Positions 1-64,000 of a stretch of 64,000 nt of DNA are shown here, piece by piece (position 1 is the first letter of the stretch; each line of letters opens with the position of its first letter). A program made the position numbers and the translations under genes. The notes below the pieces were generated by a model. It saw only the letters and a list, made by a program, of their open reading frames with translations. It did not search any database and had not been told where the DNA came from. The stretch spans positions 3,480,603-3,544,602 of the forward strand of contig NZ_CP079105.1 in the NCBI RefSeq assembly GCF_019285775.1, read 5' to 3'. The DNA is from Skermania piniformis (GTDB taxonomy: Bacteria; Actinomycetota; Actinomycetes; Mycobacteriales; Mycobacteriaceae).

Positions 1-153
1 GCGACGATGCTGGTCGGCGGGCTGATCGAGACCACGATGAGCTGGCTGGACGGCCGTCTGCCGGTCACCCGGGACGAGTTGGTCGACCGGACCGCCGAAC
101 TGTTCACGGTGGTCGGTGCGCACGTGGCCGCTCAGCCGGCCAACACCGGATAG
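1..153 (+). CDS. TetR-family regulator, C-terminal fragment (gene starts before the window)
   Basis: An open frame runs from base 1 to the TAG at 151-153 and encodes 50 residues. The text (VGGLIETTMSWLDGRL, then DELVDRTAELFTVVG) looks like the last two helices of the ligand/dimer domain of TetR regulators, where a GGL..L..WLDGRL..SRE.LV pattern is common. The DNA-binding part lies outside the window, so the target cannot be inferred. The stop overlaps by 22 bases the end of the convergent barstar gene. Assignment to TetR is by resemblance of the C-terminus only. Confidence 0.6.
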   Translation, partial: ATMLVGGLIETTMSWLDGRLPVTRDELVDRTAELFTVVGAHVAAQPANTG

Positions 154-626
154 CCGGCGGGCGGTCCGAGCCGGAGCAGTCGGAACGCGACGTCGCGGAC
201 CGACCAGTACGCCGCCGCGTCGGCCATCGCGGCATCGAACCACGCGCGCTCCGCCGGCACATCGGCAAGGAGTTCGGCGGCATCTCGCAGCACCACGACG
301 TACCCGGCCGCCGGGCCGACCCATTCATCCAGGTCGCGCAGGCACTCGTCGAAAGCGTCCTTGTTGCCGCCGAAGTAGTACGGGAACTGCCACGCCGCGG
401 CGAACTCGTCGAACAGCGCCGGCACCGTGCGCATCCGGGAGCCGCGCAGCTCGCGGACCAGATAGCCCTGCGCCGGCAGCGCGACCCGCAACTCGGCAGC
501 CACCGCCGCAGCCACCGGCAGTGCCGCAATCGGCGGTGCCGCCGGATCGGCAAGAAATGCCACAACTGCGGACACGAGCGGTGACCTGTCCGGCGGTGGC
601 GAACTCGGCAAGGGGCGACCGGCCAT
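132..626 (-). CDS. Barstar-family ribonuclease inhibitor
   Basis: A 164-residue protein whose second half carries the barstar core: LRGSRMRT (about 59-67), then LFDEFAAAWQFPYYFGGNKD (71-90), then AFDECLRDLDEW. This is the helix that plugs the active site of barnase-type RNases. D90 aligns with barstar Asp35 and E94 with Asp39, the residues that mimic substrate phosphate, so the acidic character is kept. The first 55 residues are Ala/Pro-rich and specific to this relative. The ATG shares one base with the TGA of the upstream RNase gene (TGATG), so translation is probably coupled. The expected role is cytoplasmic protection against unsecreted RNase. The start fits the coupling and no better start was seen. 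Confidence 0.87.
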   Translation of the reverse strand: MAGRPLPSSPPPDRSPLVSAVVAFLADPAAPPIAALPVAAAVAAELRVALPAQGYLVRELRGSRMRTVPALFDEFAAAWQFPYYFGGNKDAFDECLRDLDEWVGPAAGYVVVLRDAAELLADVPAERAWFDAAMADAAAYWSVRDVAFRLLRLGPPAGYPVLAG

Positions 627-1042
627 CAGCGCATCCTCACGAACGTTTCGTAGTGGTCTCCGGTGTACCAGGCGGACCCGTCACTACCGGTGACAATGCG
701 CTCCGCGTCCCGGGATCGACCCGGCCGCTTCGGGTTCACGTCCCACTCGCGGTAACGGATCGGCGTCCCGGCCGCGCCGATCCGCGGCAGCCGGCCCTCC
801 CGATTCGCCCAGCCATCGCCCCCCTTGGTTCCCGGCGCCGCATCGGCCGGCCATCGCCCCGCGTCGATCTCCCGCAGGGTGCTGCCGGCCTGTGCCGGCA
901 CCGCGTCGGGGACCTGCGACGACGCGCGGCCGGGCGGAACGGAGGTCTCCGGGGCGGTCGGTCCGCATCCGGTCAGCACCGTGAGGAGCGCGAGGAGCGC
1001 GGCGACCAGCACGGCAGTAGCCGATCGCGGCGAGTGGGTCAC
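626..1042 (-). CDS. Barnase-type extracellular ribonuclease, putative lipoprotein
   Basis: A 138-residue protein with a hydrophobic N-terminus (residues 8-24) ending in the lipobox LTGC (Cys26), so it is probably exported and lipid-anchored or released. The C-terminal part from GDGWANREGRLP matches the microbial guanyl-specific RNase fold. E99 in YREWDVN, R111 and R115 in the RDAERIV segment, and H130 in GDHYETF align with barnase Glu73, Arg83, Arg87 and His102, so all catalytic residues appear present. It would cleave single-stranded RNA outside the cell. The gene is directly followed, with a one-base overlap, by its barstar-like inhibitor, as in other secreted RNase/inhibitor pairs. A role in nutrient scavenging or competition is inference. 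Confidence 0.85.
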   Translation of the reverse strand: MTHSPRSATAVLVAALLALLTVLTGCGPTAPETSVPPGRASSQVPDAVPAQAGSTLREIDAGRWPADAAPGTKGGDGWANREGRLPRIGAAGTPIRYREWDVNPKRPGRSRDAERIVTGSDGSAWYTGDHYETFVRMR

Positions 1043-1109
1043 CGGGTGAACCTACAATGCAAGTAGTGATCTGATCGCAACGCTGCGATCCGGCAGGAAG
1101 GCGCCGACG

Positions 1110-1943
1110 ATGACGCAACCGATCCGGCCGACCCCGGCGCTCCATCTCGGCTCGGGCGAGCCCCTACTGCTGATCCAACCGTTCCTGCTGTCCCCGCACG
1201 TCTGGACCGGCGTCGCCGAACGCCTGGCCGATCGGTTCGAGGTATTCGCACCGGCCCTGAGCGGGCACTGGGGCGGTCCGCCGATGCCCGTGCGGCAGGC
1301 GAGTGTCGCCGACTTCGCCGATCGGATCGAGCTGATGCTCGACGAGCTGGGATGGGACACCTGCCACATCGCCGGAAACTCGCTGGGCGGCTGGATCGGC
1401 TTCGAGCTGGAACGCCGAGGCCGGGCCCGCACGCTGACCGCGATCGCCCCGGCCGGCGGCTGGTCCCGACTCAGCCCGGCGAAGTTTCTGGTCGGGATGG
1501 AATTCCTTTCCTTGCTCCCATTGATCGGTATCGGACGTCTGGTTCCCGGTTGGGCCACCCGCAACCGGCTACTGCAGCGATTGGTCCTGCCCATCGCGGT
1601 GCACGACAGCGGCGCGGTGTCGCGAAGCAGTGCGCAGGCGATGCTCACCGCGGCGATCCATTGCTCGGCGTTTCTGCCGGTGATCGGCACCAACATCACC
1701 TCCGACGGGATAGCGGATCTGGCCGAGGTGCACACGCCGACCCGACTGCTGCTCTGCGAGCACGACCGGATCATCCCGATGCGGATCTACGGCCGGCGCT
1801 TCCTCGACGAACTACCCGCCGACGCCGACCGAATCGTCATGCACGGCGTGGGGCACGTGCCGATGCTGGAGGATCCAGCCCGGATAGCGACCCTGATCGC
1901 CGAACACATCAGTGGTCACGCACGGCAGCTCAGCGCGGTCTGA
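1110..1943 (+). CDS. Alpha/beta-hydrolase fold enzyme
   Basis: 277 residues, the usual size for this fold. The nucleophile elbow GNSLGG (Ser91), the acid in LLCEHDRIIP (Asp219) and the base in GVGHVPMLEDP (His249) form a complete catalytic triad in the expected order. The substrate is not evident; relatives include epoxide hydrolases, haloalkane dehalogenases and esterases. AGGAAGG upstream supports the ATG at 1110. It is divergent from the RNase/barstar pair with about 67 bases between start codons. The stop codon lies inside a 15-base tandem repeat (1934-1964), so the last residues LSAV lie in a duplicated segment. Confidence 0.85.
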   Translation: MTQPIRPTPALHLGSGEPLLLIQPFLLSPHVWTGVAERLADRFEVFAPALSGHWGGPPMPVRQASVADFADRIELMLDELGWDTCHIAGNSLGGWIGFELERRGRARTLTAIAPAGGWSRLSPAKFLVGMEFLSLLPLIGIGRLVPGWATRNRLLQRLVLPIAVHDSGAVSRSSAQAMLTAAIHCSAFLPVIGTNITSDGIADLAEVHTPTRLLLCEHDRIIPMRIYGRRFLDELPADADRIVMHGVGHVPMLEDPARIATLIAEHISGHARQLSAV

Positions 1944-1964
1944 TTCGTCGCGGTCTGATTCGTC
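1934..1964. repeat. 15-bp tandem repeat spanning the hydrolase stop codon
   Basis: The unit CGCGGTCTGATTCGT occurs at 1934-1948 and again, identical, at 1949-1963. The first copy contains the hydrolase stop TGA (1941-1943), so a second in-frame TGA follows 15 bases later. It is one of several short tandem repeats at gene 3' ends in this window. Confidence 0.9.
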
Positions 1965-2155
1965 CGGAGCGTGTCTCCTGATATGCACGTCGACCGACCC
2001 GGGAGTGGATGACCGACTGTCATCCGAAAGACCGATACCCGGAAACCATTTCCGACTCTAACGTACGAGGAAGGGACGCTTGCGGCTTCGCCTCGACGAC
2101 GGCCGATTCGCCGGCGCCCGGAACTCGATGTCGATCCGAGGTAAGGAGGCCGGCC

Positions 2156-2311
2156 ATGGCCGGTTCGAAGTGCAACAAGTGTTCTCGCCCATTGCTCGAC
2201 TGCCAAGGCTGTAAGGGCGGACGCGCCACAAGCAACGTGTTCGGTGCGCTGACGTGCAGCCGTTGCACGAAGGGGCAGGTCTGCGCAGAACACGGCAAGC
2301 ACTGGGAGTAA
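2156..2311 (+). CDS. Small cysteine-rich (zinc-ribbon-like) protein
   Basis: 51 residues with eight cysteines: CNKC, CQGC, then CSRC and a final C before AEHGKHWE. The paired CxxC motifs suggest one or two zinc-binding knuckles. The ATG at 2156 is chosen over an upstream in-frame start because AAGGAGG sits at 2143-2149 at ideal distance and because the cysteine pattern begins right after it. It is followed after 9 bases by a membrane-protein gene in the same direction, so the two are probably co-transcribed. No enzymatic function is apparent. A role in nucleic-acid or protein binding would be a guess. Confidence 0.7.
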   Translation: MAGSKCNKCSRPLLDCQGCKGGRATSNVFGALTCSRCTKGQVCAEHGKHWE

Positions 2312-2320
2312 CGCGCCCAG

Positions 2321-2998
2321 ATGGCTGACCGCACCCCCCAGTTCGGACCGTTCATCTGCGGATTGATGGGTGCGGTCGCCCTCGGCGCACTTGCGTCGAC
2401 AATGGCAGCCGACCCGGCCGAGACAGCGGTCCTCGCGATCGGTATGGGAATCGCCGCGGCGACGTTCGGCTCCGCTGCGTACCTGCGCACCGTCGCGCAA
2501 TGGTTCTACTCGGCACTCGGCGTCATCGCGGCCATTCCGGTGGCGATCAGCTTCCTGCAGGACAGCCAGTGCAGTACTGCTTCCCCCGCCCTTCGCTATG
2601 CGGTGTTCGCGTTGCTGTTTCTGCTGGCCGCGTTGGGCTTCGGGCTCGCCGCTGTCGCCGGCAAGCTGTCGTCTGCGGTCGGCCTCGGCTGGTTCGGCGC
2701 GTTGGAGATTCTCACGTTCATGACCTCACCGCTGGCCGTGGACGTCCTCGGGGACACCGCGATTCCGCTTGCGTTGATGGTGCTCGTCGCTGCGCCGTTC
2801 GGCGCGCTGGCCGCCTATCAGCCAGAAGCCGTGCTTGCGGTAGCCGGAACCCTGATCGCGATCGAGGAAATCGGCGCAGCGCAGCTCCCCACCACCTGCG
2901 GTACGTCCGGCAACTCCAGCGGCATCGTGCTCATCATCGTGTTCACAATCACCTACGCGGCCGTCCGAGCGGTAGCCCGAAAGGTCCGCCAGAACTGA
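2321..2998 (+). CDS. Hypothetical polytopic membrane protein
   Basis: 225 residues with about six hydrophobic segments (roughly 12-30, 35-55, 62-80, 90-115, 145-175 and 198-217), a short polar N-terminus and a basic C-terminus (ARKVRQN). No family motif was recognised. It follows the small Cys-rich gene after 9 bases and is convergent with icd. A two-cysteine loop (LPTTCGTS, and the QCSTAS segment between segments 3 and 4) could form a disulfide on the outside if the topology is N-in. The function is unknown. Confidence 0.7.
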   Translation: MADRTPQFGPFICGLMGAVALGALASTMAADPAETAVLAIGMGIAAATFGSAAYLRTVAQWFYSALGVIAAIPVAISFLQDSQCSTASPALRYAVFALLFLLAALGFGLAAVAGKLSSAVGLGWFGALEILTFMTSPLAVDVLGDTAIPLALMVLVAAPFGALAAYQPEAVLAVAGTLIAIEEIGAAQLPTTCGTSGNSSGIVLIIVFTITYAAVRAVARKVRQN

Positions 2999-3162
2999 GG
3001 AATTGCCGACCGGCGTTGCCGAGGACTGCGCACCTCGGAACGGCGGCGGTACTTCGGGCGTACTTTTCCGCGGTGGCGGCCGGAGTGCGTTCGGCCCAGT
3101 CGGAACAATCGGCGTCGGCGGCCGGTCCGGTGTCTGCCGGGCAAACCACCGACAAGGCGGAA

Positions 3163-4386
3163 TCAGTTCTCCGCCAGCGCCTTACGTAGGTTACGGTCCA
3201 GCGCACCGAGGAATTCCTCGGTGGTGAGGTAACTTTGGTCGCCGCCGACCAGGAGCGCGAGATCCTTGGTCATCTCACCGCCCTCGACGGTGCCGATGAC
3301 CACCTCTTCCAGCCGATGTGCGAAGCCGATCACGTCCGGCGTCCCGTCCAGCTTGCCGCGATGCTCCAGGCCACGGGTCCAGGCGAAGATCGACGCGATC
3401 GGGTTGGTCGAGGTCGGTTTGCCTTGCTGGTACTGCCGATAGTGCCGGGTGACGGTGCCGTGCGCCGCCTCGGCCTCGCAGATCTTGCCGTCCGGGGTGA
3501 GCAGCACCGAGGTCATCAGGCCGAGCGAACCGAACCCCTGCGCCACCGTGTCGGACTGCACGTCGCCGTCGTAATTCTTGCAGGCCCAGACGTAACCGCC
3601 CTCCCACTTCATCGAGGAGGCGACCATGTCGTCGATGAGCCGGTGCTCGTAGGTGAGACCGGCCGCATCGAACTCGGGCTTGAACTCGGCGTCGAACACC
3701 TCTTGGAAGGTGTCTTTGAACATCCCGTCGTACGCTTTGAGGATGGTGTTCTTGGTCGACAGGTACACCGGATAGTTGCGCTGCAAACCGTAGTTGAACG
3801 AGGCGCGGGCGAAGTCGACGATCGAGTCCTTGAAGTTGTACATGCCCAGCACCACCCCGCCGTCGGCCGGCATCTGCACCACCTGATGCTCGACCGGCTC
3901 GCCGCCGTCGGCGGGCGTGAAGGTGATCGTCACCGTGCCCGCCTCGAACACCTTGAAGTCGGTGGCCCGGTACTGATCGCCGAAGGCGTGCCGGCCGATG
4001 ATGATCGGCTTGGTCCAGCCGGGCACCAACCGGGGCACGTTGGAGATGATGATCGGCGCCCGGAAGATCGTGCCGCCGAGAATGTTCCGAATGGTGCCGT
4101 TCGGCGAGCGCCACATCTTCTTCAGCCCGAACTCCTCGACCCGCGCCTCGTCCGGCGTGATCGTGGCGCACTTGACCCCGACCCCGTGCCGCTTGATCGC
4201 GTTCGCCGCGTCGATGGTCACCTGGTCGTCGGTCGCATCGCGGTGCTCGATGCCGAGGTCGTAATAGTCGAGATCCACATCCAGATACGGATGGATCAGC
4301 TTGTCCTTGATGAACTGCCAGATGATCCGGGTCATCTCGTCGCCGTCGAGTTCGACGACCGTGCCCACTACCTTGATCTTGGACAT
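3163..4386 (-). CDS. icd: NADP-dependent isocitrate dehydrogenase (homodimeric type)
   Basis: 407 residues starting [20 protein letters not shown], the typical beginning of the eukaryotic-like dimeric NADP-IDH family. It oxidatively decarboxylates isocitrate to 2-oxoglutarate in the TCA cycle, giving [18 protein letters not shown] holds the substrate-binding Ser/Asn/Arg set, and IAS-type and [10 protein letters not shown] segments near the C-terminus form the cofactor site. The start at 4386 is preferred over one 39 bases upstream because AGGAGGA precedes it and homologues begin MSKIKV. In M. tuberculosis the same gene (icd1) neighbours metC/metA, matching the metYX genes 2.7 kb away here. 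Confidence 0.96.
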
Positions 4387-4463
4387 GGCTACTCGAGTCC
4401 TCCTCGGGGCGCTTCGCCGGGCCACCCGTCAACGTATACCCCCGGCTACCCCCGAGATGCCGG

Positions 4464-4494
4464 AGCGGCGCATCCGTGGATCGAATGCGCCGCT
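4464..4494 (-). terminator. Possible factor-poor terminator hairpin after the MFS gene
   Basis: A perfect 10-base inverted repeat (AGCGGCGCAT at 4464-4473, ATGCGCCGCT at 4485-4494) with an 11-base loop lies just past the stop of the DHA2 transporter and before icd. There is no T-run, as is common for high-GC actinobacterial terminators, so termination is inferred from position and stem strength only. Confidence 0.45.
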
Positions 4495-4504
4495 GCCGTA
4501 CCGG

Positions 4505-6019
4505 TCAGCCGGCGGCCGGTTGCAACTCCGGCTCGACCGGGGACTCCTCGGCCGGGCCACGCTCGAGGTCGTCCGGACGGCCCGTGATCATCACGGCGAC
4601 GACGACGAACGCGAGAGCGAAGAAGCCGGCACCCCAATAGAACGCGACGTCGTAGCTGTGGATCGAGGCCCGCGCGATCAGCTGGTCGGCGCCGGCGTGC
4701 GCGGCGACGTACCGGTCGGACACCTGCACCGCAACCGTGGTCAGCAACGCGGTGCCGATCGAACCGCCGACCTGCTGCGCCGCGTTGAGCAGCGCACTCG
4801 CCACCCCCGCGTCCCGCGCATCGACATCGTGCAGCGCGGTCGTCTGCATGGCGACGAACACCTGGCCCATCCCCAACGCGACCAGAAGCTGCGCCGGCAG
4901 CACCCCACTCACATAGCTGTCACCCAGGCTCAACTGCGCCAGGTAGAGCAACCCGATCGTGCCCAGCGCCGTACCGGTCAGCATCAGCGGCCGCGGCCCG
5001 ACCCGCGGCAGCAACTGGCTGGCGATCGCCGCGGACACCATGATTCCCGCCGGGAACGGCAGGAAGGCGACCCCGGCGTGCAACGGCGTGTAGCCGAGCG
5101 TCACCTGGAAGTAGTAGCTGAGGAACAGGAACATCGCGAACATCGCGATCGGCAACAGCAGCGCGGCCAGATACGAGCCACCCCGGTTGATTTCGCCGGG
5201 GATGCGCAGCGGAAGTAGCGGATTGCGCGCCCGGCGTTCGATCCCGACGAACGCGCCGAGCAACACCACCCCGGCGGCGAACAGGGTGACGGTGCTCACC
5301 GCCGACCAGCCGGCTTCCGCCGCCCGGGTGAACCCGTACACGACGCTGACCAGGCCGAGCGTGGCGGTGACTGCACCGGCCACGTCGTAGCCACCGGTGC
5401 GCGCTACCGGGACGTCCTTCTTGATCACACTCAGCGCACCGATCGCCGCGAGGATCGCGACCGGAGTGTTGACCAACAAGCACCACCGCCACGAGGCGTA
5501 CTCGGTCAAGGCGCCGCCCACGATCAGACCCAGCGCCGCGCCACCGGCCGAGATGCCGGCGAAGACGCCGAAGGCACGCGCGCGTTCCTTGGGCTCGGTG
5601 AAGGTGACCGTCAGCAGGGACAGCGCGGCCGGCGCGAGCAAGGCCGCGAAAGCGCCCTGCAGCCCGCGACCGGCGAAGAGTTCGGCGCCGTTCTGGGCGA
5701 GCCCGGCCAGCGCCGACGCAGCGGCGAATCCGGCGAGACCGATGAGGAACATCAGCCGTCGGCCGAGGTAGTCGGCAAGCCGGCCGCCGAGCAACAGCAG
5801 GCCACCGAAGATCAATGTGTAGGCGGTGAGCGCCCACTGCCGGTTGCTGTCGCTGATGCCCAGATCGGCCTGGGCGAACGGCAACGAGATGGTGACGATC
5901 GTGGCGTCCAGCACCACCATGAGCTGGGCGAGGGCAATCACGACCAGGCCCCACCACCGTCCCGAGTCGGGAGCCGCAGCGGCGACCGTAGTCGGCGCCG
6001 CGGCGTCTGTGTTGCTCAA
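4505..6019 (-). CDS. MFS multidrug exporter, DHA2 (14-TM) family
   Basis: 504 residues from a TTG at 6019, chosen because CGGAGG lies 6 to 8 bases upstream and the extra 32 residues of the longer frame would run into the regulator promoter. ALAQLMVVLDATIVTISLP is the classic first helix of DHA2 exporters, WALTAYTLIFGGLLLLGGRLADYLGRR is motif A and its flank, and 14 hydrophobic segments fit. The family exports drugs, dyes or antibiotics by proton antiport. The divergent TetR gene 6172-6813 is the probable local repressor. The C-terminus is acidic and cytoplasmic. The substrate cannot be read from sequence. Confidence 0.88.
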   Translation of the reverse strand: MSNTDAAAPTTVAAAAPDSGRWWGLVVIALAQLMVVLDATIVTISLPFAQADLGISDSNRQWALTAYTLIFGGLLLLGGRLADYLGRRLMFLIGLAGFAAASALAGLAQNGAELFAGRGLQGAFAALLAPAALSLLTVTFTEPKERARAFGVFAGISAGGAALGLIVGGALTEYASWRWCLLVNTPVAILAAIGALSVIKKDVPVARTGGYDVAGAVTATLGLVSVVYGFTRAAEAGWSAVSTVTLFAAGVVLLGAFVGIERRARNPLLPLRIPGEINRGGSYLAALLLPIAMFAMFLFLSYYFQVTLGYTPLHAGVAFLPFPAGIMVSAAIASQLLPRVGPRPLMLTGTALGTIGLLYLAQLSLGDSYVSGVLPAQLLVALGMGQVFVAMQTTALHDVDARDAGVASALLNAAQQVGGSIGTALLTTVAVQVSDRYVAAHAGADQLIARASIHSYDVAFYWGAGFFALAFVVVAVMITGRPDDLERGPAEESPVEPELQPAAG

Positions 6020-6083
6020 CGAGACCTCCGAATAGTTGGCGGGCGGCGAGGAAATCTCCGCTCGGGCCGAGTCTGTCACCAAC

Positions 6084-6128
6084 CGCCATTTGGCGTCAAC
6101 AGAAATTTGTCGCATTCAGACATTTGGC
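6084..6128. promoter_or_regulatory. Candidate TetR operator between the DHA2 exporter and its regulator
   Basis: The divergent promoter region holds a perfect inverted repeat CGCCA-TT-TGGCG (6084-6095) and an 8-base direct copy, CATTTGGC, at 6087-6094 and 6121-6128 (34 bases apart). Position between a TetR gene and an exporter, together with symmetry, suggests the binding site of that TetR. Binding is inferred, not shown. Confidence 0.5.
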
Positions 6129-6171
6129 ATCGCTTGCCACTATCGCCGCCGGTCGGCGTAGGATGAGGTCC

Positions 6172-6813
6172 ATGACCACGGCAGCGACGCCGGTCGGTCT
6201 GCGCGAACGCAAGAAGCGGCAGACCCGCACCCGGATCATCGAAGTGGCGCTCGACCTCTGTCAGGCTCAGGGTTTCGAGCGGACCACGGTCGAGCAGATC
6301 GCCGAGGCGGCGGACGTGTCCGCGCGCACCGTCAACCGGTATTTCGAGACGAAAGACGACATCATCCTCGGCCCGGTCGAGGACGTGTTGCGTGTGACGA
6401 CCGAGCTGCTTCGCGCGCAGCCGGTGACCGGCGACGAGTTGCGCGCGCTGTGCGATGCCTACCTCGGCCTGCTGGACCGGATCGCGGCCGCCGGCGAACC
6501 GATCGCCTTCGATCGCTTCCGACAGATGCACCGGATACTCCGAGACACCCCCGCAGTCGCCGCCCGCAGCCGCGAGTTCGGGGAGCGGAAGGCACACGCG
6601 ATGGCCACGGTCGTCGCCGACCGGCTCGGCGCCGAGCCGACCGAGCTCCGGGTCCGGCTCACCATCGCGACCTGGCAGGCGATCATGCACGTGGCGCTGG
6701 ACGAGTGGGACAACTGCGGTTCGGGTGCAGCCTGCGTGGCGCACTGTCGGCGGAGCGTGGTCGAGACGTTCGACGCGTATCGCCACCTGGCGGCGACGGC
6801 CCGGTCGGAGTGA
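6172..6813 (+). CDS. TetR-family transcriptional regulator of the divergent exporter
   Basis: 213 residues. RERKKRQTRTRIIEVALDLC begins a standard TetR DNA-binding domain, with the helix-turn-helix in TTVEQIAEAADVSARTVNRYFETKDD (about residues 38-63). The rest is the ligand/dimer domain, with two cysteines in NCGSGAACVAHC. The ATG at 6172 follows GATGAGG; an upstream in-frame ATG at 6124 would add a basic stretch inside the promoter and is not preferred. It lies back to back with the DHA2 exporter and most likely represses it. The inducer is unknown. Its stop is directly followed by a 16-bp tandem repeat. Confidence 0.87.
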   Translation: MTTAATPVGLRERKKRQTRTRIIEVALDLCQAQGFERTTVEQIAEAADVSARTVNRYFETKDDIILGPVEDVLRVTTELLRAQPVTGDELRALCDAYLGLLDRIAAAGEPIAFDRFRQMHRILRDTPAVAARSREFGERKAHAMATVVADRLGAEPTELRVRLTIATWQAIMHVALDEWDNCGSGAACVAHCRRSVVETFDAYRHLAATARSE

Positions 6814-6857
6814 GTCCGGCGCGTTCGGGCCCGGCGCACGTCGAGCCCGGCGCACGT
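6813..6857. repeat. 16-bp tandem repeat between tetR stop and metY leader
   Basis: GCCCGGCGCACGT recurs with a 16-base period at 6829 and 6845, and a diverged third unit starts at 6813 on the last base of the regulator's stop. The array ends one base into the -10-like TAAGAT (6858-6863) that precedes the riboswitch, so repeat number would change the spacing of upstream promoter elements. Confidence 0.75.
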
Positions 6858-6863
6858 TAAGAT
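6858..6863 (+). promoter_or_regulatory. -10 element (TAAGAT) of the metYX leader
   Basis: TAAGAT fits the actinobacterial TANNNT consensus and places the transcription start at about 6870, two bases before the P1 stem of the riboswitch. This agreement is the main support. Confidence 0.5.
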
Positions 6864-6871
6864 GGCGGGCA

Positions 6872-6975
6872 GGTCAAGAGCGCCAGCGCCAAGCCCCGGC
6901 TCGCTGGCCGGCAACCCTCCTACGCGGTGGGGTGCTCCGGGTGAGCGACCGGGCGTACGCGGCAAGCGTACGCAA
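6872..6975 (+). ncRNA. SAM riboswitch, SAM-IV (actinobacterial) type
   Basis: GGTCAAGAGCGCCAGCG, then AAGCCCCGGCTCGCTGGCC, then GGCAACCCTCC and GCGGTGGGGTGCTCCGGG reproduce the conserved core of the SAM-I/SAM-IV superfamily. P1 pairs GGTC (6872-6875) with GACC (6947-6950). A downstream hairpin, GCGTACGC repeated around GGCAA (6953-6973), fits the extra 3' helix of SAM-IV. It lies 5' of metY, the usual place in mycobacteria and nocardiae, and should reduce metYX expression when S-adenosylmethionine is abundant. The exact 3' edge is approximate. Confidence 0.87.
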
Positions 6976-7000
6976 GCGCGGATTCTGCAGGAGGTCGACC

Positions 7001-7021
7001 ATGTGTTGCGGTCACCGATAG
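7001..7021 (+). CDS. Cysteine leader peptide (six codons) upstream of metY
   Basis: A strong ribosome-binding site, GCAGGAGG (6987-6994), precedes ATG TGT TGC GGT CAC CGA TAG, which encodes M-C-C-G-H-R. Two adjacent Cys codons in a tiny translated frame just before a sulfur-assimilation operon match the Cys-containing upstream ORFs described in mycobacteria, where stalling or slow translation at low cysteine raises downstream expression. Here it lies between a SAM riboswitch and metY, 46 bases before the metY start. The regulatory role is inferred from position, codon content and the strong SD. Confidence 0.72.
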   Translation: MCCGHR

Positions 7022-7067
7022 GCCCCGTCCTGTTCTTGCCCAACTCGACAACCCCGTGGAGACCCCG

Positions 7068-8384
7068 ATGAGCGATGCGACGCTGCCCGAGAACTGGTCG
7101 TTCGAGACCAAACAGATTCATGCCGGGCAGGCCCCGGATCCCACCACCAACGCCCGTGCGCTGCCGATCTACCAGACGACCTCGTACACCTTCCGCGATA
7201 CCGATCACGCCGCGGCACTCTTCGGGCTGGCCGAACCGGGCAACATCTACACCCGGATCATGAACCCCACCCAGGACGCCGTCGAGCAGCGGATCGCCGC
7301 GCTCGAGGGGGGCGTCGCGGCACTGCTCGTGGCGTCCGGCCAGGCCGCCGAGACCTACGCGATCCTGAATCTCGCACAGGCCGGCGACCACATCGTGTCC
7401 AGCCCGCATCTCTACGGCGGCACCTACAACCTGTTCCATTATTCGCTGCCCAAACTGGGTATCGAGGTGAGCTTCGTCGACGACCCGGACGATCTGGACC
7501 AGTGGCGGGCCGCGATCCGGCCGAACACCAAGGCGTTCTTCGGCGAGACCATCTCCAATCCGAAGAACGACATATTCGACACACCCGGCGTATCCGCCGT
7601 ATCGCATGCCGCCGGCATCCCACTGATCGTCGACAACACGGTCGCCACCCCGTATCTGATCCAGCCGTTGAGCCAGGGCGCCGACATCGTGGTGCATTCG
7701 GCGACGAAGTATCTGGGCGGGCACGGGTCGGCGATCGCCGGCGTGATCGTGGACGGCGGTCGCTTCGATTGGACGGTGACCGACGCCGACGGCGCCGCCC
7801 GGTACCCCGGCTTCACCGAGCCCGACCCCAGCTACCACGGCGTGGTCTACGCCGACCTCGGCGCGCCGGCGTTCGCACTGAAGGCCCGGGTGCAGCTACT
7901 CCGCGATCTCGGCGCCGCGATCTCACCGTTCAACGCATTCCTGATCGCACAAGGTCTGGAGACGCTCAGCCTGCGGATGGAGCGGCACGTCCGCAACGCC
8001 CAGGCGGTCGCCGAGTTCCTGACCGCGCAGCCGGGCGTCACCTCGGTCGCCTACGCCGGCCTGCCGACGTCGGCCTGGTACGAGCGCGGTAGGCAGCTGG
8101 CACCCAACGGCACCGGCGCGGTCATCGCGTTCGAGCTGGCGGACGGCGTGGACGCGGGCAAGAAGTTCGTCGATGCGCTCACCCTGCACAGCCATGTGGC
8201 CAACATCGGCGACGTGCGCTCGCTGGTAATCCATCCGGCATCCACCACCCACTCGCAGCTGACGCCCGAGGAGCAGGCCGCCGCCGGCGTGACGCCCGGC
8301 CTGGTTCGGCTGGCCGTCGGAATCGAAGGAATCGACGACATCCTGGCCGACCTGCAGTCCGGGTTCGCCGCGATCGCGAACTGA
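7068..8384 (+). CDS. metY: O-acetylhomoserine sulfhydrylase (PLP-dependent)
   Basis: 438 residues starting [20 protein letters not shown], typical of the OAH/OAS sulfhydrylase branch of the Cys/Met-metabolism PLP family. [10 protein letters not shown] contains the Schiff-base lysine, and [20 protein letters not shown] is the conserved phosphate- and partner-site segment. It makes homocysteine from O-acetylhomoserine and sulfide. The ATG at 7068 follows GGAG at 7058-7061; a GTG at 7056 would overlap that site. It is controlled by the upstream riboswitch and leader peptide. It overlaps metX by one base (TGATG), giving a metYX operon that supplies substrate and enzyme together. Confidence 0.96.
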
Positions 8385-9535
8385 TGTCGGCCCCGGTCGC
8401 CGCGCGGCGACACCCGACGTCGGCGGCGGCGTACCTGCCGCCGCCGGACGGCCGGCTCGACCTGGTCCAGATCGGTGACGTGCGGCTGGAGAGCGGCGCG
8501 ACGATCCCCGACGTGCACATCGCCACCCGGCGCTGGGGTGAGCTGTCGGCGGCCCGGGACAACATCGTGCTCGTCGAACACGCGCTGACCGCCGACTCGC
8601 TCGTCACCGGGCCGGGTGACCCGGGCCGGCCGGCCGGTTGGTGGGACGGCCTGGTCGGGCCGGGAGCACCGCTGGACACCGACCGCTGGTGCATCGTGGC
8701 GACGAATGTGCTCGGCGGCTGCGCCGGTAGCACCGGGCCGGGTTCGGCCGCACCGGACGGCCGCGCCTGGGGCTCCCGCTTCCCGGGCATCTCGATCCGC
8801 GACCAGGTCACCGCCGAGCGGACGTTCGCCGACGCCATCGGGGTCGCCCGGTTCGCTGCCGTCGTCGGCGGGTCGATGGGTGGCATGCGCGTGCTGGAGT
8901 GGCTGGTCGGCGACCCGGACCGGGTCGGTGCGGCGCTCGTGCTGGCCACCGGCGCCCGCGCGACCGCCGATCAGATCGGCACCCAGACCACCCAGATGGC
9001 GGCGATCACCACCGATCCCGACTGGCAAGGTGGTGACTACCACGAGACCGGCCGGGTGCCACTGCACGGTCTGGGCCTGGCCCGCCGCATCGCTCATCTC
9101 ACCTATCGAACCGAATTCGAGCTGGACGACCGCTTCGGCAACGCCGCGCAAGCCGGCGAAGACCCGTGGCGAGGTGGGCGGTACGCGGTACAGAGCTATC
9201 TCGATCATCAGGCGGCGAAGCTCGCCGCGCGATTCGACCCCGCCACCTACGTGCTGCTCACCGATGCGATGAACCGGCACGACATCGGCCGCGGTCGCGG
9301 CGGTGTAGCAGCCGCACTGGCCGACGTCCGAGTTCCGACGATCGTCGCGGGCATCGACTCCGACCGGCTCTATCCGCTACACACCCAGGCGGAGCTGGCC
9401 GAGGGACTGCCCGGGTGCTCGGGCCTGGCGGTCATCACCTCCCGCGACGGCCACGACGGCTTCCTCACCGAAACCACGGCGGTCGGCAAGCTCCTGGTGG
9501 AAACGCTGGATCTGGCCCGGTCGGCCGCCGACTGA
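8384..9535 (+). CDS. metX: Homoserine O-acetyltransferase
   Basis: 383 residues of the MetX alpha/beta-hydrolase family. [14 protein letters not shown] holds the nucleophile Ser, IDSDRLYP the Asp and RDGHDGFL the His of the triad. [18 protein letters not shown] and [10 protein letters not shown] are the family's active-site tunnel segments. It acetylates homoserine with acetyl-CoA, feeding metY. Its ATG overlaps the metY stop by one base, so it is translationally coupled and shares the SAM riboswitch. The pair icd...metY-metX follows the M. tuberculosis order. Confidence 0.95.
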
Positions 9536-9568
9536 GCGCACGCTGCGGGTCGGTCGGCGCCGCGCGGG

Positions 9569-9877
9569 TCAGCCGGTGCCCAACGGGTCGATGTAGGCGG
9601 CCAGCCAGACGATGATCGCGCCGACAACGACCAGTGCCGCAGCGTCGAATCGGCGGCCACGCACGGCGAACCAGCCCAGCCGACCTTCGGCCACGGTGAA
9701 GCGGGCCACCCCGGCCAGCATCGTGCCGGCGCCGAAGACGAGCGCCCCGCGGCGCCAGCGATCCGACATCACCAGCAGCACCGCCACGATATAGATCACC
9801 CCGACGATCGCCACCGGTAGATGCGTGCGGATCACCTGGGCCAGCCGCCGCGGACCGGCGGGCGACCGTGCGGTCAC
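9569..9877 (-). CDS. DUF3017 membrane protein
   Basis: 102 residues from a GTG that overlaps the folD stop by four bases (GTGA). Three hydrophobic segments (about 20-38, 45-62 and 78-95), with [19 protein letters not shown] and [19 protein letters not shown], correspond to the actinobacterial DUF3017 family, which is nearly always encoded next to folD. The function is unknown; the conserved pairing suggests co-expression rather than a known metabolic link. No upstream start fits because the frame runs into folD. Confidence 0.85.
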
Positions 9878-10779
9878 CTCGCGGCTTGTTTCTCGGCCCA
9901 CTCGACCACATTGGTGAGGAGAAACGCCCGGGTCAGCGGGCCGACCCCGCCCGGGTTCGGCGAAAGATAACCCGCCACGTCGGCGACATCGGCAGCCACG
10001 TCGCCGACCCGGCCATCCGGACCGCGGGCCGCGCCGACGTCCACCACCGCCGCCCCCGGTTTGATCATGTCCGCGGTGATCAGGCCGGGGGCGCCGGCCG
10101 CGGCGACCACGATGTCGGCGCGCCGCACCTCGTCGGCCAGGTCCCGGGTCCCGGTGTGACACAGCGTGACCGTCGCGTTCTCCGAGCGCCGGGTGAGCAT
10201 CAGCCCGAGCGGCCGACCGACCGTGATACCGCGGCCGACGATCACCACGTGGGCACCGTCGAGCGGAATGTGGTAGCGGCGCAACAAGTGGATGACACCG
10301 CGCGGGGTGCACGGCAACGGCGCGTCCTCGCCGATCACCAGTCGGCCCAGATTCCGCGGGTGTAGACCGTCGGCGTCCTTGACCGGATCGATCCGCTCCA
10401 GGGCGGCACTTTCGTCCAGCTGCTTCGGTAGCGGCAGCTGCACCAGGTAGCCGGTACACGCCGGATCGGCGTTCAGCTCGTCGATTACCGCATGCAACTC
10501 CACCTGGGTGGTCTCGGCGGGCAGATCCCGGCGGATCGAGGCGATCCCGACTTTGGCGCAGTCGGAATGCTTGAGTCGGACGTAGGTGGCCGAGCCGGGG
10601 TCGGCGCCGACCAGCACCGTACCCAGACCGACGGCGATCCCGCGGGCTCGCAGCGCGGCCACCCGCGCGGTGAGATCGGTGAAGATCTCGTCTCGGGTGG
10701 TCTTCCCGTCCAGCAGCGTCGCCGACCCGGTCGGGACACCGCCCACCGTCGTATCGGTCGCGCAGCCAGGCTCGGTCAC
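9874..10779 (-). CDS. folD: Bifunctional methylenetetrahydrofolate dehydrogenase/cyclohydrolase
   Basis: 301 residues. [14 protein letters not shown] near the start, [15 protein letters not shown] with the catalytic Tyr and Lys, [13 protein letters not shown] and PCTPRGV are family signatures, and [14 protein letters not shown] is the NADP-binding loop. It interconverts 5,10-methylene-, methenyl- and 10-formyl-tetrahydrofolate in one-carbon metabolism. The first 22 residues before LDGK are longer than in most FolD proteins, so a downstream GTG at 10737 ([11 protein letters not shown]) is a possible alternative start. It is followed by DUF3017 with a four-base overlap. Confidence 0.95.
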
Positions 10780-10814
10780 GCAGCCAGGCTACGCCAGGCC
10801 ACCGACGCCGACGG

Positions 10815-11420
10815 CTACTCGACGACCAGCCCGTGCGCCCGCGCGTAGTCGATCGTCTGCGCCGGCGCGACCCGGGTCTCGGACAGTCCGGTGGATGCCC
10901 AGAAAACGGTGTCGACCTGCGCACCACGCATGTCGGCGCCTTCCAGTCGGAGTCCGGTGGTGCGCGCACCGACCAGGTCCACCGAGCTCAACGTCGCGCC
11001 GCGCAGATCGGCCAAGACCAGATTGGCCGCTCGCAACCGGCAGCCGGACAGGTCGGTGTTCCGCAGGTCGGCCCCGCCGAGCGAGGCCTGGGAGAAGTCC
11101 ACCCCGGCCAGCTCGATCGGCCGCAGGCGGCAACTGATGAACGTCGAACCGACCATCGAACAATCCCGGAGCGAACTGTGCCACAGCGCGGTACCGGTGA
11201 ACTGACACCGCCGGAAGGTGGTCCGGTGATGATGCGAACCGGCCAGGTCGGTGCCGGTGAAGTCGCACTCGACGAAGGTCACCGATTCGGTGCGCAGGCC
11301 GCTCATGTCGGCCGCGCGGAACCGGCACCGAACGTAGGTGCGCTTCTGCCAGTACTCGCCCCTCAGTTGAACATCGGTGTAGTCCTCGTCGAGGATCGCC
11401 TCGATATCCACAGTCGACAT
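10815..11420 (-). CDS. mfpA: Pentapeptide-repeat protein MfpA (DNA-gyrase-interacting DNA mimic)
   Basis: 201 residues built of A(D/N)LXX-type pentapeptide repeats across nearly the whole length (CDFTGTDLAGS, ADLRNTDLSGCRLRAANL, ADLRGATLSSVDL). Several segments match M. tuberculosis MfpA as remembered: TALWHSS, CSMVGSTF, SCRLRP, GARTTG and the ending YARAHGL. MfpA forms a right-handed quadrilateral beta-helix that mimics DNA, binds gyrase and lowers fluoroquinolone sensitivity. In M. tuberculosis mfpA is the last gene of the conservon; here trmL and a lipoprotein gene lie between it and that operon, so it probably has its own promoter. Confidence 0.85.
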   Translation of the reverse strand: MSTVDIEAILDEDYTDVQLRGEYWQKRTYVRCRFRAADMSGLRTESVTFVECDFTGTDLAGSHHHRTTFRRCQFTGTALWHSSLRDCSMVGSTFISCRLRPIELAGVDFSQASLGGADLRNTDLSGCRLRAANLVLADLRGATLSSVDLVGARTTGLRLEGADMRGAQVDTVFWASTGLSETRVAPAQTIDYARAHGLVVE

Positions 11421-11470
11421 GCCGCCTATTGTGCGTGTGGGTCGACGGATCGAGCCGGAAGATGATCATT

Positions 11471-11935
11471 ATGTACCGGATTGTGTTCTACTCTCCACAA
11501 ATCCCGCCCAACACCGGTAATGCGATCAGATTGACCGCAGCAACCGGTTGTGAGTTGCACCTCGTCGAGCCGCTCGGATTCGACCTCTCCGAACCGAAGC
11601 TGCGCCGCGCGGGCCTCGATTACCACGACCTGGCCTCGGTCACCGTGCACCCGGACCTCCCGGCGGCCTGGGCCGCGCTGGCGCCGGAGCGGGTATATGC
11701 GTTTACCGCACATGCCACCATGCGGTACACCGACGTCGCCTACCGAGCCGACGACGTGTTGCTGTTCGGTCCGGAACCGACCGGGCTGCCCGCCGAGGTG
11801 CTGGCCGACCCGCTGGTGACCGCGCAGCTGCGGATTCCGATGTTGCCCGGACGGCGCTCGTTGAACCTGTCCAATGCTGCGGCGATCGCCGCCTACGAGG
11901 CGTGGCGACAGCTCGACTTCGGCGGTGGCAGCTGA
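11471..11935 (+). CDS. trmL: tRNA (cytidine/uridine-2'-O-)-methyltransferase TrmL (SPOUT family)
   Basis: 154 residues, the family length. MYRIVFYSPQIPPNTGNAIRL is the family N-terminus, LLFGPEPTGLP is the knotted SAM-binding loop, and IPMLPGRRSLNLSNAAAIAAYE is the C-terminal trefoil knot. It methylates the 2'-OH of the wobble base 34 in certain leucine tRNAs. The start at 11471 has GGAAG nine bases upstream; an in-frame ATG lies three codons earlier (11462) but too near that site. It is divergent from mfpA, the same relation as Rv3366 (spoU) to the mfpA operon in M. tuberculosis. Confidence 0.9.
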   Translation: MYRIVFYSPQIPPNTGNAIRLTAATGCELHLVEPLGFDLSEPKLRRAGLDYHDLASVTVHPDLPAAWAALAPERVYAFTAHATMRYTDVAYRADDVLLFGPEPTGLPAEVLADPLVTAQLRIPMLPGRRSLNLSNAAAIAAYEAWRQLDFGGGS

Positions 11936-11939
11936 CGGT

Positions 11940-12839
11940 TCAGTCCGCCGGGTCGGGCGGCACCTTCCGCCGGTGCCGGGGCAACAGCCTGATCAGCCAG
12001 CCGCAGCCGAGCCCGATCAGCCCGAAGAAGACCAGCCACGGCACAGCTCGGCCGGTGAACACCACCACGTCGCCGAGCCAGTCGACCAGCGAATGCCAAC
12101 CCGCCGACAAACCGCCCCAGAACGAGCTCGGCCCCGATGGCCGAGGCGCCTGCGCGTCCGTGGTGATCGTGACGGTCAGGGTGGACAATGCGACCTGGTC
12201 GTTCAGTCGACGCTGCTGCGCGGTGAGGCTGTCCAATTCGCCTTGGCGATCGGAGACCGCCTTCTCCGCTTCGATCAGGTCGGCGGTGTTCGACGCCTGC
12301 GCGATCAGCGCCCGGAGGCGGTCGACCGAGGCTTGGAGCGCTCGAATCCGGGCGTCCAGATCATCGGACTGCAGGGTGACATCGGATCGGTCGATACCGA
12401 CGTCGGCGACCCGGCCCAGGTCGCCGAGGCCGGCGATCAACTCGTCGGTCCGGTCGGCCGGTATCCGCAGGGTCAGCGTGGCACTCGGATCGACACCGTC
12501 CGTACCGCGCTGCTCGCTCCGGCTGTCCACCCGCCCGCCCAACGCTTGGGCTCGCTCGGCAATCTGCCCGGCTACCTGGATCGGATCGGCGGCCGCCATG
12601 GTCACCGAGCCGGTCACCACTTCTTTCCGAGCTATCGCATCGGATGGTTGCTGCTGGCGCTGGACGTCGCCGGCAAACCCGGTTTTCGGTTCCAGCGCCG
12701 GCGCCGGCATCGCCTCACCTACGGCAGCGCTGCCCGCAGCATCGGACGACCGTTCGCTGCCGGCGCACCCGGTGCCGAGAACCGCCACGGCCAGCAGCCC
12801 GGCCAGGATGGGCACCAACACGCGGCAACCATTCATCAA
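11940..12839 (-). CDS. DUF4349-domain lipoprotein
   Basis: 299 residues. Residues 6-24 form a signal peptide ending in the lipobox GTGC (Cys25). KEVVTGSVTMAAADP and the following ADRTDELIAGLGDLGRV are typical of DUF4349, a periplasmic-facing domain with a long coiled coil (about 145-215: RIRALQASVDRLRALIAQAS, AEKAVSDRQGELDSLTAQ). A C-terminal membrane helix (about 262-285) is followed by RLLPRHRRK, giving a protein anchored at both ends. It lies 45 bases after the conservon GTPase gene in the same direction and may be transcribed with it. The function is unknown. Confidence 0.85.
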   Translation of the reverse strand: MMNGCRVLVPILAGLLAVAVLGTGCAGSERSSDAAGSAAVGEAMPAPALEPKTGFAGDVQRQQQPSDAIARKEVVTGSVTMAAADPIQVAGQIAERAQALGGRVDSRSEQRGTDGVDPSATLTLRIPADRTDELIAGLGDLGRVADVGIDRSDVTLQSDDLDARIRALQASVDRLRALIAQASNTADLIEAEKAVSDRQGELDSLTAQQRRLNDQVALSTLTVTITTDAQAPRPSGPSSFWGGLSAGWHSLVDWLGDVVVFTGRAVPWLVFFGLIGLGCGWLIRLLPRHRRKVPPDPAD

Positions 12840-12883
12840 GGCAGCCTACGGCCGTCGGCGCGGGTTCCGGGCCGGTTCCGGAA

Positions 12884-13465
12884 TCACCCGGTTTTCGTGA
12901 CCACTCGCCGCAACGCGAGTTCGGTCAACTGCACGAGCGTCTCCTTGGTGCGGTCCCGATCTCGGGCATCGGTAAACGTGATCGGCACCTGCGCCGGCAC
13001 CGCCAGCGCCTCCCGGATGTCTTCGATCGGATAGTTCGGCGAATCGTCGAACTCGTTCACCGCGACCAGGAACGGCAGATTGCGGGCTTCGAAGTAGTCG
13101 ACGGCCGCGAAACTGTCGTCCAACCGCCGGGTGTCGACCAGGACGACCGCACCGATCGCACCGCGAATCAGGTCGTCCCACATGAACCAGAACCGATACT
13201 GGCCCGGCGTTCCGAACAGGTACAGCACCAAGTCCTGGGCCAGGCTGATCCGGCCGAAATCCATCGCCACGGTGGTGGTGACCTTGTTCGGCGTGGCGGT
13301 GAGGTCGTCGACCGCGACGCTGGCATTGGTGACCAGCGCCTCGGTACGCAGCGGCACGATCTCCGAGACCGACCCCACCATCGTCGTTTTGCCTACCCCG
13401 AAGCCACCCGCGATCACTATCTTCGCCGACGTCGGCCGGCCCGCATCAGATGCCTCGGAGACCAC
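12884..13465 (-). CDS. Conservon GTP-binding protein (CvnD/MfpB-type)
   Basis: 193 residues. KIVIAGGFGVGKTTMVGSVS is the P-loop, PTTTVAMDFG-like TTVAMDFGRI the switch region, LFGTPGQYRFWFMWDDL replaces the DTPGQ Walker B of Ras-like GTPases, and NEFD stands in for NKxD. These features define the small GTPases of actinobacterial conservons. The M. tuberculosis counterpart (Rv3362c, MfpB) is reported to modulate MfpA, whose gene is 1.5 kb away here. The start overlaps the DUF742 gene by 20 bases. It is the last gene of the sensor-roadblock-DUF742-GTPase series and probably acts as a membrane-associated switch. Confidence 0.93.
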   Translation of the reverse strand: MVSEASDAGRPTSAKIVIAGGFGVGKTTMVGSVSEIVPLRTEALVTNASVAVDDLTATPNKVTTTVAMDFGRISLAQDLVLYLFGTPGQYRFWFMWDDLIRGAIGAVVLVDTRRLDDSFAAVDYFEARNLPFLVAVNEFDDSPNYPIEDIREALAVPAQVPITFTDARDRDRTKETLVQLTELALRRVVTKTG

Positions 13466-13817
13466 TGAGAACCCTTTCGATCAGGTCGCGACGATCGGCG
13501 TCGCTCGAATCTTCCTGCAGCGTGGCATGCACCCGCACGTGCCCCGCTGCGACCAGATCGCCTACCAACACTCGCACCACACCGAGCGGCATCCCCAACC
13601 AGGAGGCGACCTCGGCTACCGACGGCGACTTCTGCGACATGTCGACGATAGCTACTTCCACGTTGGACAACTCGTGCCGCCGCTCTTGGCTTTCCGGTAG
13701 CGACTGAACCAGCGCCTCTACCGCAAGGTCAACCTTCGGCCGGGTTCGTCCGGCCGTAAAGGAATAGGGCCGAACCATACTGGGTTCGGGCCGCCCGCCG
13801 CCGTTGTATGTCGTCAT
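13446..13817 (-). CDS. DUF742 conservon protein (CvnC)
   Basis: 123 residues from MTTYNGGGRPEPS, chosen because PSMVRPYSFTAGRTRP is the family start and a longer frame would overlap the roadblock gene. The body (VEVAIVDMSQKSPSVAEVAS, then LGMPLGVVRVLVGDL) is the winged-helix-like DUF742 domain. It lies 10 bases after the roadblock gene and overlaps the GTPase gene, so the whole set is one operon. DUF742 proteins are thought to bridge the roadblock and GTPase parts of the complex; the precise job is unknown. Confidence 0.93.
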   Translation of the reverse strand: MTTYNGGGRPEPSMVRPYSFTAGRTRPKVDLAVEALVQSLPESQERRHELSNVEVAIVDMSQKSPSVAEVASWLGMPLGVVRVLVGDLVAAGHVRVHATLQEDSSDADRRDLIERVLSGLRGI

Positions 13818-13827
13818 CGGCCCAGAT

Positions 13828-14244
13828 TCAGGATCCGGACGAAATCCGCGGAGCTGCTTCCACTGCCATCCCAACCCGGTCCACGAGGAGCGCCATCTCG
13901 TAGCCGACCTGGCCGATATCGCACGAGGTGTTGGTGAGCACCGCCAGATGTGAGCCGTCACCTACCGCCATCAGCAGCAGATACCCCCGCTCCATCTCGA
14001 CCACGGACTGCATCACCACGCCACCCTCGAACAGGTTGGCCACCCCGACCGACAAACTGGCCAAACCCGCGGTCACCGCCGACAGCTGCTCGGCACGATC
14101 CAACGGAAGCTGCGCGCTCGCCGCCATCAGCAAGCCGTCCGCCGACACCAGTACGGCGTGGGTGACTCCGGCGACTTCCTGGGCAAAGTTCGAGATCAGC
14201 CAGTCGAGCTGGCGATTCGTCCCGGCGACTTGATGGGGATTCAT
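13828..14244 (-). CDS. Roadblock/LC7-domain conservon protein (CvnB)
   Basis: 138 residues. [25 protein letters not shown] through [22 protein letters not shown] is a single roadblock/LC7 domain, the type that acts as activator or GAP-like partner of small GTPases. The ATG overlaps the sensor gene stop by four bases (ATGA), so it is coupled to it. The family is found as the second gene of conservons; MglB is a distant functional analogue. Start and length agree with the family. Confidence 0.94.
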
Positions 14245-17200
14245 CTATCTCCTATGTCTTGCTTGCCAGTCCTGGCGCGGGCCTGCTCGGCGTTGAAGGC
14301 ACGGCCTTCCCGGACCCCGCGCTGATGGCTCGACAGGGAGTTCCGGATGGCCTCCGGATCCAACCGGCTCCGGGACGGGCGCGCCGGTTCCGCCGGAGCC
14401 GAACCCGGGACCAGTCGTTGGCCCGGCGTGCGTTGCGGCAACCCGACCGACGTTCGTTCCGCGACCGGTGTCTCACTGACGTACTGCGCGACGCGCCAGC
14501 CCTCGTCGGCGGCCGAATCGAATCCGCGCGGCCCACTCGACTCCGCCGTGGGATCGGCCAACCACGCCGTCATCATATCGGCGAAAATCGGTGGATCGTC
14601 CCGACGGAATGCGTTCGGCGGGGGCCGCAGCCGAGTCTGGAAGAACGCCGCCGCCTTTGCCGTATCGGCGTGATTCCGGTGCCGGCCGGGCGGAATCGAC
14701 GGCTCGGCGGGACGTCCGTTCCAGCCGGTCTCCCGCTGCGGTGGCGGCCCGACGTGCGGTGGCGGCCCGACGTGCGATGGCGGCCCGGTCGGGGGCGAGA
14801 CCGGCCGCTGCGCGGGCATCGGACCGGTCGGCGGCTGGTGCTGCGCCGGCATCGGCGCGGTCGGTGGCTGTTGGCCGGCGCTGCGCAACGAGAAGATCGG
14901 CGAGTTCTGGATCATGTCGATCGTCCCGCCGGGGACCCGCTTCGGCAGACCGGACGCCGTCCGAGTGGGCGGTGCCGGGTAGCCGACCGACGATTCCGTG
15001 GTACCCGCACCCGAGGCAGCCGGATCGGCGGAACCGTAACCGACCGGCTCCGCGCGCGGTTCCGGGGCAGGCCCGGGCGGTGCGGAAACCGGTGGGCGCG
15101 GGGCACGCGGCGGCGCCGGGGGCTGCGAGGTCAGGCCGGACGAGGTCGAATCGTCGCTGCCCATCGTCACGACGAGGTTGCCGTTGCTGGCCCGCGCAAC
15201 TCCGGTCGGAGCCAGCGCCGGAGTTCCGGACGGGCGCGTCGGCGTGACCACCGGCGACGGCCGGGACAACGGAGCCGTCGGCCCGGTCATCGGCTCGGGA
15301 CCACGTGGCGGCATGGGCGGCGTCGGTTGCGGCTGCGCCGGAGCTTGCGCAGCTGCGGGCCGCGGCGGTTCGGCCGGCGCCGCCGGAACCATCGGCGACG
15401 GTCCGGTCGGCGGCGTCGTCATCGGTCCGGTCGGCGGTGCGACCGGCGACACCATGGCCGAGGTGGCCGGCTGCATCATCACCGGCACCGGCATGCCGCC
15501 GGTGGCCGGCGCGGCGGCGCTCGGATCCACCACCTGCTGTGGCCCGGTCGCGTGCCGCGGCGAGGCGTGCGGGCTGACCTGTCCCTGCACGGTGCCCGGC
15601 GGAATGATCAGCCGGCGCGGGATGTGCACCGTCACCGTGACCCCGGGATCGCGCGCGGTCGCGAAGGTCGGCCGCATCCGAACCCCGACGCCGTGCCGGT
15701 CGGCCAGTCGACTGACGACGAACAAACCCATCTGCCGAGCCGTGTTCGGCCCCACTTCGGCCGCCGTCGCCAGCTTCTCGTTGATCCGCTGCATCTCCTC
15801 CGGCGGGATGCCGATCCCCCGGTCGGCCACCTCGACCAGCAAGCCCTGGTCGTTGGCCTGGGCGAAGCTGAAGCGCACGTCGGTTTCCGGCGGCGACGCC
15901 CGCAGCGCATTGTCCAGCAACTCGGCCACCAGATGCGCGACGTCGGTGGCGGCCGGCTCGATGAGCAGGCCGCGCGGCGTCGCGTTCAGCTTGACCCGCT
16001 GGTAGTCCTCCACCTCGGAGATCGCCGCCCGGAGCACGTCGCCGATCTCCACCGGCGCCGTCTTCGCCCGACGCACCCGGGTGCCGGCGAGGATCAACAG
16101 GTTGTCCCCGTTGCGCCGCATCCGAGCGGCCAGATGATCGAGCCGGAACAATCGTTCCAGCAGCTTCGGGTCCTTCTCCTCGAACTCCATCGCTTCGATC
16201 AGCCGGAGCTGATGATCGACCAGCGACTTGGAGCGTCGAGCCAACGTCTCGAACATGTCGTTGACCTGCAGTCGCAGGCTGGCCTGCTCGCCGGCCAACC
16301 GTAAGGTCTGATCGTGGATATCGTCCACCGCGCGAGCAACGCCGCCGACGTCGTCGCCGGTGTCGATCGGCATCGGTTCGCGAGTGATGTTCTCGGCGTT
16401 CTCCCCGACCTTGATCCGGTCGATCGCAGCCGGCAGTTCGTGCTCGGCCAGGTTGCGTGCAGCGTCCCGCAGGCGGCGCAGCGGGCGGGTCATCGCCCGC
16501 GCGAACACCACCGCCAGCAACACAGCCAGCAACAGTCCGACCGACAACAATCCAGCGGCAACTATCAGGCCACGTCGGGCCGCGACCGCCCGGTCGTCCA
16601 CATCGGTGGTGATCTGCCGGGTGGCGTCGTTCACCACCCGACTGGACAAGGCGACCCCGGCGCGGGCCGAATCCGCCAGGTCGGACACCGAATAGCTACG
16701 GCTCGATGCGCCTTGGTCGATCAGCTGCGCCCGCTCGTCCACCCCGCGGGTCAGGTCGGCGATCACCGGATCACCGGCGGGCAGATCACCGGCAAGCTTG
16801 GCCAGCAGCGCGCGCTCGCCGCCGATGGCCACCAGCGCCGGATCGGGCGACAGCCGCGGATCCCGGGACAATTCCAAGGTCGCGATGGTGGTCGCGAAGG
16901 ACGACTGCCGCAGCGCGAGCGCGTCGGTGACCGTTCGACCGGGGGTAGCCGCCGCCGGCTCGTCCGGGATGGCCGCCTGTACCGCACGCACCGCCTGACT
17001 CTGCAGGTCACGGACGGTGTCGGCCAAGCTGGTCAACGAGCTCGCCGGCGTCCGTCCGGCCGCCTGAATCTGTTTCGCCCGGTCCACCACCACCCGCAGT
17101 GCGGCCGCCGAGTCGGCGGTGAGCGCACCCCCGTCCAGCAGCGTCTGCGCGTTGCCGATCTGCCGCCCCAGCTCGTCGAACTCGGTATCGGCGAACGTCC

Positions 17201-17438
17201 CACTTGCCTGGGCAGCGGCCACCGCCTCGGCAGCGGCATCGAGGTCTGCGGTCGCCGGGATCGCCGCAGCTGCGGCCGAAGCCGCAGCCAGCTGGCGCGA
17301 TCGATCCAGCTGCGACCAGATCTGCAGGCCGCCGAAAACGAGCATGAGGATCAGCGGCACCGCGATCACCGCGACGACCTTCCAGCCGAGGCGCCAATCG
17401 CTGATTCCGAACCGCTTGCGCGGTACAGCAGCGGTCAT
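14241..17438 (-). CDS. Conservon sensor histidine-kinase-like protein (CvnA)
   Basis: 1065 residues. A membrane helix at about 22-42 ([20 protein letters not shown]), an external sensing region to about 285, a second helix (about 287-313), a HAMP domain, then [17 protein letters not shown] (possible phospho-acceptor His), [17 protein letters not shown] (N box), [11 protein letters not shown] (G1) and [13 protein letters not shown] (G2). After about residue 640 comes a 400-residue Pro/Gly/Ala-rich tail without a fold, with PPTGPMP and HVGPPP repeats. Conservon sensors resemble kinases but usually have no response regulator; here the partners are roadblock, DUF742 and GTPase. It is the first gene of the operon. 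The tail is unusually long. Confidence 0.92.
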
Positions 17439-17892
17439 TCGCGACTCACTTTCAACTGACCTCGCCCTCGATGGCCTGTAGCGACTTCGGTAATCATGCC
17501 GACTTCGGGTATTCCAGACGGGTGGCAGTACCCCGGCACGACGGGTTCAGAGTTTCCGGACAAGTATATCGGAGCTGGACGCATTGACATGCCCCCAGCC
17601 ACCGGCCGGCATCGATTCGATAACTACCGACCAATTACCGCCGAGTAGCCGAATGCCGGACCCGGAAGCCGGCAACGACGTGCTCCCCCAACTGAAGATC
17701 ATCTTCGCCCGGACCGGACGGCCGGTACTGCGCCGACACGCCGGTCGGGCCGAACCGTCACCAAACAGAGCGGGCCCGATCGGGCCCGAACAACAACCGA
17801 ACCCTCGCGCAAGACACGAGGCTCGCGTCGGCAGCGCCTCGAATAGCACAGCCTCGCACGGGACGGCGGAACGCCGGCAACCGCGAAGCTGC
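17439..17892. other. Gene-free stretch upstream of the conservon
   Basis: About 450 bases between the sensor gene start and the FKBP terminator, with no convincing coding frame (the open frames here have no ribosome-binding site and no family resemblance). It must hold the conservon promoter. The only notable structure is the 18-base perfect palindrome at 17771-17788. Confidence 0.6.
17771..17788. repeat. 18-bp perfect palindrome
   Basis: CGGGCCCGATCGGGCCCG equals its own reverse complement. It lies about 330 bases upstream of the conservon start. It could be a dimeric repressor site, but it could also be chance in such GC-rich DNA. Confidence 0.6.
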
Positions 17893-17941
17893 AAAAAAGC
17901 GACGTATCGCACCCGCGGGCATGCCACACGAGTGCGATACG
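17893..17941 (-). terminator. Intrinsic terminator of the FKBP gene
   Basis: Read on the minus strand, a perfect 10-bp stem (CGTATCGCAC 17903-17912 with GTGCGATACG 17932-17941, 19-base loop) is followed within four bases by six T residues (17893-17898). It is placed about 120 bases after the FKBP stop, beyond the tandem repeat. Stem plus T-run is strong evidence for factor-independent termination. Confidence 0.75.
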
Positions 17942-17974
17942 CGCACAAATCGCGCCGATCGAGGCGCAGAGGGG

Positions 17975-18071
17975 CCAATCGGCTCAGCCGACGGCACCCA
18001 CCAATCGGCTCAGCCGACGGCACCCACCAATCGGCTCAGCCGACGGCACCCACCAATCGGCTCAGCCGACG
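17975..18071. repeat. 26-bp tandem repeat (3.7 copies) at the FKBP 3' end
   Basis: CCAATCGGCTCAGCCGACGG plus CACCCA repeats exactly at 17975, 18001 and 18027, with a fourth partial copy at 18053-18071. The fourth copy holds the FKBP stop codon (18062-18064) and its last Val-Gly codons, so the array is a set of duplications of the gene end. Each unit includes the short palindrome CGGCTCAGCCG. Confidence 0.95.
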
Positions 18072-18430
18072 TCGAGCAGGTCGATGACGAAGATCAAGGT
18101 CTTGCCGGAGAGCCGATTCGCGGACCCGGCCGGTCCGTACGCCAACTCGGGCGGAATGGTCAACTGCCGCCGACCACCCACTCGCATCCCCGGAATCCCC
18201 TCCTGCCAACCGCGGATCAACCCGCGCAACGGGAACTGGATCGATTCGCCCCGGCTCCAGGACGAATCAAACTCGGCACCGGTGTCGTACTCGACCCCGA
18301 CGTAATGCACCTCGACGGCACCGTCGGGCACCGCCTCGGCTCCGTCACCGATCCGCAGGTCTTCGACGACCAACTCGGTCGGCGCGGGGCCTACCGGAAA
18401 ATCGATCTCGGGCTTGGTCAGGTCCGTCAT
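18062..18430 (-). CDS. FKBP-type peptidyl-prolyl cis-trans isomerase
   Basis: 122 residues, a single FKBP domain. VEVHYVGVEYDTGAEFDSSW, FPLRGLIRGWQEGIPGMRVG, RRQLTIPPELAYG and TLIFVIDLLDV are the conserved strands and active-site wall (the Asp in FDSSW, Trp in GWQEG, Tyr in LAYG). There is no signal peptide, so it is cytosolic. It catalyses proline isomerisation in folding. Very similar single-domain FKBPs sit beside gltA in mycobacteria and nocardiae. The C-terminal codons lie in a 26-bp tandem repeat. Confidence 0.95.
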   Translation of the reverse strand: MTDLTKPEIDFPVGPAPTELVVEDLRIGDGAEAVPDGAVEVHYVGVEYDTGAEFDSSWSRGESIQFPLRGLIRGWQEGIPGMRVGGRRQLTIPPELAYGPAGSANRLSGKTLIFVIDLLDVG

Positions 18431-18503
18431 CGCGGTCTCCGATTCCTCTTCGACGGGGAATGTACTCGGTGGTTCGGGAACGGGCTGCGCGGCTCGGCGC
18501 AGG

Positions 18504-19793
18504 TCAGCGACTGGCCAGGTCGAGGTATTCGCGTTCGCTGTAGCCGGTGTACACCTGCCGCGGGCGGCCGATCCGGACCGGCTCCTGATGCAGTTCCCGC
18601 CAGTGCGCGATCCATCCGGGCAGCCGGCCCATCGCGAACAGGACGGTGAACATCCGGGTCGGGAAGCCCATCGCGCGGTAGATCACCCCGGTGTAGAAAT
18701 CGACGTTCGGGTACAGCTTGCGCTCGGTGAAGTAGTCGTCGGTGAGCGCCCGCTCCTCCACCGTCTTGGCGATCTCGAGCAGCTGATCGTCGCCACCGAG
18801 CCGGCTCAACACCGCATCGGCCGTTTTCTTCACGATCGCAGCCCGCGGGTCGTAATTCTTGTAGACCCGGTGCCCGAAGCCCATCAGCCGGACCCCGTCC
18901 TCGCGATTCTTGACCCGGCGCATGAACTTCTCCGCATCGCCGCCGTCGGCCCGGATCCGCTCCAGCATCTCCAAGACGGCCTGATTGGCACCGCCGTGCA
19001 ACGGCCCCCAGAGCGCATTGATCCCGCCGGATACCGACGTGAACAAGTTCGCCTCGGACGAGCCGACCAGCCGGACGGTGGAGGTGGAACAGTTCTGCTC
19101 GTGGTCGGCGTGCAGGATCAGCAACATATCCAGCGCCGCAGCCAGCTCCGGGTCGACCTCGTACGGCTCGGCCGGCAGACCGAAGGTCATCCGGAGGAAG
19201 TTCTCCACCAACCCGAGCGAGTTGTCGGGGTAGAGGAACGGCTGACCGACCGACTTCTTGTAGGCATAGGCGGCGATCGTCGGCAACTTGGCCAGCAACC
19301 GCACGGTGGACAGCTCTACCTGAGCCTGATCGTGCAGGTCCAGCGAGTCCTCGTAGTAGGCCGACAGCGCGTTGGTCACGCTCGACAGCACCGGCATCGG
19401 GTGGGCGTTGCGCGGGAACCCGTCGAAGAAGTGCTTGAGATCCTCGTGCAGCAGCGTGTGCCGACGAATCCGGTCGGTGAAGTCCTCCAACTGGCTCGGG
19501 GTCGGCAGCTCACCGTAGATCAGCAGATAGCTGACCTCGATGAAGGTCGACCGCTGGGCCAGCTGCTCGATCGGGTAACCCCGGTACCGCAGGATGCCGG
19601 CGTCGCCGTCGATGTAGGTGATCGCCGACTTGGTCGACGCGGTGTTCACGAAACCCGGGTCGTAGGTCGTGTAACCGGTGTTAGCCAGCAGTTTGCCAAG
19701 CTCGATCCCATCGTTCCCCTCGGTCGCCTTCGCGATCGACATCGGGTACTCGCCGCCCGGGTAGGCGAGCGTGGGCTGATTCTCGACGGACAC
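18504..19793 (-). CDS. gltA: Citrate synthase (type II, gltA2-like)
   Basis: 429 residues from a GTG with AGAGGGA just upstream (a GTG seven codons earlier is the alternative). LLLILHADHEQNCSTSTVRLVG and ALWGPLHGGANQ hold the two catalytic His residues, MGFGHRVYKNYDPRA the citrate-binding loop, and DFYTGVIYRAMGFP the catalytic Asp. The N-terminal TYDPGFVNTASTKSAITYIDGD extension is typical of hexameric type II enzymes. It condenses oxaloacetate and acetyl-CoA at the entry of the TCA cycle. A second citrate synthase lies at 23869-25059. Confidence 0.96.
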   Translation of the reverse strand: MSVENQPTLAYPGGEYPMSIAKATEGNDGIELGKLLANTGYTTYDPGFVNTASTKSAITYIDGDAGILRYRGYPIEQLAQRSTFIEVSYLLIYGELPTPSQLEDFTDRIRRHTLLHEDLKHFFDGFPRNAHPMPVLSSVTNALSAYYEDSLDLHDQAQVELSTVRLLAKLPTIAAYAYKKSVGQPFLYPDNSLGLVENFLRMTFGLPAEPYEVDPELAAALDMLLILHADHEQNCSTSTVRLVGSSEANLFTSVSGGINALWGPLHGGANQAVLEMLERIRADGGDAEKFMRRVKNREDGVRLMGFGHRVYKNYDPRAAIVKKTADAVLSRLGGDDQLLEIAKTVEERALTDDYFTERKLYPNVDFYTGVIYRAMGFPTRMFTVLFAMGRLPGWIAHWRELHQEPVRIGRPRQVYTGYSEREYLDLASR

Positions 19794-19831
19794 GACGAAT
19801 CCCTCTCGGTTCACGACTGTTGGCCGTGACG

Positions 19832-20764
19832 CTAGTCGCAGCCGAGCTCATCCGCCCAAGGAGGGTCGGCACCGGGTCGAGAAACCGTCACCGCCGCCGC
19901 TCGAGCCGCAAACCGGAGCGCTTGCGCCCAGTCCGCGGCGGTCAGCGCCCGCACCGCCGCCGGGTCCAGCGCACCCCGCCGGTCCAGCCAGAACAGCAGC
20001 GCAGCGTGCACGGTATCGCCCGCACCGATGGTGTCCGCGACGACGACCGGCACGGCCGGCACCGCTATTCGACCGGCCGACGACAACACGGTGAGGCCCG
20101 CCCCGCCCTGGGTCAGCAGCACCGCCCCCACCCCGGCCGCGAGCCAATCCGCCGGGTCCCCGCCGAGCCACGCCAGGTCGTCGGTGGACACCTTCAGTAC
20201 GTCCACCGCCGGGAGCCGGTCGGCGAACCGTTCCCGGTACCGGGCCGGGTCGGCGATCGCGCCGGGTCGCACGTTCGGGTCGAGCAGCACCAACCGACCG
20301 GTTGCGTGCGCCCGGCGCAACACCGCCTCGTACACCGTCGCACCCGGCTCGAAGACCAGCGACAACGTGCCGAACGACAGTGCCCGCACGGTCGCGGCCG
20401 GTGCGCCCGGATCGACCACCAGCCGATCCGCGGTGCCGCCGGCATAGAACGTGTAATCGGCCGCGCCCGCGGCATCCAACGAGGTCAGTGCCAGCGTGGT
20501 GGGTTCCGGGCCCCGCTGGATCGCGTCGGTGCGGACGCCGGCCGCGCGCAGTCGGCGCAGCAGCCGCTCGCCGAGCGGGTCGGTGGACAGCCGGGACAGC
20601 AGGCCCACCTCGGCACCCAGCCGGCCGAGTGCCACCGCGACGTTGAACGGACCGCCCCCGGGCAACGCGGACAGCAGGTCGTCGCCCCGCGGCACCAGGT
20701 CGATCAACCCCTCGCCGCAGACGGTGATCCGGGCGGTCAGCCGGCCAGGCTGGTCATGCCCCAC
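19832..20764 (-). CDS. PfkB-family sugar kinase (fructokinase-like)
   Basis: 310 residues. ITVCGEGLIDLVP and LPGGGPFNVAVALGRLGAEV form the N-terminal PfkB signature, FYAGGTADRLVV the lid, and VADTIGAGDTVHAALL the C-terminal signature with the catalytic Asp. It phosphorylates a sugar hydroxyl with ATP; fructose is the likeliest substrate by resemblance, but ribose or a nucleoside cannot be ruled out. The start lies 28 bases inside the preceding aldose epimerase gene, giving a coupled pair that would anomerise and then phosphorylate a sugar. Confidence 0.87.
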   Translation of the reverse strand: MGHDQPGRLTARITVCGEGLIDLVPRGDDLLSALPGGGPFNVAVALGRLGAEVGLLSRLSTDPLGERLLRRLRAAGVRTDAIQRGPEPTTLALTSLDAAGAADYTFYAGGTADRLVVDPGAPAATVRALSFGTLSLVFEPGATVYEAVLRRAHATGRLVLLDPNVRPGAIADPARYRERFADRLPAVDVLKVSTDDLAWLGGDPADWLAAGVGAVLLTQGGAGLTVLSSAGRIAVPAVPVVVADTIGAGDTVHAALLFWLDRRGALDPAAVRALTAADWAQALRFAARAAAVTVSRPGADPPWADELGCD

Positions 20765-21696
20765 TGCGCACTCCAGGTCTGGCCGGGCGCCAACACGATC
20801 TGGTCGATGCCGGAGTTGAACGCGTCCGGCGGGCAGGTCATCGGCTCGACGGCGAGCGCGCGCCCACGATCGGGATAGGCCTGATCATGCGCCGGGTCCG
20901 CGGTGAACACCTGCAGCCAACGGAAATCGGCGTCGATCCAGAGCACCGTGGCCGGCCCGTCGGGTGGCTGGAGCACCGTTCGGGCCCGGCCGTCGAAGTC
21001 GTACCCCAACGAGCTGAACGGGGTGTCCAGCCAGACCCCGCGCAGCGACCTGGCGGTACCGAAATCGAACTCGGTCCCGCGTACCGGAACCGGCGGGCCG
21101 ACCGGCAGCATCCGCTCCGGATCGGTCGGCAGCCGCACCCCGGCCGGCAGCACGAGGGTGCATTCGTCCAGCGGGGCGTCGCCGGCCCGGACAAAGCTGT
21201 GGATTCCCAAACCGTACGGCGCCGGAACCGTCCCGGTATTGGTCGCCGTGTGGGTGACGGTGAGCCCGTCCGCGCCGAGATCGTGGGTGACGCTCAGCCG
21301 CATCGGGTACGGCCAGCCCTTGTGCAAACCGACGTCGATCGACTGGGCCACCCGATGTTCGGTGTGCTCGACCAACGTCCACTCCCGGCGCCGGACCAGT
21401 CCGTGGCTGGCGTTGTGCCGGGCCGGTTCGGTGAGCTCGAGCTCGTGGTCGATCCCGTCGAAATAGAAACGGCCGTCGGCGATCCGGTTCGGCCACGGAG
21501 CGAGCACCAGGCCCGCGGACAGCGGCGGTTTGGTCCCCGCCGGCCAGCTCTCGGTCAATTGCCATGGCCGCCCGGACAGGTCCCGCTCGAACGAGCGTAA
21601 ACCCGCACCGGTTGCGACCACCTCGGCTCGATAGCTGCCGTACGTTATCGGATAACATCGGGCGACATCGGTTGCTGGCATCGCTGGCTCGGCCAT
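20737..21696 (-). CDS. Aldose 1-epimerase family protein (mutarotase)
   Basis: 319 residues from MAEPAMPATD; a much longer in-frame stretch upstream has only non-family sequence and overlaps the MFS gene. LVLAPWPNRIADGRFYFDG (the conserved Asn-Arg), NASHGLV (His), YGLGIHSFVRAG (second His) and VEPMTCPPDAFNSG (catalytic Glu) are galactose-mutarotase features. It interconverts alpha and beta anomers of hexoses. It is coupled with the PfkB kinase downstream (28-base overlap), suggesting shared use in sugar catabolism. The exact sugar is unknown. Confidence 0.88.
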   Translation of the reverse strand: MAEPAMPATDVARCYPITYGSYRAEVVATGAGLRSFERDLSGRPWQLTESWPAGTKPPLSAGLVLAPWPNRIADGRFYFDGIDHELELTEPARHNASHGLVRRREWTLVEHTEHRVAQSIDVGLHKGWPYPMRLSVTHDLGADGLTVTHTATNTGTVPAPYGLGIHSFVRAGDAPLDECTLVLPAGVRLPTDPERMLPVGPPVPVRGTEFDFGTARSLRGVWLDTPFSSLGYDFDGRARTVLQPPDGPATVLWIDADFRWLQVFTADPAHDQAYPDRGRALAVEPMTCPPDAFNSGIDQIVLAPGQTWSAQWGMTSLAG

Positions 21697-21728
21697 GGCA
21701 TCAAGTCTGTCGTAGCGGTTCAGGTTTG

Positions 21729-23045
21729 TCAGGCAAGCTGTGCCGGTCCGTTGCCACCGGTCCGGTCGACCCGATACCGCACGAACGCCGGGAAGGCGAC
21801 GGCGGCGACCAGCACCCCGAGTATCACCAACACCCCACCCCCGGCTGCAGTCACCGCGGTTCCCACGCTCGCCGCAGCCGCGCCGTGGGCGACATCCCCG
21901 ATTCGCGGACCGCCCGCCACCACCACGATGAACACGCCTTGCAGTCGACCGCGCATCTCGTCGGTGGCCACCTGCAACAGCATCGCCTGCCGGTAGGCGG
22001 CCGAGATCATGTCCACCCCACCACCGAAAGCCAAACAGGCCAACGCGATCCAGAACAACAGCGAGCCGATCCCCGATCGGCCGGACGCCGCACCGACCGC
22101 GACCCCGAAACCGATCATCGCCACGCCCCAGAGCCCGACGCACACCACGACCGCCAGGCCCTGCCGCCGCACCCGGGGCACCCAACCGGAGAAGACCCCG
22201 CCGACCACCGCACCGACCGACATCGCCGCGAACAGCAGACCCAAGGCCGGGCCACCGGCCGCCGGATCACCGAAGGTCTGGTGCGCGATCTGCGGAAACA
22301 GCGCCCGCGGCATTCCGAACACCATCGCGATCAGATCGACCACGAACGACGCCAACAAGATTCGCTGGGTGGCGAGGTAGGCGAAGCCGGCCCACACCGC
22401 GCGCAATCCGGCCCGCCCGACGGTGCCGGACGGCGGCAAGGGCGGCAGCCGCCAGACCGCCCACAGCGTTGCCAGCAGCGCGATCGCGTCCAGCAGATAC
22501 AAGGTGGACAAGCCGATCACCGGAATCAGGATGCCGGCGAGCACCGGCCCGGCGATGGCACCGAACTGCATGACCGTCATGCTCAGCGAATTCGCCGCCG
22601 CCAGTTGCTCACCGGGCAGCAGCCGGGGCAGCACCGCGCTGCGCGTCGGCTGGTTCACCGCGAAGAACGACTGCTGCACCGCGAGCAGACCGAGCACCAG
22701 CCAGACGTTGTCCAGACCGGCGGCGGCCTGCGCCCACAGCGCCAGCGAGGTCACGCCCAGCCCGGCTCCGGTGCCCAACAGCAGCCGCCGCCGATCGAGC
22801 ACGTCGGCCAACGCGCCACCCCACAGACCGAACACGATCAGCGGGATCAGCGCGAAGGCGCCGGTGAGACCGACATAGCCGGAGCTGCGGGTGATCTCGA
22901 ACACCTGCTGCGGCACCGCGACCACGCTGAGCTGGCCGCCGATCACGGTGACGATGTTGGTCGCCCACAACCGGCGGAAGGCCGGGTACCGCAGCGGTGT
23001 GGTGTCGGCGAGCATCCGCCGAGCCGCCGGACGCGGCCCGGTCAC
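21729..23045 (-). CDS. MFS transporter, EntS/MFS_3-like
   Basis: 438 residues from a GTG that overlaps the pdxH stop by four bases (GTGA). RYPAFRRLWATNIVTVIGGQLSVVAVPQQVFEITRSS and LIVFGLWGGALADVLDRRRLLL (motif A) are typical of the EntS-like branch with 12 helices. Members export siderophores or drugs. The ADP-type tail RYRVDRTG is cytoplasmic. It is coupled to pdxH, with no obvious biochemical link, so the pairing may be only transcriptional. The substrate is unknown. Confidence 0.88.
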   Translation of the reverse strand: MTGPRPAARRMLADTTPLRYPAFRRLWATNIVTVIGGQLSVVAVPQQVFEITRSSGYVGLTGAFALIPLIVFGLWGGALADVLDRRRLLLGTGAGLGVTSLALWAQAAAGLDNVWLVLGLLAVQQSFFAVNQPTRSAVLPRLLPGEQLAAANSLSMTVMQFGAIAGPVLAGILIPVIGLSTLYLLDAIALLATLWAVWRLPPLPPSGTVGRAGLRAVWAGFAYLATQRILLASFVVDLIAMVFGMPRALFPQIAHQTFGDPAAGGPALGLLFAAMSVGAVVGGVFSGWVPRVRRQGLAVVVCVGLWGVAMIGFGVAVGAASGRSGIGSLLFWIALACLAFGGGVDMISAAYRQAMLLQVATDEMRGRLQGVFIVVVAGGPRIGDVAHGAAAASVGTAVTAAGGGVLVILGVLVAAVAFPAFVRYRVDRTGGNGPAQLA

Positions 23046-23767
23046 GGCTGGAGTCGCTGCGCACTCCAGCCGGCGCTGCCGCGGGTGAGCCGGATCCGGT
23101 TGTGCAGCCGGTTCACCTGCCCCTGCCAGAACTCGACGGTGTCCGGCCGCAACCGGAAACCGCCCCATTCCTCGGGTATCGGGATCGGCTCGGTATCACC
23201 GAACCGGGCCGCCGCCGCGTCGAGCAGCCGGTCCAGCTCGGCCCGGGAGCCGATCGGCCGCGACTGGGCCGACGCCCACGCACCGAGCTGGGCGCCGCGT
23301 GGCCGGATTCGCCAGTAGTCGGCGATCTCCGCCGGCCGCACCCGCTCGGTCGGCCCGCGCAACGTCACCTGCCGGCCGATCGCCGGCCAGGCGAAGGTGG
23401 CCGATGCGTAGGGGTTGCCGGACAGGTGCCGAGCCTTGTCCGAGCCGTAGTTGGTGAAGAAGACGATGCCGTCGGGCTCCAGGCCTTTGCAGAGCACGGT
23501 GCGGGTGGCCGGATGCCCGGCGGCGTCGACCGTGCCGAGCACCATCGCATTCGGTTCCGCGACCGCCGCGGCCCGCGCATCTGCCAGCCACGACTGCAGC
23601 AGCGGCACCCATCCGGCGGCCGGCGAATCCTCGGTCAGCTCGTCGGCACCGCCGTACTGGTTCAACTTGTCGGCACCGCCGTACTGGGTCAACTTGTCGG
23701 CACCGCCGTACTCGGCCCGCATCCGGCCCAGGTCGAGGGGGTCTGCGGCAGGGCGATCGTCGGACAC
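23042..23767 (-). CDS. pdxH: Pyridoxine/pyridoxamine 5'-phosphate oxidase with N-terminal repeat insertion
   Basis: 241 residues. MVLGTVDAAGHPATRTVLCKG, GIVFFTNYGSDKARHL, NPYASATFAWPAIGRQVTLRG and FWQGQVNRLHNRIRL are the FMN- and PLP-binding segments of PdxH, which makes pyridoxal phosphate. The N-terminus is odd: after MRAEYGG the unit YGGADKLTQ appears three times (about residues 20-45), encoded by a perfect-length 27-bp repeat at 23642-23713. Normal PdxH proteins have a single such segment, so two copies look like recent slippage or duplication. The enzyme core appears intact. It is divergent from citA. Confidence 0.92.
   Translation of the reverse strand: MSDDRPAADPLDLGRMRAEYGGADKLTQYGGADKLNQYGGADELTEDSPAAGWVPLLQSWLADARAAAVAEPNAMVLGTVDAAGHPATRTVLCKGLEPDGIVFFTNYGSDKARHLSGNPYASATFAWPAIGRQVTLRGPTERVRPAEIADYWRIRPRGAQLGAWASAQSRPIGSRAELDRLLDAAAARFGDTEPIPIPEEWGGFRLRPDTVEFWQGQVNRLHNRIRLTRGSAGWSAQRLQP
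23642..23713. repeat. 27-bp in-frame tandem repeat within pdxH
   Basis: Copies starting GTCGGCACCGCCGTACT occur at 23642, 23669 and 23696 (third partial). The period of 27 keeps the reading frame and encodes three successive YGGAD(K/E)L(T/N) units near the PdxH N-terminus. Confidence 0.95.
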
Positions 23768-23868
23768 CGGCCCGACGGTACCCCGATCCGGTCCGGGACT
23801 ATCGTGCAGATCGACGGCCAGCGCACCCTCTGTTCACGACGGGGGACGCACGATGATGGAGACGCCCG

Positions 23869-25059
23869 ATGACTGCTCCGGTTGCCCCGCAGAATGTGAT
23901 CACCCCGCCGGAGTTTCCCCCGGCGTTCGTCGCCGGACTGGCCGGCGTGGTCGCGTTCACCACCGAGATTGCCGAACCGGACAAGGACGGCGGCGCGCTG
24001 CGGTACCGCGGCGTGGATATCGAGGATCTGGTCGCCGAGCGGGTGACCTTCGGTGACGTCTGGGCGCTGCTGGTGGACGGCCGGTTCGGCGACGGACTGC
24101 CGCCGGCCGAGCCGTTTCCGCTGCCGGTGCACACCGGCGACGTACGGGTGGACGTGCAGGCTGCGCTGGCGATGCTCGCGCCGATCTGGGGCTACCGGCC
24201 GCTGCTCGACATCGACGACCACACCGCGCGGGAGCAGCTGGCCCGTGCGTCGGTGATGGCGCTGTCCTACGTGGCGCAATCGGCTCGGGGAATTCACCAG
24301 CCGGCCGTACCGCAGCGGGTGATCGACGAATGCGCCACGGTGACCGCCCGGTTCATGACCCGCTGGCAGGGCGAGCCGGACCCACGACATGTCGAAGCGA
24401 TCGACGCCTACTGGGTGTCTGCGGCCGAACACGGCCTGAACGCGTCGACCTTCACCGCCCGGGTGATCGCCTCGACCGGCGCGGACGTGGCGGCGGCGCT
24501 GTCCGGCGCGATCGGCGCGATGTCCGGACCGTTGCACGGCGGCGCTCCGGCCCGGGTGCTGCCGATGATCGAGGAAGTGGAGCGCACCGGCGACGCCCGC
24601 GGCCTGGTCCGCGGCATCCTGGACCGCAAGGAAAAGCTGATGGGCTTCGGTCACCGGGTGTATCGGGCGCAGGACCCGCGGGCCCGGGTGCTGCGGGACA
24701 CCGCTCGCCGACTCGATGCACCGCGATACGAGGTGGCCGCGGCGCTGGAACAGGCGGCTCTGGCCGAGCTGCGCGAGCGGCGGCCGGACCGGGCGATCGA
24801 GACCAACGTCGAATTCTGGGCGGCGGTCATCCTGGACTTCGCCGAAGTGCCGGCCCACATGATGCCGGCGATGTTCACCTGCGGGCGCACCGCCGGCTGG
24901 TGCGCGCACATCCTGGAGCAGAAACAGCTCGGCAAGCTGGTCCGGCCCGCCGCGCTGTACACCGGACCGGGCCCACGCAAGCCTGCCGACGTCGCAGGTT
25001 GGTCGCAGATCCGCCAGCAAAACCAAAACATCCTCGAATTGCCCAGCGAAACCCACTGA
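23869..25059 (+). CDS. citA: Second citrate synthase (CitA/2-methylcitrate-synthase-like branch)
   Basis: 396 residues. GLAGVVAFTTEIAEPDKDGG, LRYRGVDIEDLV, MSGPLHGGAPARVL, MGFGHRVYRAQDPRARVLR and ETNVEFWAAVILDFAEVP carry the active-site His, His and Asp. It lacks the long N-terminal extension of gltA, so it is a shorter dimer-type enzyme, like M. tuberculosis citA (Rv0889c). It may serve as an alternative citrate synthase or act on propionyl-CoA. It is divergent from pdxH, with about 100 bases holding both promoters. Confidence 0.92.
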   Translation: MTAPVAPQNVITPPEFPPAFVAGLAGVVAFTTEIAEPDKDGGALRYRGVDIEDLVAERVTFGDVWALLVDGRFGDGLPPAEPFPLPVHTGDVRVDVQAALAMLAPIWGYRPLLDIDDHTAREQLARASVMALSYVAQSARGIHQPAVPQRVIDECATVTARFMTRWQGEPDPRHVEAIDAYWVSAAEHGLNASTFTARVIASTGADVAAALSGAIGAMSGPLHGGAPARVLPMIEEVERTGDARGLVRGILDRKEKLMGFGHRVYRAQDPRARVLRDTARRLDAPRYEVAAALEQAALAELRERRPDRAIETNVEFWAAVILDFAEVPAHMMPAMFTCGRTAGWCAHILEQKQLGKLVRPAALYTGPGPRKPADVAGWSQIRQQNQNILELPSETH

Positions 25060-25080
25060 AAGCCTGGATAGGCTCGGCCG

Positions 25081-25539
25081 ATGCAGACAATCGATCTTGA
25101 CTTGGTCACCACCACACTCGGCGCCGACGCCGGCCTGGCCGATGCACCGATCGAGCCCGCATGGATTCTGGACGGCAACCCGCAAGCCCGGGTCACCCAG
25201 TGGGCCGGATCGACCGACGGTCGCGCGGGCAACTACATCTGGGAGTGCACGGCGGGCCGGTTCCGCTGGTACTTCAGCGTGGACGAGACGGTGTGCATCA
25301 TCAGCGGCGAGGTCGAGGTGCAGTCCGGCGACGGACCCCCGGTGCTACTGCGTCCGGGCGATTCGGCGATCTTCTACGCCGGCACCTGGTCGATCTGGCA
25401 CATCCCCGAGCACGTCCGCAAACACGCTGTGCTCAGCCCGCCGCTGTCCCCCGGCGCTCGCCGCCTGATCGGTGCGGTCGGCAAGATAAAGGCCCGGATC
25501 AGGCCCGGCAGCGGCGACGAGCCCACCGCCGCCTTCTGA
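25081..25539 (+). CDS. Cupin-domain protein (DUF861-like)
   Basis: 152 residues with a single small beta-barrel: GNYIWECTAGRFRWYFSVDETVCIISGEVEV and LLRPGDSAIFYAGTWSIWHIPEHVRKHAV are the two cupin motifs. The first lacks the usual paired His, so metal binding is uncertain; the second keeps the H of WHIPEHVRKH. Such proteins act as small-molecule binders or isomerases. It follows citA by 21 bases and is probably co-transcribed. The substrate is unknown. Confidence 0.82.
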   Translation: MQTIDLDLVTTTLGADAGLADAPIEPAWILDGNPQARVTQWAGSTDGRAGNYIWECTAGRFRWYFSVDETVCIISGEVEVQSGDGPPVLLRPGDSAIFYAGTWSIWHIPEHVRKHAVLSPPLSPGARRLIGAVGKIKARIRPGSGDEPTAAF

Positions 25540-26733
<1,194 letters not shown>

Positions 26734-26868
26734 GCGCGCGCCTCCCACACCGCGACCGATCGATCGGCTAGGGTCGCCGGGCAGGGCGGTGCAATCATGC
26801 GGTCGGCGAGACTCAGCGCGACACCGCCCGGCTCGAAGGGGGAAATATTCCCCGGAGGGAGAGACACA

Positions 26869-27696
26869 GTGCGAGAGCTACGGGTAGTGGGACTTGCGCC
26901 CGACGCCAAGCACATCATCTGTGTCGACACCGAGTCCGGCCAGAAGTTCCGGTTGCCCGCCGACGAGAAGCTGCGCGCCGCTACCCGCGGAGACCTTGCC
27001 CGCCTCGGACAGATCGAGATCGAAATGGAAAGCACGCTACGCCCGCGCGAAATCCAGGCTCGGATCCGGGCCGGTGCGTCCGTCGAGCAGGTAGCCGCCG
27101 AGTCCGGTATGTCCGCGGTCAAGGTGGAGAAGTTCGCCTACCCGGTCCTGCTCGAGCGTTCCCGGGCCGCCGACCTCGCCCAACAGGGCCACCCGCTGTT
27201 GCCGAACGGGCCGTCGGTACAGACCCTCGCCGAGGTGATCACCACCGCGTTCCGGGAGCGTGGCCACGACCTGGAAACCGCCACCTGGGACGCCTGGAAG
27301 GACGACGCCGGGCACTGGATCGCACAGTTGCAATGGACCGCCGGACGTTCGGTGATCTCCGCGCACTGGCGATTCCAGCCCGACGCCCACGGTGGCTCGC
27401 TCACCGCACTCGACGATCCGGCGAACGCGCTGATCGACCCCGACTTCGGTCGGCCGCTACGCGGCTTGGCCAGCATCCCGGATACGCCGAAGGCCACCGC
27501 CGAGGCACCCGCGACGGACCCGCGCGAACAGCCGACGCTGGACTACGGCGAGTCCGTGCAGCCGGCCATCCACCCGGAACCGGAGCCGAACGCAGCGCCG
27601 GAACGCGCCGGTTCCGGCACCCGGGACAAGCGCGGCAAGCCGCCCGTGCCCTCGTGGGAAGACGTTCTGCTCGGCGTGCGCAGCTCCGGTAACTAA
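26869..27696 (+). CDS. sepH: SepH-type cell-division protein (DUF3071)
   Basis: 275 residues from a GTG with GGAGGGAGAG just upstream; a longer in-frame ATG at 26797 would overlap that region. RELRVVGLAPDAKHIICVD is the DUF3071 start, and LRPREIQARIRAGASVEQVAAESGMSAVKVEKF is the helix-turn-helix typical of SepH, which binds FtsZ and promotes Z-ring assembly in actinobacteria. The second half is Pro/Glu-rich linker ending VPSWEDVLLGVR, a conserved C-terminal tail. It lies downstream of serC. Confidence 0.9.
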   Translation: MRELRVVGLAPDAKHIICVDTESGQKFRLPADEKLRAATRGDLARLGQIEIEMESTLRPREIQARIRAGASVEQVAAESGMSAVKVEKFAYPVLLERSRAADLAQQGHPLLPNGPSVQTLAEVITTAFRERGHDLETATWDAWKDDAGHWIAQLQWTAGRSVISAHWRFQPDAHGGSLTALDDPANALIDPDFGRPLRGLASIPDTPKATAEAPATDPREQPTLDYGESVQPAIHPEPEPNAAPERAGSGTRDKRGKPPVPSWEDVLLGVRSSGN

Positions 27697-27803
27697 CCCG
27701 TAGCCCGCCGAACGCCCCTGCGCGACAACCGCTCGCGCCGTCGAAGTATGTCGCACCGGTATCGATTCCGTTAGGCTGTCGAGCGACCGGGGCGAGAGGA
27801 CAT

Positions 27804-28580
27804 GTGTTGGGCACGACTGTTTCGACAGTGTGGTACGTCGAGACGCCGGACCCGTCCGTCGTACTCCGCGCTTATCCGGTCCCGGACCGCAATGCAGCGC
27901 AGGCGTTTGCTCGCCAGCTCTTTCCGGGCTACGACGTGGCCGGACCGGAGTCGGCGACGCTGGCCGATCAGGTCAGCTTGGGCCCGGACGAGATCCTCGT
28001 CGGGGTCTACGCCGGCCTCACCGTGGTATGTGCCCGCGAGTTGACCACCCCACACCCCAGCGAGTTGGCCGACCGCTACGTCTATCCGGCGCTTGCGGAC
28101 CGCACGGTGCTGATCGCCACCGATCCACAACATGCCTGGGGCGGGTTTGCCATCTGGGAAGAGCAGACGCTGCGCCGCTCGTTCAGCGCCACCCGGGTAC
28201 ATATCCACGAAGACGCCGGCCTGCCCCAGTCCTGGGAACTGCCGTACTGGTCGGGCCGGCACCCGATCGTCGCGGATCTCGGCGAGCTACCCGACCCGCA
28301 GTGGCTGCCGTTCGACCCGGCGTTGTTCGCCGATGCCGCGAACCAGTACTGGCTCGGTTTCGGCTACGGCCCCGGCGACCCCCTGGACCTCGGCACGATC
28401 GCGCTCTGGGCGTTCACTCTGCAACCGCTCGGCGTGGCCCCGGCCGGGACGGCGGACCGACCCACGGCCGAACCACCCGGCGATCGGGCGGCGGTGCCGA
28501 CGAGTTCCGCGGCGGCCGACCGCCGCGCCCCCCGGCGGGGGCTGCGCCGGTTCTTTCAGCGCCGCCCGAGCGCGCGCTGA
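27804..28580 (+). CDS. Hypothetical protein (DUF6928-like)
   Basis: 258 residues from a TTG with GAGAGGA seven or so bases upstream; an ATG two bases earlier is out of frame. The pattern VWYVETPDPSVVLRAYPVPD, then LFPGYDV and LAD(Q/R)VSLGPDEILVGVYAGLTVVCARE, GGFAIWEEQTLRRSFS, and LPYWSGRHPI, ALWAFTLQP resembles actinobacterial DUF6928 proteins. The C-terminal 50 residues are disordered and basic (RRGLRRFFQRRPSAR). No catalytic motif was recognised. It has the same orientation as sepH, 107 bases downstream. Confidence 0.65.
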   Translation: MLGTTVSTVWYVETPDPSVVLRAYPVPDRNAAQAFARQLFPGYDVAGPESATLADQVSLGPDEILVGVYAGLTVVCARELTTPHPSELADRYVYPALADRTVLIATDPQHAWGGFAIWEEQTLRRSFSATRVHIHEDAGLPQSWELPYWSGRHPIVADLGELPDPQWLPFDPALFADAANQYWLGFGYGPGDPLDLGTIALWAFTLQPLGVAPAGTADRPTAEPPGDRAAVPTSSAAADRRAPRRGLRRFFQRRPSAR

Positions 28581-28592
28581 GCGAACCGGTGG

Positions 28593-28892
28593 TTATCGAC
28601 CGGCCAGCGCCGCCACCGACAGCCCGAACCAACCCAGCACCACCCCGGCTCCGATGCCGTAGATCACCCAGCGAGCCACCGGGGCCGACCGCCAGCGCAG
28701 CAACGTGGGTGCCATACCACCGACCGCGACCAGATTCACCAGCACCGTGAGCACCGGGCTCACCGCCGCCAGCGCGGTCCCGAAGGCGACCAGGGCAACT
28801 GTGGTCAACGCCGCGCACAACGCGGCGACCAGGAGACCGGTACCCCACGGCGTCGGCCGGCCGGAATCTCTGCCGATCGTGGCCGGCCTCAT
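28593..28892 (-). CDS. DUF2537 membrane protein
   Basis: 99 residues with three hydrophobic helices (about 18-40, 46-62 and 74-96). Its place directly after trmH (ATGA overlap) and next to sepH corresponds to Rv0882 in M. tuberculosis, which carries DUF2537. No motif beyond the helices is visible. The function is unknown. Confidence 0.75.
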   Translation of the reverse strand: MRPATIGRDSGRPTPWGTGLLVAALCAALTTVALVAFGTALAAVSPVLTVLVNLVAVGGMAPTLLRWRSAPVARWVIYGIGAGVVLGWFGLSVAALAGR

Positions 28893-29713
28893 CCCGAGCC
28901 CCGCAGCCGTTCGTAGAAGGCCAACGCCGCGGCGGTGGCCACGTTCAACGAGTCGACGTCCGGCGGCATCGGAATCCGCGCGGATACATCGGCCGCGCGC
29001 ATGGCCTCGTCGCTCAGTCCCGGTCCCTCCGCACCGAACAGCAAGGCCACCCGATCCGCCTGCACCGCCGCCGGCAACGGCCGTGCGGTCGGCCGCGGGG
29101 TAAGCGCCACCAATCGGAAACCACGCTCACGCAACCGGTCCAGCTCGACCGGCCACGACGCATCGGACCGGGTATCGGCTATCCGGGCGAACGGCACCCG
29201 GAGCACATACCCCATCGAGACCCGGACCGAACGCCGGTAGAGCGGGTCGGCGCACCGCGGGCCCAGCAACACCGCGTCGACGCCGAGTCCGGCAGCGTTG
29301 CGGAACATCGCACCCAGGTTCTCGTGATCGTTGACTCCCTCCAGTACCGCGACGGTCGCCGCGCCGGCGAGGACCTGATCGAGCGGCAGCTCCGGCGGTC
29401 GCGGCGCGGCGGCCAACACTCCACGATTGAGGTGAAACCCGACCACCTGCGCCATGACCGGCGCTGTCGCCCGATAGAACGGTGCCGGGATCGCGTCGAG
29501 GTCCGCGGCCAGTTCGGCCCGCCGACGCTCCACCCCGAGCAGGGCGATCGGGGTGAAGCGGGATGCGAGCATCCGCCGCACCACCAACGCCCCCTCGGCG
29601 AGCACGATGCCTCGCCCGACCGGCAGATCCGGCCGGCGGTCCGCCACTGCGAGGTCGCGAAACCGGTCCAGCCGCGGATCGGCCGGATCGTCGATATCGA
29701 TCACGTCGGCCAC
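28889..29713 (-). CDS. TrmH/SpoU-family rRNA or tRNA 2'-O-methyltransferase
   Basis: 274 residues from a GTG (VADVIDIDDPAD). The N-terminal substrate-binding part (LAEGALVVRRMLAS, LGVERRRAEL) precedes the SPOUT domain: VLEGVNDHENLGAMFRNAAGLGVDAVLLGPRCADP, ALLFGAEGPGLSDE and IPMPPDVDSLNVATAAALAFYE, which form the knot, the SAM site and the catalytic Arg/Asn set. It matches Rv0881. The target nucleotide is not known. It forms an operon with the DUF2537 gene. Confidence 0.9.
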   Translation of the reverse strand: MADVIDIDDPADPRLDRFRDLAVADRRPDLPVGRGIVLAEGALVVRRMLASRFTPIALLGVERRRAELAADLDAIPAPFYRATAPVMAQVVGFHLNRGVLAAAPRPPELPLDQVLAGAATVAVLEGVNDHENLGAMFRNAAGLGVDAVLLGPRCADPLYRRSVRVSMGYVLRVPFARIADTRSDASWPVELDRLRERGFRLVALTPRPTARPLPAAVQADRVALLFGAEGPGLSDEAMRAADVSARIPMPPDVDSLNVATAAALAFYERLRGSG

Positions 29714-29770
29714 TCGGCCATCCTGCCGGAAACTCGCCGACCGGCGTCGCCGCATCGGTAGCGTGGAGTG

Positions 29771-30208
29771 ATGAAGCTCGTCGGGATTCTGCTGAACATC
29801 CTCTGGCTGATCTGCTGTGGGATCTGGATGGCGTTGGCCTACTTCGTCGCCGGACTGGTCTGCTTTGTGCTGATCGTGACCATCCCGTTCGGCATCGCGT
29901 CCTGGCGGATCGCCGGCTACGTGCTGTGGCCGTTCGGCCGCACCACCGTGGTCCGGCCGGACGCGGGCGCGCCGTCGCTGCTCGGTAACGTGCTGTGGCT
30001 GCTGGTTGCGGGCTGGTGGCTGGCCCTCGGGCACATCCTGACCAGCGTTCCCTTGTTCTTGTCGATCATCGGAATTCCGTTCGGCTGGGCCAATCTCAAG
30101 CTGATCCCGGTATCGCTGATGCCGCTCGGCCGCGAGATCGTAGCGACCGGCGAGCGGTCGGACTACCCCGGTGGGGTCAATCCGATTCGGCGACAATCTC
30201 GTTCATGA
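29771..30208 (+). CDS. YccF-domain inner membrane protein
   Basis: 145 residues with two copies of the YccF unit: LNILWLICCGIWMALAYFVAG with PFGIASWRIAGYVLWPFGRT, then GNVLWLLVAGWWLALGHILTS with IPFGWANLKLIPVSLMPLGR. Four membrane helices are expected. GTGGAG precedes the ATG. The 3' end overlaps the convergent marR gene by 32 bases. The function of YccF is unknown. Confidence 0.88.
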   Translation: MKLVGILLNILWLICCGIWMALAYFVAGLVCFVLIVTIPFGIASWRIAGYVLWPFGRTTVVRPDAGAPSLLGNVLWLLVAGWWLALGHILTSVPLFLSIIGIPFGWANLKLIPVSLMPLGREIVATGERSDYPGGVNPIRRQSRS

Positions 30209-30614
30209 TCACGACAGCGTCCTGAAGCACCCGCAGCTGCATCTCGGGCAGCGCGGCCAACTGCTCGGCCAGCCAGGCGTCCCGCGCGCTCATCTCGTCG
30301 GCGATCAACCGGTGCCCGGCCTCGCTGAGCGAGACGATGATCTGCCGGCCGTCGCTGGGATGCGGTCGCCGATCGACCAGACCACGGTCGTCCAACGCGG
30401 CGATCACCCTGGTCATCGACGGCGGTTGCACCCGCTCCTTGGCCGCCAGCGCGCCCGGGGTCATCGCGCCGTCCCGACTCAGCGTCGCCATCGCCGACAG
30501 CTGGGTGAGCGACACCGTCGCGTCCGTCCGACGACCGCGCAGGTGTCTGGTGAGCCGGACCACCGAGAGGGACAGCTCGCTCGCCAGCGAGCGAAGGTCC
30601 GGTGCTGTCGTCAT
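30177..30614 (-). CDS. MarR-family transcriptional regulator
   Basis: 145 residues. SLTQLSAMATLSRDGAMTPGALAAKERVQPPSMTRVIAALDDRGLVDRRPHPSDGRQ is a complete MarR winged helix with the DxR wing motif. It corresponds to Rv0880 of M. tuberculosis in position and size. The likely ligand is a small phenolic or thiol-reactive compound, as for the family; the target is unknown, though the divergent DUF2530 gene is the closest candidate. Convergent overlap with the yccF gene is 32 bases. Confidence 0.9.
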   Translation of the reverse strand: MTTAPDLRSLASELSLSVVRLTRHLRGRRTDATVSLTQLSAMATLSRDGAMTPGALAAKERVQPPSMTRVIAALDDRGLVDRRPHPSDGRQIIVSLSEAGHRLIADEMSARDAWLAEQLAALPEMQLRVLQDAVVIMNEIVAESD

Positions 30615-30690
30615 AAACCGACGATACGGGAAGGTACGTTAGCCAGCCGATCTAATCACGACATGACCGAGCGCCGGTAGCCTGGGGGTC

Positions 30691-30957
30691 GTGACCGACT
30701 TCATCGGCGATCCGGACCGCAGGTCGGTCCCCGACATCCCGGCCCGGTTCACCGATCCGCTGCCGGTGCTGGCGGTCGGCACCGTCGCCTGGCTGATCGC
30801 CACCGCGGTGGTCTGGCTGTCCGGAGCACGCTGGGCCGAGGCCCGCCCGGTCTGTTTGATGGGGCTGGCGGTGGGCCTACTCGGCTACACCATTTTCTCG
30901 GTGCAACGGGCCGCGGCGCGGCGCGGCGCCAAGACCGCCCAAACCGGGCTGTCCTGA
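30691..30957 (+). CDS. DUF2530 small membrane protein
   Basis: 88 residues from a GTG. DPLPVLAVGTVAWLIATAVVW and ARPVCLMGLAVGLLGYTIFSVQR are two membrane helices with the spacing seen in DUF2530 (Rv0879c-like). It is divergent from marR, as in mycobacteria. The function is unknown. Confidence 0.83.
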   Translation: MTDFIGDPDRRSVPDIPARFTDPLPVLAVGTVAWLIATAVVWLSGARWAEARPVCLMGLAVGLLGYTIFSVQRAAARRGAKTAQTGLS

Positions 30958-30984
30958 ACTGTTCGCCGGCTGCTGGCGATACCT

Positions 30985-31024
30985 GCGATTCAGCACCGTG
31001 CGATTCAGCACCGTGCGATTCAGC
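30985..31024. repeat. 15-bp tandem repeat spanning a tetR stop codon
   Basis: GCGATTCAGCACCGT occurs at 30985 and 31000, with a partial third copy at 31015-31024. The minus-strand regulator stop (31020-31022) is in the partial copy, and equivalent stops are repeated 15 and 30 bases downstream. Confidence 0.95.
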
Positions 31025-31649
31025 TCTGCCGGGCGAGCCCGGCGAGCGTGTCGGCCAGCAGATCCAACTGCTCGGCCGCCGCTGTCGCGTCCCCGTCCAC
31101 CAGCCAGCGCAAGACCAGACCGTCCAGCATGGCCGAGACCGAACGGCTCAGTGTGGCGACCGGCAGAGTGAAGCTGGTCCCGCTGGAAGCGGCCAGCCGA
31201 TCGAGCAGCTGCGCCAGCGCAACGCCGTTCGTCGCGTACTGCTCCCGGGCGAGCGACGACCGGTCCAGCGCGTCGCCGGTCACCCGCAGCTCCCAGGTGA
31301 CGGTCTCGAATCCGAGCAGTTGGCGGCTGCGGGCGGCCGTGATGTCGCGCCACAGCTGCGTCAGCCCGGCGCGGATCGCCCCGCGCAGCGCGGGTATCCC
31401 GGTGCCGACCTCGGCCGGATCGGTGCTCGCGGCGCGCACCACCTCGCGCAGCCGCGCCGACAGAGCCGTCACCAACGCCGTCATCAGGGCGTCCTTGTTC
31501 TCGAAGCAGTAATGCACGACCCCGAGCGACACCCCGGCCGCGTGCGCGACCTCCCGCGTCGTGACCGCCGCCACACCTCTGCTCTCGGCGAGCCCGATAG
31601 CCGCCTCGACCAGGTGAGCGCGTCGTTCTTCGACGCTCAGCCGTACCAC
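31020..31649 (-). CDS. TetR-family transcriptional regulator (BetI-like)
   Basis: 209 residues. RRAHLVEAAIGLAESRGVAAVTTREVAHAAGVSLGVVHYCFENKDALM is the DNA-binding domain; the V(H/Y)YCFENKD ending resembles the BetI branch. The C-terminal half (VTWELRVTGDALDRSSLAREQY) fits the BetI-type ligand domain. No adjacent choline genes are present, so the target is unknown. Its stop codon lies in a 15-bp tandem repeat. Confidence 0.88.
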   Translation of the reverse strand: MVRLSVEERRAHLVEAAIGLAESRGVAAVTTREVAHAAGVSLGVVHYCFENKDALMTALVTALSARLREVVRAASTDPAEVGTGIPALRGAIRAGLTQLWRDITAARSRQLLGFETVTWELRVTGDALDRSSLAREQYATNGVALAQLLDRLAASSGTSFTLPVATLSRSVSAMLDGLVLRWLVDGDATAAAEQLDLLADTLAGLARQS

Positions 31650-31682
31650 GTCCGCGACGTTAGGGTCACACCGCGCGCCACG

Positions 31683-34445
31683 TCAATCCAGGTGACCGGC
31701 CAGCCAGTCCTGCAGATGGACGACGCCGTCGTCGGTGACCCACCACCCCACCGCGACCTCACCGGACACGTCCCCGGTGAGCCGGACCGTCAGCTTCTCG
31801 TGAATCACGACGACCTCACCGCCGTCGATGCCGAAGAACACCTGGGCCAGCACCGCGGCCGGAGCTGCGGCCCACGCACCGGGCCGCCCCACCGACGCCA
31901 CCCGGCCGTGTATCCGGTCCGAGGCCACGGGGAGGTCGAGTAGCGCCGCCAGCGCGGTGGCGGTGCGCGGCTCGCCCACCACCAGGCGGTCCGCCGGAAT
32001 CGCCGCGGCCAGCCAGGGTCGGTCCACCACCACCGCGACATCCGGCTCGGCGACGGCACCGGTGACCGCCCGCACCAGATTCGGCAACCGGACCGACTCC
32101 GGGTCGAGCCGACCGGCGGTCACCGCCCCGGCGAGCCGCCGATGGACGTCGACGACGGTGGCCGGGTCCGGGCTGCGGCCGGGATCGCCCAGCGCGTCCA
32201 CGAGTGCCTGCGCCAGATCGGCGTCGATCCGCTCCGGATCGGCCAGCAACCCGGCGAAGGCCGCCGCGTCCGGGTGGGTGCATTCGTCCAACAGCCCGGC
32301 GAACGACGGGTCGGCCGGCCGGCGCAGCCGCGCGAGCGGCACCCCGGCCAGCCGGACATGCCGGCGCAGCCACCAACCGGTGTACCCGACCGGGTCGGCC
32401 AACAGGGGCCGGGTGGCCGGCTCGGCGGCGAGCAAACCGAGGGCGGCAGCCCAGGCACCGTCGGCCACCAGGTCCAGGTCACGCACTGCCACCAGTTCCG
32501 GCGGGTCCTCGGCCAAGCTTTCCCACCAGAGCTCGGCGTCGTCGAGCTCCGGATCGGGGCCGATCGGATCGGCGGCCCGCAGCACGGTGAACCCCCAGCC
32601 GACGCCGACCGCGCGCAGCGCCCGTGCCCCTACCTGCTCGACCAGGTCGGCCGCGACGGTGCCGAACGGTGCATCGGCGACCAGCAAGGACGCCAGCGGA
32701 GCGCCCGGGAGCAACAACTCGTCGGCCGCGCGCAGCGCACCGGTGTCGTCGGGCAGCGGCAGCAGACCCAGCTGGGCGGGCAGGTCGGCCGGGTCGGTCA
32801 CGGTCTCGGCCAACCGGAGCACCGCGGTCACCGTCGCCGGCGCCGGCGCACCGGCATCGAGCAGGGCGAGCAGTTCCGGTTCGGCCAGCAACTCGGCCGC
32901 GGTCGCCGCGCGCGCACCCAGCCGGGCCAGTAACGGGTCGGCTGCGTCCGGGTGCACCACCCGGGCCCAGCTCACCCCGGTGCCCGCGCCCGCGTCGCCG
33001 AGCTCGGTGAGCAACAGTGTGGTGCGGGGGCCGGTGACCAACCGGCCGTCGGCCAGCGGCACCGGCAACGCACCGAGCTCGGCGGCGGCCGCACGATCGA
33101 CGACGAACGGCTCCAGCGCGGCGTACAGCCGAGCCCACCACGCCGGTGGCCGCTGCACCCCGGCGACCGACTCGGCCAGGTCGGCGAGGCCGAGTCGGCG
33201 TACCCCCAGCCGGGTCAGCTCGGCCGCCGCGGCCGAGCCCGACAGGTCGGGGATCACCAAGGCAGCACTGACCTCGGCCAGCACCGCGGCCAGGGCGGTC
33301 GTCAGACCGGGAAAAACCGTGGCCCGGGCCGGCGCCAGCACGGCCGGGGCGCGTGACCCGCCGGGCTCGGTGAGTACCGGTAGCCAGGGCTGTCCGCGGA
33401 GCTCGGCCAGCAGCTGGTCGTGCAGCACCCCGTCCAACTCGCTCCGCGGGAAGCCCGGCGCCGGAACCAACACCAGCCGCTCGGCCGGCGGCAAGGTTCG
33501 AGCAAACGCCGGGTAAGCGCGCACCACCGCGTCGTCGAGCCGAGCGCCGGGGAGCAGTCGGCGCCGGTCCGGCTGCAACTGCGCCGGCGCGATCAGCAAC
33601 GCGGGCAAGGACAGCTGCTCGTCCGACCGGGTCGGCGCGCGCAGCACATCGGGCGGCGCCGGCACCGGTCGCCCCTCGCGCACCGGGAGCAGCCAACGCG
33701 CCGGTCCGGCCCGGTACTGCCACCACGACCGATCGCCGATCGTGACCAACGCTCGACCGTCACCGAGTTCGGTCACGGTCCGCTCGAATCCGACGCCGGC
33801 GATCTCGATCCGGACCAACGCCGGCAGTTCCAACAGCAGCTCGACGGCTTCGGCGCGCATTCGGTCGAGCAGGTCGGCCACGTCGACGTCCGGCCGGAGC
33901 CGCAGGATCACCTCGGTATCGCCACCGACCGGTTCGGCCTCGACCGGCCAGGCCAGCCGCAGCACCGCCGGGTCGACCGGGGCAGCGATCCCCCGATCGA
34001 CGAGCACCGACCGGGTGCGATCGGCGGAAAACTGCACCGAGCCGGATCTGGACCGGATCTCGATCTCGTCGGACAGCGTGCGGACCGCGGTGAACCCGAC
34101 GCCGAACCGGCCCACCGTGCCGACCGCACGGTCGTCCGCCGACGAATCCTTGCCGGACACGCGCAACGCGGTCAACGCCTCGACTCCGGCCCGATCCAGC
34201 GGCGCACCGGTGTTGGCCAGGTGCAGTGCGCGTCCGACGACCCGGACCGACAGCCGGCCGGGCACGCCGGCCCGATTCGCGGCGTCGGCGGCATTCTGCG
34301 TCAGCTCGGTGAACGCCCGATCCCGGTAGCCGGACCGGATCAGATCGGCTTCGGTAGCCGCGTCCTCGCGCAGCCGGGTGGGCGAGCTACGCCACGCGGC
34401 CAGGATCGATTCGCGAAGGGCTGCGGTGTCGAACGGGTCCGCTAC
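31683..34445 (-). CDS. Sacsin-like GHKL ATPase-domain protein with no canonical start codon
   Basis: About 920 residues. The N-terminus VADPFDTAALRESILAAWRSS, then YRDRAFTELTQNAADAANRAG (N box) and GTVGRFGVGFTAVRTLSDEIE (G2 box), is the HSP90/sacsin-type ATP-binding domain found in large actinobacterial proteins; the rest is Ala/Leu-rich without known motifs. The family normally begins MTDPFDT. Here the codon in that place is GTA (34445-34443), overlapping the TAG of the preceding gene, with GAGGAGG about 12 bases upstream. No ATG, GTG or TTG exists in this frame near the start, so a GTA start, a sequencing error or a mutated GTG is implied. It is operonic with DUF3027. Confidence 0.8.
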   Translation of the reverse strand, partial: VADPFDTAALRESILAAWRSSPTRLREDAATEADLIRSGYRDRAFTELTQNAADAANRAGVPGRLSVRVVGRALHLANTGAPLDRAGVEALTALRVSGKDSSADDRAVGTVGRFGVGFTAVRTLSDEIEIRSRSGSVQFSADRTRSVLVDRGIAAPVDPAVLRLAWPVEAEPVGGDTEVILRLRPDVDVADLLDRMRAEAVELLLELPALVRIEIAGVGFERTVTELGDGRALVTIGDRSWWQYRAGPARWLLPVREGRPVPAPPDVLRAPTRSDEQLSLPALLIAPAQLQPDRRRLLPGARLDDAVVRAYPAFARTLPPAERLVLVPAPGFPRSELDGVLHDQLLAELRGQPWLPVLTEPGGSRAPAVLAPARATVFPGLTTALAAVLAEVSAALVIPDLSGSAAAAELTRLGVRRLGLADLAESVAGVQRPPAWWARLYAALEPFVVDRAAAAELGALPVPLADGRLVTGPRTTLLLTELGDAGAGTGVSWARVVHPDAADPLLARLGARAATAAELLAEPELLALLDAGAPAPATVTAVLRLAETVTDPADLPAQLGLLPLPDDTGALRAADELLLPGAPLASLLVADAPFGTVAADLVEQVGARALRAVGVGWGFTVLRAADPIGPDPELDDAELWWESLAEDPPELVAVRDLDLVADGAWAAALGLLAAEPATRPLLADPVGYTGWWLRRHVRLAGVPLARLRRPADPSFAGLLDECTHPDAAAFAGLLADPERIDADLAQALVDALGDPGRSPDPATVVDVHRRLAGAVTAGRLDPESVRLPNLVRAVTGAVAEPDVAVVVDRPWLAAAIPADRLVVGEPRTATALAALLDLPVASDRIHGRVASVGRPGAWAAAPAAVLAQVFFGIDGGEVVVIHEKLTVRLTGDVSGEVAVGWWVTDDGVVHLQDWLAGHLD

Positions 34446-35221
34446 CGCGACGAGACCTCCTCGACGCGGGCGGCCGGATCGACCAGCTCCACCGAGCCGT
34501 CGTCGTACGGACCGAAGTCGGGCAGCCCGGGCGTCGGCGGGATCACCGTGTCCGAGTGCGCGCCACAGCCGTAGCCGGCGCTTACCACTCGCCCGTCGGC
34601 GGCGTACTCGTTGGTGCAGACACCGAACTCGTCGTGCAACGCGCCGGACAAGGCGAGATAGAACCCGCAATCGACGCATCGCGCCGTCGCCGACCGGGAC
34701 ATCTCCGCTGCCGGCCCGAACTCGCCGTCGTACCAACGTTGCGCGGCGTCGAGCCGGCCGTCCCGGCTGAGCACCCAGGTCCGGCCCAAACCGAGTTCGG
34801 CGACGACATCGTCGATCGCCGGGTCCCCGGTGCCGGTGAAGCCCGGCGTCAGGCGCAGATCGTCCGCGGCGGGCGCGAGCAGATCGCCGGGCGTCAGGTC
34901 GCCGGGCCGAACCCGCTGGTCCCACGGCACCCACTCCGGCGCAGTCAGCGCCTCCGGACCCGGCAACAACGCCGATTCGCTCACGGTGACCCGGTCGGCG
35001 TCGGGCACGGCCGCCAGCACCACCGCCCATTGCCAACCGTGGTAGCCCGGCAACGTGGCAGCGAACCGGTGGGTGACCGCACACTCGTCCTCGACCGTCA
35101 CACCCAGGTGCGCACCGACAGCGGTCTCGCCCAGCTCGGCCAGGGCCGCGCGAGCGGTCTCGACGGCGGCAGCCGGGTCCGGACGCGTCGGGACGACCGG
35201 CGACGAAGTAGTTACAGTCAC
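34442..35221 (-). CDS. DUF3027 protein
   Basis: 259 residues from a GTG. The central part DECAVTHRFAATLPGYHGWQWAVVLA, then VTVSESALLPG and PEWVPWDQRVRPGDL, followed by a cysteine cluster (RCVDCGFYL, GVCTNEYA, GYGCGAHSDT) are features of actinobacterial DUF3027, corresponding to Rv0877. Four cysteines may bind zinc. The C-terminus overlaps the ATPase gene. The function is unknown, though the arrangement is conserved. Confidence 0.85.
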   Translation of the reverse strand: MTVTTSSPVVPTRPDPAAAVETARAALAELGETAVGAHLGVTVEDECAVTHRFAATLPGYHGWQWAVVLAAVPDADRVTVSESALLPGPEALTAPEWVPWDQRVRPGDLTPGDLLAPAADDLRLTPGFTGTGDPAIDDVVAELGLGRTWVLSRDGRLDAAQRWYDGEFGPAAEMSRSATARCVDCGFYLALSGALHDEFGVCTNEYAADGRVVSAGYGCGAHSDTVIPPTPGLPDFGPYDDGSVELVDPAARVEEVSSR

Positions 35222-35285
35222 GTGACCATCTTGCCGGAGATGACCGCTGGGGGCGAACTGTGCGCGGCGTGGCAGGGTGAGGGAT

Positions 35286-36053
35286 ATGCGTGCGGTCAGA
35301 TTGCTGTCGGCCTTGCTGGCGGCCACCGCCGTGAGCTGCACTCCGGCCGGCTCCCCCACCGACCGGCTGCGGGCCGTGCCGGTGTCCGACCGGCCGCACG
35401 ACCCGGCGGCGTTCACCGAAGGCTTGACCTTCGTCGGGAACCGGCTCTACGAGAGCACCGGACTGGTCGGCCGGTCACAGGTCCGAATGACCGACTACGC
35501 GTCCGGCGTCGAGCTGGCCCGTGCCGAGCTGCCCGCCGGCTGGTTCGGTGAGGGCATCGCGGTCACCGACACCGCGCTCTGGCAGCTCACCTGGCGGGAC
35601 CAGGTCGCGATCGAGCGCGACCCGGACACCCTGGTCGAACGCCGTCGGGTCGGCTACACCGGCGAAGGCTGGGGACTGTGCGCCCAGGGCGATCGGCTGG
35701 TGATGAGCGACGGCAGCACGACGCTGACCTTCCGCGACCCGGCCGCGTTCACCCCGGTCGGCACGGTGACGGTGGCCACGGCGCCGGGCACGCAGCTCAA
35801 CGAGTTGGATTGCGCGGCGGACGGGTCGGTGTATGCCAATGTCTTCCCGACCGACGAGATCCTGCAGATCGATCCCGACCGCGGCACCGTGCTGGCCCGG
35901 ATCGACGCCGCCGGGTTGCGGGCCCGGGCGGGCCTGCCCGCGGCGTCCGGCGACGACGTGCTCAACGGCATCGCCGAAGTGCCGGGCACGGACCGATTCC
36001 TGCTCACCGGAAAGTTCTGGCCACGCATGTTCGAGGTTCGGTTCGAGCGATGA
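35286..36053 (+). CDS. Glutaminyl-peptide cyclotransferase-like lipoprotein
   Basis: 255 residues. Residues 1-18 form a signal peptide with the lipobox AVSC. The domain FTEGLTFVGNRLYESTGLVGRSQVR, GEGIAVTDTALWQLTWRDQVA, GEGWGLCAQGDRLVMSDGS and ELDCADGSVYAN-like NELDCAADGSVYANVF repeats are the five-bladed beta-propeller of bacterial/plant glutamine cyclotransferases, which convert N-terminal Gln to pyroglutamate. It is probably anchored outside the membrane. The ATG at 35286 follows GTGAGGG; an ATG three codons upstream is possible. Confidence 0.88.
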   Translation: MRAVRLLSALLAATAVSCTPAGSPTDRLRAVPVSDRPHDPAAFTEGLTFVGNRLYESTGLVGRSQVRMTDYASGVELARAELPAGWFGEGIAVTDTALWQLTWRDQVAIERDPDTLVERRRVGYTGEGWGLCAQGDRLVMSDGSTTLTFRDPAAFTPVGTVTVATAPGTQLNELDCAADGSVYANVFPTDEILQIDPDRGTVLARIDAAGLRARAGLPAASGDDVLNGIAEVPGTDRFLLTGKFWPRMFEVRFER

Positions 36054-36105
36054 CCCGGCGTGGGTGGCCTGCACAAGACCCACTCGATGGGCGAGAATTG
36101 ACGTC

Positions 36106-37737
36106 GTGAGCGAGCCACCGGAGCCATCGAACGCCGGGGCGCACCATCCCGGATACCAGAATTACCCACCGAGCCATCACCGGCCGAGCCGGCTGCATGA
36201 CGTACCACCGCTGCAGCCGCCCGCGCACACCCCGACCCGGCGCACCCCGCTGCCGCCGCTACACCCGGTGTCGGACGCGCCGGAGCCGGACGACCGGCCA
36301 CAGCTGCCCCGCAAGATCACCGTCACCCGGGTGGTCGCGATGCGGAGTCGTCAGCTGACCGGGCGCGGCCTCGCCGTCTTCCATCGGGCGGCCTCGGCGA
36401 ACGGCGCCGACAAGTCCGGACTCACCGCATTGATCTACGTCACGATGCTCAACTTCGCGGTGGATGCGGCACTCGGCGTCGCACTGGCGAACACCTTGTT
36501 CTTCTCCGCGGCCACGTCGGAAAGCCGCACCAAGGTCGCGCTGTACCTGTTGATCACCATCGCGCCGTTCGCGGTGGTCGCGCCGCTGATCGGGCCGATG
36601 TTGGACCGGCTGCAGCACGGTCGCCGCGTCGCCCTGGCTGCCTCGTTCGGCTTGCGCGCTGCGCTGGCCGTCTTGTTGATCTTCAACTTCAACGGTTGGG
36701 GCCTGTATCCGGTGGCCCTGGCCATGATGGTGCTGTCCAAGTCGTTCTCGGTACTCAAGAGTGCGGTCACGCCGCGAGTGCTGCCACCGGACATCGATCT
36801 GGTTCGGACAAATTCCCGGCTGACCGTATTCGGCCTGATCGGCGGGACCATATGTGCCGGCGCGACGGCCGGCGCGATCGCGTTGCTCGCCGGCTCGACC
36901 GGTGTGCTGTGGTTCCTGTCCGCGCTGGCGGTCGGTGGCGCGATCCTCAGCCTGCGCATCCCGTCCTGGGTGGAGATCACCGCCGGTGAGGTACCTACCA
37001 CGATCACCTACCGGCGCCGTACCCGTCCGAGTCGGCGCCAGCCGTTGGGCCGGGCTGTGGTCACCGGACTGTGGGGCAACAGCACGATCCGAATACTGAC
37101 CGGCTTCCTCACGCTGTTCGTCGCCTTCGTGGCGAAATCGCGCACCGAGCACGATCCGGTCGCCCAGGCATCGATGCTCGGAGTGGTCGGCGCGGCCGCG
37201 GCGATCGGTAACTTCTCCGGCAACGCGAGCGGTGCGCGGCTGGCGTTCCGCCGCCCGACGCTGGTGGTGCTGCAGTGCACCGTCGCGGCAACGGTGGTGA
37301 CCGTCGTGGCCGCGATCACCGACAATCTGCTGGGCGCCGCGATTGCCGCCCTGATCGCCTCCTGCGCCAGCGCCCTGGCCAAGGTTTCGCTGGATGCGGC
37401 CATCCAGGATGATCTGCCGCCCGAATCGATCGCCTCCGGGTTCGGCCGCTCGGAGAGCGTGTTGCAGTTGAGCTGGGTGCTCGGCGGCGCCGCCGGCGTG
37501 TTGCTGCCGACCGAATACTGGATCGGTTTCACCGCGATCGGCGGCCTGCTGGCACTCGGCCTGCTGCAAACCGCGCTGAGCTATTCCGGCCGATCCCTGC
37601 TACCCGGACTCGGCGGCAACCGCCCGGTGCACGCCGACCCGCCACCGCACGACGATCGCAGCCGGACCGATTCCGGGGTGCCGGCCGGGCACGGCACGCG
37701 GGTCACCCATCGACCGACAGGACAGCCTGCCACGTGA
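36106..37737 (+). CDS. MFS-type membrane protein with Pro-rich cytoplasmic N-terminus
   Basis: 543 residues from a GTG. The first 75 residues are Pro/His-rich and disordered, then 12 hydrophobic segments follow (LIYVTMLNFAVDAALGVALANTLFF is the first). PLIGPMLDRLQHGRR is a motif-A-like loop. It corresponds to Rv0876c, a conserved mycolata transmembrane protein. The substrate is unknown. It overlaps the DUF2771 gene by four bases (GTGA), an order kept in mycobacteria. Confidence 0.85.
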   Translation: MSEPPEPSNAGAHHPGYQNYPPSHHRPSRLHDVPPLQPPAHTPTRRTPLPPLHPVSDAPEPDDRPQLPRKITVTRVVAMRSRQLTGRGLAVFHRAASANGADKSGLTALIYVTMLNFAVDAALGVALANTLFFSAATSESRTKVALYLLITIAPFAVVAPLIGPMLDRLQHGRRVALAASFGLRAALAVLLIFNFNGWGLYPVALAMMVLSKSFSVLKSAVTPRVLPPDIDLVRTNSRLTVFGLIGGTICAGATAGAIALLAGSTGVLWFLSALAVGGAILSLRIPSWVEITAGEVPTTITYRRRTRPSRRQPLGRAVVTGLWGNSTIRILTGFLTLFVAFVAKSRTEHDPVAQASMLGVVGAAAAIGNFSGNASGARLAFRRPTLVVLQCTVAATVVTVVAAITDNLLGAAIAALIASCASALAKVSLDAAIQDDLPPESIASGFGRSESVLQLSWVLGGAAGVLLPTEYWIGFTAIGGLLALGLLQTALSYSGRSLLPGLGGNRPVHADPPPHDDRSRTDSGVPAGHGTRVTHRPTGQPAT

Positions 37738-38225
37738 ACCTGCATCCCCGGACCCGCCGGATTGCCTTCATCCTCGGTGCTCTACTCGTCGTCGTGGCGG
37801 TAGCGTTCGGCGCCGTGATGATCGTGCTCGTCCGCGCTGCGCCACCGGCCGAGCCGACGATCACGGCATACTCCTACGGTCGAGCGGACACCGTGCCCCC
37901 GCTGCGATACTGCAGCATCGATCTCACCGCGTGCAGCACCGGCGCCACCGTCGATCTGGAGGTGCCGGCCGGTCAGCCGCTGCAGCTGTCGCTGCCCGAC
38001 GCCATCGCCGCCGCACCCTGGCATCTGATCACCGTGCACCAGCGCGCGGACGGCACGGTGGTGACCACCGATCGGCAATACCGAACCGGTGAGGCGACCG
38101 CAGTCACCGTGGAGTCCAGCCGGGACCTTCAGCTCAACGGGGTCGAGATCCAGCTCCCGTCGGCGGCGGTGGACCGAGCCGGCCTGCCGATCGCCCGTGC
38201 GGTCTGGTCGATCAAGACCGCCTGA
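37734..38225 (+). CDS. DUF2771 exported or membrane-anchored protein
   Basis: 163 residues from a GTG overlapping the MFS gene stop. One N-terminal helix (about 10-32) is followed by an extracytoplasmic domain with a cysteine pair (YCSIDLTAC). Matches the DUF2771 family (Rv0875c). Function unknown; it is coupled to the MFS gene and may work with it. Confidence 0.84.
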   Translation: MNLHPRTRRIAFILGALLVVVAVAFGAVMIVLVRAAPPAEPTITAYSYGRADTVPPLRYCSIDLTACSTGATVDLEVPAGQPLQLSLPDAIAAAPWHLITVHQRADGTVVTTDRQYRTGEATAVTVESSRDLQLNGVEIQLPSAAVDRAGLPIARAVWSIKTA

Positions 38226-38237
38226 CCTGCGGGTCGC

Positions 38238-38657
38238 TTACATGTCGAGTTCGCGGGCCACGGCCCGGACCACTTCGGAGATCCGCTGCGCCGTCTTGCG
38301 GTCCGGGTAACGGCCCTTGCGCAGGTCCGGCTGCACCGTCGCTTCGAGCAACGTGATCATGTCCTCGACCATGCCGTGCAGCTCGTCCGGCGTGTGCCGC
38401 TTGGCCACCGCCTCTTTCTTGGCTGCGACCGCCTTGCCCTGGCGGACCGACGGCACCGGGCCGAGCAGCTTCAGGCTCAACGCCTGCGGGCCCCGACGGC
38501 CCGCGGCCATCCCGAACTCCACCCGCTGGCCCGGTTTGAGCGCTTCCACCCCGGCGGGGAGGGCAGACGAGCGGACATAGACGTCCTCGCCGTCGTCTTG
38601 AGAGAGAAAGCCGAAGCCCTTCTCGACGTCGTACCACTTCACCTTGCCGGTCGGCAC
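38238..38657 (-). CDS. cspB: Cold-shock-domain protein with C-terminal extension
   Basis: 139 residues. [20 protein letters not shown] and [28 protein letters not shown] hold the RNP-1 and RNP-2-like motifs of a cold-shock domain, here with family changes ([15 protein letters not shown]). The second half ([51 protein letters not shown]) is the helical extension of mycobacterial CspB. It binds single-stranded nucleic acid. A GTG three codons upstream (38666) is an alternative start. Confidence 0.9.
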
Positions 38658-39117
38658 CGTGCTCACCCGCTCGTTGTTGTTCGCCGGTCGCGTCCGCACC
38701 CTCGGCAGGGACATGCGACCCCGCCGAGGTACGTACACAAGAAGAACGCACCCGGGCATCGGGCCGGGCACGAAAACCGAAGTCTACCCGGGTCCACCCG
38801 ATCCGACACCGGACATTCGAGTTACCGGAAGGTCAGGGTCGAGACCGACACCCGACCCCATTCGTCCACACTCGACGTGACATACCTCACACCGATTCGG
38901 CGTCGACGCGCCGGACACCACCCCAGCGATGCACCGATAGCGGCCTCGACCTGGGAATCGATAACAATCTATGGAATTGCGCAGCAGGTCGGCAACACCC
39001 GACGCGATGTTTACCGAATAGTGATTTTCTGTTCCCCGCCACGTATCGTCTTAAACACGGTCGGTTGACGGCCGTCGTCCGGATCGCCGCGCCGAGCCTC
39101 GTCCCGCGGACCCGGAA
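38658..39117. other. Long intergenic region between cspB and the rpf riboswitch
   Basis: 460 bases without a supportable gene. It holds the divergent cspB and rpf promoters and the CRP-like box at 38876-38891, and is visibly more AT-rich near 38950-39060 (for example AATCGATAACAATCTATGG). A TATCGT near 39046 could be a -10 for rpf, with low confidence. Confidence 0.6.
38876..38891. promoter_or_regulatory. CRP/GlxR-type cAMP-receptor binding site
   Basis: CGTGACATACCTCACA fits TGTGA-N6-TCACA with one mismatch in the first position. It lies 408 bases before the rpf start and 220 bases from the cspB start. In M. tuberculosis the CRP homologue Rv3676 is known to control rpfA, which supports the assignment; direction (rpf or cspB) is uncertain. 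Confidence 0.6.
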
Positions 39118-39275
39118 CGACCACACCTCAGGGACGAGGGCGGGGGACCCACCGGTCCCACCGATTGGGGCCCGAAAGGATCGCCAGATCCTTTCTCGGG
39201 GTGAAGCCGACGTTCTTCGGAGCGACGGCCGGGCGACCTCTCTGCCCGAACCCGACAGCTGACCTCGCAGGTGCG
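39118..39275 (+). ncRNA. ydaO/yuaA (c-di-AMP) riboswitch upstream of rpf
   Basis: GGGACGAGGGCGGGGGACCC, the ATTGGGGCCCG part, CGGGGTGAAGCCG and the strongly conserved 3' block GCCCGAACCCGACAGCTGAC followed by CTCGCAGG match the ydaO/yuaA motif, whose ligand is cyclic di-AMP. In actinobacteria the motif is often found before rpf and other cell-wall hydrolase genes and turns expression off when c-di-AMP is high. The 3' end is 24 bases before the rpf ATG. The boundaries are approximate. Confidence 0.87.
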
Positions 39276-39298
39276 TACGGAGAGGAATACCTCAACTT

Positions 39299-40000
39299 AT
39301 GAGCGGACGTCATCGCAAGCCGAGCAACACCGGCCGCACCGTCGCGAAGGTCGCCGTCACCGGTGCGATCATCGGCACCGCGGGCGTTGCCTACGCGGGT
39401 ACCGCAAATGCGGCGCCCGATTCGGACTGGGATCAGCTGGCGCAGTGTGAGTCCGGTGGGAACTGGGCGATCAACACCGGGAACGGCTTCCAAGGTGGTC
39501 TCCAGTTCTCGCCGAGCACCTGGAGCGGCTACGGCGGCGGCCAGTTCGCCCCGTCAGCCAACCAAGCCACTCGCGAGCAGCAGATCGTCGTCGCCGAGAA
39601 GGTGCTGCAGGGCCAAGGCTGGGGCGCCTGGCCATCCTGCTCGTCCCAGCTCGGCCTGAACAGCGGCCCGACCAGCCGGTCCTTCGAGGTCGCGACACCG
39701 ACTCCGCCGAAGATCGACATCGAGGCCCCGCAATGGCAGCAGCCGGCGCCGAGTCAGAACCTTGCGGTTGCCGCACCGAGCGTCGAGGCCGAGACCGACC
39801 TGGGCGTCGATACCGGCACCGACAACGCGTCGGCCAACGCCTACCAAGCGGTCGACACCCGGATCGAGGCGATGCAGCAGGGTGGCACCGCCATTCCGCA
39901 GCCTGCGCTGGACGTATACACCGACTTCAAGCAGCAGAATCCCACGCTGGCCCCGGCGATCACCGACCTGATCGGCCAGGCGCTGGGCACCGGGCACTGA
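39299..40000 (+). CDS. rpfA: Resuscitation-promoting factor (Rpf, transglycosylase-like)
   Basis: 233 residues. A signal peptide (about 1-39, ending TANAAPDS) is followed by the Rpf domain: [20 protein letters not shown] holds the catalytic Glu, then [20 protein letters not shown], and Cys pair CESGG ... WPSCSSQ. The C-terminal half is Pro/Ala/Gln-rich. Rpf proteins cleave peptidoglycan glycosidic bonds and help dormant cells resume growth. The gene sits after the c-di-AMP riboswitch. The symbol rpfA is used by position near Rv0862c/Rv0861c, but paralogue identity is not certain. Confidence 0.93.
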
Positions 40001-40020
40001 GCCCGGCCACCGACGAACAC

Positions 40021-40057
40021 CAGCGGCCCCGCACCGGATTCCGGTGCGGGGCCGCTG
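40021..40057. terminator. Strong bidirectional terminator hairpin
   Basis: A perfect 17-bp stem (CAGCGGCCCCGCACCGG 40021-40037, complement at 40041-40057) with a three-base loop, followed on the plus strand by TTCGGTTT. It lies between the convergent rpf gene and the small gene at 40080, so it probably stops both transcripts. Confidence 0.88.
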
Positions 40058-40079
40058 TTCGGTTTACGGATCGGCGAGA

Positions 40080-40268
40080 TCAGCGATTGATCACGGTGTG
40101 CGGATGGATGTACGGCAGCCGGTCCGCCTGAACCGGAAACTCGGTGTCCTCGCCGTACGGGGACAGTCCACCGGACCGGGTCGCGGTGAGCTCGGTGACC
40201 GGATGCTCGTCGTCGCCGACAGCCGGCCAGCCGGGATCGACGTAGGGCTGCTTCGATTTGTTGACCAC
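40080..40268 (-). CDS. Small conserved hypothetical protein
   Basis: 62 residues from a GTG (VVNKSKQPYVDPGWP). The even, polar sequence (DDEHPVTELTATRSGGLSPYGEDTEF) ends YIHPHTVINR. Its place between rpf and the helicase-associated gene equals that of Rv0863, a conserved mycolata protein. No domain is recognised. It has no transmembrane segment. Confidence 0.72.
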   Translation of the reverse strand: MVNKSKQPYVDPGWPAVGDDEHPVTELTATRSGGLSPYGEDTEFPVQADRLPYIHPHTVINR

Positions 40269-40360
40269 GGGCACATTTTGACACGACCGATCCGATTTGA
40301 CACGGCCTCGGCGCTCGACGCCGACCGGCATTGTCGGGCGCGGTGACTATTCTGAATCGG

Positions 40361-42649
40361 ATGACCGCCGCAGCTCAGGACACCGGCCGACTGGCCGACT
40401 GGCTTTCGGCACGCTCGGACGACCAACTGGCCGCCCTGCTGCAGCTGCGGCCCGACCTCGGGGTGCCGGTCCCGGGCACGATGGACGTTCTCGCGGCGCG
40501 TGCCGGGCAGCGGCCGTCGGTTGTCCGCAGCGCGGACGACCTGGACACGGTCGCCCTTACCGTGCTCGAGGCGCTGGCGCTGCTGGACGCGGTGCACCGT
40601 CCGGTGTCCCGGGCGCAGGTGCACGAGCTACTCGATCGCCGGGCCACGCCGGCCGCCGTCGACGAGGCGCTGGATCAACTGATCGACCGGGCATTGGCCT
40701 GGGGTGACGACACCGTCGAGGTGGTCGCGGCAGCGCCGGATGCCCTGCCCTGGCCGGTCGGCGCGTCGTTCGAACCGGCCACCGGGCCGGACGAAGCGGA
40801 GATCCGGGCCGCCCTGGCCGAGCTGGACGAACCGGCCCGGACATTGTTGGACCGGCTCGCGACCTCGTCCCCGATCGGCCGCACCCGCGATGCAGCTCCG
40901 GGTACCCCCGCCGATCGGCCGGTCCAACAGCTGCTGGCCCGAAGTCTGTTGACCTGGCTCGACGAGCAGACGGTGGCATTGCCCCAACAGGTCGGCCAGG
41001 TTTTGCGGAACGAACCGGTGACCGACCCGGACTCCCTGATCGCGCCGGTGGCGACGCCGGAACGACACCGGATCGCCGATGTGGACGGGGTTGCTGCCGG
41101 TGAGGTGCTGGAACTCCTGCGACATTGCGTCGAGACCGTGGCCGCATTGGGGCGCGCCCCGGCACCGACCCTGCGGGCGGGTGGTCTCGGCGTGCGCGAG
41201 CTGCGCCGGATCGGCAAAGTTGCCGGGCTTCCCGAGGACCGGATGAGTCTGCTGGTCGAGTTGCTCGCCGGAGCAAACCTGATCGGCTGCGGACAACCGG
41301 AACCAGGTCCGGAGCGCAATCCCGGCGGAACCGGTCCCGACGACTACTGGGCGCCGACCGCGGCGGCCGACGTCTGGCTGGCGGCACCCGCCGCAGCCCG
41401 CTGGGGCACGCTCGCCCAGGCATGGCTGGAGCTGCCCCGGCGGCCATGGCTGGTCGGTATGCGCGACGTCAACGACAAGCCGATCGCCGCGTTGTCCGAC
41501 GAGATACGGACCGCGGCCGCACCACGTGACCGGCGAACGGTCCTCAAGTTGCTCGCCGAGTTCGATCCCGGCGCCGAGGTGTCGGCCGAGACGCTGGCCC
41601 GGATCATCGCCTGGCGCCGGCCGCGCCGGCGACATCGGTTCACCCCGGCGATGGTCGCTGCGACGCTGGCCGAGGCGAGCGCGCTGGGCGTACTCGGTCG
41701 CGGTGCGCTGAGCACGCCCGGCCGAGCACTGCTCACCGGCACCGATGCCGAAGCGGCGATGGCCTCCGCCCTACCGCAGCCGGTGGACTATGTGCTGGTC
41801 CAAGCCGATCTCACCATCGTCGCCCCCGGACCGCTGGTGCCCGAACTCGCCGACCGGATCGCCGCGGTCGCCGACGTCGAGTCGGCCGGAGCCGCGACCG
41901 TGTACCGGATCGGCGAGGCCTCGGTCCGCCGGGCATTGGACGGCGGAGCGAGCGCAACGGAGTTGCACGCGCTGTTCGGCACCCACTCACGTACCCCGGT
42001 GCCGCAAGCGCTCACCTACCTGATCGACGACGTCGCCCGGCGACACGGTCGGCTCCGGGCGGGGATAGCCGGTGCGTTCCTGCGCTGCGACGACCCGGCC
42101 GTGCTGGCCGAGGTGCTCAACGCGCCGGTCGCCGAGGCACTCGCCCTGCGCGCGCTCGCCCCGACCGTTGCGGTCGCCCAGGCCCCGCTGGCCGAGGTGC
42201 TGACCCAGCTCCGCGAAGCCGGCTTCGCCCCGGCCGGGGAAGACTCGTCCGGCACGATCATCGACTTGCGGCCCACGGGCGCCCGGGTCGCCACCCGCCG
42301 GCAACGGCCGCAGCTGCGCTTGCCGACGGAGCCGTCGCCGGCGCAGATCGCCGGAATCGTGCGCGAGCTGCGCGCCGGCGACCGCGCAGCGAAGACCCGG
42401 CACGGCACCGACGTCCGGCCGGACGGCAGCCGCGCGGTCGGCGCCGCTGCGGTGGCGCTGCTGCAACTGGCGGTCCGGACGAAGCAGGCGGTGCGCATCG
42501 CCTATGTGGATGCCCACGGTGCGGCCACCCAGCGGATCGTCGAGCCGGTACGGGTCGGTGGGGGCCAGCTGGATGCATTCGACCCGGCGACCGAGGCGGT
42601 CCGGCACTTCACCTTGCACCGGATCCTGTCGGTATCGCTGGTGGAATAA
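40361..42649 (+). CDS. Helicase-associated protein (XPB/Ssl2 N-terminal-like domain)
   Basis: 762 residues. The N-terminal part (TGRLADWLSARSDDQLAALLQLRPDL) and repeated LTVLEALALLDAVHRP-type helices resemble Rv0862c, a partner of the bacterial XPB helicase that carries the helicase XPB N-terminal domain (KPVDYVLVQADLTIVAPGPLVPEL, then RIGEASVRRALDGGASATELHALF). There is no Walker motif. The C-terminus has a WYL-like strand set (KQAVRIAYVDAHGAATQRIVEPVRVGGGQLDAFDPATEAVR). In M. tuberculosis it directly neighbours the XPB gene; here 4 kb of extra genes intervene. Confidence 0.85.
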   Translation: MTAAAQDTGRLADWLSARSDDQLAALLQLRPDLGVPVPGTMDVLAARAGQRPSVVRSADDLDTVALTVLEALALLDAVHRPVSRAQVHELLDRRATPAAVDEALDQLIDRALAWGDDTVEVVAAAPDALPWPVGASFEPATGPDEAEIRAALAELDEPARTLLDRLATSSPIGRTRDAAPGTPADRPVQQLLARSLLTWLDEQTVALPQQVGQVLRNEPVTDPDSLIAPVATPERHRIADVDGVAAGEVLELLRHCVETVAALGRAPAPTLRAGGLGVRELRRIGKVAGLPEDRMSLLVELLAGANLIGCGQPEPGPERNPGGTGPDDYWAPTAAADVWLAAPAAARWGTLAQAWLELPRRPWLVGMRDVNDKPIAALSDEIRTAAAPRDRRTVLKLLAEFDPGAEVSAETLARIIAWRRPRRRHRFTPAMVAATLAEASALGVLGRGALSTPGRALLTGTDAEAAMASALPQPVDYVLVQADLTIVAPGPLVPELADRIAAVADVESAGAATVYRIGEASVRRALDGGASATELHALFGTHSRTPVPQALTYLIDDVARRHGRLRAGIAGAFLRCDDPAVLAEVLNAPVAEALALRALAPTVAVAQAPLAEVLTQLREAGFAPAGEDSSGTIIDLRPTGARVATRRQRPQLRLPTEPSPAQIAGIVRELRAGDRAAKTRHGTDVRPDGSRAVGAAAVALLQLAVRTKQAVRIAYVDAHGAATQRIVEPVRVGGGQLDAFDPATEAVRHFTLHRILSVSLVE

Positions 42650-42681
42650 GCCCGGGCCGGTAGGGGCCGGGGCGAGCGCGG

Positions 42682-43731
42682 TCATTGCAGATGCGCGGTC
42701 CACCGCTGCTCGATCCGGCCGAACCGCCAGACCAGCACCGCTACCGCCCAGGTCAGCACGAACAGGCCGACGATCGCGTAGCCGACGATGCCCAGGTCGA
42801 TCGCGCCGATCAGATCCCAGAAGCCGCCGGTCCACCCGAACCGTTCCGCGGCCAGACCGAGCAGTTCGATCGTGCCCACCACCAAAGCGACCACCACCGA
42901 CAGCCCGGTGATGGTGATGTTGTAGTACACCTTGCGGACCGGCCGGTCGAAGGCCCAGCCGTAGGCGGTATTCATGAACGCGCCGTCGATCGTGTCGAGC
43001 AGGCTCATCCCGGCGGCGAACAGCACCGGCAGGCAGCCGATCGCGTACCACGGCAACCCGGCCGCCGAGCTGGTGCCGGCCAGGACCAACAACGCGATCT
43101 CGGTGGCGGTGTCGAAACCGAGTCCGAACAGGATGCCGAGCGGGTACATCTGCCAGGACCGGGTGATCGAGCGGGTGAACCGGCCGAGAAATCGGTTGAG
43201 CAGCCCGCGGTTGTCCAGCTGGTTCTCCAGCATGGCCTCGTCGTACTCGCCCCGCCGCATCCGGCGGAACACCTGCACGATCCCGATCAGAATCGCCAGG
43301 TTGAGCGCCGCGATCAGGTAGAGGAACACCCCGGAGACCGTGGTGCCGATCAAGCCGGTGTACTGGTGCAGTCGGGATGAATCGTCGCTGACCTGTCCGG
43401 CCAGCGCGGACACCCCGGCCCACAGCGCGACCGCCATCGCGAAAACGACCGTCGAGTGACCGAGCGAGAAGAAGAAACCCACGGCGACCGGACGTTGGCC
43501 ATCGGTCATCAACTTGCGGGTGGTGTTGTCGATCGCGGCGATGTGATCGGCGTCGAAAGCATGCCGCAGACCGAGGGTGTAAGCGGTGACGCCGATCCCC
43601 ACGCCCAGGATCTGACCGCCGACACTGAAGTGCTGTGGCACGACGAGCGCCAGCAGCGTGCCCCAGCCGACCACGTGCAGCACGGCGATCACGGCGAACA
43701 TCCCGAACATTCGGGCAGCGGGACTTTTCAC
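42682..43731 (-). CDS. Nickel/cobalt transporter (NiCoT, HoxN/NixA family)
   Basis: 349 residues with eight hydrophobic segments. The signature HAFDADHI (57-64) and the second motif LGFDTATEIALLV define NiCoT permeases, which import Ni2+ and/or Co2+. The GTG overlaps the upstream hydrolase stop by four bases (GTGA). No nickel-enzyme gene is adjacent. Selectivity cannot be read from sequence. Confidence 0.93.
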   Translation of the reverse strand: MKSPAARMFGMFAVIAVLHVVGWGTLLALVVPQHFSVGGQILGVGIGVTAYTLGLRHAFDADHIAAIDNTTRKLMTDGQRPVAVGFFFSLGHSTVVFAMAVALWAGVSALAGQVSDDSSRLHQYTGLIGTTVSGVFLYLIAALNLAILIGIVQVFRRMRRGEYDEAMLENQLDNRGLLNRFLGRFTRSITRSWQMYPLGILFGLGFDTATEIALLVLAGTSSAAGLPWYAIGCLPVLFAAGMSLLDTIDGAFMNTAYGWAFDRPVRKVYYNITITGLSVVVALVVGTIELLGLAAERFGWTGGFWDLIGAIDLGIVGYAIVGLFVLTWAVAVLVWRFGRIEQRWTAHLQ

Positions 43732-44807
43732 CTGTTGTCCGAATCACCGTCGGCGGCGTCCAGCGCGGCGAGGAATTCCGCTACTCGCGGCCAGGTCTCG
43801 GCGGTCGCCGCCGCGCCGACGATCAGGCCGAGGTGGCTGGCCTCGACCGTCTCGAAGTGCACCTGCGCGGCACCGGTCAGCACCTCGACGCCGTGATGAG
43901 CGGCGCGCCAACTGGCGATCGCGTCCCGATGGCTGCCGAACAACTGGACCGGTTGGACGAGCGCGGTCAGATCGACCCGGCGATCGCCGAAGTCGACCAC
44001 CCCGCCGGCCAGCTCGTTGCGATAGACGAAGTTCTGCCACATCTGGACCGCCGCTCGACCCGGGTAGCCGGGCATCGTGCTCTGGAATCGATCGATCACC
44101 TGCATCCGCGCCAGCGCATCGGCATCGTCGGCGTGCGCGACGATGTAGGCCGGCTTGCGCAGCTCGCGCTCCCACGCGGTCGCGCGGTAACCCAGCCGCA
44201 CCAGCGGCGCTGGGATTCCGCCCAGCGCCCGCAGCGTTTCGGTGACGACCGCCGTCCCACCCGGCGGCAACGCCCGCTTCACCGCCGGGTACGGCGGGAT
44301 CGCGTCGTAGTCGAGCGGCGTTCCGACCGCGGTGATCGAACGAATCGGCAGGTCCGGGTGGGCCGCCGCGGTGAGCAGCGAGATCGTCCCGCCGAGGCTC
44401 CAGCCGACCAGGTCCAACCGGTCCGCACCGGAATCGGCCAGGGTGCGGGCGATCGCCTCCGGCACGATGTCGTCGAAGTAGTCGGCAAACCCCAGGTGAG
44501 CGTCGGCGCGGGACACGTCGCCGAAGTCGACGACGTAGGGCAGTCGGCCCATCGCCGCCAGTTCCGCCACCACGGACTGCTCCGGCCCCAGGTCGTAGCA
44601 CCGGGCCGACACCGCCAGCGGTGGGACCAGCAGAACCGGCGGGCGGTCGGCGGCCGATGCAGGTGGTCCGTAGCGGCGCAACACCCGGTGTGGACCGGTG
44701 TGCAACACCGCGTGCGGGGTCTGCCGATCGTCGCGGACCTGGTATCCGGTCACGAGCCGAGCCAACATGCGGAGCCCGGAACCAGGCAGCTGAGCTGAAT
44801 TCGCCAC
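43728..44807 (-). CDS. Alpha/beta hydrolase (PHA-synthase/PhaC-like branch)
   Basis: 359 residues from a GTG (VANSAQLPG). LLVPPLAVSARCYDLGPEQSVV, then LDLVGWSLGGTISLL with the nucleophile Ser, resembles the class of short PhaC-like hydrolases found in mycobacteria; GASHLGLI-like EASHLGLIVG gives the catalytic His. The loop VYRNELAGGVVDFGDRRVDLTAL matches the PHA-synthase related segment. A true polyhydroxyalkanoate synthase would need a Cys nucleophile, which is Ser here, so a lipase or esterase is likelier. It is coupled with the NiCoT gene. Confidence 0.83.
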   Translation of the reverse strand: MANSAQLPGSGLRMLARLVTGYQVRDDRQTPHAVLHTGPHRVLRRYGPPASAADRPPVLLVPPLAVSARCYDLGPEQSVVAELAAMGRLPYVVDFGDVSRADAHLGFADYFDDIVPEAIARTLADSGADRLDLVGWSLGGTISLLTAAAHPDLPIRSITAVGTPLDYDAIPPYPAVKRALPPGGTAVVTETLRALGGIPAPLVRLGYRATAWERELRKPAYIVAHADDADALARMQVIDRFQSTMPGYPGRAAVQMWQNFVYRNELAGGVVDFGDRRVDLTALVQPVQLFGSHRDAIASWRAAHHGVEVLTGAAQVHFETVEASHLGLIVGAAATAETWPRVAEFLAALDAADGDSDNR

Positions 44808-44875
44808 GCCCGAATGTACGTCACGACGCCGTCGGTCCGACCGGCAAGCTGCGTCCGGCTGATTAGCATGAGCAC

Positions 44876-46030
44876 ATGGCGCAGCCACTCGCGTCGGTGA
44901 CGATCGCCGGCTTCCGGTCCATCGACCGGCTCAGGCTGCCGTTGTCGAGCGAAGTCACCTTATTGGTCGGTGCGAACGGTTCCGGCAAGAGCAACATCGT
45001 CGATGCGCTGGAACTTCTCGGCTATACGGTCGACGGCAAGCTGCAGAGTTACGTTGCGAGGCAGGGATTCGGCCGAATGCTGCACCGGGGGTGGAACGGT
45101 GGCACAGCCGAGGAGATCGTCGTCATGGTGTGGAGCGAATGGACCGACGATCCGTTGCAGGGACCGTTCAGCAATGGCTACACGATGACGCTTCGGGCGG
45201 CCGCCGGCGACTCCGCCATACTCGACGAGCGGGTGCAGGAGTACCGCGATGTCCCCCCTGACTCCGACAGCTATCCGAAGTCCCACGACGTTCATCTCGG
45301 ACGTCACCGGGAGTCGGCTTTGCAGTCAGCCACCGACGCGACCCCTACCAGCGACTATCTGGCGCGGATTCTCGCCGGCTGCCGGGTCTTCCATTTCGAC
45401 GACACCAGCATCGACGCGCCGCCCCTGCGCAGCGTCGACACCGCCGACTACGACACGCTGCACGACGACGCGCGAAACCTGGCGGCGGTGCTGCTGAACA
45501 TGGCCGAACACTCCCGGTCGAACTACGACCGAGTCGTCCGGTCCGTGCGCGGCGTCGCGCCGTTCTTCGACGATTTCGTACTGAAGCCGGTCGGCGACAT
45601 AGTTCTGTTGCGCTGGCGCGAACGCGGGATCGACGACGTCTTCGGCGGGTCGGCGCTGAGTTCCGGAACGCTGCGCTTCATCTGCCTGGCCACGCTGTTG
45701 CAGCAGCCGAACCCGCCGACCACGATCGTGCTGGATGAGCCCGAGCTCGGTCTGCATCCCGCAGCAATTCACCAGCTCGCCGAGCTGATGCGGGCAGCGG
45801 CCCGCGGTCGGCGAATCGTCGCGGCAACCCAATCGGTCACTCTGCTGGGGCAATTCTCGATCGACGATGTCGCCGTCGTCGAACGCGTCGCCGGGTCGAC
45901 GACGGTGGCCAGACCAGATCGTGAGCAGCTCGCAACCTGGCTCCAGGACTACTCACTCGGTGAGCTGTGGGAGATGAACCTGCTCGGTGGTCGCCCCCGA
46001 GCCAGCGATGCGACTCGCCCCACTTCGTGA
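44876..46030 (+). CDS. AAA (AAA_21/OLD-like) ATPase of a two-gene module
   Basis: 384 residues. GANGSGKS (32-39) is Walker A, LSSGTLRFI (about 262-270) the ABC-type signature, PTTIVLDEPELGLHP (about 281-295) Walker B with the catalytic Glu, and RRIVAATQS the switch. The layout (SMC/RecF-like head, short insert instead of coiled coil) is that of OLD-type and AriA ATPases of phage defence. It overlaps the DUF4276 gene by one base (TGATG), so the two are coupled. A hand count of one line (45121-45180) gives 58% GC, below neighbours, hinting at transfer. Its role in defence is inferred by analogy with AAA plus TOPRIM pairs. Confidence 0.85.
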   Translation: MAQPLASVTIAGFRSIDRLRLPLSSEVTLLVGANGSGKSNIVDALELLGYTVDGKLQSYVARQGFGRMLHRGWNGGTAEEIVVMVWSEWTDDPLQGPFSNGYTMTLRAAAGDSAILDERVQEYRDVPPDSDSYPKSHDVHLGRHRESALQSATDATPTSDYLARILAGCRVFHFDDTSIDAPPLRSVDTADYDTLHDDARNLAAVLLNMAEHSRSNYDRVVRSVRGVAPFFDDFVLKPVGDIVLLRWRERGIDDVFGGSALSSGTLRFICLATLLQQPNPPTTIVLDEPELGLHPAAIHQLAELMRAAARGRRIVAATQSVTLLGQFSIDDVAVVERVAGSTTVARPDREQLATWLQDYSLGELWEMNLLGGRPRASDATRPTS

Positions 46031-46695
46031 TGCGCCGGATCGCAATCGTCGTCGAAGGTCAGACCGAGGAGGCGTTCGTCAGCCGGGTTCTCCAGCCGTA
46101 TCTCGGCTGGGACACGACTTCGATCCAGCCGATCGTGGTCCATACGCAGCACGCGGCGAGCGGTCGAGCACACCGCGGCGGTGGCCGATGGAAGCACTAC
46201 GACCGAATCCTGCGAAACTTGCTGGCCGAGCGGCACTGGACGCTGATCACCACCTTGATCGACTACTACGGCTATCCCACGGACGCGCCACGATGTGACT
46301 GCGGTGGCGGCCCGCAACATCCACCTCGTGGTTGCGTCCGATCCCGGGCAGCCGCGATGGCCGCTGCCCTCCCACGCGACCGCCGATTCCTGCCGTTCCT
46401 CGCGTTGCACGAATTCGAAACACTCGTGGTCGCCGCCGCGGGAAGCGTCGATCAGGTACTCGCGAATGTCGGACTTGCGAACGCTTGCAAGCGCATGCTC
46501 GCCGAATACAGCGGTGATGCCGAACTGGTCGACGACGGTCCGACGACCGCCCCGTCGAAGCGGTTGATCGCAGCCGACTCGACGTACATGAAGACCCGGG
46601 ACGGCGTAGCGATCCTGGAGCAGGTGGGGTTGGATACCGCGCTCTCGCATTGTCCCGGCTTCGCCGAGTGGGTACGGCGGCTGCGCGTGGCGTGA
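46030..46695 (+). CDS. DUF4276 (TOPRIM-like) protein paired with the AAA ATPase
   Basis: 221 residues. RRIAIVVEGQTEEAFVSRVL (conserved Glu as in TOPRIM), LITTLIDYYGYP (Asp), FLPFLALHEFETLVVAAA and VDDGPTTAPSKRLI are the hallmarks of DUF4276. Between them is a Cys-rich insert (RCDCGGGPQHPPRGC) not in most members. TOPRIM-like folds often give nicking or RNA-cutting activity controlled by the ATPase, as in OLD, Gabija or AriB of PARIS. Coupled to the ATPase by TGATG. Which nucleic acid it cuts, or whether it does so, is unknown. Confidence 0.83.
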   Translation: MRRIAIVVEGQTEEAFVSRVLQPYLGWDTTSIQPIVVHTQHAASGRAHRGGGRWKHYDRILRNLLAERHWTLITTLIDYYGYPTDAPRCDCGGGPQHPPRGCVRSRAAAMAAALPRDRRFLPFLALHEFETLVVAAAGSVDQVLANVGLANACKRMLAEYSGDAELVDDGPTTAPSKRLIAADSTYMKTRDGVAILEQVGLDTALSHCPGFAEWVRRLRVA

Positions 46696-46727
46696 CTGTC
46701 GGCACCCGTCGCTAGCATGGACTGCTT

Positions 46728-48386
46728 GTGAACCCCGATCCGCAATCCGGTCCGTTGATCGTGCAGTCCGACAAGACGCTGCTGCTCGAAATCGACCATC
46801 CGGGCGCGCCGGCCGCCCGGGCCGCGATCGCACCGTTCGCGGAGCTGGAGCGCGCACCCGAGCACGTGCACACCTACCGGATCACCCCACTGGCACTGTG
46901 GAACGCCCGCGCCGCCGGACACGACGCCGAGCAGGTGGTGGACGCGCTGGTCCGCTATTCCCGGTTCCCGGTCCCCCAACCCTTGCTGGTCGACATCGTG
47001 GACACGATCGCCCGGTACGGCCGGCTGCAGCTGGCGAAGAACCCGGCGCACGGGCTCACCCTGATCAGCTTGGACCGCGCGGTGCTGGAGGAGGTGCTGC
47101 GGCACAAGAAGATCAGCCCGATGCTCGGCGCCCGAATCGACGACGACACCGTGGTCGTGCATCCCAGCGAACGCGGCCGACTCAAGCAGATGCTGCTCAA
47201 GATCGGCTGGCCGGCCGAAGACCTGGCCGGCTATGTGGACGGCGAGGCGCACCCGATCGGCCTGGACTTCGCCACCCAGCCCTGGCAGCTGCGCGACTAT
47301 CAGGAGATGGCCGCCGACTCGTTCTGGGCCGGCGGGTCGGGGGTGATCGTGCTGCCCTGCGGCGCGGGCAAGACGATGGTCGGCGCAGCCGCGATGGCAA
47401 AGGCGCAGGCCACGACGTTGATCCTGGTCACCAACACCGTCGCCGGACGGCAGTGGCGGCGCGAGCTGATCGCCCGCACCTCGCTGACCGACGACGAGAT
47501 CGGTGAGTACTCCGGCGAGCGCAAGGAGATCCGGCCGGTCACCATCGCCACCTATCAGGTGATCACCCGGCGGACCAAGGGCGAGTACCGGCATCTGGAG
47601 CTGTTCGATTCCCGCGACTGGGGTCTGGTGATCTACGACGAGGTACATCTGCTCCCGGCACCGGTGTTCCGGATGACCGCCGATCTGCAGTCGCGGCGCC
47701 GGCTCGGACTGACCGCGACCCTGGTCCGCGAGGACGGCCGAGAAGGCGACGTCTTCTCGCTGATCGGACCGAAACGCTACGACGCACCGTGGAAGGACAT
47801 CGAGGCGCAGGGTTGGATCGCCCCGGCCGAGTGCATCGAGGTCCGGGTCACCCCGACCGAAGCCGAGCGGATGGCGTACGCGACCGCCGAGCCGGAAGAG
47901 CGCTACAAGCTGTGTTCCACGGTGCGCACCAAGATCGCGGTGGTGCAGTCGATTCTGGCCCGGCACCCGGGCGCACCCACCCTGGTGATCGGCGCCTACC
48001 TGGATCAACTCGACGAACTCGGCGCGGCACTGGACGCGCCGGTGATCCAGGGCTCGACCAAGACCAAGGAGCGCGAGGCGCTGTTCGATGCGTTCCGGAT
48101 CGGCGAGATTCCGGTGCTGGTGGTCAGCAAAGTGGCGAACTTCTCCATCGATCTGCCCGAGGCATCGGTGGCGGTCCAGGTGTCGGGCACCTTCGGCTCC
48201 CGGCAGGAGGAGGCGCAGCGACTGGGCCGGCTGCTTCGGCCGAAACACGACGGTGGACAGGCGCACTTCTACTCGGTGGTCACCCGGGACACACTCGACG
48301 CCGAGTATGCCGCCCACCGGCAGCGGTTCCTGGCCGAGCAGGGGTACGCCTACCGGATCGTCGACGCGGACGAACTGCTCGCCTGA
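46728..48386 (+). CDS. xpb: DNA repair helicase XPB (bacterial ERCC3)
   Basis: 552 residues from a GTG. LPCGAGKTMVGA (about 209-219) is Walker A, YDEVHLLP (about 302-309) Walker B, RRRLGLTATLVREDGREGDVF motif III, and RQEEAQRLGRLLRPK motif VI, with the ISxRED-like regions of superfamily 2. The N-terminal damage-recognition-like domain precedes them. Bacterial XPB unwinds DNA 3' to 5' and is associated with repair. It matches Rv0861c. The C-terminus is polar and follows the helicase core. Confidence 0.95.
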   Translation: MNPDPQSGPLIVQSDKTLLLEIDHPGAPAARAAIAPFAELERAPEHVHTYRITPLALWNARAAGHDAEQVVDALVRYSRFPVPQPLLVDIVDTIARYGRLQLAKNPAHGLTLISLDRAVLEEVLRHKKISPMLGARIDDDTVVVHPSERGRLKQMLLKIGWPAEDLAGYVDGEAHPIGLDFATQPWQLRDYQEMAADSFWAGGSGVIVLPCGAGKTMVGAAAMAKAQATTLILVTNTVAGRQWRRELIARTSLTDDEIGEYSGERKEIRPVTIATYQVITRRTKGEYRHLELFDSRDWGLVIYDEVHLLPAPVFRMTADLQSRRRLGLTATLVREDGREGDVFSLIGPKRYDAPWKDIEAQGWIAPAECIEVRVTPTEAERMAYATAEPEERYKLCSTVRTKIAVVQSILARHPGAPTLVIGAYLDQLDELGAALDAPVIQGSTKTKEREALFDAFRIGEIPVLVVSKVANFSIDLPEASVAVQVSGTFGSRQEEAQRLGRLLRPKHDGGQAHFYSVVTRDTLDAEYAAHRQRFLAEQGYAYRIVDADELLA

Positions 48387-48401
48387 GCCGCGCATCCTCC
48401 C

Positions 48402-49253
48402 TCAGCGGAGGTCGTCGAGTGCGTCGCGGGCCGAGCGCGCTCGGCGCTCGGCCTGCTCGACTGCGCGCTCCGCGGTGCGACGTGTCTCGCTCGCGGAGCG
48501 TTCGGCGCTGCGGACGAACTGGCGTTCCTGCTCGGCCCGGTCGAGCTGCTCACGCAGGTCGGCGATCGCTGCGTCGATCTCGGTCAGTCGGCGGCCGAGT
48601 TCGGCGGCCCGCCCGGCGACCTCGGCCGATTCGGTCCGAGCGGTGGCCAGCGCCGCATCGGCCGCCGCGAGTTCGGCCTGAGCTGCGGCGGATCGATCCG
48701 GTTCGCGTGGCGGCTCCGGCGTCGGCTCACCGGCATCCCCGACCGGATCGGCAACCACGACCAGTCCACTCGGCCCGAACCCGTCGTACGTCGCGCCGGT
48801 GGCCAACACTGCGGCCCGGACCTGGTCCCCCACGGCCGGATCGGCCAACGCCGCATGCAGGGTCTGACCGACATCGCGAATCGCCCCGGGCCCGAGCGGC
48901 GCACCGCGTTCCGCGGCGAGTCGACCGGCCTGCGCGGCCATCGCGCGGACCACCTGCTGGCGCTGCGTCGACAGACCGCGCAACTGTGTCGCCGACAGCT
49001 GCCGCTGCGCATCACGCAGTGCCGCACCCAGATCCAACAGCGCGGCGACATCGTCGGGCCGCTCTCGCGCAAGCAGGTTGACCGCCCACGCGACCTGGGT
49101 GGGCCGACGCAACCGGCCGATTGCCGTGGCCAACGACTTGTCCCCGGCCGCACGAGCCTGCCGGGCCCGCTCGGTTCGCACCCGGACGAAGTCGCTCGGC
49201 AACCCGCCGTACAGCTCGTCGCGCACCGCGTCGAGTCGGATCGACTCAGCCAC
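48402..49253 (-). CDS. Hypothetical coiled-coil protein
   Basis: 283 residues from a GTG (VAESIRLDAVRDELYGG). The first part (FVRVRTERARQARAAGDKSL, then PTQVAWAVNLLARERPDDVAALLDLG) occurs in many actinobacterial hypotheticals; the last 110 residues are Ala/Arg/Glu-rich with heptad patterns (AAELGRRLTEIDAAIADLRE, QLDRAEQERQFVRSAERSAS), a coiled coil. It overlaps the GNAT gene by eight bases. No function is known. Confidence 0.75.
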   Translation of the reverse strand: MAESIRLDAVRDELYGGLPSDFVRVRTERARQARAAGDKSLATAIGRLRRPTQVAWAVNLLARERPDDVAALLDLGAALRDAQRQLSATQLRGLSTQRQQVVRAMAAQAGRLAAERGAPLGPGAIRDVGQTLHAALADPAVGDQVRAAVLATGATYDGFGPSGLVVVADPVGDAGEPTPEPPREPDRSAAAQAELAAADAALATARTESAEVAGRAAELGRRLTEIDAAIADLREQLDRAEQERQFVRSAERSASETRRTAERAVEQAERRARSARDALDDLR

Positions 49254-49824
49254 CGACGGTCTCGGCCGGCCAGTCCGCTGCGGGCCACGGTGGATCGGTG
49301 TCGAGCCGGCCGGCGATCCAGATGTCCCGCATCCGCCCACGCTGCGGACCGGCCCGTCGCAGCATGCCCTCGTAACGGAACCCGAGCCGGCGGACGACCG
49401 CGGCGGATGCGAGGTTGCCGACGAACCCGCGCCACTCGACCCGCACCAGACCCATCCCCTCGGGCGCGAAGGCATACGCGCAGACCAGCCGGACAGCGGT
49501 GCTCATCAGTCCTTGGCCGCGCTGCTTCGGGGCGAGCCAGAAGCCGATCTCGGCAGCGCCCGTGTCGATCTCGTGCAAACTCACCATACCGATCAGCGGC
49601 GCGTTCTCGCGCCGCCGAATCGCCCAGGTGGGAGTCCGCGCCGACCACCCGGCAGGAACCACGTCGACGACGAACTTCTGTGCGTCGGTCCGCACGTACG
49701 GGACCGGCACGGTGGTCCACTCCGCGATCGTGGAGTGGCGGCAATACGCCGTGATCGCATCGATGTCCGATTCCACCGGCAAGGAGAGCCATACGGCCCC
49801 GTCCCCCAACGATGCCTCCCGCAT
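49246..49824 (-). CDS. GNAT-family N-acetyltransferase (RimJ/RimL-like)
   Basis: 192 residues. EIGFWLAPKQRGQGLMSTAVRLVCAYAF is motif A with the Q-x-x-G-x-G/A acetyl-CoA loop, and VEWRGFVGNLASAAVVRRLGF is motif B. This is the RimJ/RimL subgroup that acetylates N-terminal amines of ribosomal proteins or small amines. It overlaps the coiled-coil gene. Substrate unknown. Confidence 0.87.
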   Translation of the reverse strand: MREASLGDGAVWLSLPVESDIDAITAYCRHSTIAEWTTVPVPYVRTDAQKFVVDVVPAGWSARTPTWAIRRRENAPLIGMVSLHEIDTGAAEIGFWLAPKQRGQGLMSTAVRLVCAYAFAPEGMGLVRVEWRGFVGNLASAAVVRRLGFRYEGMLRRAGPQRGRMRDIWIAGRLDTDPPWPAADWPAETVGG

Positions 49825-49897
49825 CGCATCATGGTATTACCGCCCACGGGGGCTTACCGACCCGGCACGGGTACGCGGTTGCCTAACCTGGACATTC

Positions 49898-51085
49898 GTG
49901 ACCGACTCCACCGTGACCCGGCTCCGGCCGTTCGCCACCACGATCTTCGCCGAGATGACCGATCTGGCCGTGCGGCATGCGGCGGTGAACCTCGGCCAGG
50001 GCTTCCCCGACTCGGACGGCCCGGCGGCGATGCTGGAGACAGCCCGCGCCGCCATCGCGGATGGGCTGAACCAGTATCCGCCGGGCCGCGGCATGCCCGG
50101 GCTCCGCGCCGCGATCGCCGCCGACCGGGCTCGCCGTTACGGCACCGAGTACGACCCGGACCGGGAGGTCCTGGTCACGGTCGGCGCCACCGAGGCGATC
50201 GCGGCCGCCATGCTCGGCCTGATCGAGCCGGGTGCCGAGGTAGTCCTGATCGAGCCGTACTACGACTCGTACGCCGCCGCCGTCGCCTTGGCCGGGGCGC
50301 ACCGCCGGACCGCCCGATTGGTGCCGGACGGCGACGGGTTCGCCCTCGATCTGGATTCGGTGCGTGCCGCGATCAGCCCGACCACCCGGATGATCGTGGT
50401 GAACTCACCGCACAACCCGACGGGCACGGTGCTGTCCCGGGCCGAGTCGACCGCGATCGCCGAGCTGGCCTGCGAGCACGATCTGCTGGTTGTCACCGAC
50501 GAGGTCTACGAGCACCTCACCTACGACGGACACGAGCACGTGTCGCTGTCGACACTGCCCGGGATGCAGGACCGCACCGTGGTGATCTCCAGTGCCGCGA
50601 AGACGTTCAGCGTCACCGGCTGGAAGATCGGCTGGGCGTGCGGCCCGGCCGAGCTGATCGACGCGGCACTCGCCGCCAAGCAGTTCCTCACCTTCGTCGG
50701 CGGCGCACCGTTCCAGCCTGCCGTGGCATATGCCCTGGAACACGAGCAAGCCTGGGTAACCGCACAGCGCGCGGTCTTGTCGGCGAAACGACTCCGGCTG
50801 GCTGCGGCCTTGGCCGACGCCGGACTGGCGGTCCACCGCAGCTCCGGCAGCTACTTCGTCTGCGCCGGGATCGCCGGCCTCGGCGAGCGGGATGCACTCG
50901 CCTTCTGTCGGGCCTTACCGGGTCGGATCGGCGTCGCCGCGGTGCCGGTCAGCGTGTTCGCCGACGATCGTGCAGCGTGGAACTCGCTGGTCCGGTTCAC
51001 CTTCTGCAAACGGGACGAAACCCTGGCCGAGGGCATGCATCGGTTGGCCCGGCTGCCGACCGGCCCGCCACCGACGGTGCCCTGA
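49898..51085 (+). CDS. dapC: PLP-dependent aminotransferase (DapC-like class I)
   Basis: 395 residues from a GTG. VNLGQGFPDSDGPAAMLE, VNSPHNPTGTVLS and VVISSAAKTFSVTGWKIGW (Schiff-base Lys) are class I/II motifs. The closest M. tuberculosis equivalent by position (Rv0858c) is annotated as N-succinyldiaminopimelate aminotransferase of lysine and cell-wall synthesis. Family members also act on methionine or kynurenine, so the symbol is tentative. Confidence 0.85.
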   Translation: MTDSTVTRLRPFATTIFAEMTDLAVRHAAVNLGQGFPDSDGPAAMLETARAAIADGLNQYPPGRGMPGLRAAIAADRARRYGTEYDPDREVLVTVGATEAIAAAMLGLIEPGAEVVLIEPYYDSYAAAVALAGAHRRTARLVPDGDGFALDLDSVRAAISPTTRMIVVNSPHNPTGTVLSRAESTAIAELACEHDLLVVTDEVYEHLTYDGHEHVSLSTLPGMQDRTVVISSAAKTFSVTGWKIGWACGPAELIDAALAAKQFLTFVGGAPFQPAVAYALEHEQAWVTAQRAVLSAKRLRLAAALADAGLAVHRSSGSYFVCAGIAGLGERDALAFCRALPGRIGVAAVPVSVFADDRAAWNSLVRFTFCKRDETLAEGMHRLARLPTGPPPTVP

Positions 51086-51124
51086 CTGCCACCCGAATGC
51101 CCGTCGCCACAACGCCGAGTAGTA

Positions 51125-51140
51125 TCGAACATATGTTCGC
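51125..51140 (+). promoter_or_regulatory. LexA (SOS) box over the AlkB-like gene start
   Basis: TCGAAC-ATAT-GTTCGC fits the actinobacterial SOS box TCGAAC-N4-GTTCGA with one mismatch; the inner CGAACATATGTTCG is a perfect 14-base palindrome. It covers the ATG at 51133, and TAGTAT (51119-51124) just before it is a fitting -10, so the transcript may begin at or near the ATG (leaderless). Confidence 0.8.
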
Positions 51141-51765
51141 ACGACATCAGGCGTCGTTGTTCGACATCGCCGACGTGCCCACGATCGAGCCGCTGGGCGG
51201 CGCGCTGACCCGGACCGAGCTCGGGGCCGGGGCATGGCTGGATACCTGCCCCAGCTGGCTGCGCGGATCGGCCGGGTTGTTCGACGAGCTCCTCCGTTCC
51301 GTGCCGTGGCGGCGCGAGCGTCGGCCGATGTACGACCGGGTGGTCGACGTGCCCAGATTGGTCTGCTACTACCCGGACGGTATCGCTCTACCCCACCCGT
51401 TGCTTACCGAGTTGCGTGACGCATTGAGCCGGCATTACGCGCCCGAGCTCGGGGAACGGTTCACCACCGCCGGTCTGTGCTGCTATCGCGACGGTTCGGA
51501 CAGTGTGGCCTGGCACGGTGACACCGCCGGGCGCGGCGCTGACACCGACACCATGGTGGCCATCGTGTCGCTGGGCGCGGCTCGACCGCTGCTGCTGCGT
51601 CCCCGCGGCGGCGGGGCGGCATCGCTGCGCTACCCGCAGGGTCACGGCGATCTCTTGGTCATGGGGGGGTCCTGCCAACGAACCTGGGAGCATTGCGTGC
51701 CCAAGACGGCCCAGCCGATCGGACCGCGGATCAGCGTCCAATTCCGTCCGCGCGGCGTGCGCTGA
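51133..51765 (+). CDS. AlkB-like 2OG-Fe(II) dioxygenase (alkylation repair)
   Basis: 210 residues. RLVCYYPDG, SVAWHGDTAGRGADTD with the HxD iron ligands, WEHCVPK with the second His, and GPRISVQFR with the 2-oxoglutarate Arg are the AlkB/ALKBH-type core. It would oxidatively demethylate 1-methyladenine and 3-methylcytosine. The ATG at 51133 is chosen because a LexA box and -10 element place the transcription start there; an in-frame ATG at 51097 exists but precedes the promoter. The 3' end overlaps the convergent DAHP synthase gene by 35 bases. Confidence 0.88.
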   Translation: MFARHQASLFDIADVPTIEPLGGALTRTELGAGAWLDTCPSWLRGSAGLFDELLRSVPWRRERRPMYDRVVDVPRLVCYYPDGIALPHPLLTELRDALSRHYAPELGERFTTAGLCCYRDGSDSVAWHGDTAGRGADTDTMVAIVSLGAARPLLLRPRGGGAASLRYPQGHGDLLVMGGSCQRTWEHCVPKTAQPIGPRISVQFRPRGVR

Positions 51766-52834
51766 CCGCATCGGCGAGCCGGTTCAGCAGGATCACGGTG
51801 GTGTCCCAGTCGATACAGGCGTCGGTGATCGACTGACCGTAGGTCAGCTGGTCGGTCCGGCCGAGGGTGAGATCCTGCCGGCCGGCCACCAAGAAGCTCT
51901 CCAACATCAGACCGACCACGCTGCAGTCGCCGGCAGCTATCCGGCCGGCGAGGTCGGCGACCACGTCCGCCTGGCGTCGGTGGTCCTTACTGCTGTTGCC
52001 ATGACTCGCGTCGATCACCACGCGTTCCGGCAGCCCGGCCCGAGCCAGCCGAGCCCGGGTGTCGGCGACGCCGGCGGCGTCGTAATTCGGGCCGGCACTT
52101 CCGCCGCGGAGGATCACATGGCAATCCGGGTTACCGGCGGTCTGGATCAACGCCGTCCGGCCGTCCAGGCCGACGCCCGGGAACACGTGCTGGGCGGCGG
52201 CGGCACGTACCCCGTCGACGGCGACCTGGACGTCACCGTCGGTGCCGTTCTTGATTCCGACCGGCATGGACAAGGCGCTGGACAGCTGCCGGTGTACCTG
52301 GCTGGCTGCAGTCCGAGCGCCGATCGCGCCGTAGGAGACCAGGTCGGCGAGGTACTGCGGGGTGATCGGATCGAGGAACTCGCAGGCCACCGGTAGCCCC
52401 AGGCCGGAGATCGCAACGAGTAGACCCCGGCCCACACCCAGTCCGTGGTTGACGTCGAAGCTACCGTCCAAATGCGGATCGTTGATCAAGCCTTTCCAGC
52501 CGAGCGTGGTCCGCGGTTTCTCGAAGTAGACCCGCATGACGATATGCAGGCGATCAGCCAGATCCAACGCGGTCGAGGCGAGCCGATCGGCGTAGTCCAG
52601 GGCTGCTTCGGGATCGTGTACCGAGCAGGGACCGACGATCACCAGCAGCCGGTCGTCCACGCCGGCGAGCACGTCGACGGTCGCCTGCCGACCGGTGCGC
52701 ACCGTCGCAGCGGCGACGTCGTCGACCGGATGCGCGTGGCGAACGTCGGCCGGCGCCCGGAGTGGACTGATCCGTAGGGTTCGTCGATCGTCCAGATCGG
52801 ATCGGGCAGTGGAGATCGTGGTCGTACTGGTCAC
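51731..52834 (-). CDS. aroG: 3-deoxy-7-phosphoheptulonate (DAHP) synthase, AroG/AroF class I
   Basis: 367 residues from a GTG with GAGGAATA upstream. LVIVGPCSVHDPEAALDYADRL, RVYFEKPRTTLGWKGLINDP, SMPVGIKNGTDG and VVIDASHGNSSKDHRRQ are the AroG-type active-site and metal motifs. It condenses PEP and erythrose-4-phosphate, the first step of aromatic amino-acid synthesis. It is regulated by the upstream leader peptide. Mycobacteria chiefly use a class II enzyme; this class I one is the second type found in corynebacteria. Convergent overlap with the AlkB-like gene. Confidence 0.94.
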   Translation of the reverse strand: MTSTTTISTARSDLDDRRTLRISPLRAPADVRHAHPVDDVAAATVRTGRQATVDVLAGVDDRLLVIVGPCSVHDPEAALDYADRLASTALDLADRLHIVMRVYFEKPRTTLGWKGLINDPHLDGSFDVNHGLGVGRGLLVAISGLGLPVACEFLDPITPQYLADLVSYGAIGARTAASQVHRQLSSALSMPVGIKNGTDGDVQVAVDGVRAAAAQHVFPGVGLDGRTALIQTAGNPDCHVILRGGSAGPNYDAAGVADTRARLARAGLPERVVIDASHGNSSKDHRRQADVVADLAGRIAAGDCSVVGLMLESFLVAGRQDLTLGRTDQLTYGQSITDACIDWDTTVILLNRLADAVSARRADGIGR

Positions 52835-52883
52835 TGGATATTCCTCGGGAAGATCAGGACCGACCCGGAACGTTCATCGCCGT

Positions 52884-52905
52884 CGAGCCGGTCGGAGCCG
52901 GCTCG
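52884..52905 (-). promoter_or_regulatory. Attenuator-type hairpin between the aromatic leader peptide and aroG
   Basis: CGAGCCGG (52884-52891) pairs with CCGGCTCG (52898-52905) around a six-base loop. An alternative stem (CCGGCCC/GGGCCGG) lies within the leader-peptide coding part. Competing stems next to a leader peptide are the arrangement of transcription or translation attenuation. Which fold is active has not been shown. Confidence 0.5.
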
Positions 52906-52914
52906 GGTGAACGG

Positions 52915-52983
52915 TCAGCGCACGCAGTCGCGGACCGGCCCACCCAGGGCCGGCTCGGCAAACCAGAAATACGCGCGCTGCAC
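52915..52983 (-). CDS. Aromatic leader peptide (22 codons) of the DAHP synthase gene
   Basis: Read on the minus strand, GTG CAG CGC GCG is followed by TAT TTC TGG TTT (Tyr-Phe-Trp-Phe) and then GCC GAG CCG to a TGA at 52915-52917. Four successive aromatic codons in a small frame directly before a DAHP synthase are the hallmark of an attenuation leader, like aroR of Corynebacterium glutamicum for aroF. No SD is seen; a GATATC just upstream could be a -10 of a leaderless start. Translation is not shown. Confidence 0.75.
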   Translation of the reverse strand: MQRAYFWFAEPALGGPVRDCVR

Positions 52984-53003
52984 GAGGCGAGGATATCAGT
53001 CGG

Positions 53004-53879
53004 CTACACCGGGTATCGAACCCCGGTGAGCTCTTCGGAGCGGGCCCAGAGCGCGGCGGCCAATTCTTGATCGCGCGACTCGGCGTTCGAGCCGACTCGT
53101 TTGGGATAGCCGCGCATCTGCCGAATGCCGTCCGGTCCGTAGTACGACCCACCCGTGACGCCGACCGCCGTGGCGGCATACAGCTCCGGTAACGCACCCA
53201 TCTCAGCGCTCTGCGCGATCAGCTTGTTGCCCAACCACATCACCCGATCGAGGATCGACTCGGTGTTCGACTGCAGTCCGGTGGCGGCGTAACCAGGATG
53301 TGCCGCAACGGAGATTACCGACGAGCCGGCGGCGGTGAGCTTACGTTGGAGCTCGTAGGTGAACAGCAGGTTCGCGACCTTGGACGCCCCGTAGGCGCGC
53401 CACCGATTGTAGGAACGTCGTTCCCAATTGAGGTCGTCGAGGTCGACGGACCCCCAGTTGTGTGCATCGCTGGACAGTGTCACGACGCGGTCGGAGATCC
53501 GATCGATGAGCAAGCCGGTCAGGGCGAAATGCCCGAGATGGTTCGTCCCGATCTGCATCTCGAAACCGTCCGCGGTCTGTCGGAACGGCACCGCCATCAC
53601 GCCGGCATTGTTGATCAGCACGTCGATCGGCCCCATCGACGCGGCGAACTCGCGCACCGACCCGAGGTCGGCGAGATCGAGATGACGGACCAGAACCCGA
53701 TCGCCGATTCGCTGCGCGACCTCGGTCGCCTTCTTCTCGTCGCGGCACGCCATCACGACGGTGCCACCGGCGGCCGCCAGCGCTGCGGTCGCGACTTCGC
53801 CGAGACCGCTGTTGGCGCCGGTCACGACGAATGTCCGACCGTACTGTTCAGGTATATCGGCTGCGTTCCATCCGGTCAC
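53004..53879 (-). CDS. Short-chain dehydrogenase/reductase (SDR)
   Basis: 291 residues from a GTG (VTGWNAADIPEQYGRTF). VVTGANSGLGEVATAAL is the cofactor loop (TGANSGLG), HLDLADLGSV the adenine-binding acid, INNAGVMAVP the NNAG motif, and YGASKVANLLFTYEL the catalytic YxxxK. It resembles the retinol-dehydrogenase/oxidoreductase SDRs of mycobacteria. The substrate is unknown. It is downstream of the Gly/Ser repeat gene in the same direction, separated by a terminator. Confidence 0.9.
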   Translation of the reverse strand: MTGWNAADIPEQYGRTFVVTGANSGLGEVATAALAAAGGTVVMACRDEKKATEVAQRIGDRVLVRHLDLADLGSVREFAASMGPIDVLINNAGVMAVPFRQTADGFEMQIGTNHLGHFALTGLLIDRISDRVVTLSSDAHNWGSVDLDDLNWERRSYNRWRAYGASKVANLLFTYELQRKLTAAGSSVISVAAHPGYAATGLQSNTESILDRVMWLGNKLIAQSAEMGALPELYAATAVGVTGGSYYGPDGIRQMRGYPKRVGSNAESRDQELAAALWARSEELTGVRYPV

Positions 53880-53921
53880 AACAACGATTCTAAGTTGGAT
53901 CCATCCGCTCGAGGCGAAACC

Positions 53922-53958
53922 ACGAACGCCACCCGGCCGAATGGCGGGTGGCGTTCGT
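53922..53958 (-). terminator. Terminator hairpin after the Gly/Ser repeat protein gene
   Basis: A 13-bp perfect stem (ACGAACGCCACCC 53922-53934 with GGGTGGCGTTCGT 53946-53958) and an inner 3-bp stem closing a short loop. On the minus strand the stem is followed by GGTTTCG, a weak T-run. It is 16 bases past the stop of the repeat gene and 43 bases before the SDR start. Confidence 0.8.
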
Positions 53959-53974
53959 AGCGACTCCCCCGGGG

Positions 53975-56599
53975 TCAGTTCACGTAGCCCCACCGGCGCA
54001 GCCGCGCGAGCGCGGCGGCAGAGCAGAGCGCGGCCAAGGCCAGTCCGGCGATAGACCCGACGACCATGTCATCGGAGATCGACCCATCGGTCGTGGCCGC
54101 ACCGGCCGCGGTCGGCAGGACGTCGGCGAAGACGCCGGACGTTCCACTGTCGGCGTTCGTCCAGCCATCCGCCTGCCAGGTGGTGGTATGGCCGGCACCG
54201 ACCAGCAGCGATTGCACCGGAGCGAGCTGCGCGGGAGCACCCGGACCGGCCTCGATCGACGCGTCGGAAGTACCGGCAGTCCCCACCGGGGAATGCGCAG
54301 CGACGCTGAGCAACGGAAGACCGGCCGCACTCCCGCTGTGCAGGCCGGCACTGCCCGTGCCGGCGAGCAAAGCGAGCAGGCCGAGGCCGCCCACTCCGCT
54401 CGCGCTGCCGGTGCCATGTGACATACCGCCGCCGGCGGAGCCGGTCAGTAGATCCACAAAGTTGCCACCGGCGGAACCGGACAATCCACTGCCGGTAGCG
54501 GCACTGCCGCTGCCCAGCAGATCCGCACTGCCGGAAGCGCTACCACTCCCCAACAGGCCGGCGCTGCCGGTACCGAGCGCGGCGCTCCCGGATCCTCCGC
54601 TGCCGGTGCCCAGGCCACCCAGCGCGGCACTGCCCGAGCCGAGCAGCCCGGCGCTCCCGGTACCCAGCAGATCCGCACTGCCGGAAGCGCTACCACTCCC
54701 CAACAGGCCAGCGCTCCCGGTACCGAGCGCGGCGCTCCCGGATCCCCCGCTGCCGGTGCCCAGGCCACCCAGCGCGGCACTGCCCGATCCGAGCAGCCCG
54801 GCGCTTCCGGTGGCAGCGCTTCCGGTGGCAGCACTACCGCTCCCCAGCAGAGCTGCACTACCGGTCCCGAGCAGGGCCGCGCTCCCCGTACCCAGCGCGG
54901 CACTACCGGTTCCGGAGCTGCCTGCTCCCGCACTACCCGTCCCGAACAGACCACCGAGAAGATCGGCGCTGCCCGATGCCGAGCCACTCGAACTTCCGGT
55001 GCCGAGCAACCCCGCAATCAGATCTGCGCTGCCGGTAGCCGAGCCGGTACCGCCCATACCGCCTCCGCCACCCATACCGCCACCGCCGTTGCCTCCGCCA
55101 CCGCCCATACCGCCCCCGCCGCCACCGTTACCTCCGCCACCCATACCGCCCCCGCCACCACCGTTACCCCCGCCGCCACCCATACCGCCCCCGCCGCCAC
55201 CGTTACCCCCGCCGCCCATACCGCCCCCGCCACCACCGTTACCCCCGCCGCCCATACCGCCCCCGCCACCACCGTTACCCCCGCCGCCCATACCGCCCCC
55301 GCCGCCACCGTTACCCCCGCCGCCCATACCGCCCCCGCCGCCACCATTTCCTCCGCCACCCATACCGCCCCCGTTACCTCCGCCGCCCATACCGCCCCCG
55401 CCGCCACCATTTCCTCCGCCACCCATACCGCCCCCGTTACCTCCGCCGCCCATACCGCCCCCGCCGCCACCGTTACCTCCGCCGCCCATACCGCCGCCAC
55501 CACCACCACCACCGCCGTGGTAGCCGCCGTCGCCACCACCGTGGTAACCACCACCACCACCGCCGTGGTAGCCGCCGTCGCCACCACCGTGGTAACCACC
55601 ACCACCGCCGCCGTTGTAACCGCCGCCACCCTTGAACTCGTCACCGGCGTTGGTGATCAGCCCACGCGACGCCGGAGCGACGGCGCTACCGGTGCCACCA
55701 CCAGCCGAGTTACTGCCGGTATCCAGCAGCGCGCGGATCATGTCGCCGTTGGCACTTCCGGAGTGACCCATCAGACCCGCACTGCCGGAGAGCTGGTTGG
55801 AAAGTCCGAGATTCCGATCGCGCGTCGCGATTCCCAGATACGAGCTACCGCTCGCCAGCCCCGAGCTGGCCCAATCGCCGCTTCCCGAACCACCACTGCC
55901 GGTCGACAGCGCCGAGCTGCCGAAGCTGCCCAGCGGGATTCCTACGGCCGCGATGACGTCGATAACTGCGTTCAGACCGAGAGCGGCGCTCCCGGTGCCC
56001 AGGTACGCGCTGCCGGTGGCAGCCGAGTCCGGCGCCGAACTTCCGGACATGATCGCCGGAGTCTGGTTCGACATCTGGGTGCTGCCGGTGCCCACCGCGC
56101 CCAACGCTGTCGAGCTACCGCTGTTCAGTACGTCGGCCACCGCAAGGGCGCCGTAATCGGCACTGCCGCTACCACCCATCGCGCTGCTGCCGGAGCCCAG
56201 CGAGGAACTACCGGAGCCGAGGGCCTGTGAACTACCCGTACCCATGGTGTGTATGCCGGGATCCAGTACCGAGCTACCGGCCACATCCGCGCTACCCGAA
56301 CCGGCACTGCCGGTCAACAGGTCGCTGCTTCCGGTGCCCAGGGCGCTGCCCGTGCCCAACGCCGAGCTGCCCGCTCCGGCGCTGCCCGAGCCGATCAGGC
56401 CGGCGCTGCCGCTTGCCAACAGCTCGGCGCTACCGCTCGCGCTGCCGCTACCTATCCCCATGCCGACATTCGTGGTCGGCAGCGGACTGCCGCCGGCCGC
56501 CGGAGCAGCGCCGAACAGCACCAGCGCCGCAGTCGTCGCCGAACCGAACGACACGGCGACCGCGTTGCTCGATGGTTTGAGATGTTTCGCTGAAGCCAC
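53975..56599 (-). CDS. Giant Gly/Ser repeat surface protein
   Basis: 874 residues from a GTG with AAGGATC upstream. The hydrophobic N-terminus SFGSATTAALVLFGAAPAAG (about 17-36) is a probable signal segment. Residues about 45-310 repeat GSGSA/GTGSA motifs, about 320-525 are almost pure Gly (GGGGNGGGGGGMGGGG, plus GGYHGGGDG units), and about 530-770 again have GTGSAALLGSGSA units with a 50-residue near-perfect duplication. The C-terminus is a 20-residue helix followed by RLRRWGYVN, like a membrane anchor with positive tail. No LPXTG is seen. It resembles no remembered family; a cell-surface or sheath-like role is inference. AT-richer upstream DNA differs from the gene. Confidence 0.7.
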   Translation of the reverse strand: MASAKHLKPSSNAVAVSFGSATTAALVLFGAAPAAGGSPLPTTNVGMGIGSGSASGSAELLASGSAGLIGSGSAGAGSSALGTGSALGTGSSDLLTGSAGSGSADVAGSSVLDPGIHTMGTGSSQALGSGSSSLGSGSSAMGGSGSADYGALAVADVLNSGSSTALGAVGTGSTQMSNQTPAIMSGSSAPDSAATGSAYLGTGSAALGLNAVIDVIAAVGIPLGSFGSSALSTGSGGSGSGDWASSGLASGSSYLGIATRDRNLGLSNQLSGSAGLMGHSGSANGDMIRALLDTGSNSAGGGTGSAVAPASRGLITNAGDEFKGGGGYNGGGGGGYHGGGDGGYHGGGGGGYHGGGDGGYHGGGGGGGGGMGGGGNGGGGGGMGGGGNGGGMGGGGNGGGGGGMGGGGNGGGMGGGGNGGGGGGMGGGGNGGGGGGMGGGGNGGGGGGMGGGGNGGGGGGMGGGGNGGGGGGMGGGGGNGGGGGGMGGGGNGGGGGGMGGGGGNGGGGMGGGGGMGGTGSATGSADLIAGLLGTGSSSGSASGSADLLGGLFGTGSAGAGSSGTGSAALGTGSAALLGTGSAALLGSGSAATGSAATGSAGLLGSGSAALGGLGTGSGGSGSAALGTGSAGLLGSGSASGSADLLGTGSAGLLGSGSAALGGLGTGSGGSGSAALGTGSAGLLGSGSASGSADLLGSGSAATGSGLSGSAGGNFVDLLTGSAGGGMSHGTGSASGVGGLGLLALLAGTGSAGLHSGSAAGLPLLSVAAHSPVGTAGTSDASIEAGPGAPAQLAPVQSLLVGAGHTTTWQADGWTNADSGTSGVFADVLPTAAGAATTDGSISDDMVVGSIAGLALAALCSAAALARLRRWGYVN
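54521..54815. repeat. 150-bp tandem duplication in the Gly/Ser repeat gene
   Basis: The stretch starting ATCCGCACTGCCGGAAGCGC at 54521 recurs at 54671 with only a handful of differences, encoding a duplicated 50-residue block of GSGSASGSADLLG and GLGTGSGGSGSA units. The period of 150 keeps the frame. Confidence 0.9.
55040..55620. repeat. Poly-Gly-coding tandem repeat region
   Basis: Units such as CCGCCCATACCGCCCCCGCC plus CACCGTTACC recur many times with periods of 21 to 36 bases, followed by a 54-base unit (CCACCGTGGTAACCACC-type) in two copies. On the coding minus strand this is G-rich (GGCGGGGGCGGTATGGGC), so several G-runs lie close together. Confidence 0.9.
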
Positions 56600-57153
56600 A
56601 GTTGATCCTTCGCGATCGAGTCCCCGACAAACTCTCGGTATGCGGCGAGCGAGACTCACCGCATTGCTATTGGTTTATCGCTTCGTTACCGAATTGTACT
56701 GTAACGCAAGATCCCCACAAGACCTACTCAGAGTTCGCATGTCTGGCTATGTTCGAGCTAGCGAGCTTCTGGCAATCACGTGTTGAACTACGATCTGGAT
56801 CGTACCCGATAAATCCGACCAATAGTTGGCAAATACGCTGGATTGCCTACCTGGCGACGCTCGGCGCTCCGGCTGCGATGTCACGATCAAGCGTCGGATC
56901 AGCGAAAATCTCCCCCGCTGCGGCCGGCCGAGGTAACACGGACGGCCGCAGGGGAAGCCACCGAGCCCGACCGAACTCGCCGCCGGTCCCCCGTACAGCG
57001 CCTCGGGAACACGTCCGGAGAGCCCGCCGCAGCACCAGACGGCCGGCCGCATCGAACTCCAGCACGCCAGCGGCAACCGAGGACCGCGTGCGGACCCCGA
57101 CCGACCAAACCAATCTGCGGCAGGACCCCGCGTCGGCCAGGAGAATGACCAGG
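56600..57153. other. Gene-free, AT-richer stretch between the repeat gene and plsB
   Basis: About 550 bases. The first half (56640-56840) is clearly less GC-rich than the window average, with GTTTATCG, GAATTGTACTG and ATAAATCC. It must hold the promoters of the repeat gene (minus) and plsB (plus). An inverted repeat CGTTAC-N11-GTAACG lies at 56684-56706. No gene is supported. Confidence 0.6.
56684..56706. promoter_or_regulatory. Inverted repeat upstream of the repeat-protein gene
   Basis: CGTTAC (56684-56689) and GTAACG (56701-56706) form a 6-bp perfect inverted repeat with an 11-base spacer, 85 bases before the repeat-protein start. The spacing suits a dimeric regulator. The binding protein is unknown. 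Confidence 0.4.
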
Positions 57154-59571
57154 ATGAGCGAGCTAGCGAAACAGGAGCCGGATACCACCCGGCCGGCGCC
57201 AGGGAGTTACGCCGAACCGGCCGGCCCCGTCGTTGCTCTGGTCGATGCCAGCACCAAGGTGGAGCGAGAGCTCATCGAGCATTGGCTGACCGACGGTGGG
57301 CTCGCCGCCGAACACCGGATCGACAGCCCGGCCACCCTGGTCGACCTGGACACCGACGCGATCGCCGATCGGCTGGTCGACCGAACCGACGACCCCCTTG
57401 TGCTGCCGGTTCGGGTGGTCTGGCTCCCGCCCGAACGGGACGGGGTGCGCCGAACCAGACTGCGCGACCTGGCAACCCTCGGCGACCCGCGCAATCCGAA
57501 TCGACTCGCCCAGCGGTGGATCGTGCAGCGAGCGCCGGACCGACACCGAGTGCTCACCGGGCAGCCGGCCCGGCTCGGCGAACTTCGCGCCCGACATGCC
57601 TCGGCCGACAACCGATCCCGCACCGGGCAGCGCTCCGACGACTCCCGTCGGGCGTTGGCCAGATCGATCGTCCGCGCCGGGGTGCTGGCACTCGAACGTG
57701 CCGAACGCGCGCTGATCGGCGACCGGTACAAGGTGCCGCAGATGGTCGTCGAAGAGATCATGGACTCGCAACGTTTCCGAGATCACCTGAACTCCATCGC
57801 CGATCAGATCGGGATATCGCACGCCGAAGCCCACCGCCGGGGCGAAGCAGCACTACGTGAGCTGGTCGCGGCGCAGAGCCGGGTGGTCTCCGATCTCTTC
57901 ACCCAGGCGATGCGTCCCGTGCATGCCTCGGCGTGGAAGGTCGACGCGGACGAGGCCGAGCTGATCGAGCTGCAGCGGCTGAACCGGCGGTACCCGCTCG
58001 TGTTCCTCCCCTCGCATCGTTCTTATGTGGATGCCTTCGTCCTCGGCGATGTGTTAGCACACAACGACTTCCCGCCGAACCACCTGATCGGCGGGGCCAA
58101 CCTGAACTTCTGGCCGATGGGCCCCGTCGCCCGCCGGGCCGGCACGATCTTCATCCGGCGCAGCTTCAACGACGACGAGATCTACAAAGCGGCCCTGGAA
58201 GAGTACTTCGGCTACCTGTTGGCCAGGCGGTTCAATATGGAGTGGTACTTCGAAGGGGGACGGACCCGCACCGGCAAACTCCGGCCACCCCGCTACGGCC
58301 TGCTGAACTACCTGGCCGCGGCGATTCGGCAAGGCCGGGTCGACGACGCGAAGCTCGTCCCGGTATCGATCACCTACGAACGACTCAACGAGCTGGGCGC
58401 GATCGCCGACGAGCAGCTGGGCGCAGCGAAGAAGTCGGAGTCACTGGCCTGGCTCGCCCGCTACATCCGCAATCAGCAGAACTCGGCCGGCCGGGTCTAT
58501 GTCCGATTCGGTACGCCGCTGTCCACCCGCGACCTGCTGGTCGCCAACGGCGATCCGATGGATACCCCGAACACACCGGACATCGAGGCTCGTCGCCGCA
58601 AGGCCGTGCAGAAGCTGGCCTTCGAGATCGCGGTGGGGATCAACGACGTCACCCCGATCACGCTGAACGCGCTGGTCACGCTCGCATTGCTGGGGGTGCA
58701 CGACCGAGCGCTGACCCGCGCCGAAGTGCGTGCGGTGCTGGAGCCGGTGCTGCGGTACATCGAGCGGCGCGATCTGCCCCGCGGCGAGCTGGGCAAACTG
58801 CGCGACGACAGCGGCCTGGCCATCGTGCTGGACCAGCTGTCGACCGCCCGGGTGGTCGATGCCTACTACGGCGGGCTGGAGCCGGTCTACTCGATCAATT
58901 CCGGGCAGCATCTGGTCGCCGCCTTCTATCGGAACAGCGCGGTGCACTGGTTCGTCAATCGCGCGCTGCTGGAGATGGCGATCCTCGCCGCGGTGGAGAG
59001 CGGTTACACCGACCCCTTGCGAACCGGTTGGGACGAAGCGAACCAGCTCCGCGATCTGCTCAAGTTCGAGTTCTTCTTCCCCGACCGGGAGCAGTTCGAG
59101 GAACAGATGACCCAGGAGATGCTGCTGGTCGACCCGGCCTGGCTGGACCGCGCGCCCAGTCGGGACGAGATTCTGGCTGCGCTCGCCGATACCGGGTTCA
59201 TGATGGCGCACCGGGTGCTGCGCTCGTTCGTCGGTGCGCAACAGGTGGTCGCGGACCGGCTCACCGCCCACGACCCGCACAAACGTATCGACCGTAAGGA
59301 ATTCGTCGACGAGTGCGTCGCGATCGGCAAGCAGTTGCTCTTGCAGGATCGGCTCCAGGATGCCGAGTCGGTGTCGTCGGAGCTGTTCGGCAGCGCGCTC
59401 CAGCTCGCCGACAACCGCAACCTGCTCGGGCCGGTATCCGCCGACACGCCCGATGCCGGCGCGCAGCTGCGCCGCCGCCGCCTCGACTTCGCCGGCGAGC
59501 TGCACCAGGTGAGCGAACGGATTGCGCTCGCCGCCAAGTTGGATGCATCGAGCCGCAAGGAGATCCGCTGA
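57154..59571 (+). CDS. plsB: Glycerol-3-phosphate 1-O-acyltransferase
   Basis: 805 residues. FLPSHRSYVDAFVLGD (about 285-300) contains the catalytic HX4D, then GGANLNFWPMGPVARRAGTIFIRRSF, WYFEGGRTRTGKLRPPRYG and KLVPVSITYERL are the four PlsB acyltransferase blocks. It transfers a fatty acyl group to sn-1 of glycerol-3-phosphate, the first step of phospholipid synthesis, at the membrane. The ATG at 57154 has AGGAG about ten bases upstream; an ATG nine bases earlier is too close to it. It overlaps plsC by one base (TGATG). Confidence 0.94.
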   Translation: MSELAKQEPDTTRPAPGSYAEPAGPVVALVDASTKVERELIEHWLTDGGLAAEHRIDSPATLVDLDTDAIADRLVDRTDDPLVLPVRVVWLPPERDGVRRTRLRDLATLGDPRNPNRLAQRWIVQRAPDRHRVLTGQPARLGELRARHASADNRSRTGQRSDDSRRALARSIVRAGVLALERAERALIGDRYKVPQMVVEEIMDSQRFRDHLNSIADQIGISHAEAHRRGEAALRELVAAQSRVVSDLFTQAMRPVHASAWKVDADEAELIELQRLNRRYPLVFLPSHRSYVDAFVLGDVLAHNDFPPNHLIGGANLNFWPMGPVARRAGTIFIRRSFNDDEIYKAALEEYFGYLLARRFNMEWYFEGGRTRTGKLRPPRYGLLNYLAAAIRQGRVDDAKLVPVSITYERLNELGAIADEQLGAAKKSESLAWLARYIRNQQNSAGRVYVRFGTPLSTRDLLVANGDPMDTPNTPDIEARRRKAVQKLAFEIAVGINDVTPITLNALVTLALLGVHDRALTRAEVRAVLEPVLRYIERRDLPRGELGKLRDDSGLAIVLDQLSTARVVDAYYGGLEPVYSINSGQHLVAAFYRNSAVHWFVNRALLEMAILAAVESGYTDPLRTGWDEANQLRDLLKFEFFFPDREQFEEQMTQEMLLVDPAWLDRAPSRDEILAALADTGFMMAHRVLRSFVGAQQVVADRLTAHDPHKRIDRKEFVDECVAIGKQLLLQDRLQDAESVSSELFGSALQLADNRNLLGPVSADTPDAGAQLRRRRLDFAGELHQVSERIALAAKLDASSRKEIR

Positions 59572-61019
59572 TGCCTGCCACAGAACTTTCGCTCGCCGCA
59601 GCGATCGACCGAATCCGCAGCGGGCCGCAGGGACCGGCGGTCGGCGCGTTCTTCGACTTCGACGGGACGCTGATCCACGGCTTCTCCGGGGTGCCGTTCT
59701 TCCGCAAGGTGTGGCGTGGCCGGCCGACCCGGCGCGAGCTGGTGAAGACCTTGCACACCCGCCGGGGCGAGCAGACCGAGGCGCAGGAGCGCGAGTTCAT
59801 CGAATTCTGGCTGCGCGCCTGGCAAGGACACACCGAAACCGAGCTGGACGAGATCGGCGACCAGCTGTTCCACGACACGCTTGCCGGACACCTCTACCCG
59901 GAGGCCTGGTATCTGATCCGGGCGCACGAACAGGCCGGACACACCTTGGTCCTCGCATCCGCCGCGACCCGATTCCAGGTGGAACCGGCCGCCGCCGAGC
60001 TCGGTATCGGGCACACCCTCTATACCGAGCTCGAGGTGCGGGAGGGCGTCCTCACCGGCGCTGTTCGCGGCCCTCTGCTGCGCGGACCGGACAAAGCCGA
60101 CGCCGTACGCCGCTTCGCCGGTGCCCACGCTGTCGATCTGACCGACAGTTACAGCTACTCGAACGGGGTCGAAGACGAGGCGTTTCTGGCCGCGACCGGC
60201 GTGCCGACCGCAGTCAATCCAGACTCGGGTCTGGCTACGCTGGCGGCAGCACACGGCTGGCCTATCCTCCGATTCACTCCGCGCGGGACGGTCCGCCCCC
60301 GAGAGATCGCCCGTACCGCGGCGGCCGCCATGGGCATGCTCGGCGGGATCGCGGTCGGCGCGCGTCGGGGCCGCGGCAGCGATCGACGGACACTGGTGGA
60401 CAGCGTGCTGGCTACCGGCGCCGACTACACCCTGCGCGGCGCCGGGGTGGAGCTGCGCGTGGTCGGCGAAACCAATGCCCGGGCACCGCGGCCGGCGGTG
60501 TTCCTGTTCAACCACCAGAGCGAGTTCGACATCTTCGTCGTCGCCAAAGTCCTCGACCACGGCTTCACCGGGGTCGGGAAGAAGGAGTTGGCGACCAACC
60601 CGGTGTTCGGCCCGTTGTTTCGGTTCATCGGCCTCACCTTCATCGATCGCGGGAACACCGAGCAGGCGAAGGCCGCGCTCGGCCCCGTCGTCGACACGCT
60701 CCGCGACGGGGTCTCGATCGCGATCGCACCGGAAGGCACCCGCTCCTACACTCCGATGCCGGGCCCGTTCAAGAAGGGCGCCTTCCATATCGCGATCCAG
60801 GCCGGCGTCCCGGTGATCCCGATCGTGATCCGCAATGCCGGGGAGATCTACTGGCGCAACGCATCGACGCTCCGGCCGGGAACGATCGACGTGGCTGTCC
60901 TCGACCCGATCGACGTATCTGCTTGGAACCCCGGCAATCTGGATGCGAACGTGGCGGCGGTTCGGCAGCGCTACCTGGACACGCTGCTGCACTGGCCGGC
61001 AACGCCGGATCAGCGGTAG
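59571..61019 (+). CDS. plsC: HAD-IB phosphatase/lysophosphatidate acyltransferase fusion
   Basis: 482 residues in two domains. AFFDFDGTLIHGFSG (Asp29, Asp31) and LVLASAATRFQVEP with KADAVRRFAG and DSYSYSNGVEDEAFL form a HAD-IB hydrolase (SerB-like). Then LFNHQSEFDIFVV (HX4D, about 315), FIDRGNTEQAK and APEGTRSYTP (about 387) form a PlsC acyltransferase. M. tuberculosis Rv2483c has the same fusion. It would acylate sn-2 of lysophosphatidate; the HAD part may remove a phosphate. It is coupled to plsB by TGATG. Confidence 0.93.
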   Translation: MPATELSLAAAIDRIRSGPQGPAVGAFFDFDGTLIHGFSGVPFFRKVWRGRPTRRELVKTLHTRRGEQTEAQEREFIEFWLRAWQGHTETELDEIGDQLFHDTLAGHLYPEAWYLIRAHEQAGHTLVLASAATRFQVEPAAAELGIGHTLYTELEVREGVLTGAVRGPLLRGPDKADAVRRFAGAHAVDLTDSYSYSNGVEDEAFLAATGVPTAVNPDSGLATLAAAHGWPILRFTPRGTVRPREIARTAAAAMGMLGGIAVGARRGRGSDRRTLVDSVLATGADYTLRGAGVELRVVGETNARAPRPAVFLFNHQSEFDIFVVAKVLDHGFTGVGKKELATNPVFGPLFRFIGLTFIDRGNTEQAKAALGPVVDTLRDGVSIAIAPEGTRSYTPMPGPFKKGAFHIAIQAGVPVIPIVIRNAGEIYWRNASTLRPGTIDVAVLDPIDVSAWNPGNLDANVAAVRQRYLDTLLHWPATPDQR

Positions 61020-61025
61020 CCGGCG

Positions 61026-61679
61026 TCAGTCGGTCGACCGCAACATCTCGATCATCTCCGGCAGCCGCCGCATCGACTGCTGGGCGTGCTCGGTGATCAG
61101 CGCGATCAGCTGCGCCTGGTCGAGGGCGATGTTGCCGTCCAGCCAGGCGGTCACCAACTCGGCCGAGCCACCGGTCACCAACCGCGCGACGGCCAGCTCC
61201 ACCGGCTCGCTGCCCGGCGCGAGATTCAGCAATCGCTGGTCCTGCTCGACCGCCATCTCGGTGATCTGCCGCATCGCCTCGAACCGGCGCTGCAGCAACG
61301 CCGGGCTGCGCTGGGTCTCGGTGAACACCAGCCGAGCCACCCTCGGGTCGTCGATCAACGCATGCACGAACATCTCCGCCGCCACCCGCATCCGCGGCTC
61401 GATCTCGGTCGGCGCGGCCTCCAATGCCGCCCGAGTGTCGGCCAAGGTCCGCTCGATGATCTCGTCCAGCACGGCGACGGCCAGCGCTTCCACGTCGGGA
61501 AAACTCTCGTAGAAGAAGCGTGGGCCCACCCGCGCCTGCTCGCACACCGCGCGGAACGTGCTGCCGGCCAACCCGACCGTGCCGATCAGCTCCAAGCCGG
61601 CGTCCATCAACCGGCGGCGCCGCTCGGCGCGTCGTTCCTCGGCGGAGGTCCCGCGATAGACCCGGACGGACGTGCTCAC
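61026..61679 (-). CDS. TetR-family regulator next to the P450 genes
   Basis: 217 residues from a GTG. AERRRRLMDAGLELIGTVGLAGSTFRAVCEQARVGPRFFYESFPDVEAL is the DNA-binding domain. VEQDQRLLNLAPGSEPVELAVARLVTGG fits the ligand domain. Divergent from the first P450 gene, with about 108 bases between starts; the shared operator at 61709-61730 is a likely target. TTG at 61697 is an alternative start. Confidence 0.88.
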   Translation of the reverse strand: MSTSVRVYRGTSAEERRAERRRRLMDAGLELIGTVGLAGSTFRAVCEQARVGPRFFYESFPDVEALAVAVLDEIIERTLADTRAALEAAPTEIEPRMRVAAEMFVHALIDDPRVARLVFTETQRSPALLQRRFEAMRQITEMAVEQDQRLLNLAPGSEPVELAVARLVTGGSAELVTAWLDGNIALDQAQLIALITEHAQQSMRRLPEMIEMLRSTD

Positions 61680-61708
61680 CGGCCCAGTCTCGCACAATCG
61701 AGCAAATT

Positions 61709-61730
61709 GGGAATCAAACGTTTACGGAAT
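61709..61730. promoter_or_regulatory. Operator copy 1 (between tetR and the first P450 gene)
   Basis: GGGAATCAAACGTTTACGGAAT matches, in 21 of 22 positions, the sequence at 63417-63438 before the second P450 gene. It includes an AAACGTTT palindrome. Conservation at two otherwise different promoters suggests a common regulator, most simply the adjacent TetR. Confidence 0.7.
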
Positions 61731-61787
61731 GTCCGCGCGTGGGTTAACCTCGAATTACCCGGACGCAACGGCGCGAAAGGACCGGCG

Positions 61788-63218
61788 ATGCTGGACACGC
61801 TTGCCCGACAGGCACAATCGAGCGCGGCGCGGCGCGCGCAGACGATCGGGCTGGCGCTGGTCGCCAACTACCCGAGTCGTCGCCGTCCGCTGGCCGTCCC
61901 CCCAAGCGGTAGCGGCCTTCGCCCGGTGCTCGGTCGCCCGGGACCTCCGCTGGTCGGCTACGCGCCGATGGTGTACGACTACATCAACTGGAGTCGACAG
62001 ATCTTCGCCGAGTTCGGCCCGCTGGGCTGGTCCAATCTGCTCGGCGTGCCCACCGTCGGCGTGATGGGGCCGGAAGCACTCGAAGTGGTCTGGGCCAATC
62101 GGGACAAGGCGTTCTCCAACGAGCTCGGCTTCGACTATTTCACCGGCCCGTTCTTCCGCCGCGGCCTGCTGATGCTGGATTTCGACGAGCACATTCACCA
62201 CCGGCGGATCATGCAGCAGGCCTTCACCCGTCCCCGGCTGATCGGCTACCTCGACATGCTGGCGCCGGCGATCGCGCGCGACCTGGCCACCTGGCAGCCG
62301 TCGGATCATTTCCGCTTCTACACCAACGCCAAACAGATGCTGTTGCACCTGGCGACCCAGGTGTTCGTCGGTATCGAGATCGGCCGGGAGTCGGCCGCCG
62401 TCGAGCAGGCGTTCGAGCACTCGCTCAGCGCCACCCAGGCCTACATTCGGGCCGACGTACCCGGCGGACATTGGGCCCGCGGCCTGCGCGGCCGGCGCAC
62501 CCTGGAGCAGTTCTTCCGCAGCCGGATCCCGGCCAAACGGGAGTCCGCCGACAACGACCTGTTCAGCGTGCTGTGCCGGGCGCAGAGCGACGGCGGGCAC
62601 CGGTTCGGCGACGACGACATCGTCAACCACATGATCTTCGTGCTGATGGCCGCACACGACACCAGCACGATCACCCTGTCGATGATGACGTACCTGATCG
62701 GCAAACACCCCGAATGGCAGGACCGACTTCGGGCCGAGTCCCGGGCACTGGACAAGCCGTTCCTCGACTACGACGACCTGGACCGACTTCCGTCGATGGA
62801 CCTGGTGTTCAAGGAAGCCACCCGGATGTACGCGCCGGCCGGCGCCCTGCCCCGGCAGGCACTCGTCGACACCGAGATCCTCGGCCATTACATCCCCGCC
62901 GGCACCAACCTGATGGTGAACGCCTTCGCCTCGATGCGATTGCACAAGTGGTGGCCGGACCCGGACCGGTTCGACCCGGAACGATTTGCCCCGCACCGCC
63001 GCGAAGACAAGATCCACCGGTTCGCCTGGTCACCGTTCGGCGGTGGGGAACACAAGTGCATCGGACTGTACTTCGGCGGGATGACGGTGAAATCGATCCT
63101 GCACCAACTCCTGCTCGGCTACCGCTGGCACGTTCCACGCGACTACGAGCCGCCGCTCGCGTGGGGCACCGGACCGCTGCCCAGCGACGGACTGCCGATG
63201 CGGTTGTGCCGGTTGTGA
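61788..63218 (+). CDS. Cytochrome P450 (first of two paralogues)
   Basis: 476 residues. FVLMAAHDTSTITL (about 285-295) is the I-helix acid-alcohol pair, LVFKEATRMYAP the ExxR (about 342), and FAWSPFGGGEHKCIGLYFG the heme loop with Cys at about 424. The first 60 residues are longer than in most bacterial P450s and basic (RRRPLAVPPS). GAAAGGA precedes the ATG. It oxygenates an unknown, probably lipophilic, substrate; the partner is probably the ferredoxin encoded with a four-base overlap downstream. Confidence 0.93.
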   Translation: MLDTLARQAQSSAARRAQTIGLALVANYPSRRRPLAVPPSGSGLRPVLGRPGPPLVGYAPMVYDYINWSRQIFAEFGPLGWSNLLGVPTVGVMGPEALEVVWANRDKAFSNELGFDYFTGPFFRRGLLMLDFDEHIHHRRIMQQAFTRPRLIGYLDMLAPAIARDLATWQPSDHFRFYTNAKQMLLHLATQVFVGIEIGRESAAVEQAFEHSLSATQAYIRADVPGGHWARGLRGRRTLEQFFRSRIPAKRESADNDLFSVLCRAQSDGGHRFGDDDIVNHMIFVLMAAHDTSTITLSMMTYLIGKHPEWQDRLRAESRALDKPFLDYDDLDRLPSMDLVFKEATRMYAPAGALPRQALVDTEILGHYIPAGTNLMVNAFASMRLHKWWPDPDRFDPERFAPHRREDKIHRFAWSPFGGGEHKCIGLYFGGMTVKSILHQLLLGYRWHVPRDYEPPLAWGTGPLPSDGLPMRLCRL

Positions 63219-63400
63219 GCCGGATGCTGATCGACCGGGAGCGTTGCGAGGGCCACGGCTTCTGCGAGGCACTCGCGCCGGACGTGTTCGAGGTGGACGA
63301 CGACGGCAAGTCCGTGGCGCGGGGCGAGTTGGACGCCGAAACCGCACAGTTGGTCTTGGACAGCTGCCCGGTTGCGGCGCTTCGGCTCGCGCCGGAATAG
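63215..63400 (+). CDS. 3Fe-4S ferredoxin
   Basis: 61 residues from a GTG that overlaps the P450 stop (GTGA); an ATG at 63224 would give 58 residues. CEGHGFC (CxxHxxC) and SCPVAAL (Cys-Pro) are the cluster ligands of P450-partner ferredoxins of the 3Fe-4S type, and the CxxHxxC pattern is typical of mycolata. It would pass electrons from a reductase to the P450. Confidence 0.92.
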   Translation: MSRMLIDRERCEGHGFCEALAPDVFEVDDDGKSVARGELDAETAQLVLDSCPVAALRLAPE

Positions 63401-63416
63401 CCCGCGCGCGAATATC

Positions 63417-63449
63417 GGGAATCAATCGTTTACGGAATCACTTGATTCC
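63417..63449. promoter_or_regulatory. Operator copy 2 (before the second P450 gene)
   Basis: GGGAATCAATCGTTTACGGAAT (63417-63438) is the counterpart of copy 1. It extends into a perfect inverted repeat GGAATCA-CT-TGATTCC (63434-63449), so GGAATCA appears three times (63418-63424, 63434-63440 and inverted at 63443-63449). Confidence 0.72.
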
Positions 63450-63495
63450 GAGTAGGCTGAAGCATCCGAGGCCACGCCGCCGAAAGGACCTCGAA

Positions 63496-64000
63496 ATGAC
63501 CAGCACCCCGTCCTTGTCGATGCTGCCGCGGCCGGACATCAGCGGCCGGGCGCTGTCGCTCGGCCTCCGATTCGTCGAGCACTATCCCAGCCCGCGTCGG
63601 CCGCTGGCCCCGCCACCGGCCGGCAGTGGACTGCGCCCAGTACCGGGCCGACCCGGCCTGCCCTACATCGGCTATGCGCCGATGGTGTACGACATGATCC
63701 CCTGGACCCGGAAGATGTTCGCCGAGTTCGGACCGGTCAGCTGGTCCCGGATGTTCGGCTCCGACGCCGTCTATGTGCTGGGTCCCGAAGCGCAGGAAGT
63801 GGTTTGGCTGAATCGGGACAAGGCGTTCTCCAACGAGCTCGGCTTCGACCACTTCACCGGCCCGTTCTTCCGCCGTGGCCTGCTGATGCTGGATTTCGAC
63901 GAGCATCTGCACCACCGGCGGATCATGCAGCAAGCCTTCACCCGTCCCCGGCTGCTCGGCTACCTCGACATGCTGGCGCCGGCGATCGCCGAAGATCTCG
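63496..64000 (+). CDS. Cytochrome P450, second paralogue (3' end outside the window)
   Basis: The first 168 codons from ATG (GAAAGGA upstream) read SLSMLPRPDISGRALSLGLR, then PGRPGLPYIGYAPMVYDMIP and RDKAFSNELGFDHFTGPFFR, with the stretch from there on nearly identical to the first P450 (KAFSNELGF, GPFFRRGLLMLDFDEH, HHRRIMQQAFTRPRL). Heme and I-helix motifs are beyond the window. It arose by duplication and has its own copy of the operator. Confidence 0.92.
   Translation, partial: MTSTPSLSMLPRPDISGRALSLGLRFVEHYPSPRRPLAPPPAGSGLRPVPGRPGLPYIGYAPMVYDMIPWTRKMFAEFGPVSWSRMFGSDAVYVLGPEAQEVVWLNRDKAFSNELGFDHFTGPFFRRGLLMLDFDEHLHHRRIMQQAFTRPRLLGYLDMLAPAIAEDL

What the first reader, a model, noticed from the sequence alone, without database searches (positions are those of the whole stretch)
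132..1042. Lipoprotein barnase-type RNase coupled with barstar
All barnase catalytic residues are present, and the inhibitor follows by TGATG. The RNase is a predicted lipoprotein rather than freely secreted, which is unusual for barnase relatives and suggests contact-dependent or surface RNA processing.
Basis: partly seen in the sequence, partly recalled or inferred. Interest (0 to 1): 0.5.

Follow-up and report, generated by a model that had tools for sequence, protein, structure and literature searches.

The report
Membrane-tethered barnase-like RNase with barstar
A small RNA-cutting enzyme that is probably pinned to the outside of the cell membrane is made together with its own inhibitor; such tethered pairs turn out to be ordinary in actinobacteria, and they look like a separate branch from the freely secreted, probably phosphate-regulated enzymes.

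Summary
Window 626-1042(-) encodes a 138-aa barnase-like RNase with a lipobox (LTGC). A barstar-family gene follows at 132-626(-) through TGATG. The core catalytic residues E99, R111, R115 and H130 are present; by inference barnase Lys27 has no counterpart.

"Unusual for barnase relatives" does not hold. Of 46 orthologues in the same bacterial family, all 46 have barstar directly downstream, 33 are called transmembrane-anchored, 11 have a lipobox and 2 look freely secreted. Lipid and transmembrane anchors swap several times. Of 138 actinobacterial RNases read, those without the RNase Sa-type cysteine pair are nearly all tethered (82 of 85) and next to barstar (83 of 85). Those with the pair are mostly free (38 of 53), and 32 of 53 lack an adjacent barstar. 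PHO-box-like repeats lie upstream of 20 of 39 free RNases but 1 of 97 tethered ones.

Best reading: a chromosomal, envelope-tethered guanyl RNase whose cysteine-free domain can fold in the cytoplasm, so it needs co-translated barstar. It is distinct from phosphate-scavenging secreted RNases. I found no support for contact-dependent killing. The trait associations rest on few independent evolutionary changes; anchors are pattern-based calls; the physiological role is inferred.

The parts
626..1042 (-). barnase-like guanyl RNase gene, 138 aa, GTG start
   Evidence: PF00545 58.3 bits; PDB binase/barnase matches
965..1042 (-). signal peptide with lipobox (residues 1-26, LTGC, lipid-acceptor Cys26 predicted)
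   Evidence: translation; Lgt and LspA in genome; hydrophobic core scan
899..964 (-). Pro/Ser/Thr-rich linker, residues 27-48, mostly low pLDDT
629..898 (-). catalytic domain, residues 49-138; E99, R111, R115, H130
   Evidence: block means of pLDDT 90 or more from residue 51; the four residues invariant in 46 of 46
132..626 (-). barstar-family inhibitor gene, 164 aa, start overlaps the RNase stop (TGATG)
   Evidence: PF01337 78.9 bits; mean pLDDT 93
459..626 (-). N-terminal extension of the barstar, residues 1-56, outside the Pfam barstar match
1073..1090 (.). perfect 7-bp-arm palindrome GATCGCA-ACGC-TGCGATC in the divergent intergenic region, possible operator
   Evidence: only perfect copy in the window

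Best explanation
This is an RNase-inhibitor operon of the barnase-barstar kind whose enzyme is tethered to the outer face of the cytoplasmic membrane. The RNase is exported by the Sec route and, here, is lipidated at Cys26; most orthologues appear to use an uncleaved transmembrane signal anchor instead. Its domain lacks the disulphide cysteines of RNase Sa, so it can fold and cut RNA in the cytoplasm. Barstar, translated from the overlapping stop/start, neutralises any molecules that have not been exported. Outside, the tethered enzyme degrades RNA (at guanosines, by family) at the envelope, constitutively, as a housekeeping function, and not as part of the phosphate-starvation response that appears to drive the freely secreted disulphide-bonded RNases. 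Shown by sequence: gene pair, core active-site residues, coupling, anchor signals, locus conservation, lack of a PHO-box-like dyad at the threshold used. Inferred: lipidation, topology, activity and specificity, inhibition, physiological role.
For: Barstar directly downstream in 46 of 46 orthologues. Start overlaps the RNase stop in 40 of 46, by TGATG in 28 and by -1 overlap in 12. E99, R111, R115, H130 invariant in 46 of 46. Model matches binase/barnase and RNase Sa2. N-termini: 33 transmembrane, 11 lipobox, 2 Sec-like; hydrophobicity of the TM set is far above that of the 20 class A proteins without a lipobox, medians 2.66 and 1.78, p=4e-9. Lipobox versus other anchor needs 5 changes on the RNase+barstar tree, at least 3 on well supported branches; the window's pair groups with TM-anchored Nocardia (support 94/83, not starred). 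Survey of 138: no Cys pair gives barstar adjacent 83 of 85; Cys pair 21 of 53. In 8 genomes of family f4 that hold both kinds among the rows read, tethered copies are coupled 8 of 8 and free copies 0 of 8. PHO-box-like dyads at 11-nt spacing: free 20 of 39, tethered 1 of 97; spacings tried other than 11 and 22 gave free 0 to 8 of 39; 0 of 150 permuted units reached 20. xthA on the same strand in 37 of 46 and trpS downstream in 32 of 46 within the DNA held; own trpS about 2.2 kb downstream on the same strand.
Against: The trait associations are not independent of ancestry: only 4 to 8 changes on the domain tree and 2 starred independent pairs, so no phylogenetic significance. Within the window's own family the Cys-pair class breaks the rule: 13 of 13 free ones have barstar next to them, and 7 of 7 TM-anchored ones of genus g3 do not. 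Anchor calls are pattern-based; I corrected 6 anchor calls (4 lipobox to free, L024 and L025 free to TM) and 7 cysteine calls by hand. Of the 33 TM-called class B proteins, 8 have an A.A motif after the core and might be cleaved. Two orthologues (genus g8) look freely secreted. The PHO-box contrast depends somewhat on the stretch taken: if it runs 10 to 20 bases past the start codon, 4 to 5 of 46 class B rows also reach the threshold (1 of 46 if it runs 250 or 300 bases upstream without passing the start); free class A stays at 8 of 13 throughout. Lys27 appears to be missing. In the barstar, the position inferred for Asp39 is Glu in 29 of 46 and Asp in 17. No activity, lipidation or expression data.
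Confidence: 0.6

Rival explanations
1. A surface-displayed toxin with immunity protein for contact-dependent or lysis-linked competition between bacteria.
For: RNase followed by its inhibitor is the toxin-immunity gene order, and Zhang et al. 2012 say simple barnase-barstar pairs might be an incipient form of it (PMC3482391, passages; author name recalled). Surface tethering would fit contact.
Against: No further domain in the 138-aa protein; no PADLOC match; relatives sit beside xthA and trpS rather than at varied places. The 46 orthologues keep one RNase domain, but they were chosen for it, so this weighs little.
Confidence: 0.12
2. A phosphate- or nucleotide-scavenging RNase like the Bacillus enzymes, merely kept on the surface.
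For: Balifase and binase synthesis is induced by phosphate starvation (PMC5021464, abstract passage). One perfect GTTCACC unit lies just before the window's start codon. With a stretch that passes the start codon, 4 to 5 of 46 class B rows reach the dyad threshold.
Against: The window scores 10 of 14 for a PHO dyad, below the threshold of 11. Tethered RNases reach it in 1 of 97, free ones in 20 of 39. GTTCACC occurs 29 times in the window, both strands.
Confidence: 0.2
3. The RNase is freely secreted: the lipobox is fortuitous, or the anchor is cut later in the linker.
For: Two orthologues of genus g8 look Sec-cleaved. Pattern-based lipobox calls produced false positives in other rows (corrected).
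Against: Good lipobox context, lipid-modification genes present, lipobox in 5 of 5 class B proteins of genus g31 and 3 of 5 of genus g14, and TM anchors in the sister clade.
Confidence: 0.15

Closest known systems
Barnase-barstar (Bacillus amyloliquefaciens) and binase
   Same: catalytic domain fold and core residues, C-terminal ...IR/MR, barstar-family inhibitor
   Different: an RNase-inhibitor operon is not characteristic of barnase and binase, and these enzymes are secreted (PMC5021464 passages); here overlapping genes, lipobox, no Lys27 counterpart (inferred), inhibitor has a 56-residue N-terminal extension
Balifase-YrdF operon (Bacillus licheniformis)
   Same: RNase and barstar-type inhibitor in one operon, which that paper calls unique (PMC5021464 passages)
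   Different: extracellular enzyme, induced by phosphate starvation; here predicted tethered, without a PHO-box-like dyad at the threshold used
RNase Sa family of Streptomyces
   Same: PF00545; RNase Sa2 is also matched by the model
   Different: RNase Sa-type enzymes have a cysteine pair and those read here are mostly free (38 of 53); the window's enzyme has no cysteine outside the lipobox
Polymorphic toxins with Tox-Barnase and Imm-Barstar
   Same: toxin-then-immunity gene order (PMC3482391 passages)
   Different: no delivery architecture in the protein

Membership tests
Microbial RNase N1/T1 (PF00545), barnase-like branch | family profile score over the curated cut-off | tested here: met
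   58.3 against 24 bits
Microbial RNase N1/T1 (PF00545), barnase-like branch | catalytic Glu, two Arg, His | tested here: met
   aligned with binase, 46 of 46
Microbial RNase N1/T1 (PF00545), barnase-like branch | barnase Lys27 | tested here: not met
   A50 by helix register; register inferred, numbering recalled. RNase Sa lacks it too (recalled), so it marks barnase itself, not the family
Barnase-barstar pair | barstar-family inhibitor encoded with the RNase | tested here: met
Barnase-barstar pair | barstar inhibits this RNase | not testable with these tools
   needs a binding assay; the position inferred for barstar Asp35 is Asp in 45 of 46, that for Asp39 is Asp or Glu in 46 of 46 (numbering recalled)
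Bacterial lipoprotein | lipobox after basic and hydrophobic stretch, Lgt and LspA in genome | tested here: met
Bacterial lipoprotein | lipid on Cys26 | not testable with these tools
   experiment needed
RNase Sa-type secreted enzyme | cysteine pair at the ends of the domain | tested here: not met
   no Cys outside the lipobox
Polymorphic toxin | delivery or repeat domains joined to the toxin domain | tested here: not met
   138-aa protein, no Pfam domain over its cut-off but PF00545
Pho regulon member | two GTTCACC-like units at 11-nt spacing upstream | tested here: not met
   best score 10 of 14, threshold 11; consensus from PMC4415409 and PMC7244524 (passages)

The most novel reading that the evidence does not exclude
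Actinobacteria keep two functionally separate guanyl RNase systems. One is soluble, disulphide-locked and under PhoP, for scavenging phosphate. The other is tethered, cysteine-free, locked to a co-translated barstar and constitutive, and acts as a fixed RNA-degrading surface on the membrane, possibly against RNA from lysed neighbours or incoming foreign RNA. The tether, by lipid or transmembrane helix, and the inhibitor are then parts of one design.
Probability: 0.3. Interest if true: 0.6.

Novelty: new variant of a known kind. Interest (0 to 1): 0.42.

Why it matters
Barnase-barstar is a textbook secreted-enzyme and intracellular-inhibitor pair whose natural role is, to my recollection, still unsettled. 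If actinobacterial cysteine-free barnase-like enzymes are as a rule tethered and, unlike their disulphide-bonded cousins, lack PHO-box-like repeats, then the role of the inhibitor (protection against a domain that folds inside the cell) and the role of the enzyme (a fixed envelope function) can be tested by comparing two paralogues in one laboratory Streptomyces.

Tried and rejected
PADLOC gave no match; PHROGs gave only a weak match to the signal-peptide region, E=0.02. The barstar fold search gave no match at E<=0.001; the best rows mix MuB, barstars and origin-recognition proteins, so the N-terminal extension stays unexplained. My first cysteine and anchor calls were faulty: a first cut of the domain hid the N-terminal Cys, and a lipobox pattern swallowed 'ISSC' and 'LPSC' in 7 rows. 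I corrected these by hand and report the corrected counts. Idea that only tethered RNases carry an adjacent barstar: rejected as a general rule, because free class A enzymes of the window's family are coupled 13 of 13 and TM ones of genus g3 0 of 7. Independent-pair tests could not reach significance. The first PHO-box scan (13 of 71 family rows at the threshold) ran 10 bases into the coding sequence and caught 4 class B rows at the start codon (L035, L041, L050, L062); the later scans stop at +5 or earlier and lose them. Literature: searches for barnase+barstar+lipoprotein, barstar+Actinobacteria+ribonuclease, barnase+barstar+Nocardia, barnase+membrane-anchored+extracellular ribonuclease (two of three), ribonuclease+barstar+Corynebacterium, barnase+barstar+gene neighborhood+signal peptide (three of four), barstar+Streptomyces+RNase Sa listed no paper that, by title and start of abstract, describes tethered barnase-barstar operons; two searches listed 20 of 62 and 20 of 32 papers, and most papers of subscription journals are not held.

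Full report
What is there. The first kilobase of the window holds two overlapping genes on the minus strand. The first (626-1042) encodes a 138-residue RNase of the N1/T1 family (PF00545, 58.3 bits); the second (132-626) encodes a 164-residue barstar-family protein (PF01337, 78.9 bits). Stop and start share a base, TGATG. The closest solved structures by sequence are binase and barnase (best E=2e-9), and the AlphaFold model of the domain, with block means of pLDDT of 90 or more from residue 51, matches the same proteins and RNase Sa2. The barstar model has mean pLDDT 93; its best structural neighbours include barstars, but none passes E=0.001. Each is the only match of its family in the genome at E<=0.001.

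Active site. E99, R111, R115 and H130 align with the glutamate, two arginines and histidine of binase (their catalytic roles and barnase numbers are recalled) and are invariant in 46 of 46 orthologues. In the barstar, the position inferred for Asp35 is Asp in 45 of 46 and that for Asp39 is Asp or Glu in 46 of 46 (numbering recalled).

Relatives in the same family. I searched 121 genomes of the window's family with both profiles. There are 73 RNase matches. I read 71 of them; G006:C24 and G065 (a 1718-residue frame) were not read, though both have a barstar next to them. They split into 25 of RNase Sa type (class A, with cysteines) and 46 of barnase type including the window's (class B). Barstar lies directly downstream on the same strand in 46 of 46 class B and 17 of 25 class A genes. 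In class B the barstar start overlaps the RNase stop in 40 of 46: TGATG in 28, a one-base shift in 12. A scan of named genomes with the class B alignment found 392 relatives; the 80 shown are 76 Nocardia and one each of Gordonia, Skermania, Antrihabitans and a metagenome bin. In a sample of 396 genomes of the phylum the same alignment matched 9 at E<=1e-15, 6 of them in the window's family.

Anchors. Of the 46 class B proteins, 33 begin with a long hydrophobic segment that I call a transmembrane anchor, 11 have a lipobox, and 2 (genus g8) look like ordinary Sec substrates. The mean hydrophobicity over the best 19 residues has median 2.66 in the TM set against 1.78 in the 20 class A proteins without a lipobox (p=4e-9). 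Against this, 8 of the 33 have an A.A motif after the core and may be cleaved. On a tree of RNase plus barstar the lipobox needs 5 changes, at least 3 forced by well supported branches. So lipid and transmembrane anchors have replaced each other several times, in an order the unrooted tree does not give. What is kept is attachment. Lgt and LspA are in the genome. Among the 80 named loci the lipobox pattern was found only in Antrihabitans, and in 0 of 76 Nocardia (L130 starts at a contig end and shows no N-terminus), so within Nocardia the lipid form is rare.

Locus. An xthA-like gene (PF03372; called exonuclease III by me from its sequence) lies within 900 bases upstream on the same strand in 24 of 46, and on the same strand somewhere in the DNA held in 37 of 46, downstream in 11 of these. 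trpS follows on the same strand in 32 of 46, and in 62 of the 80 named loci; xthA is upstream in 54 of those 80. In the window's genome trpS (PF00579) lies on the same strand about 2.2 kb downstream; xthA was not found in the 12-kb stretch or the window. This is a stable chromosomal place, not a mobile or polymorphic-toxin setting. PADLOC has no match.

Wider survey. In 394 genomes of the class, 83 PF00545 places lie outside the window's family. I read 67; the 16 left out are low-scoring ones, all under 75 bits. With the family's 71 this gives 138 RNases. Corrected counts: without the RNase Sa-type cysteine pair, 83 of 85 have barstar adjacent and 82 of 85 are tethered; with the pair, 21 of 53 have barstar adjacent and 15 of 53 are tethered. 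In 8 genomes of family f4 (probably Streptomyces, my inference) in which I read both kinds, the tethered copy has barstar next to it in 8 of 8 and the free copy in 0 of 8. Against a simple rule: in the window's family, 13 of 13 free class A enzymes are coupled and 7 of 7 TM-anchored ones of genus g3 are not (two of these seven, L024 and L025, I relabelled from free to TM by hand). The tree of the short domain needs only 4 to 8 changes per trait and gives 2 starred independent pairs, so these associations describe a few old branches and are not independent evidence.

Regulation. PHO boxes of S. coelicolor are direct repeats with 11-nt period and core GTTCACC (PMC4415409 and PMC7244524, passages). 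I set the threshold (11 of 14 matches at 11-nt spacing), before splitting by anchor. Upstream of free RNases outside class B it is reached in 20 of 39; of tethered ones in 1 of 97, L003 (Fisher p=3e-12, not corrected for relatedness). Among spacings 7-15 and 22, only 11 (20 of 39) and 22 (16 of 39) stand out; the others give 0 to 8. None of 150 permuted units reached 20. The hits come from inside f1 (8 of 13) and outside it (12 of 26). The two Sec-like class B proteins have none (0 of 2). The contrast is sensitive at one edge: if the stretch runs 10 to 20 bases past the start codon, 4 to 5 of 46 class B rows also reach the threshold, and 1 of 46 (L031) if it runs 250 or 300 bases upstream without passing the start; free class A stays at 8 of 13 in all eight stretches tried. 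The window itself scores 10 of 14, with one good unit. Bacillus balifase and binase are induced by phosphate starvation (PMC5021464, abstract passage). So the secreted, disulphide-bonded enzymes look like scavengers under PhoP, and the tethered barstar-coupled ones do not.

How it most likely works. A cysteine-free barnase domain can fold in the reducing cytoplasm, so each cell needs inhibitor at hand whenever the enzyme is made, and overlapping genes supply it. A disulphide-dependent domain is safer inside, which would make a linked inhibitor dispensable. Export by Sec and anchoring by lipid or transmembrane helix fixes the active enzyme at the outer face of the membrane. These steps are inference. 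The last one, what RNA it meets there, is open. A housekeeping envelope function is my best guess because of the stable locus beside repair and translation genes and the lack of PHO-box-like repeats.

Known and new. RNase-barstar pairs are known and widespread (PMC3482391, passages), and one Bacillus operon is described (PMC5021464, passages). In the searches named under Tried and rejected I found no description of tethering as the rule, of repeated swaps of anchor, or of the regulatory split. I rate the find as a variant of a known kind, of moderate interest.

Noticed in passing
window 1073-1090: Perfect palindrome GATCGCA-ACGC-TGCGATC between the divergent RNase and alpha/beta-hydrolase genes; the only perfect copy in the window. 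A TetR-like gene (TetR_N 23.2 bits, just under the cut-off of 24) ends at 153 and could bind it.
   Followed up: partly
L004, L014, L015, L178, L179, L168, L197 and others, upstream of free RNase genes: PHO-box-like repeats with 11- and 22-nt spacing upstream of freely secreted disulphide-type RNases inside and outside the window's family.
   Followed up: yes
L003, L021, L023-L027 (genus g3): Transmembrane-anchored RNase Sa-type enzymes with no barstar next to them, and no PF01337 match in those 7 genomes; C. glutamicum among the controls also has the RNase but no barstar match.
   Followed up: partly
G065:C1:207572-207853 and 207201-207455: RNase domain in a 1718-residue open frame with barstar next to it, perhaps a large polymorphic toxin with immunity gene.
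   Followed up: no
window 459-626 (barstar residues 1-56): N-terminal extension of the barstar, partly structured in the model, of unknown role; its length varies among relatives.
   Followed up: partly
G831:C3:37662-38240: Two RNase domain matches side by side, both in a 254-residue frame, without a barstar next to them.
   Followed up: no
window 2009-3000: Two small reading frames (a Cys-rich 100-aa one and a 225-aa hydrophobic one) without Pfam match.
   Followed up: no
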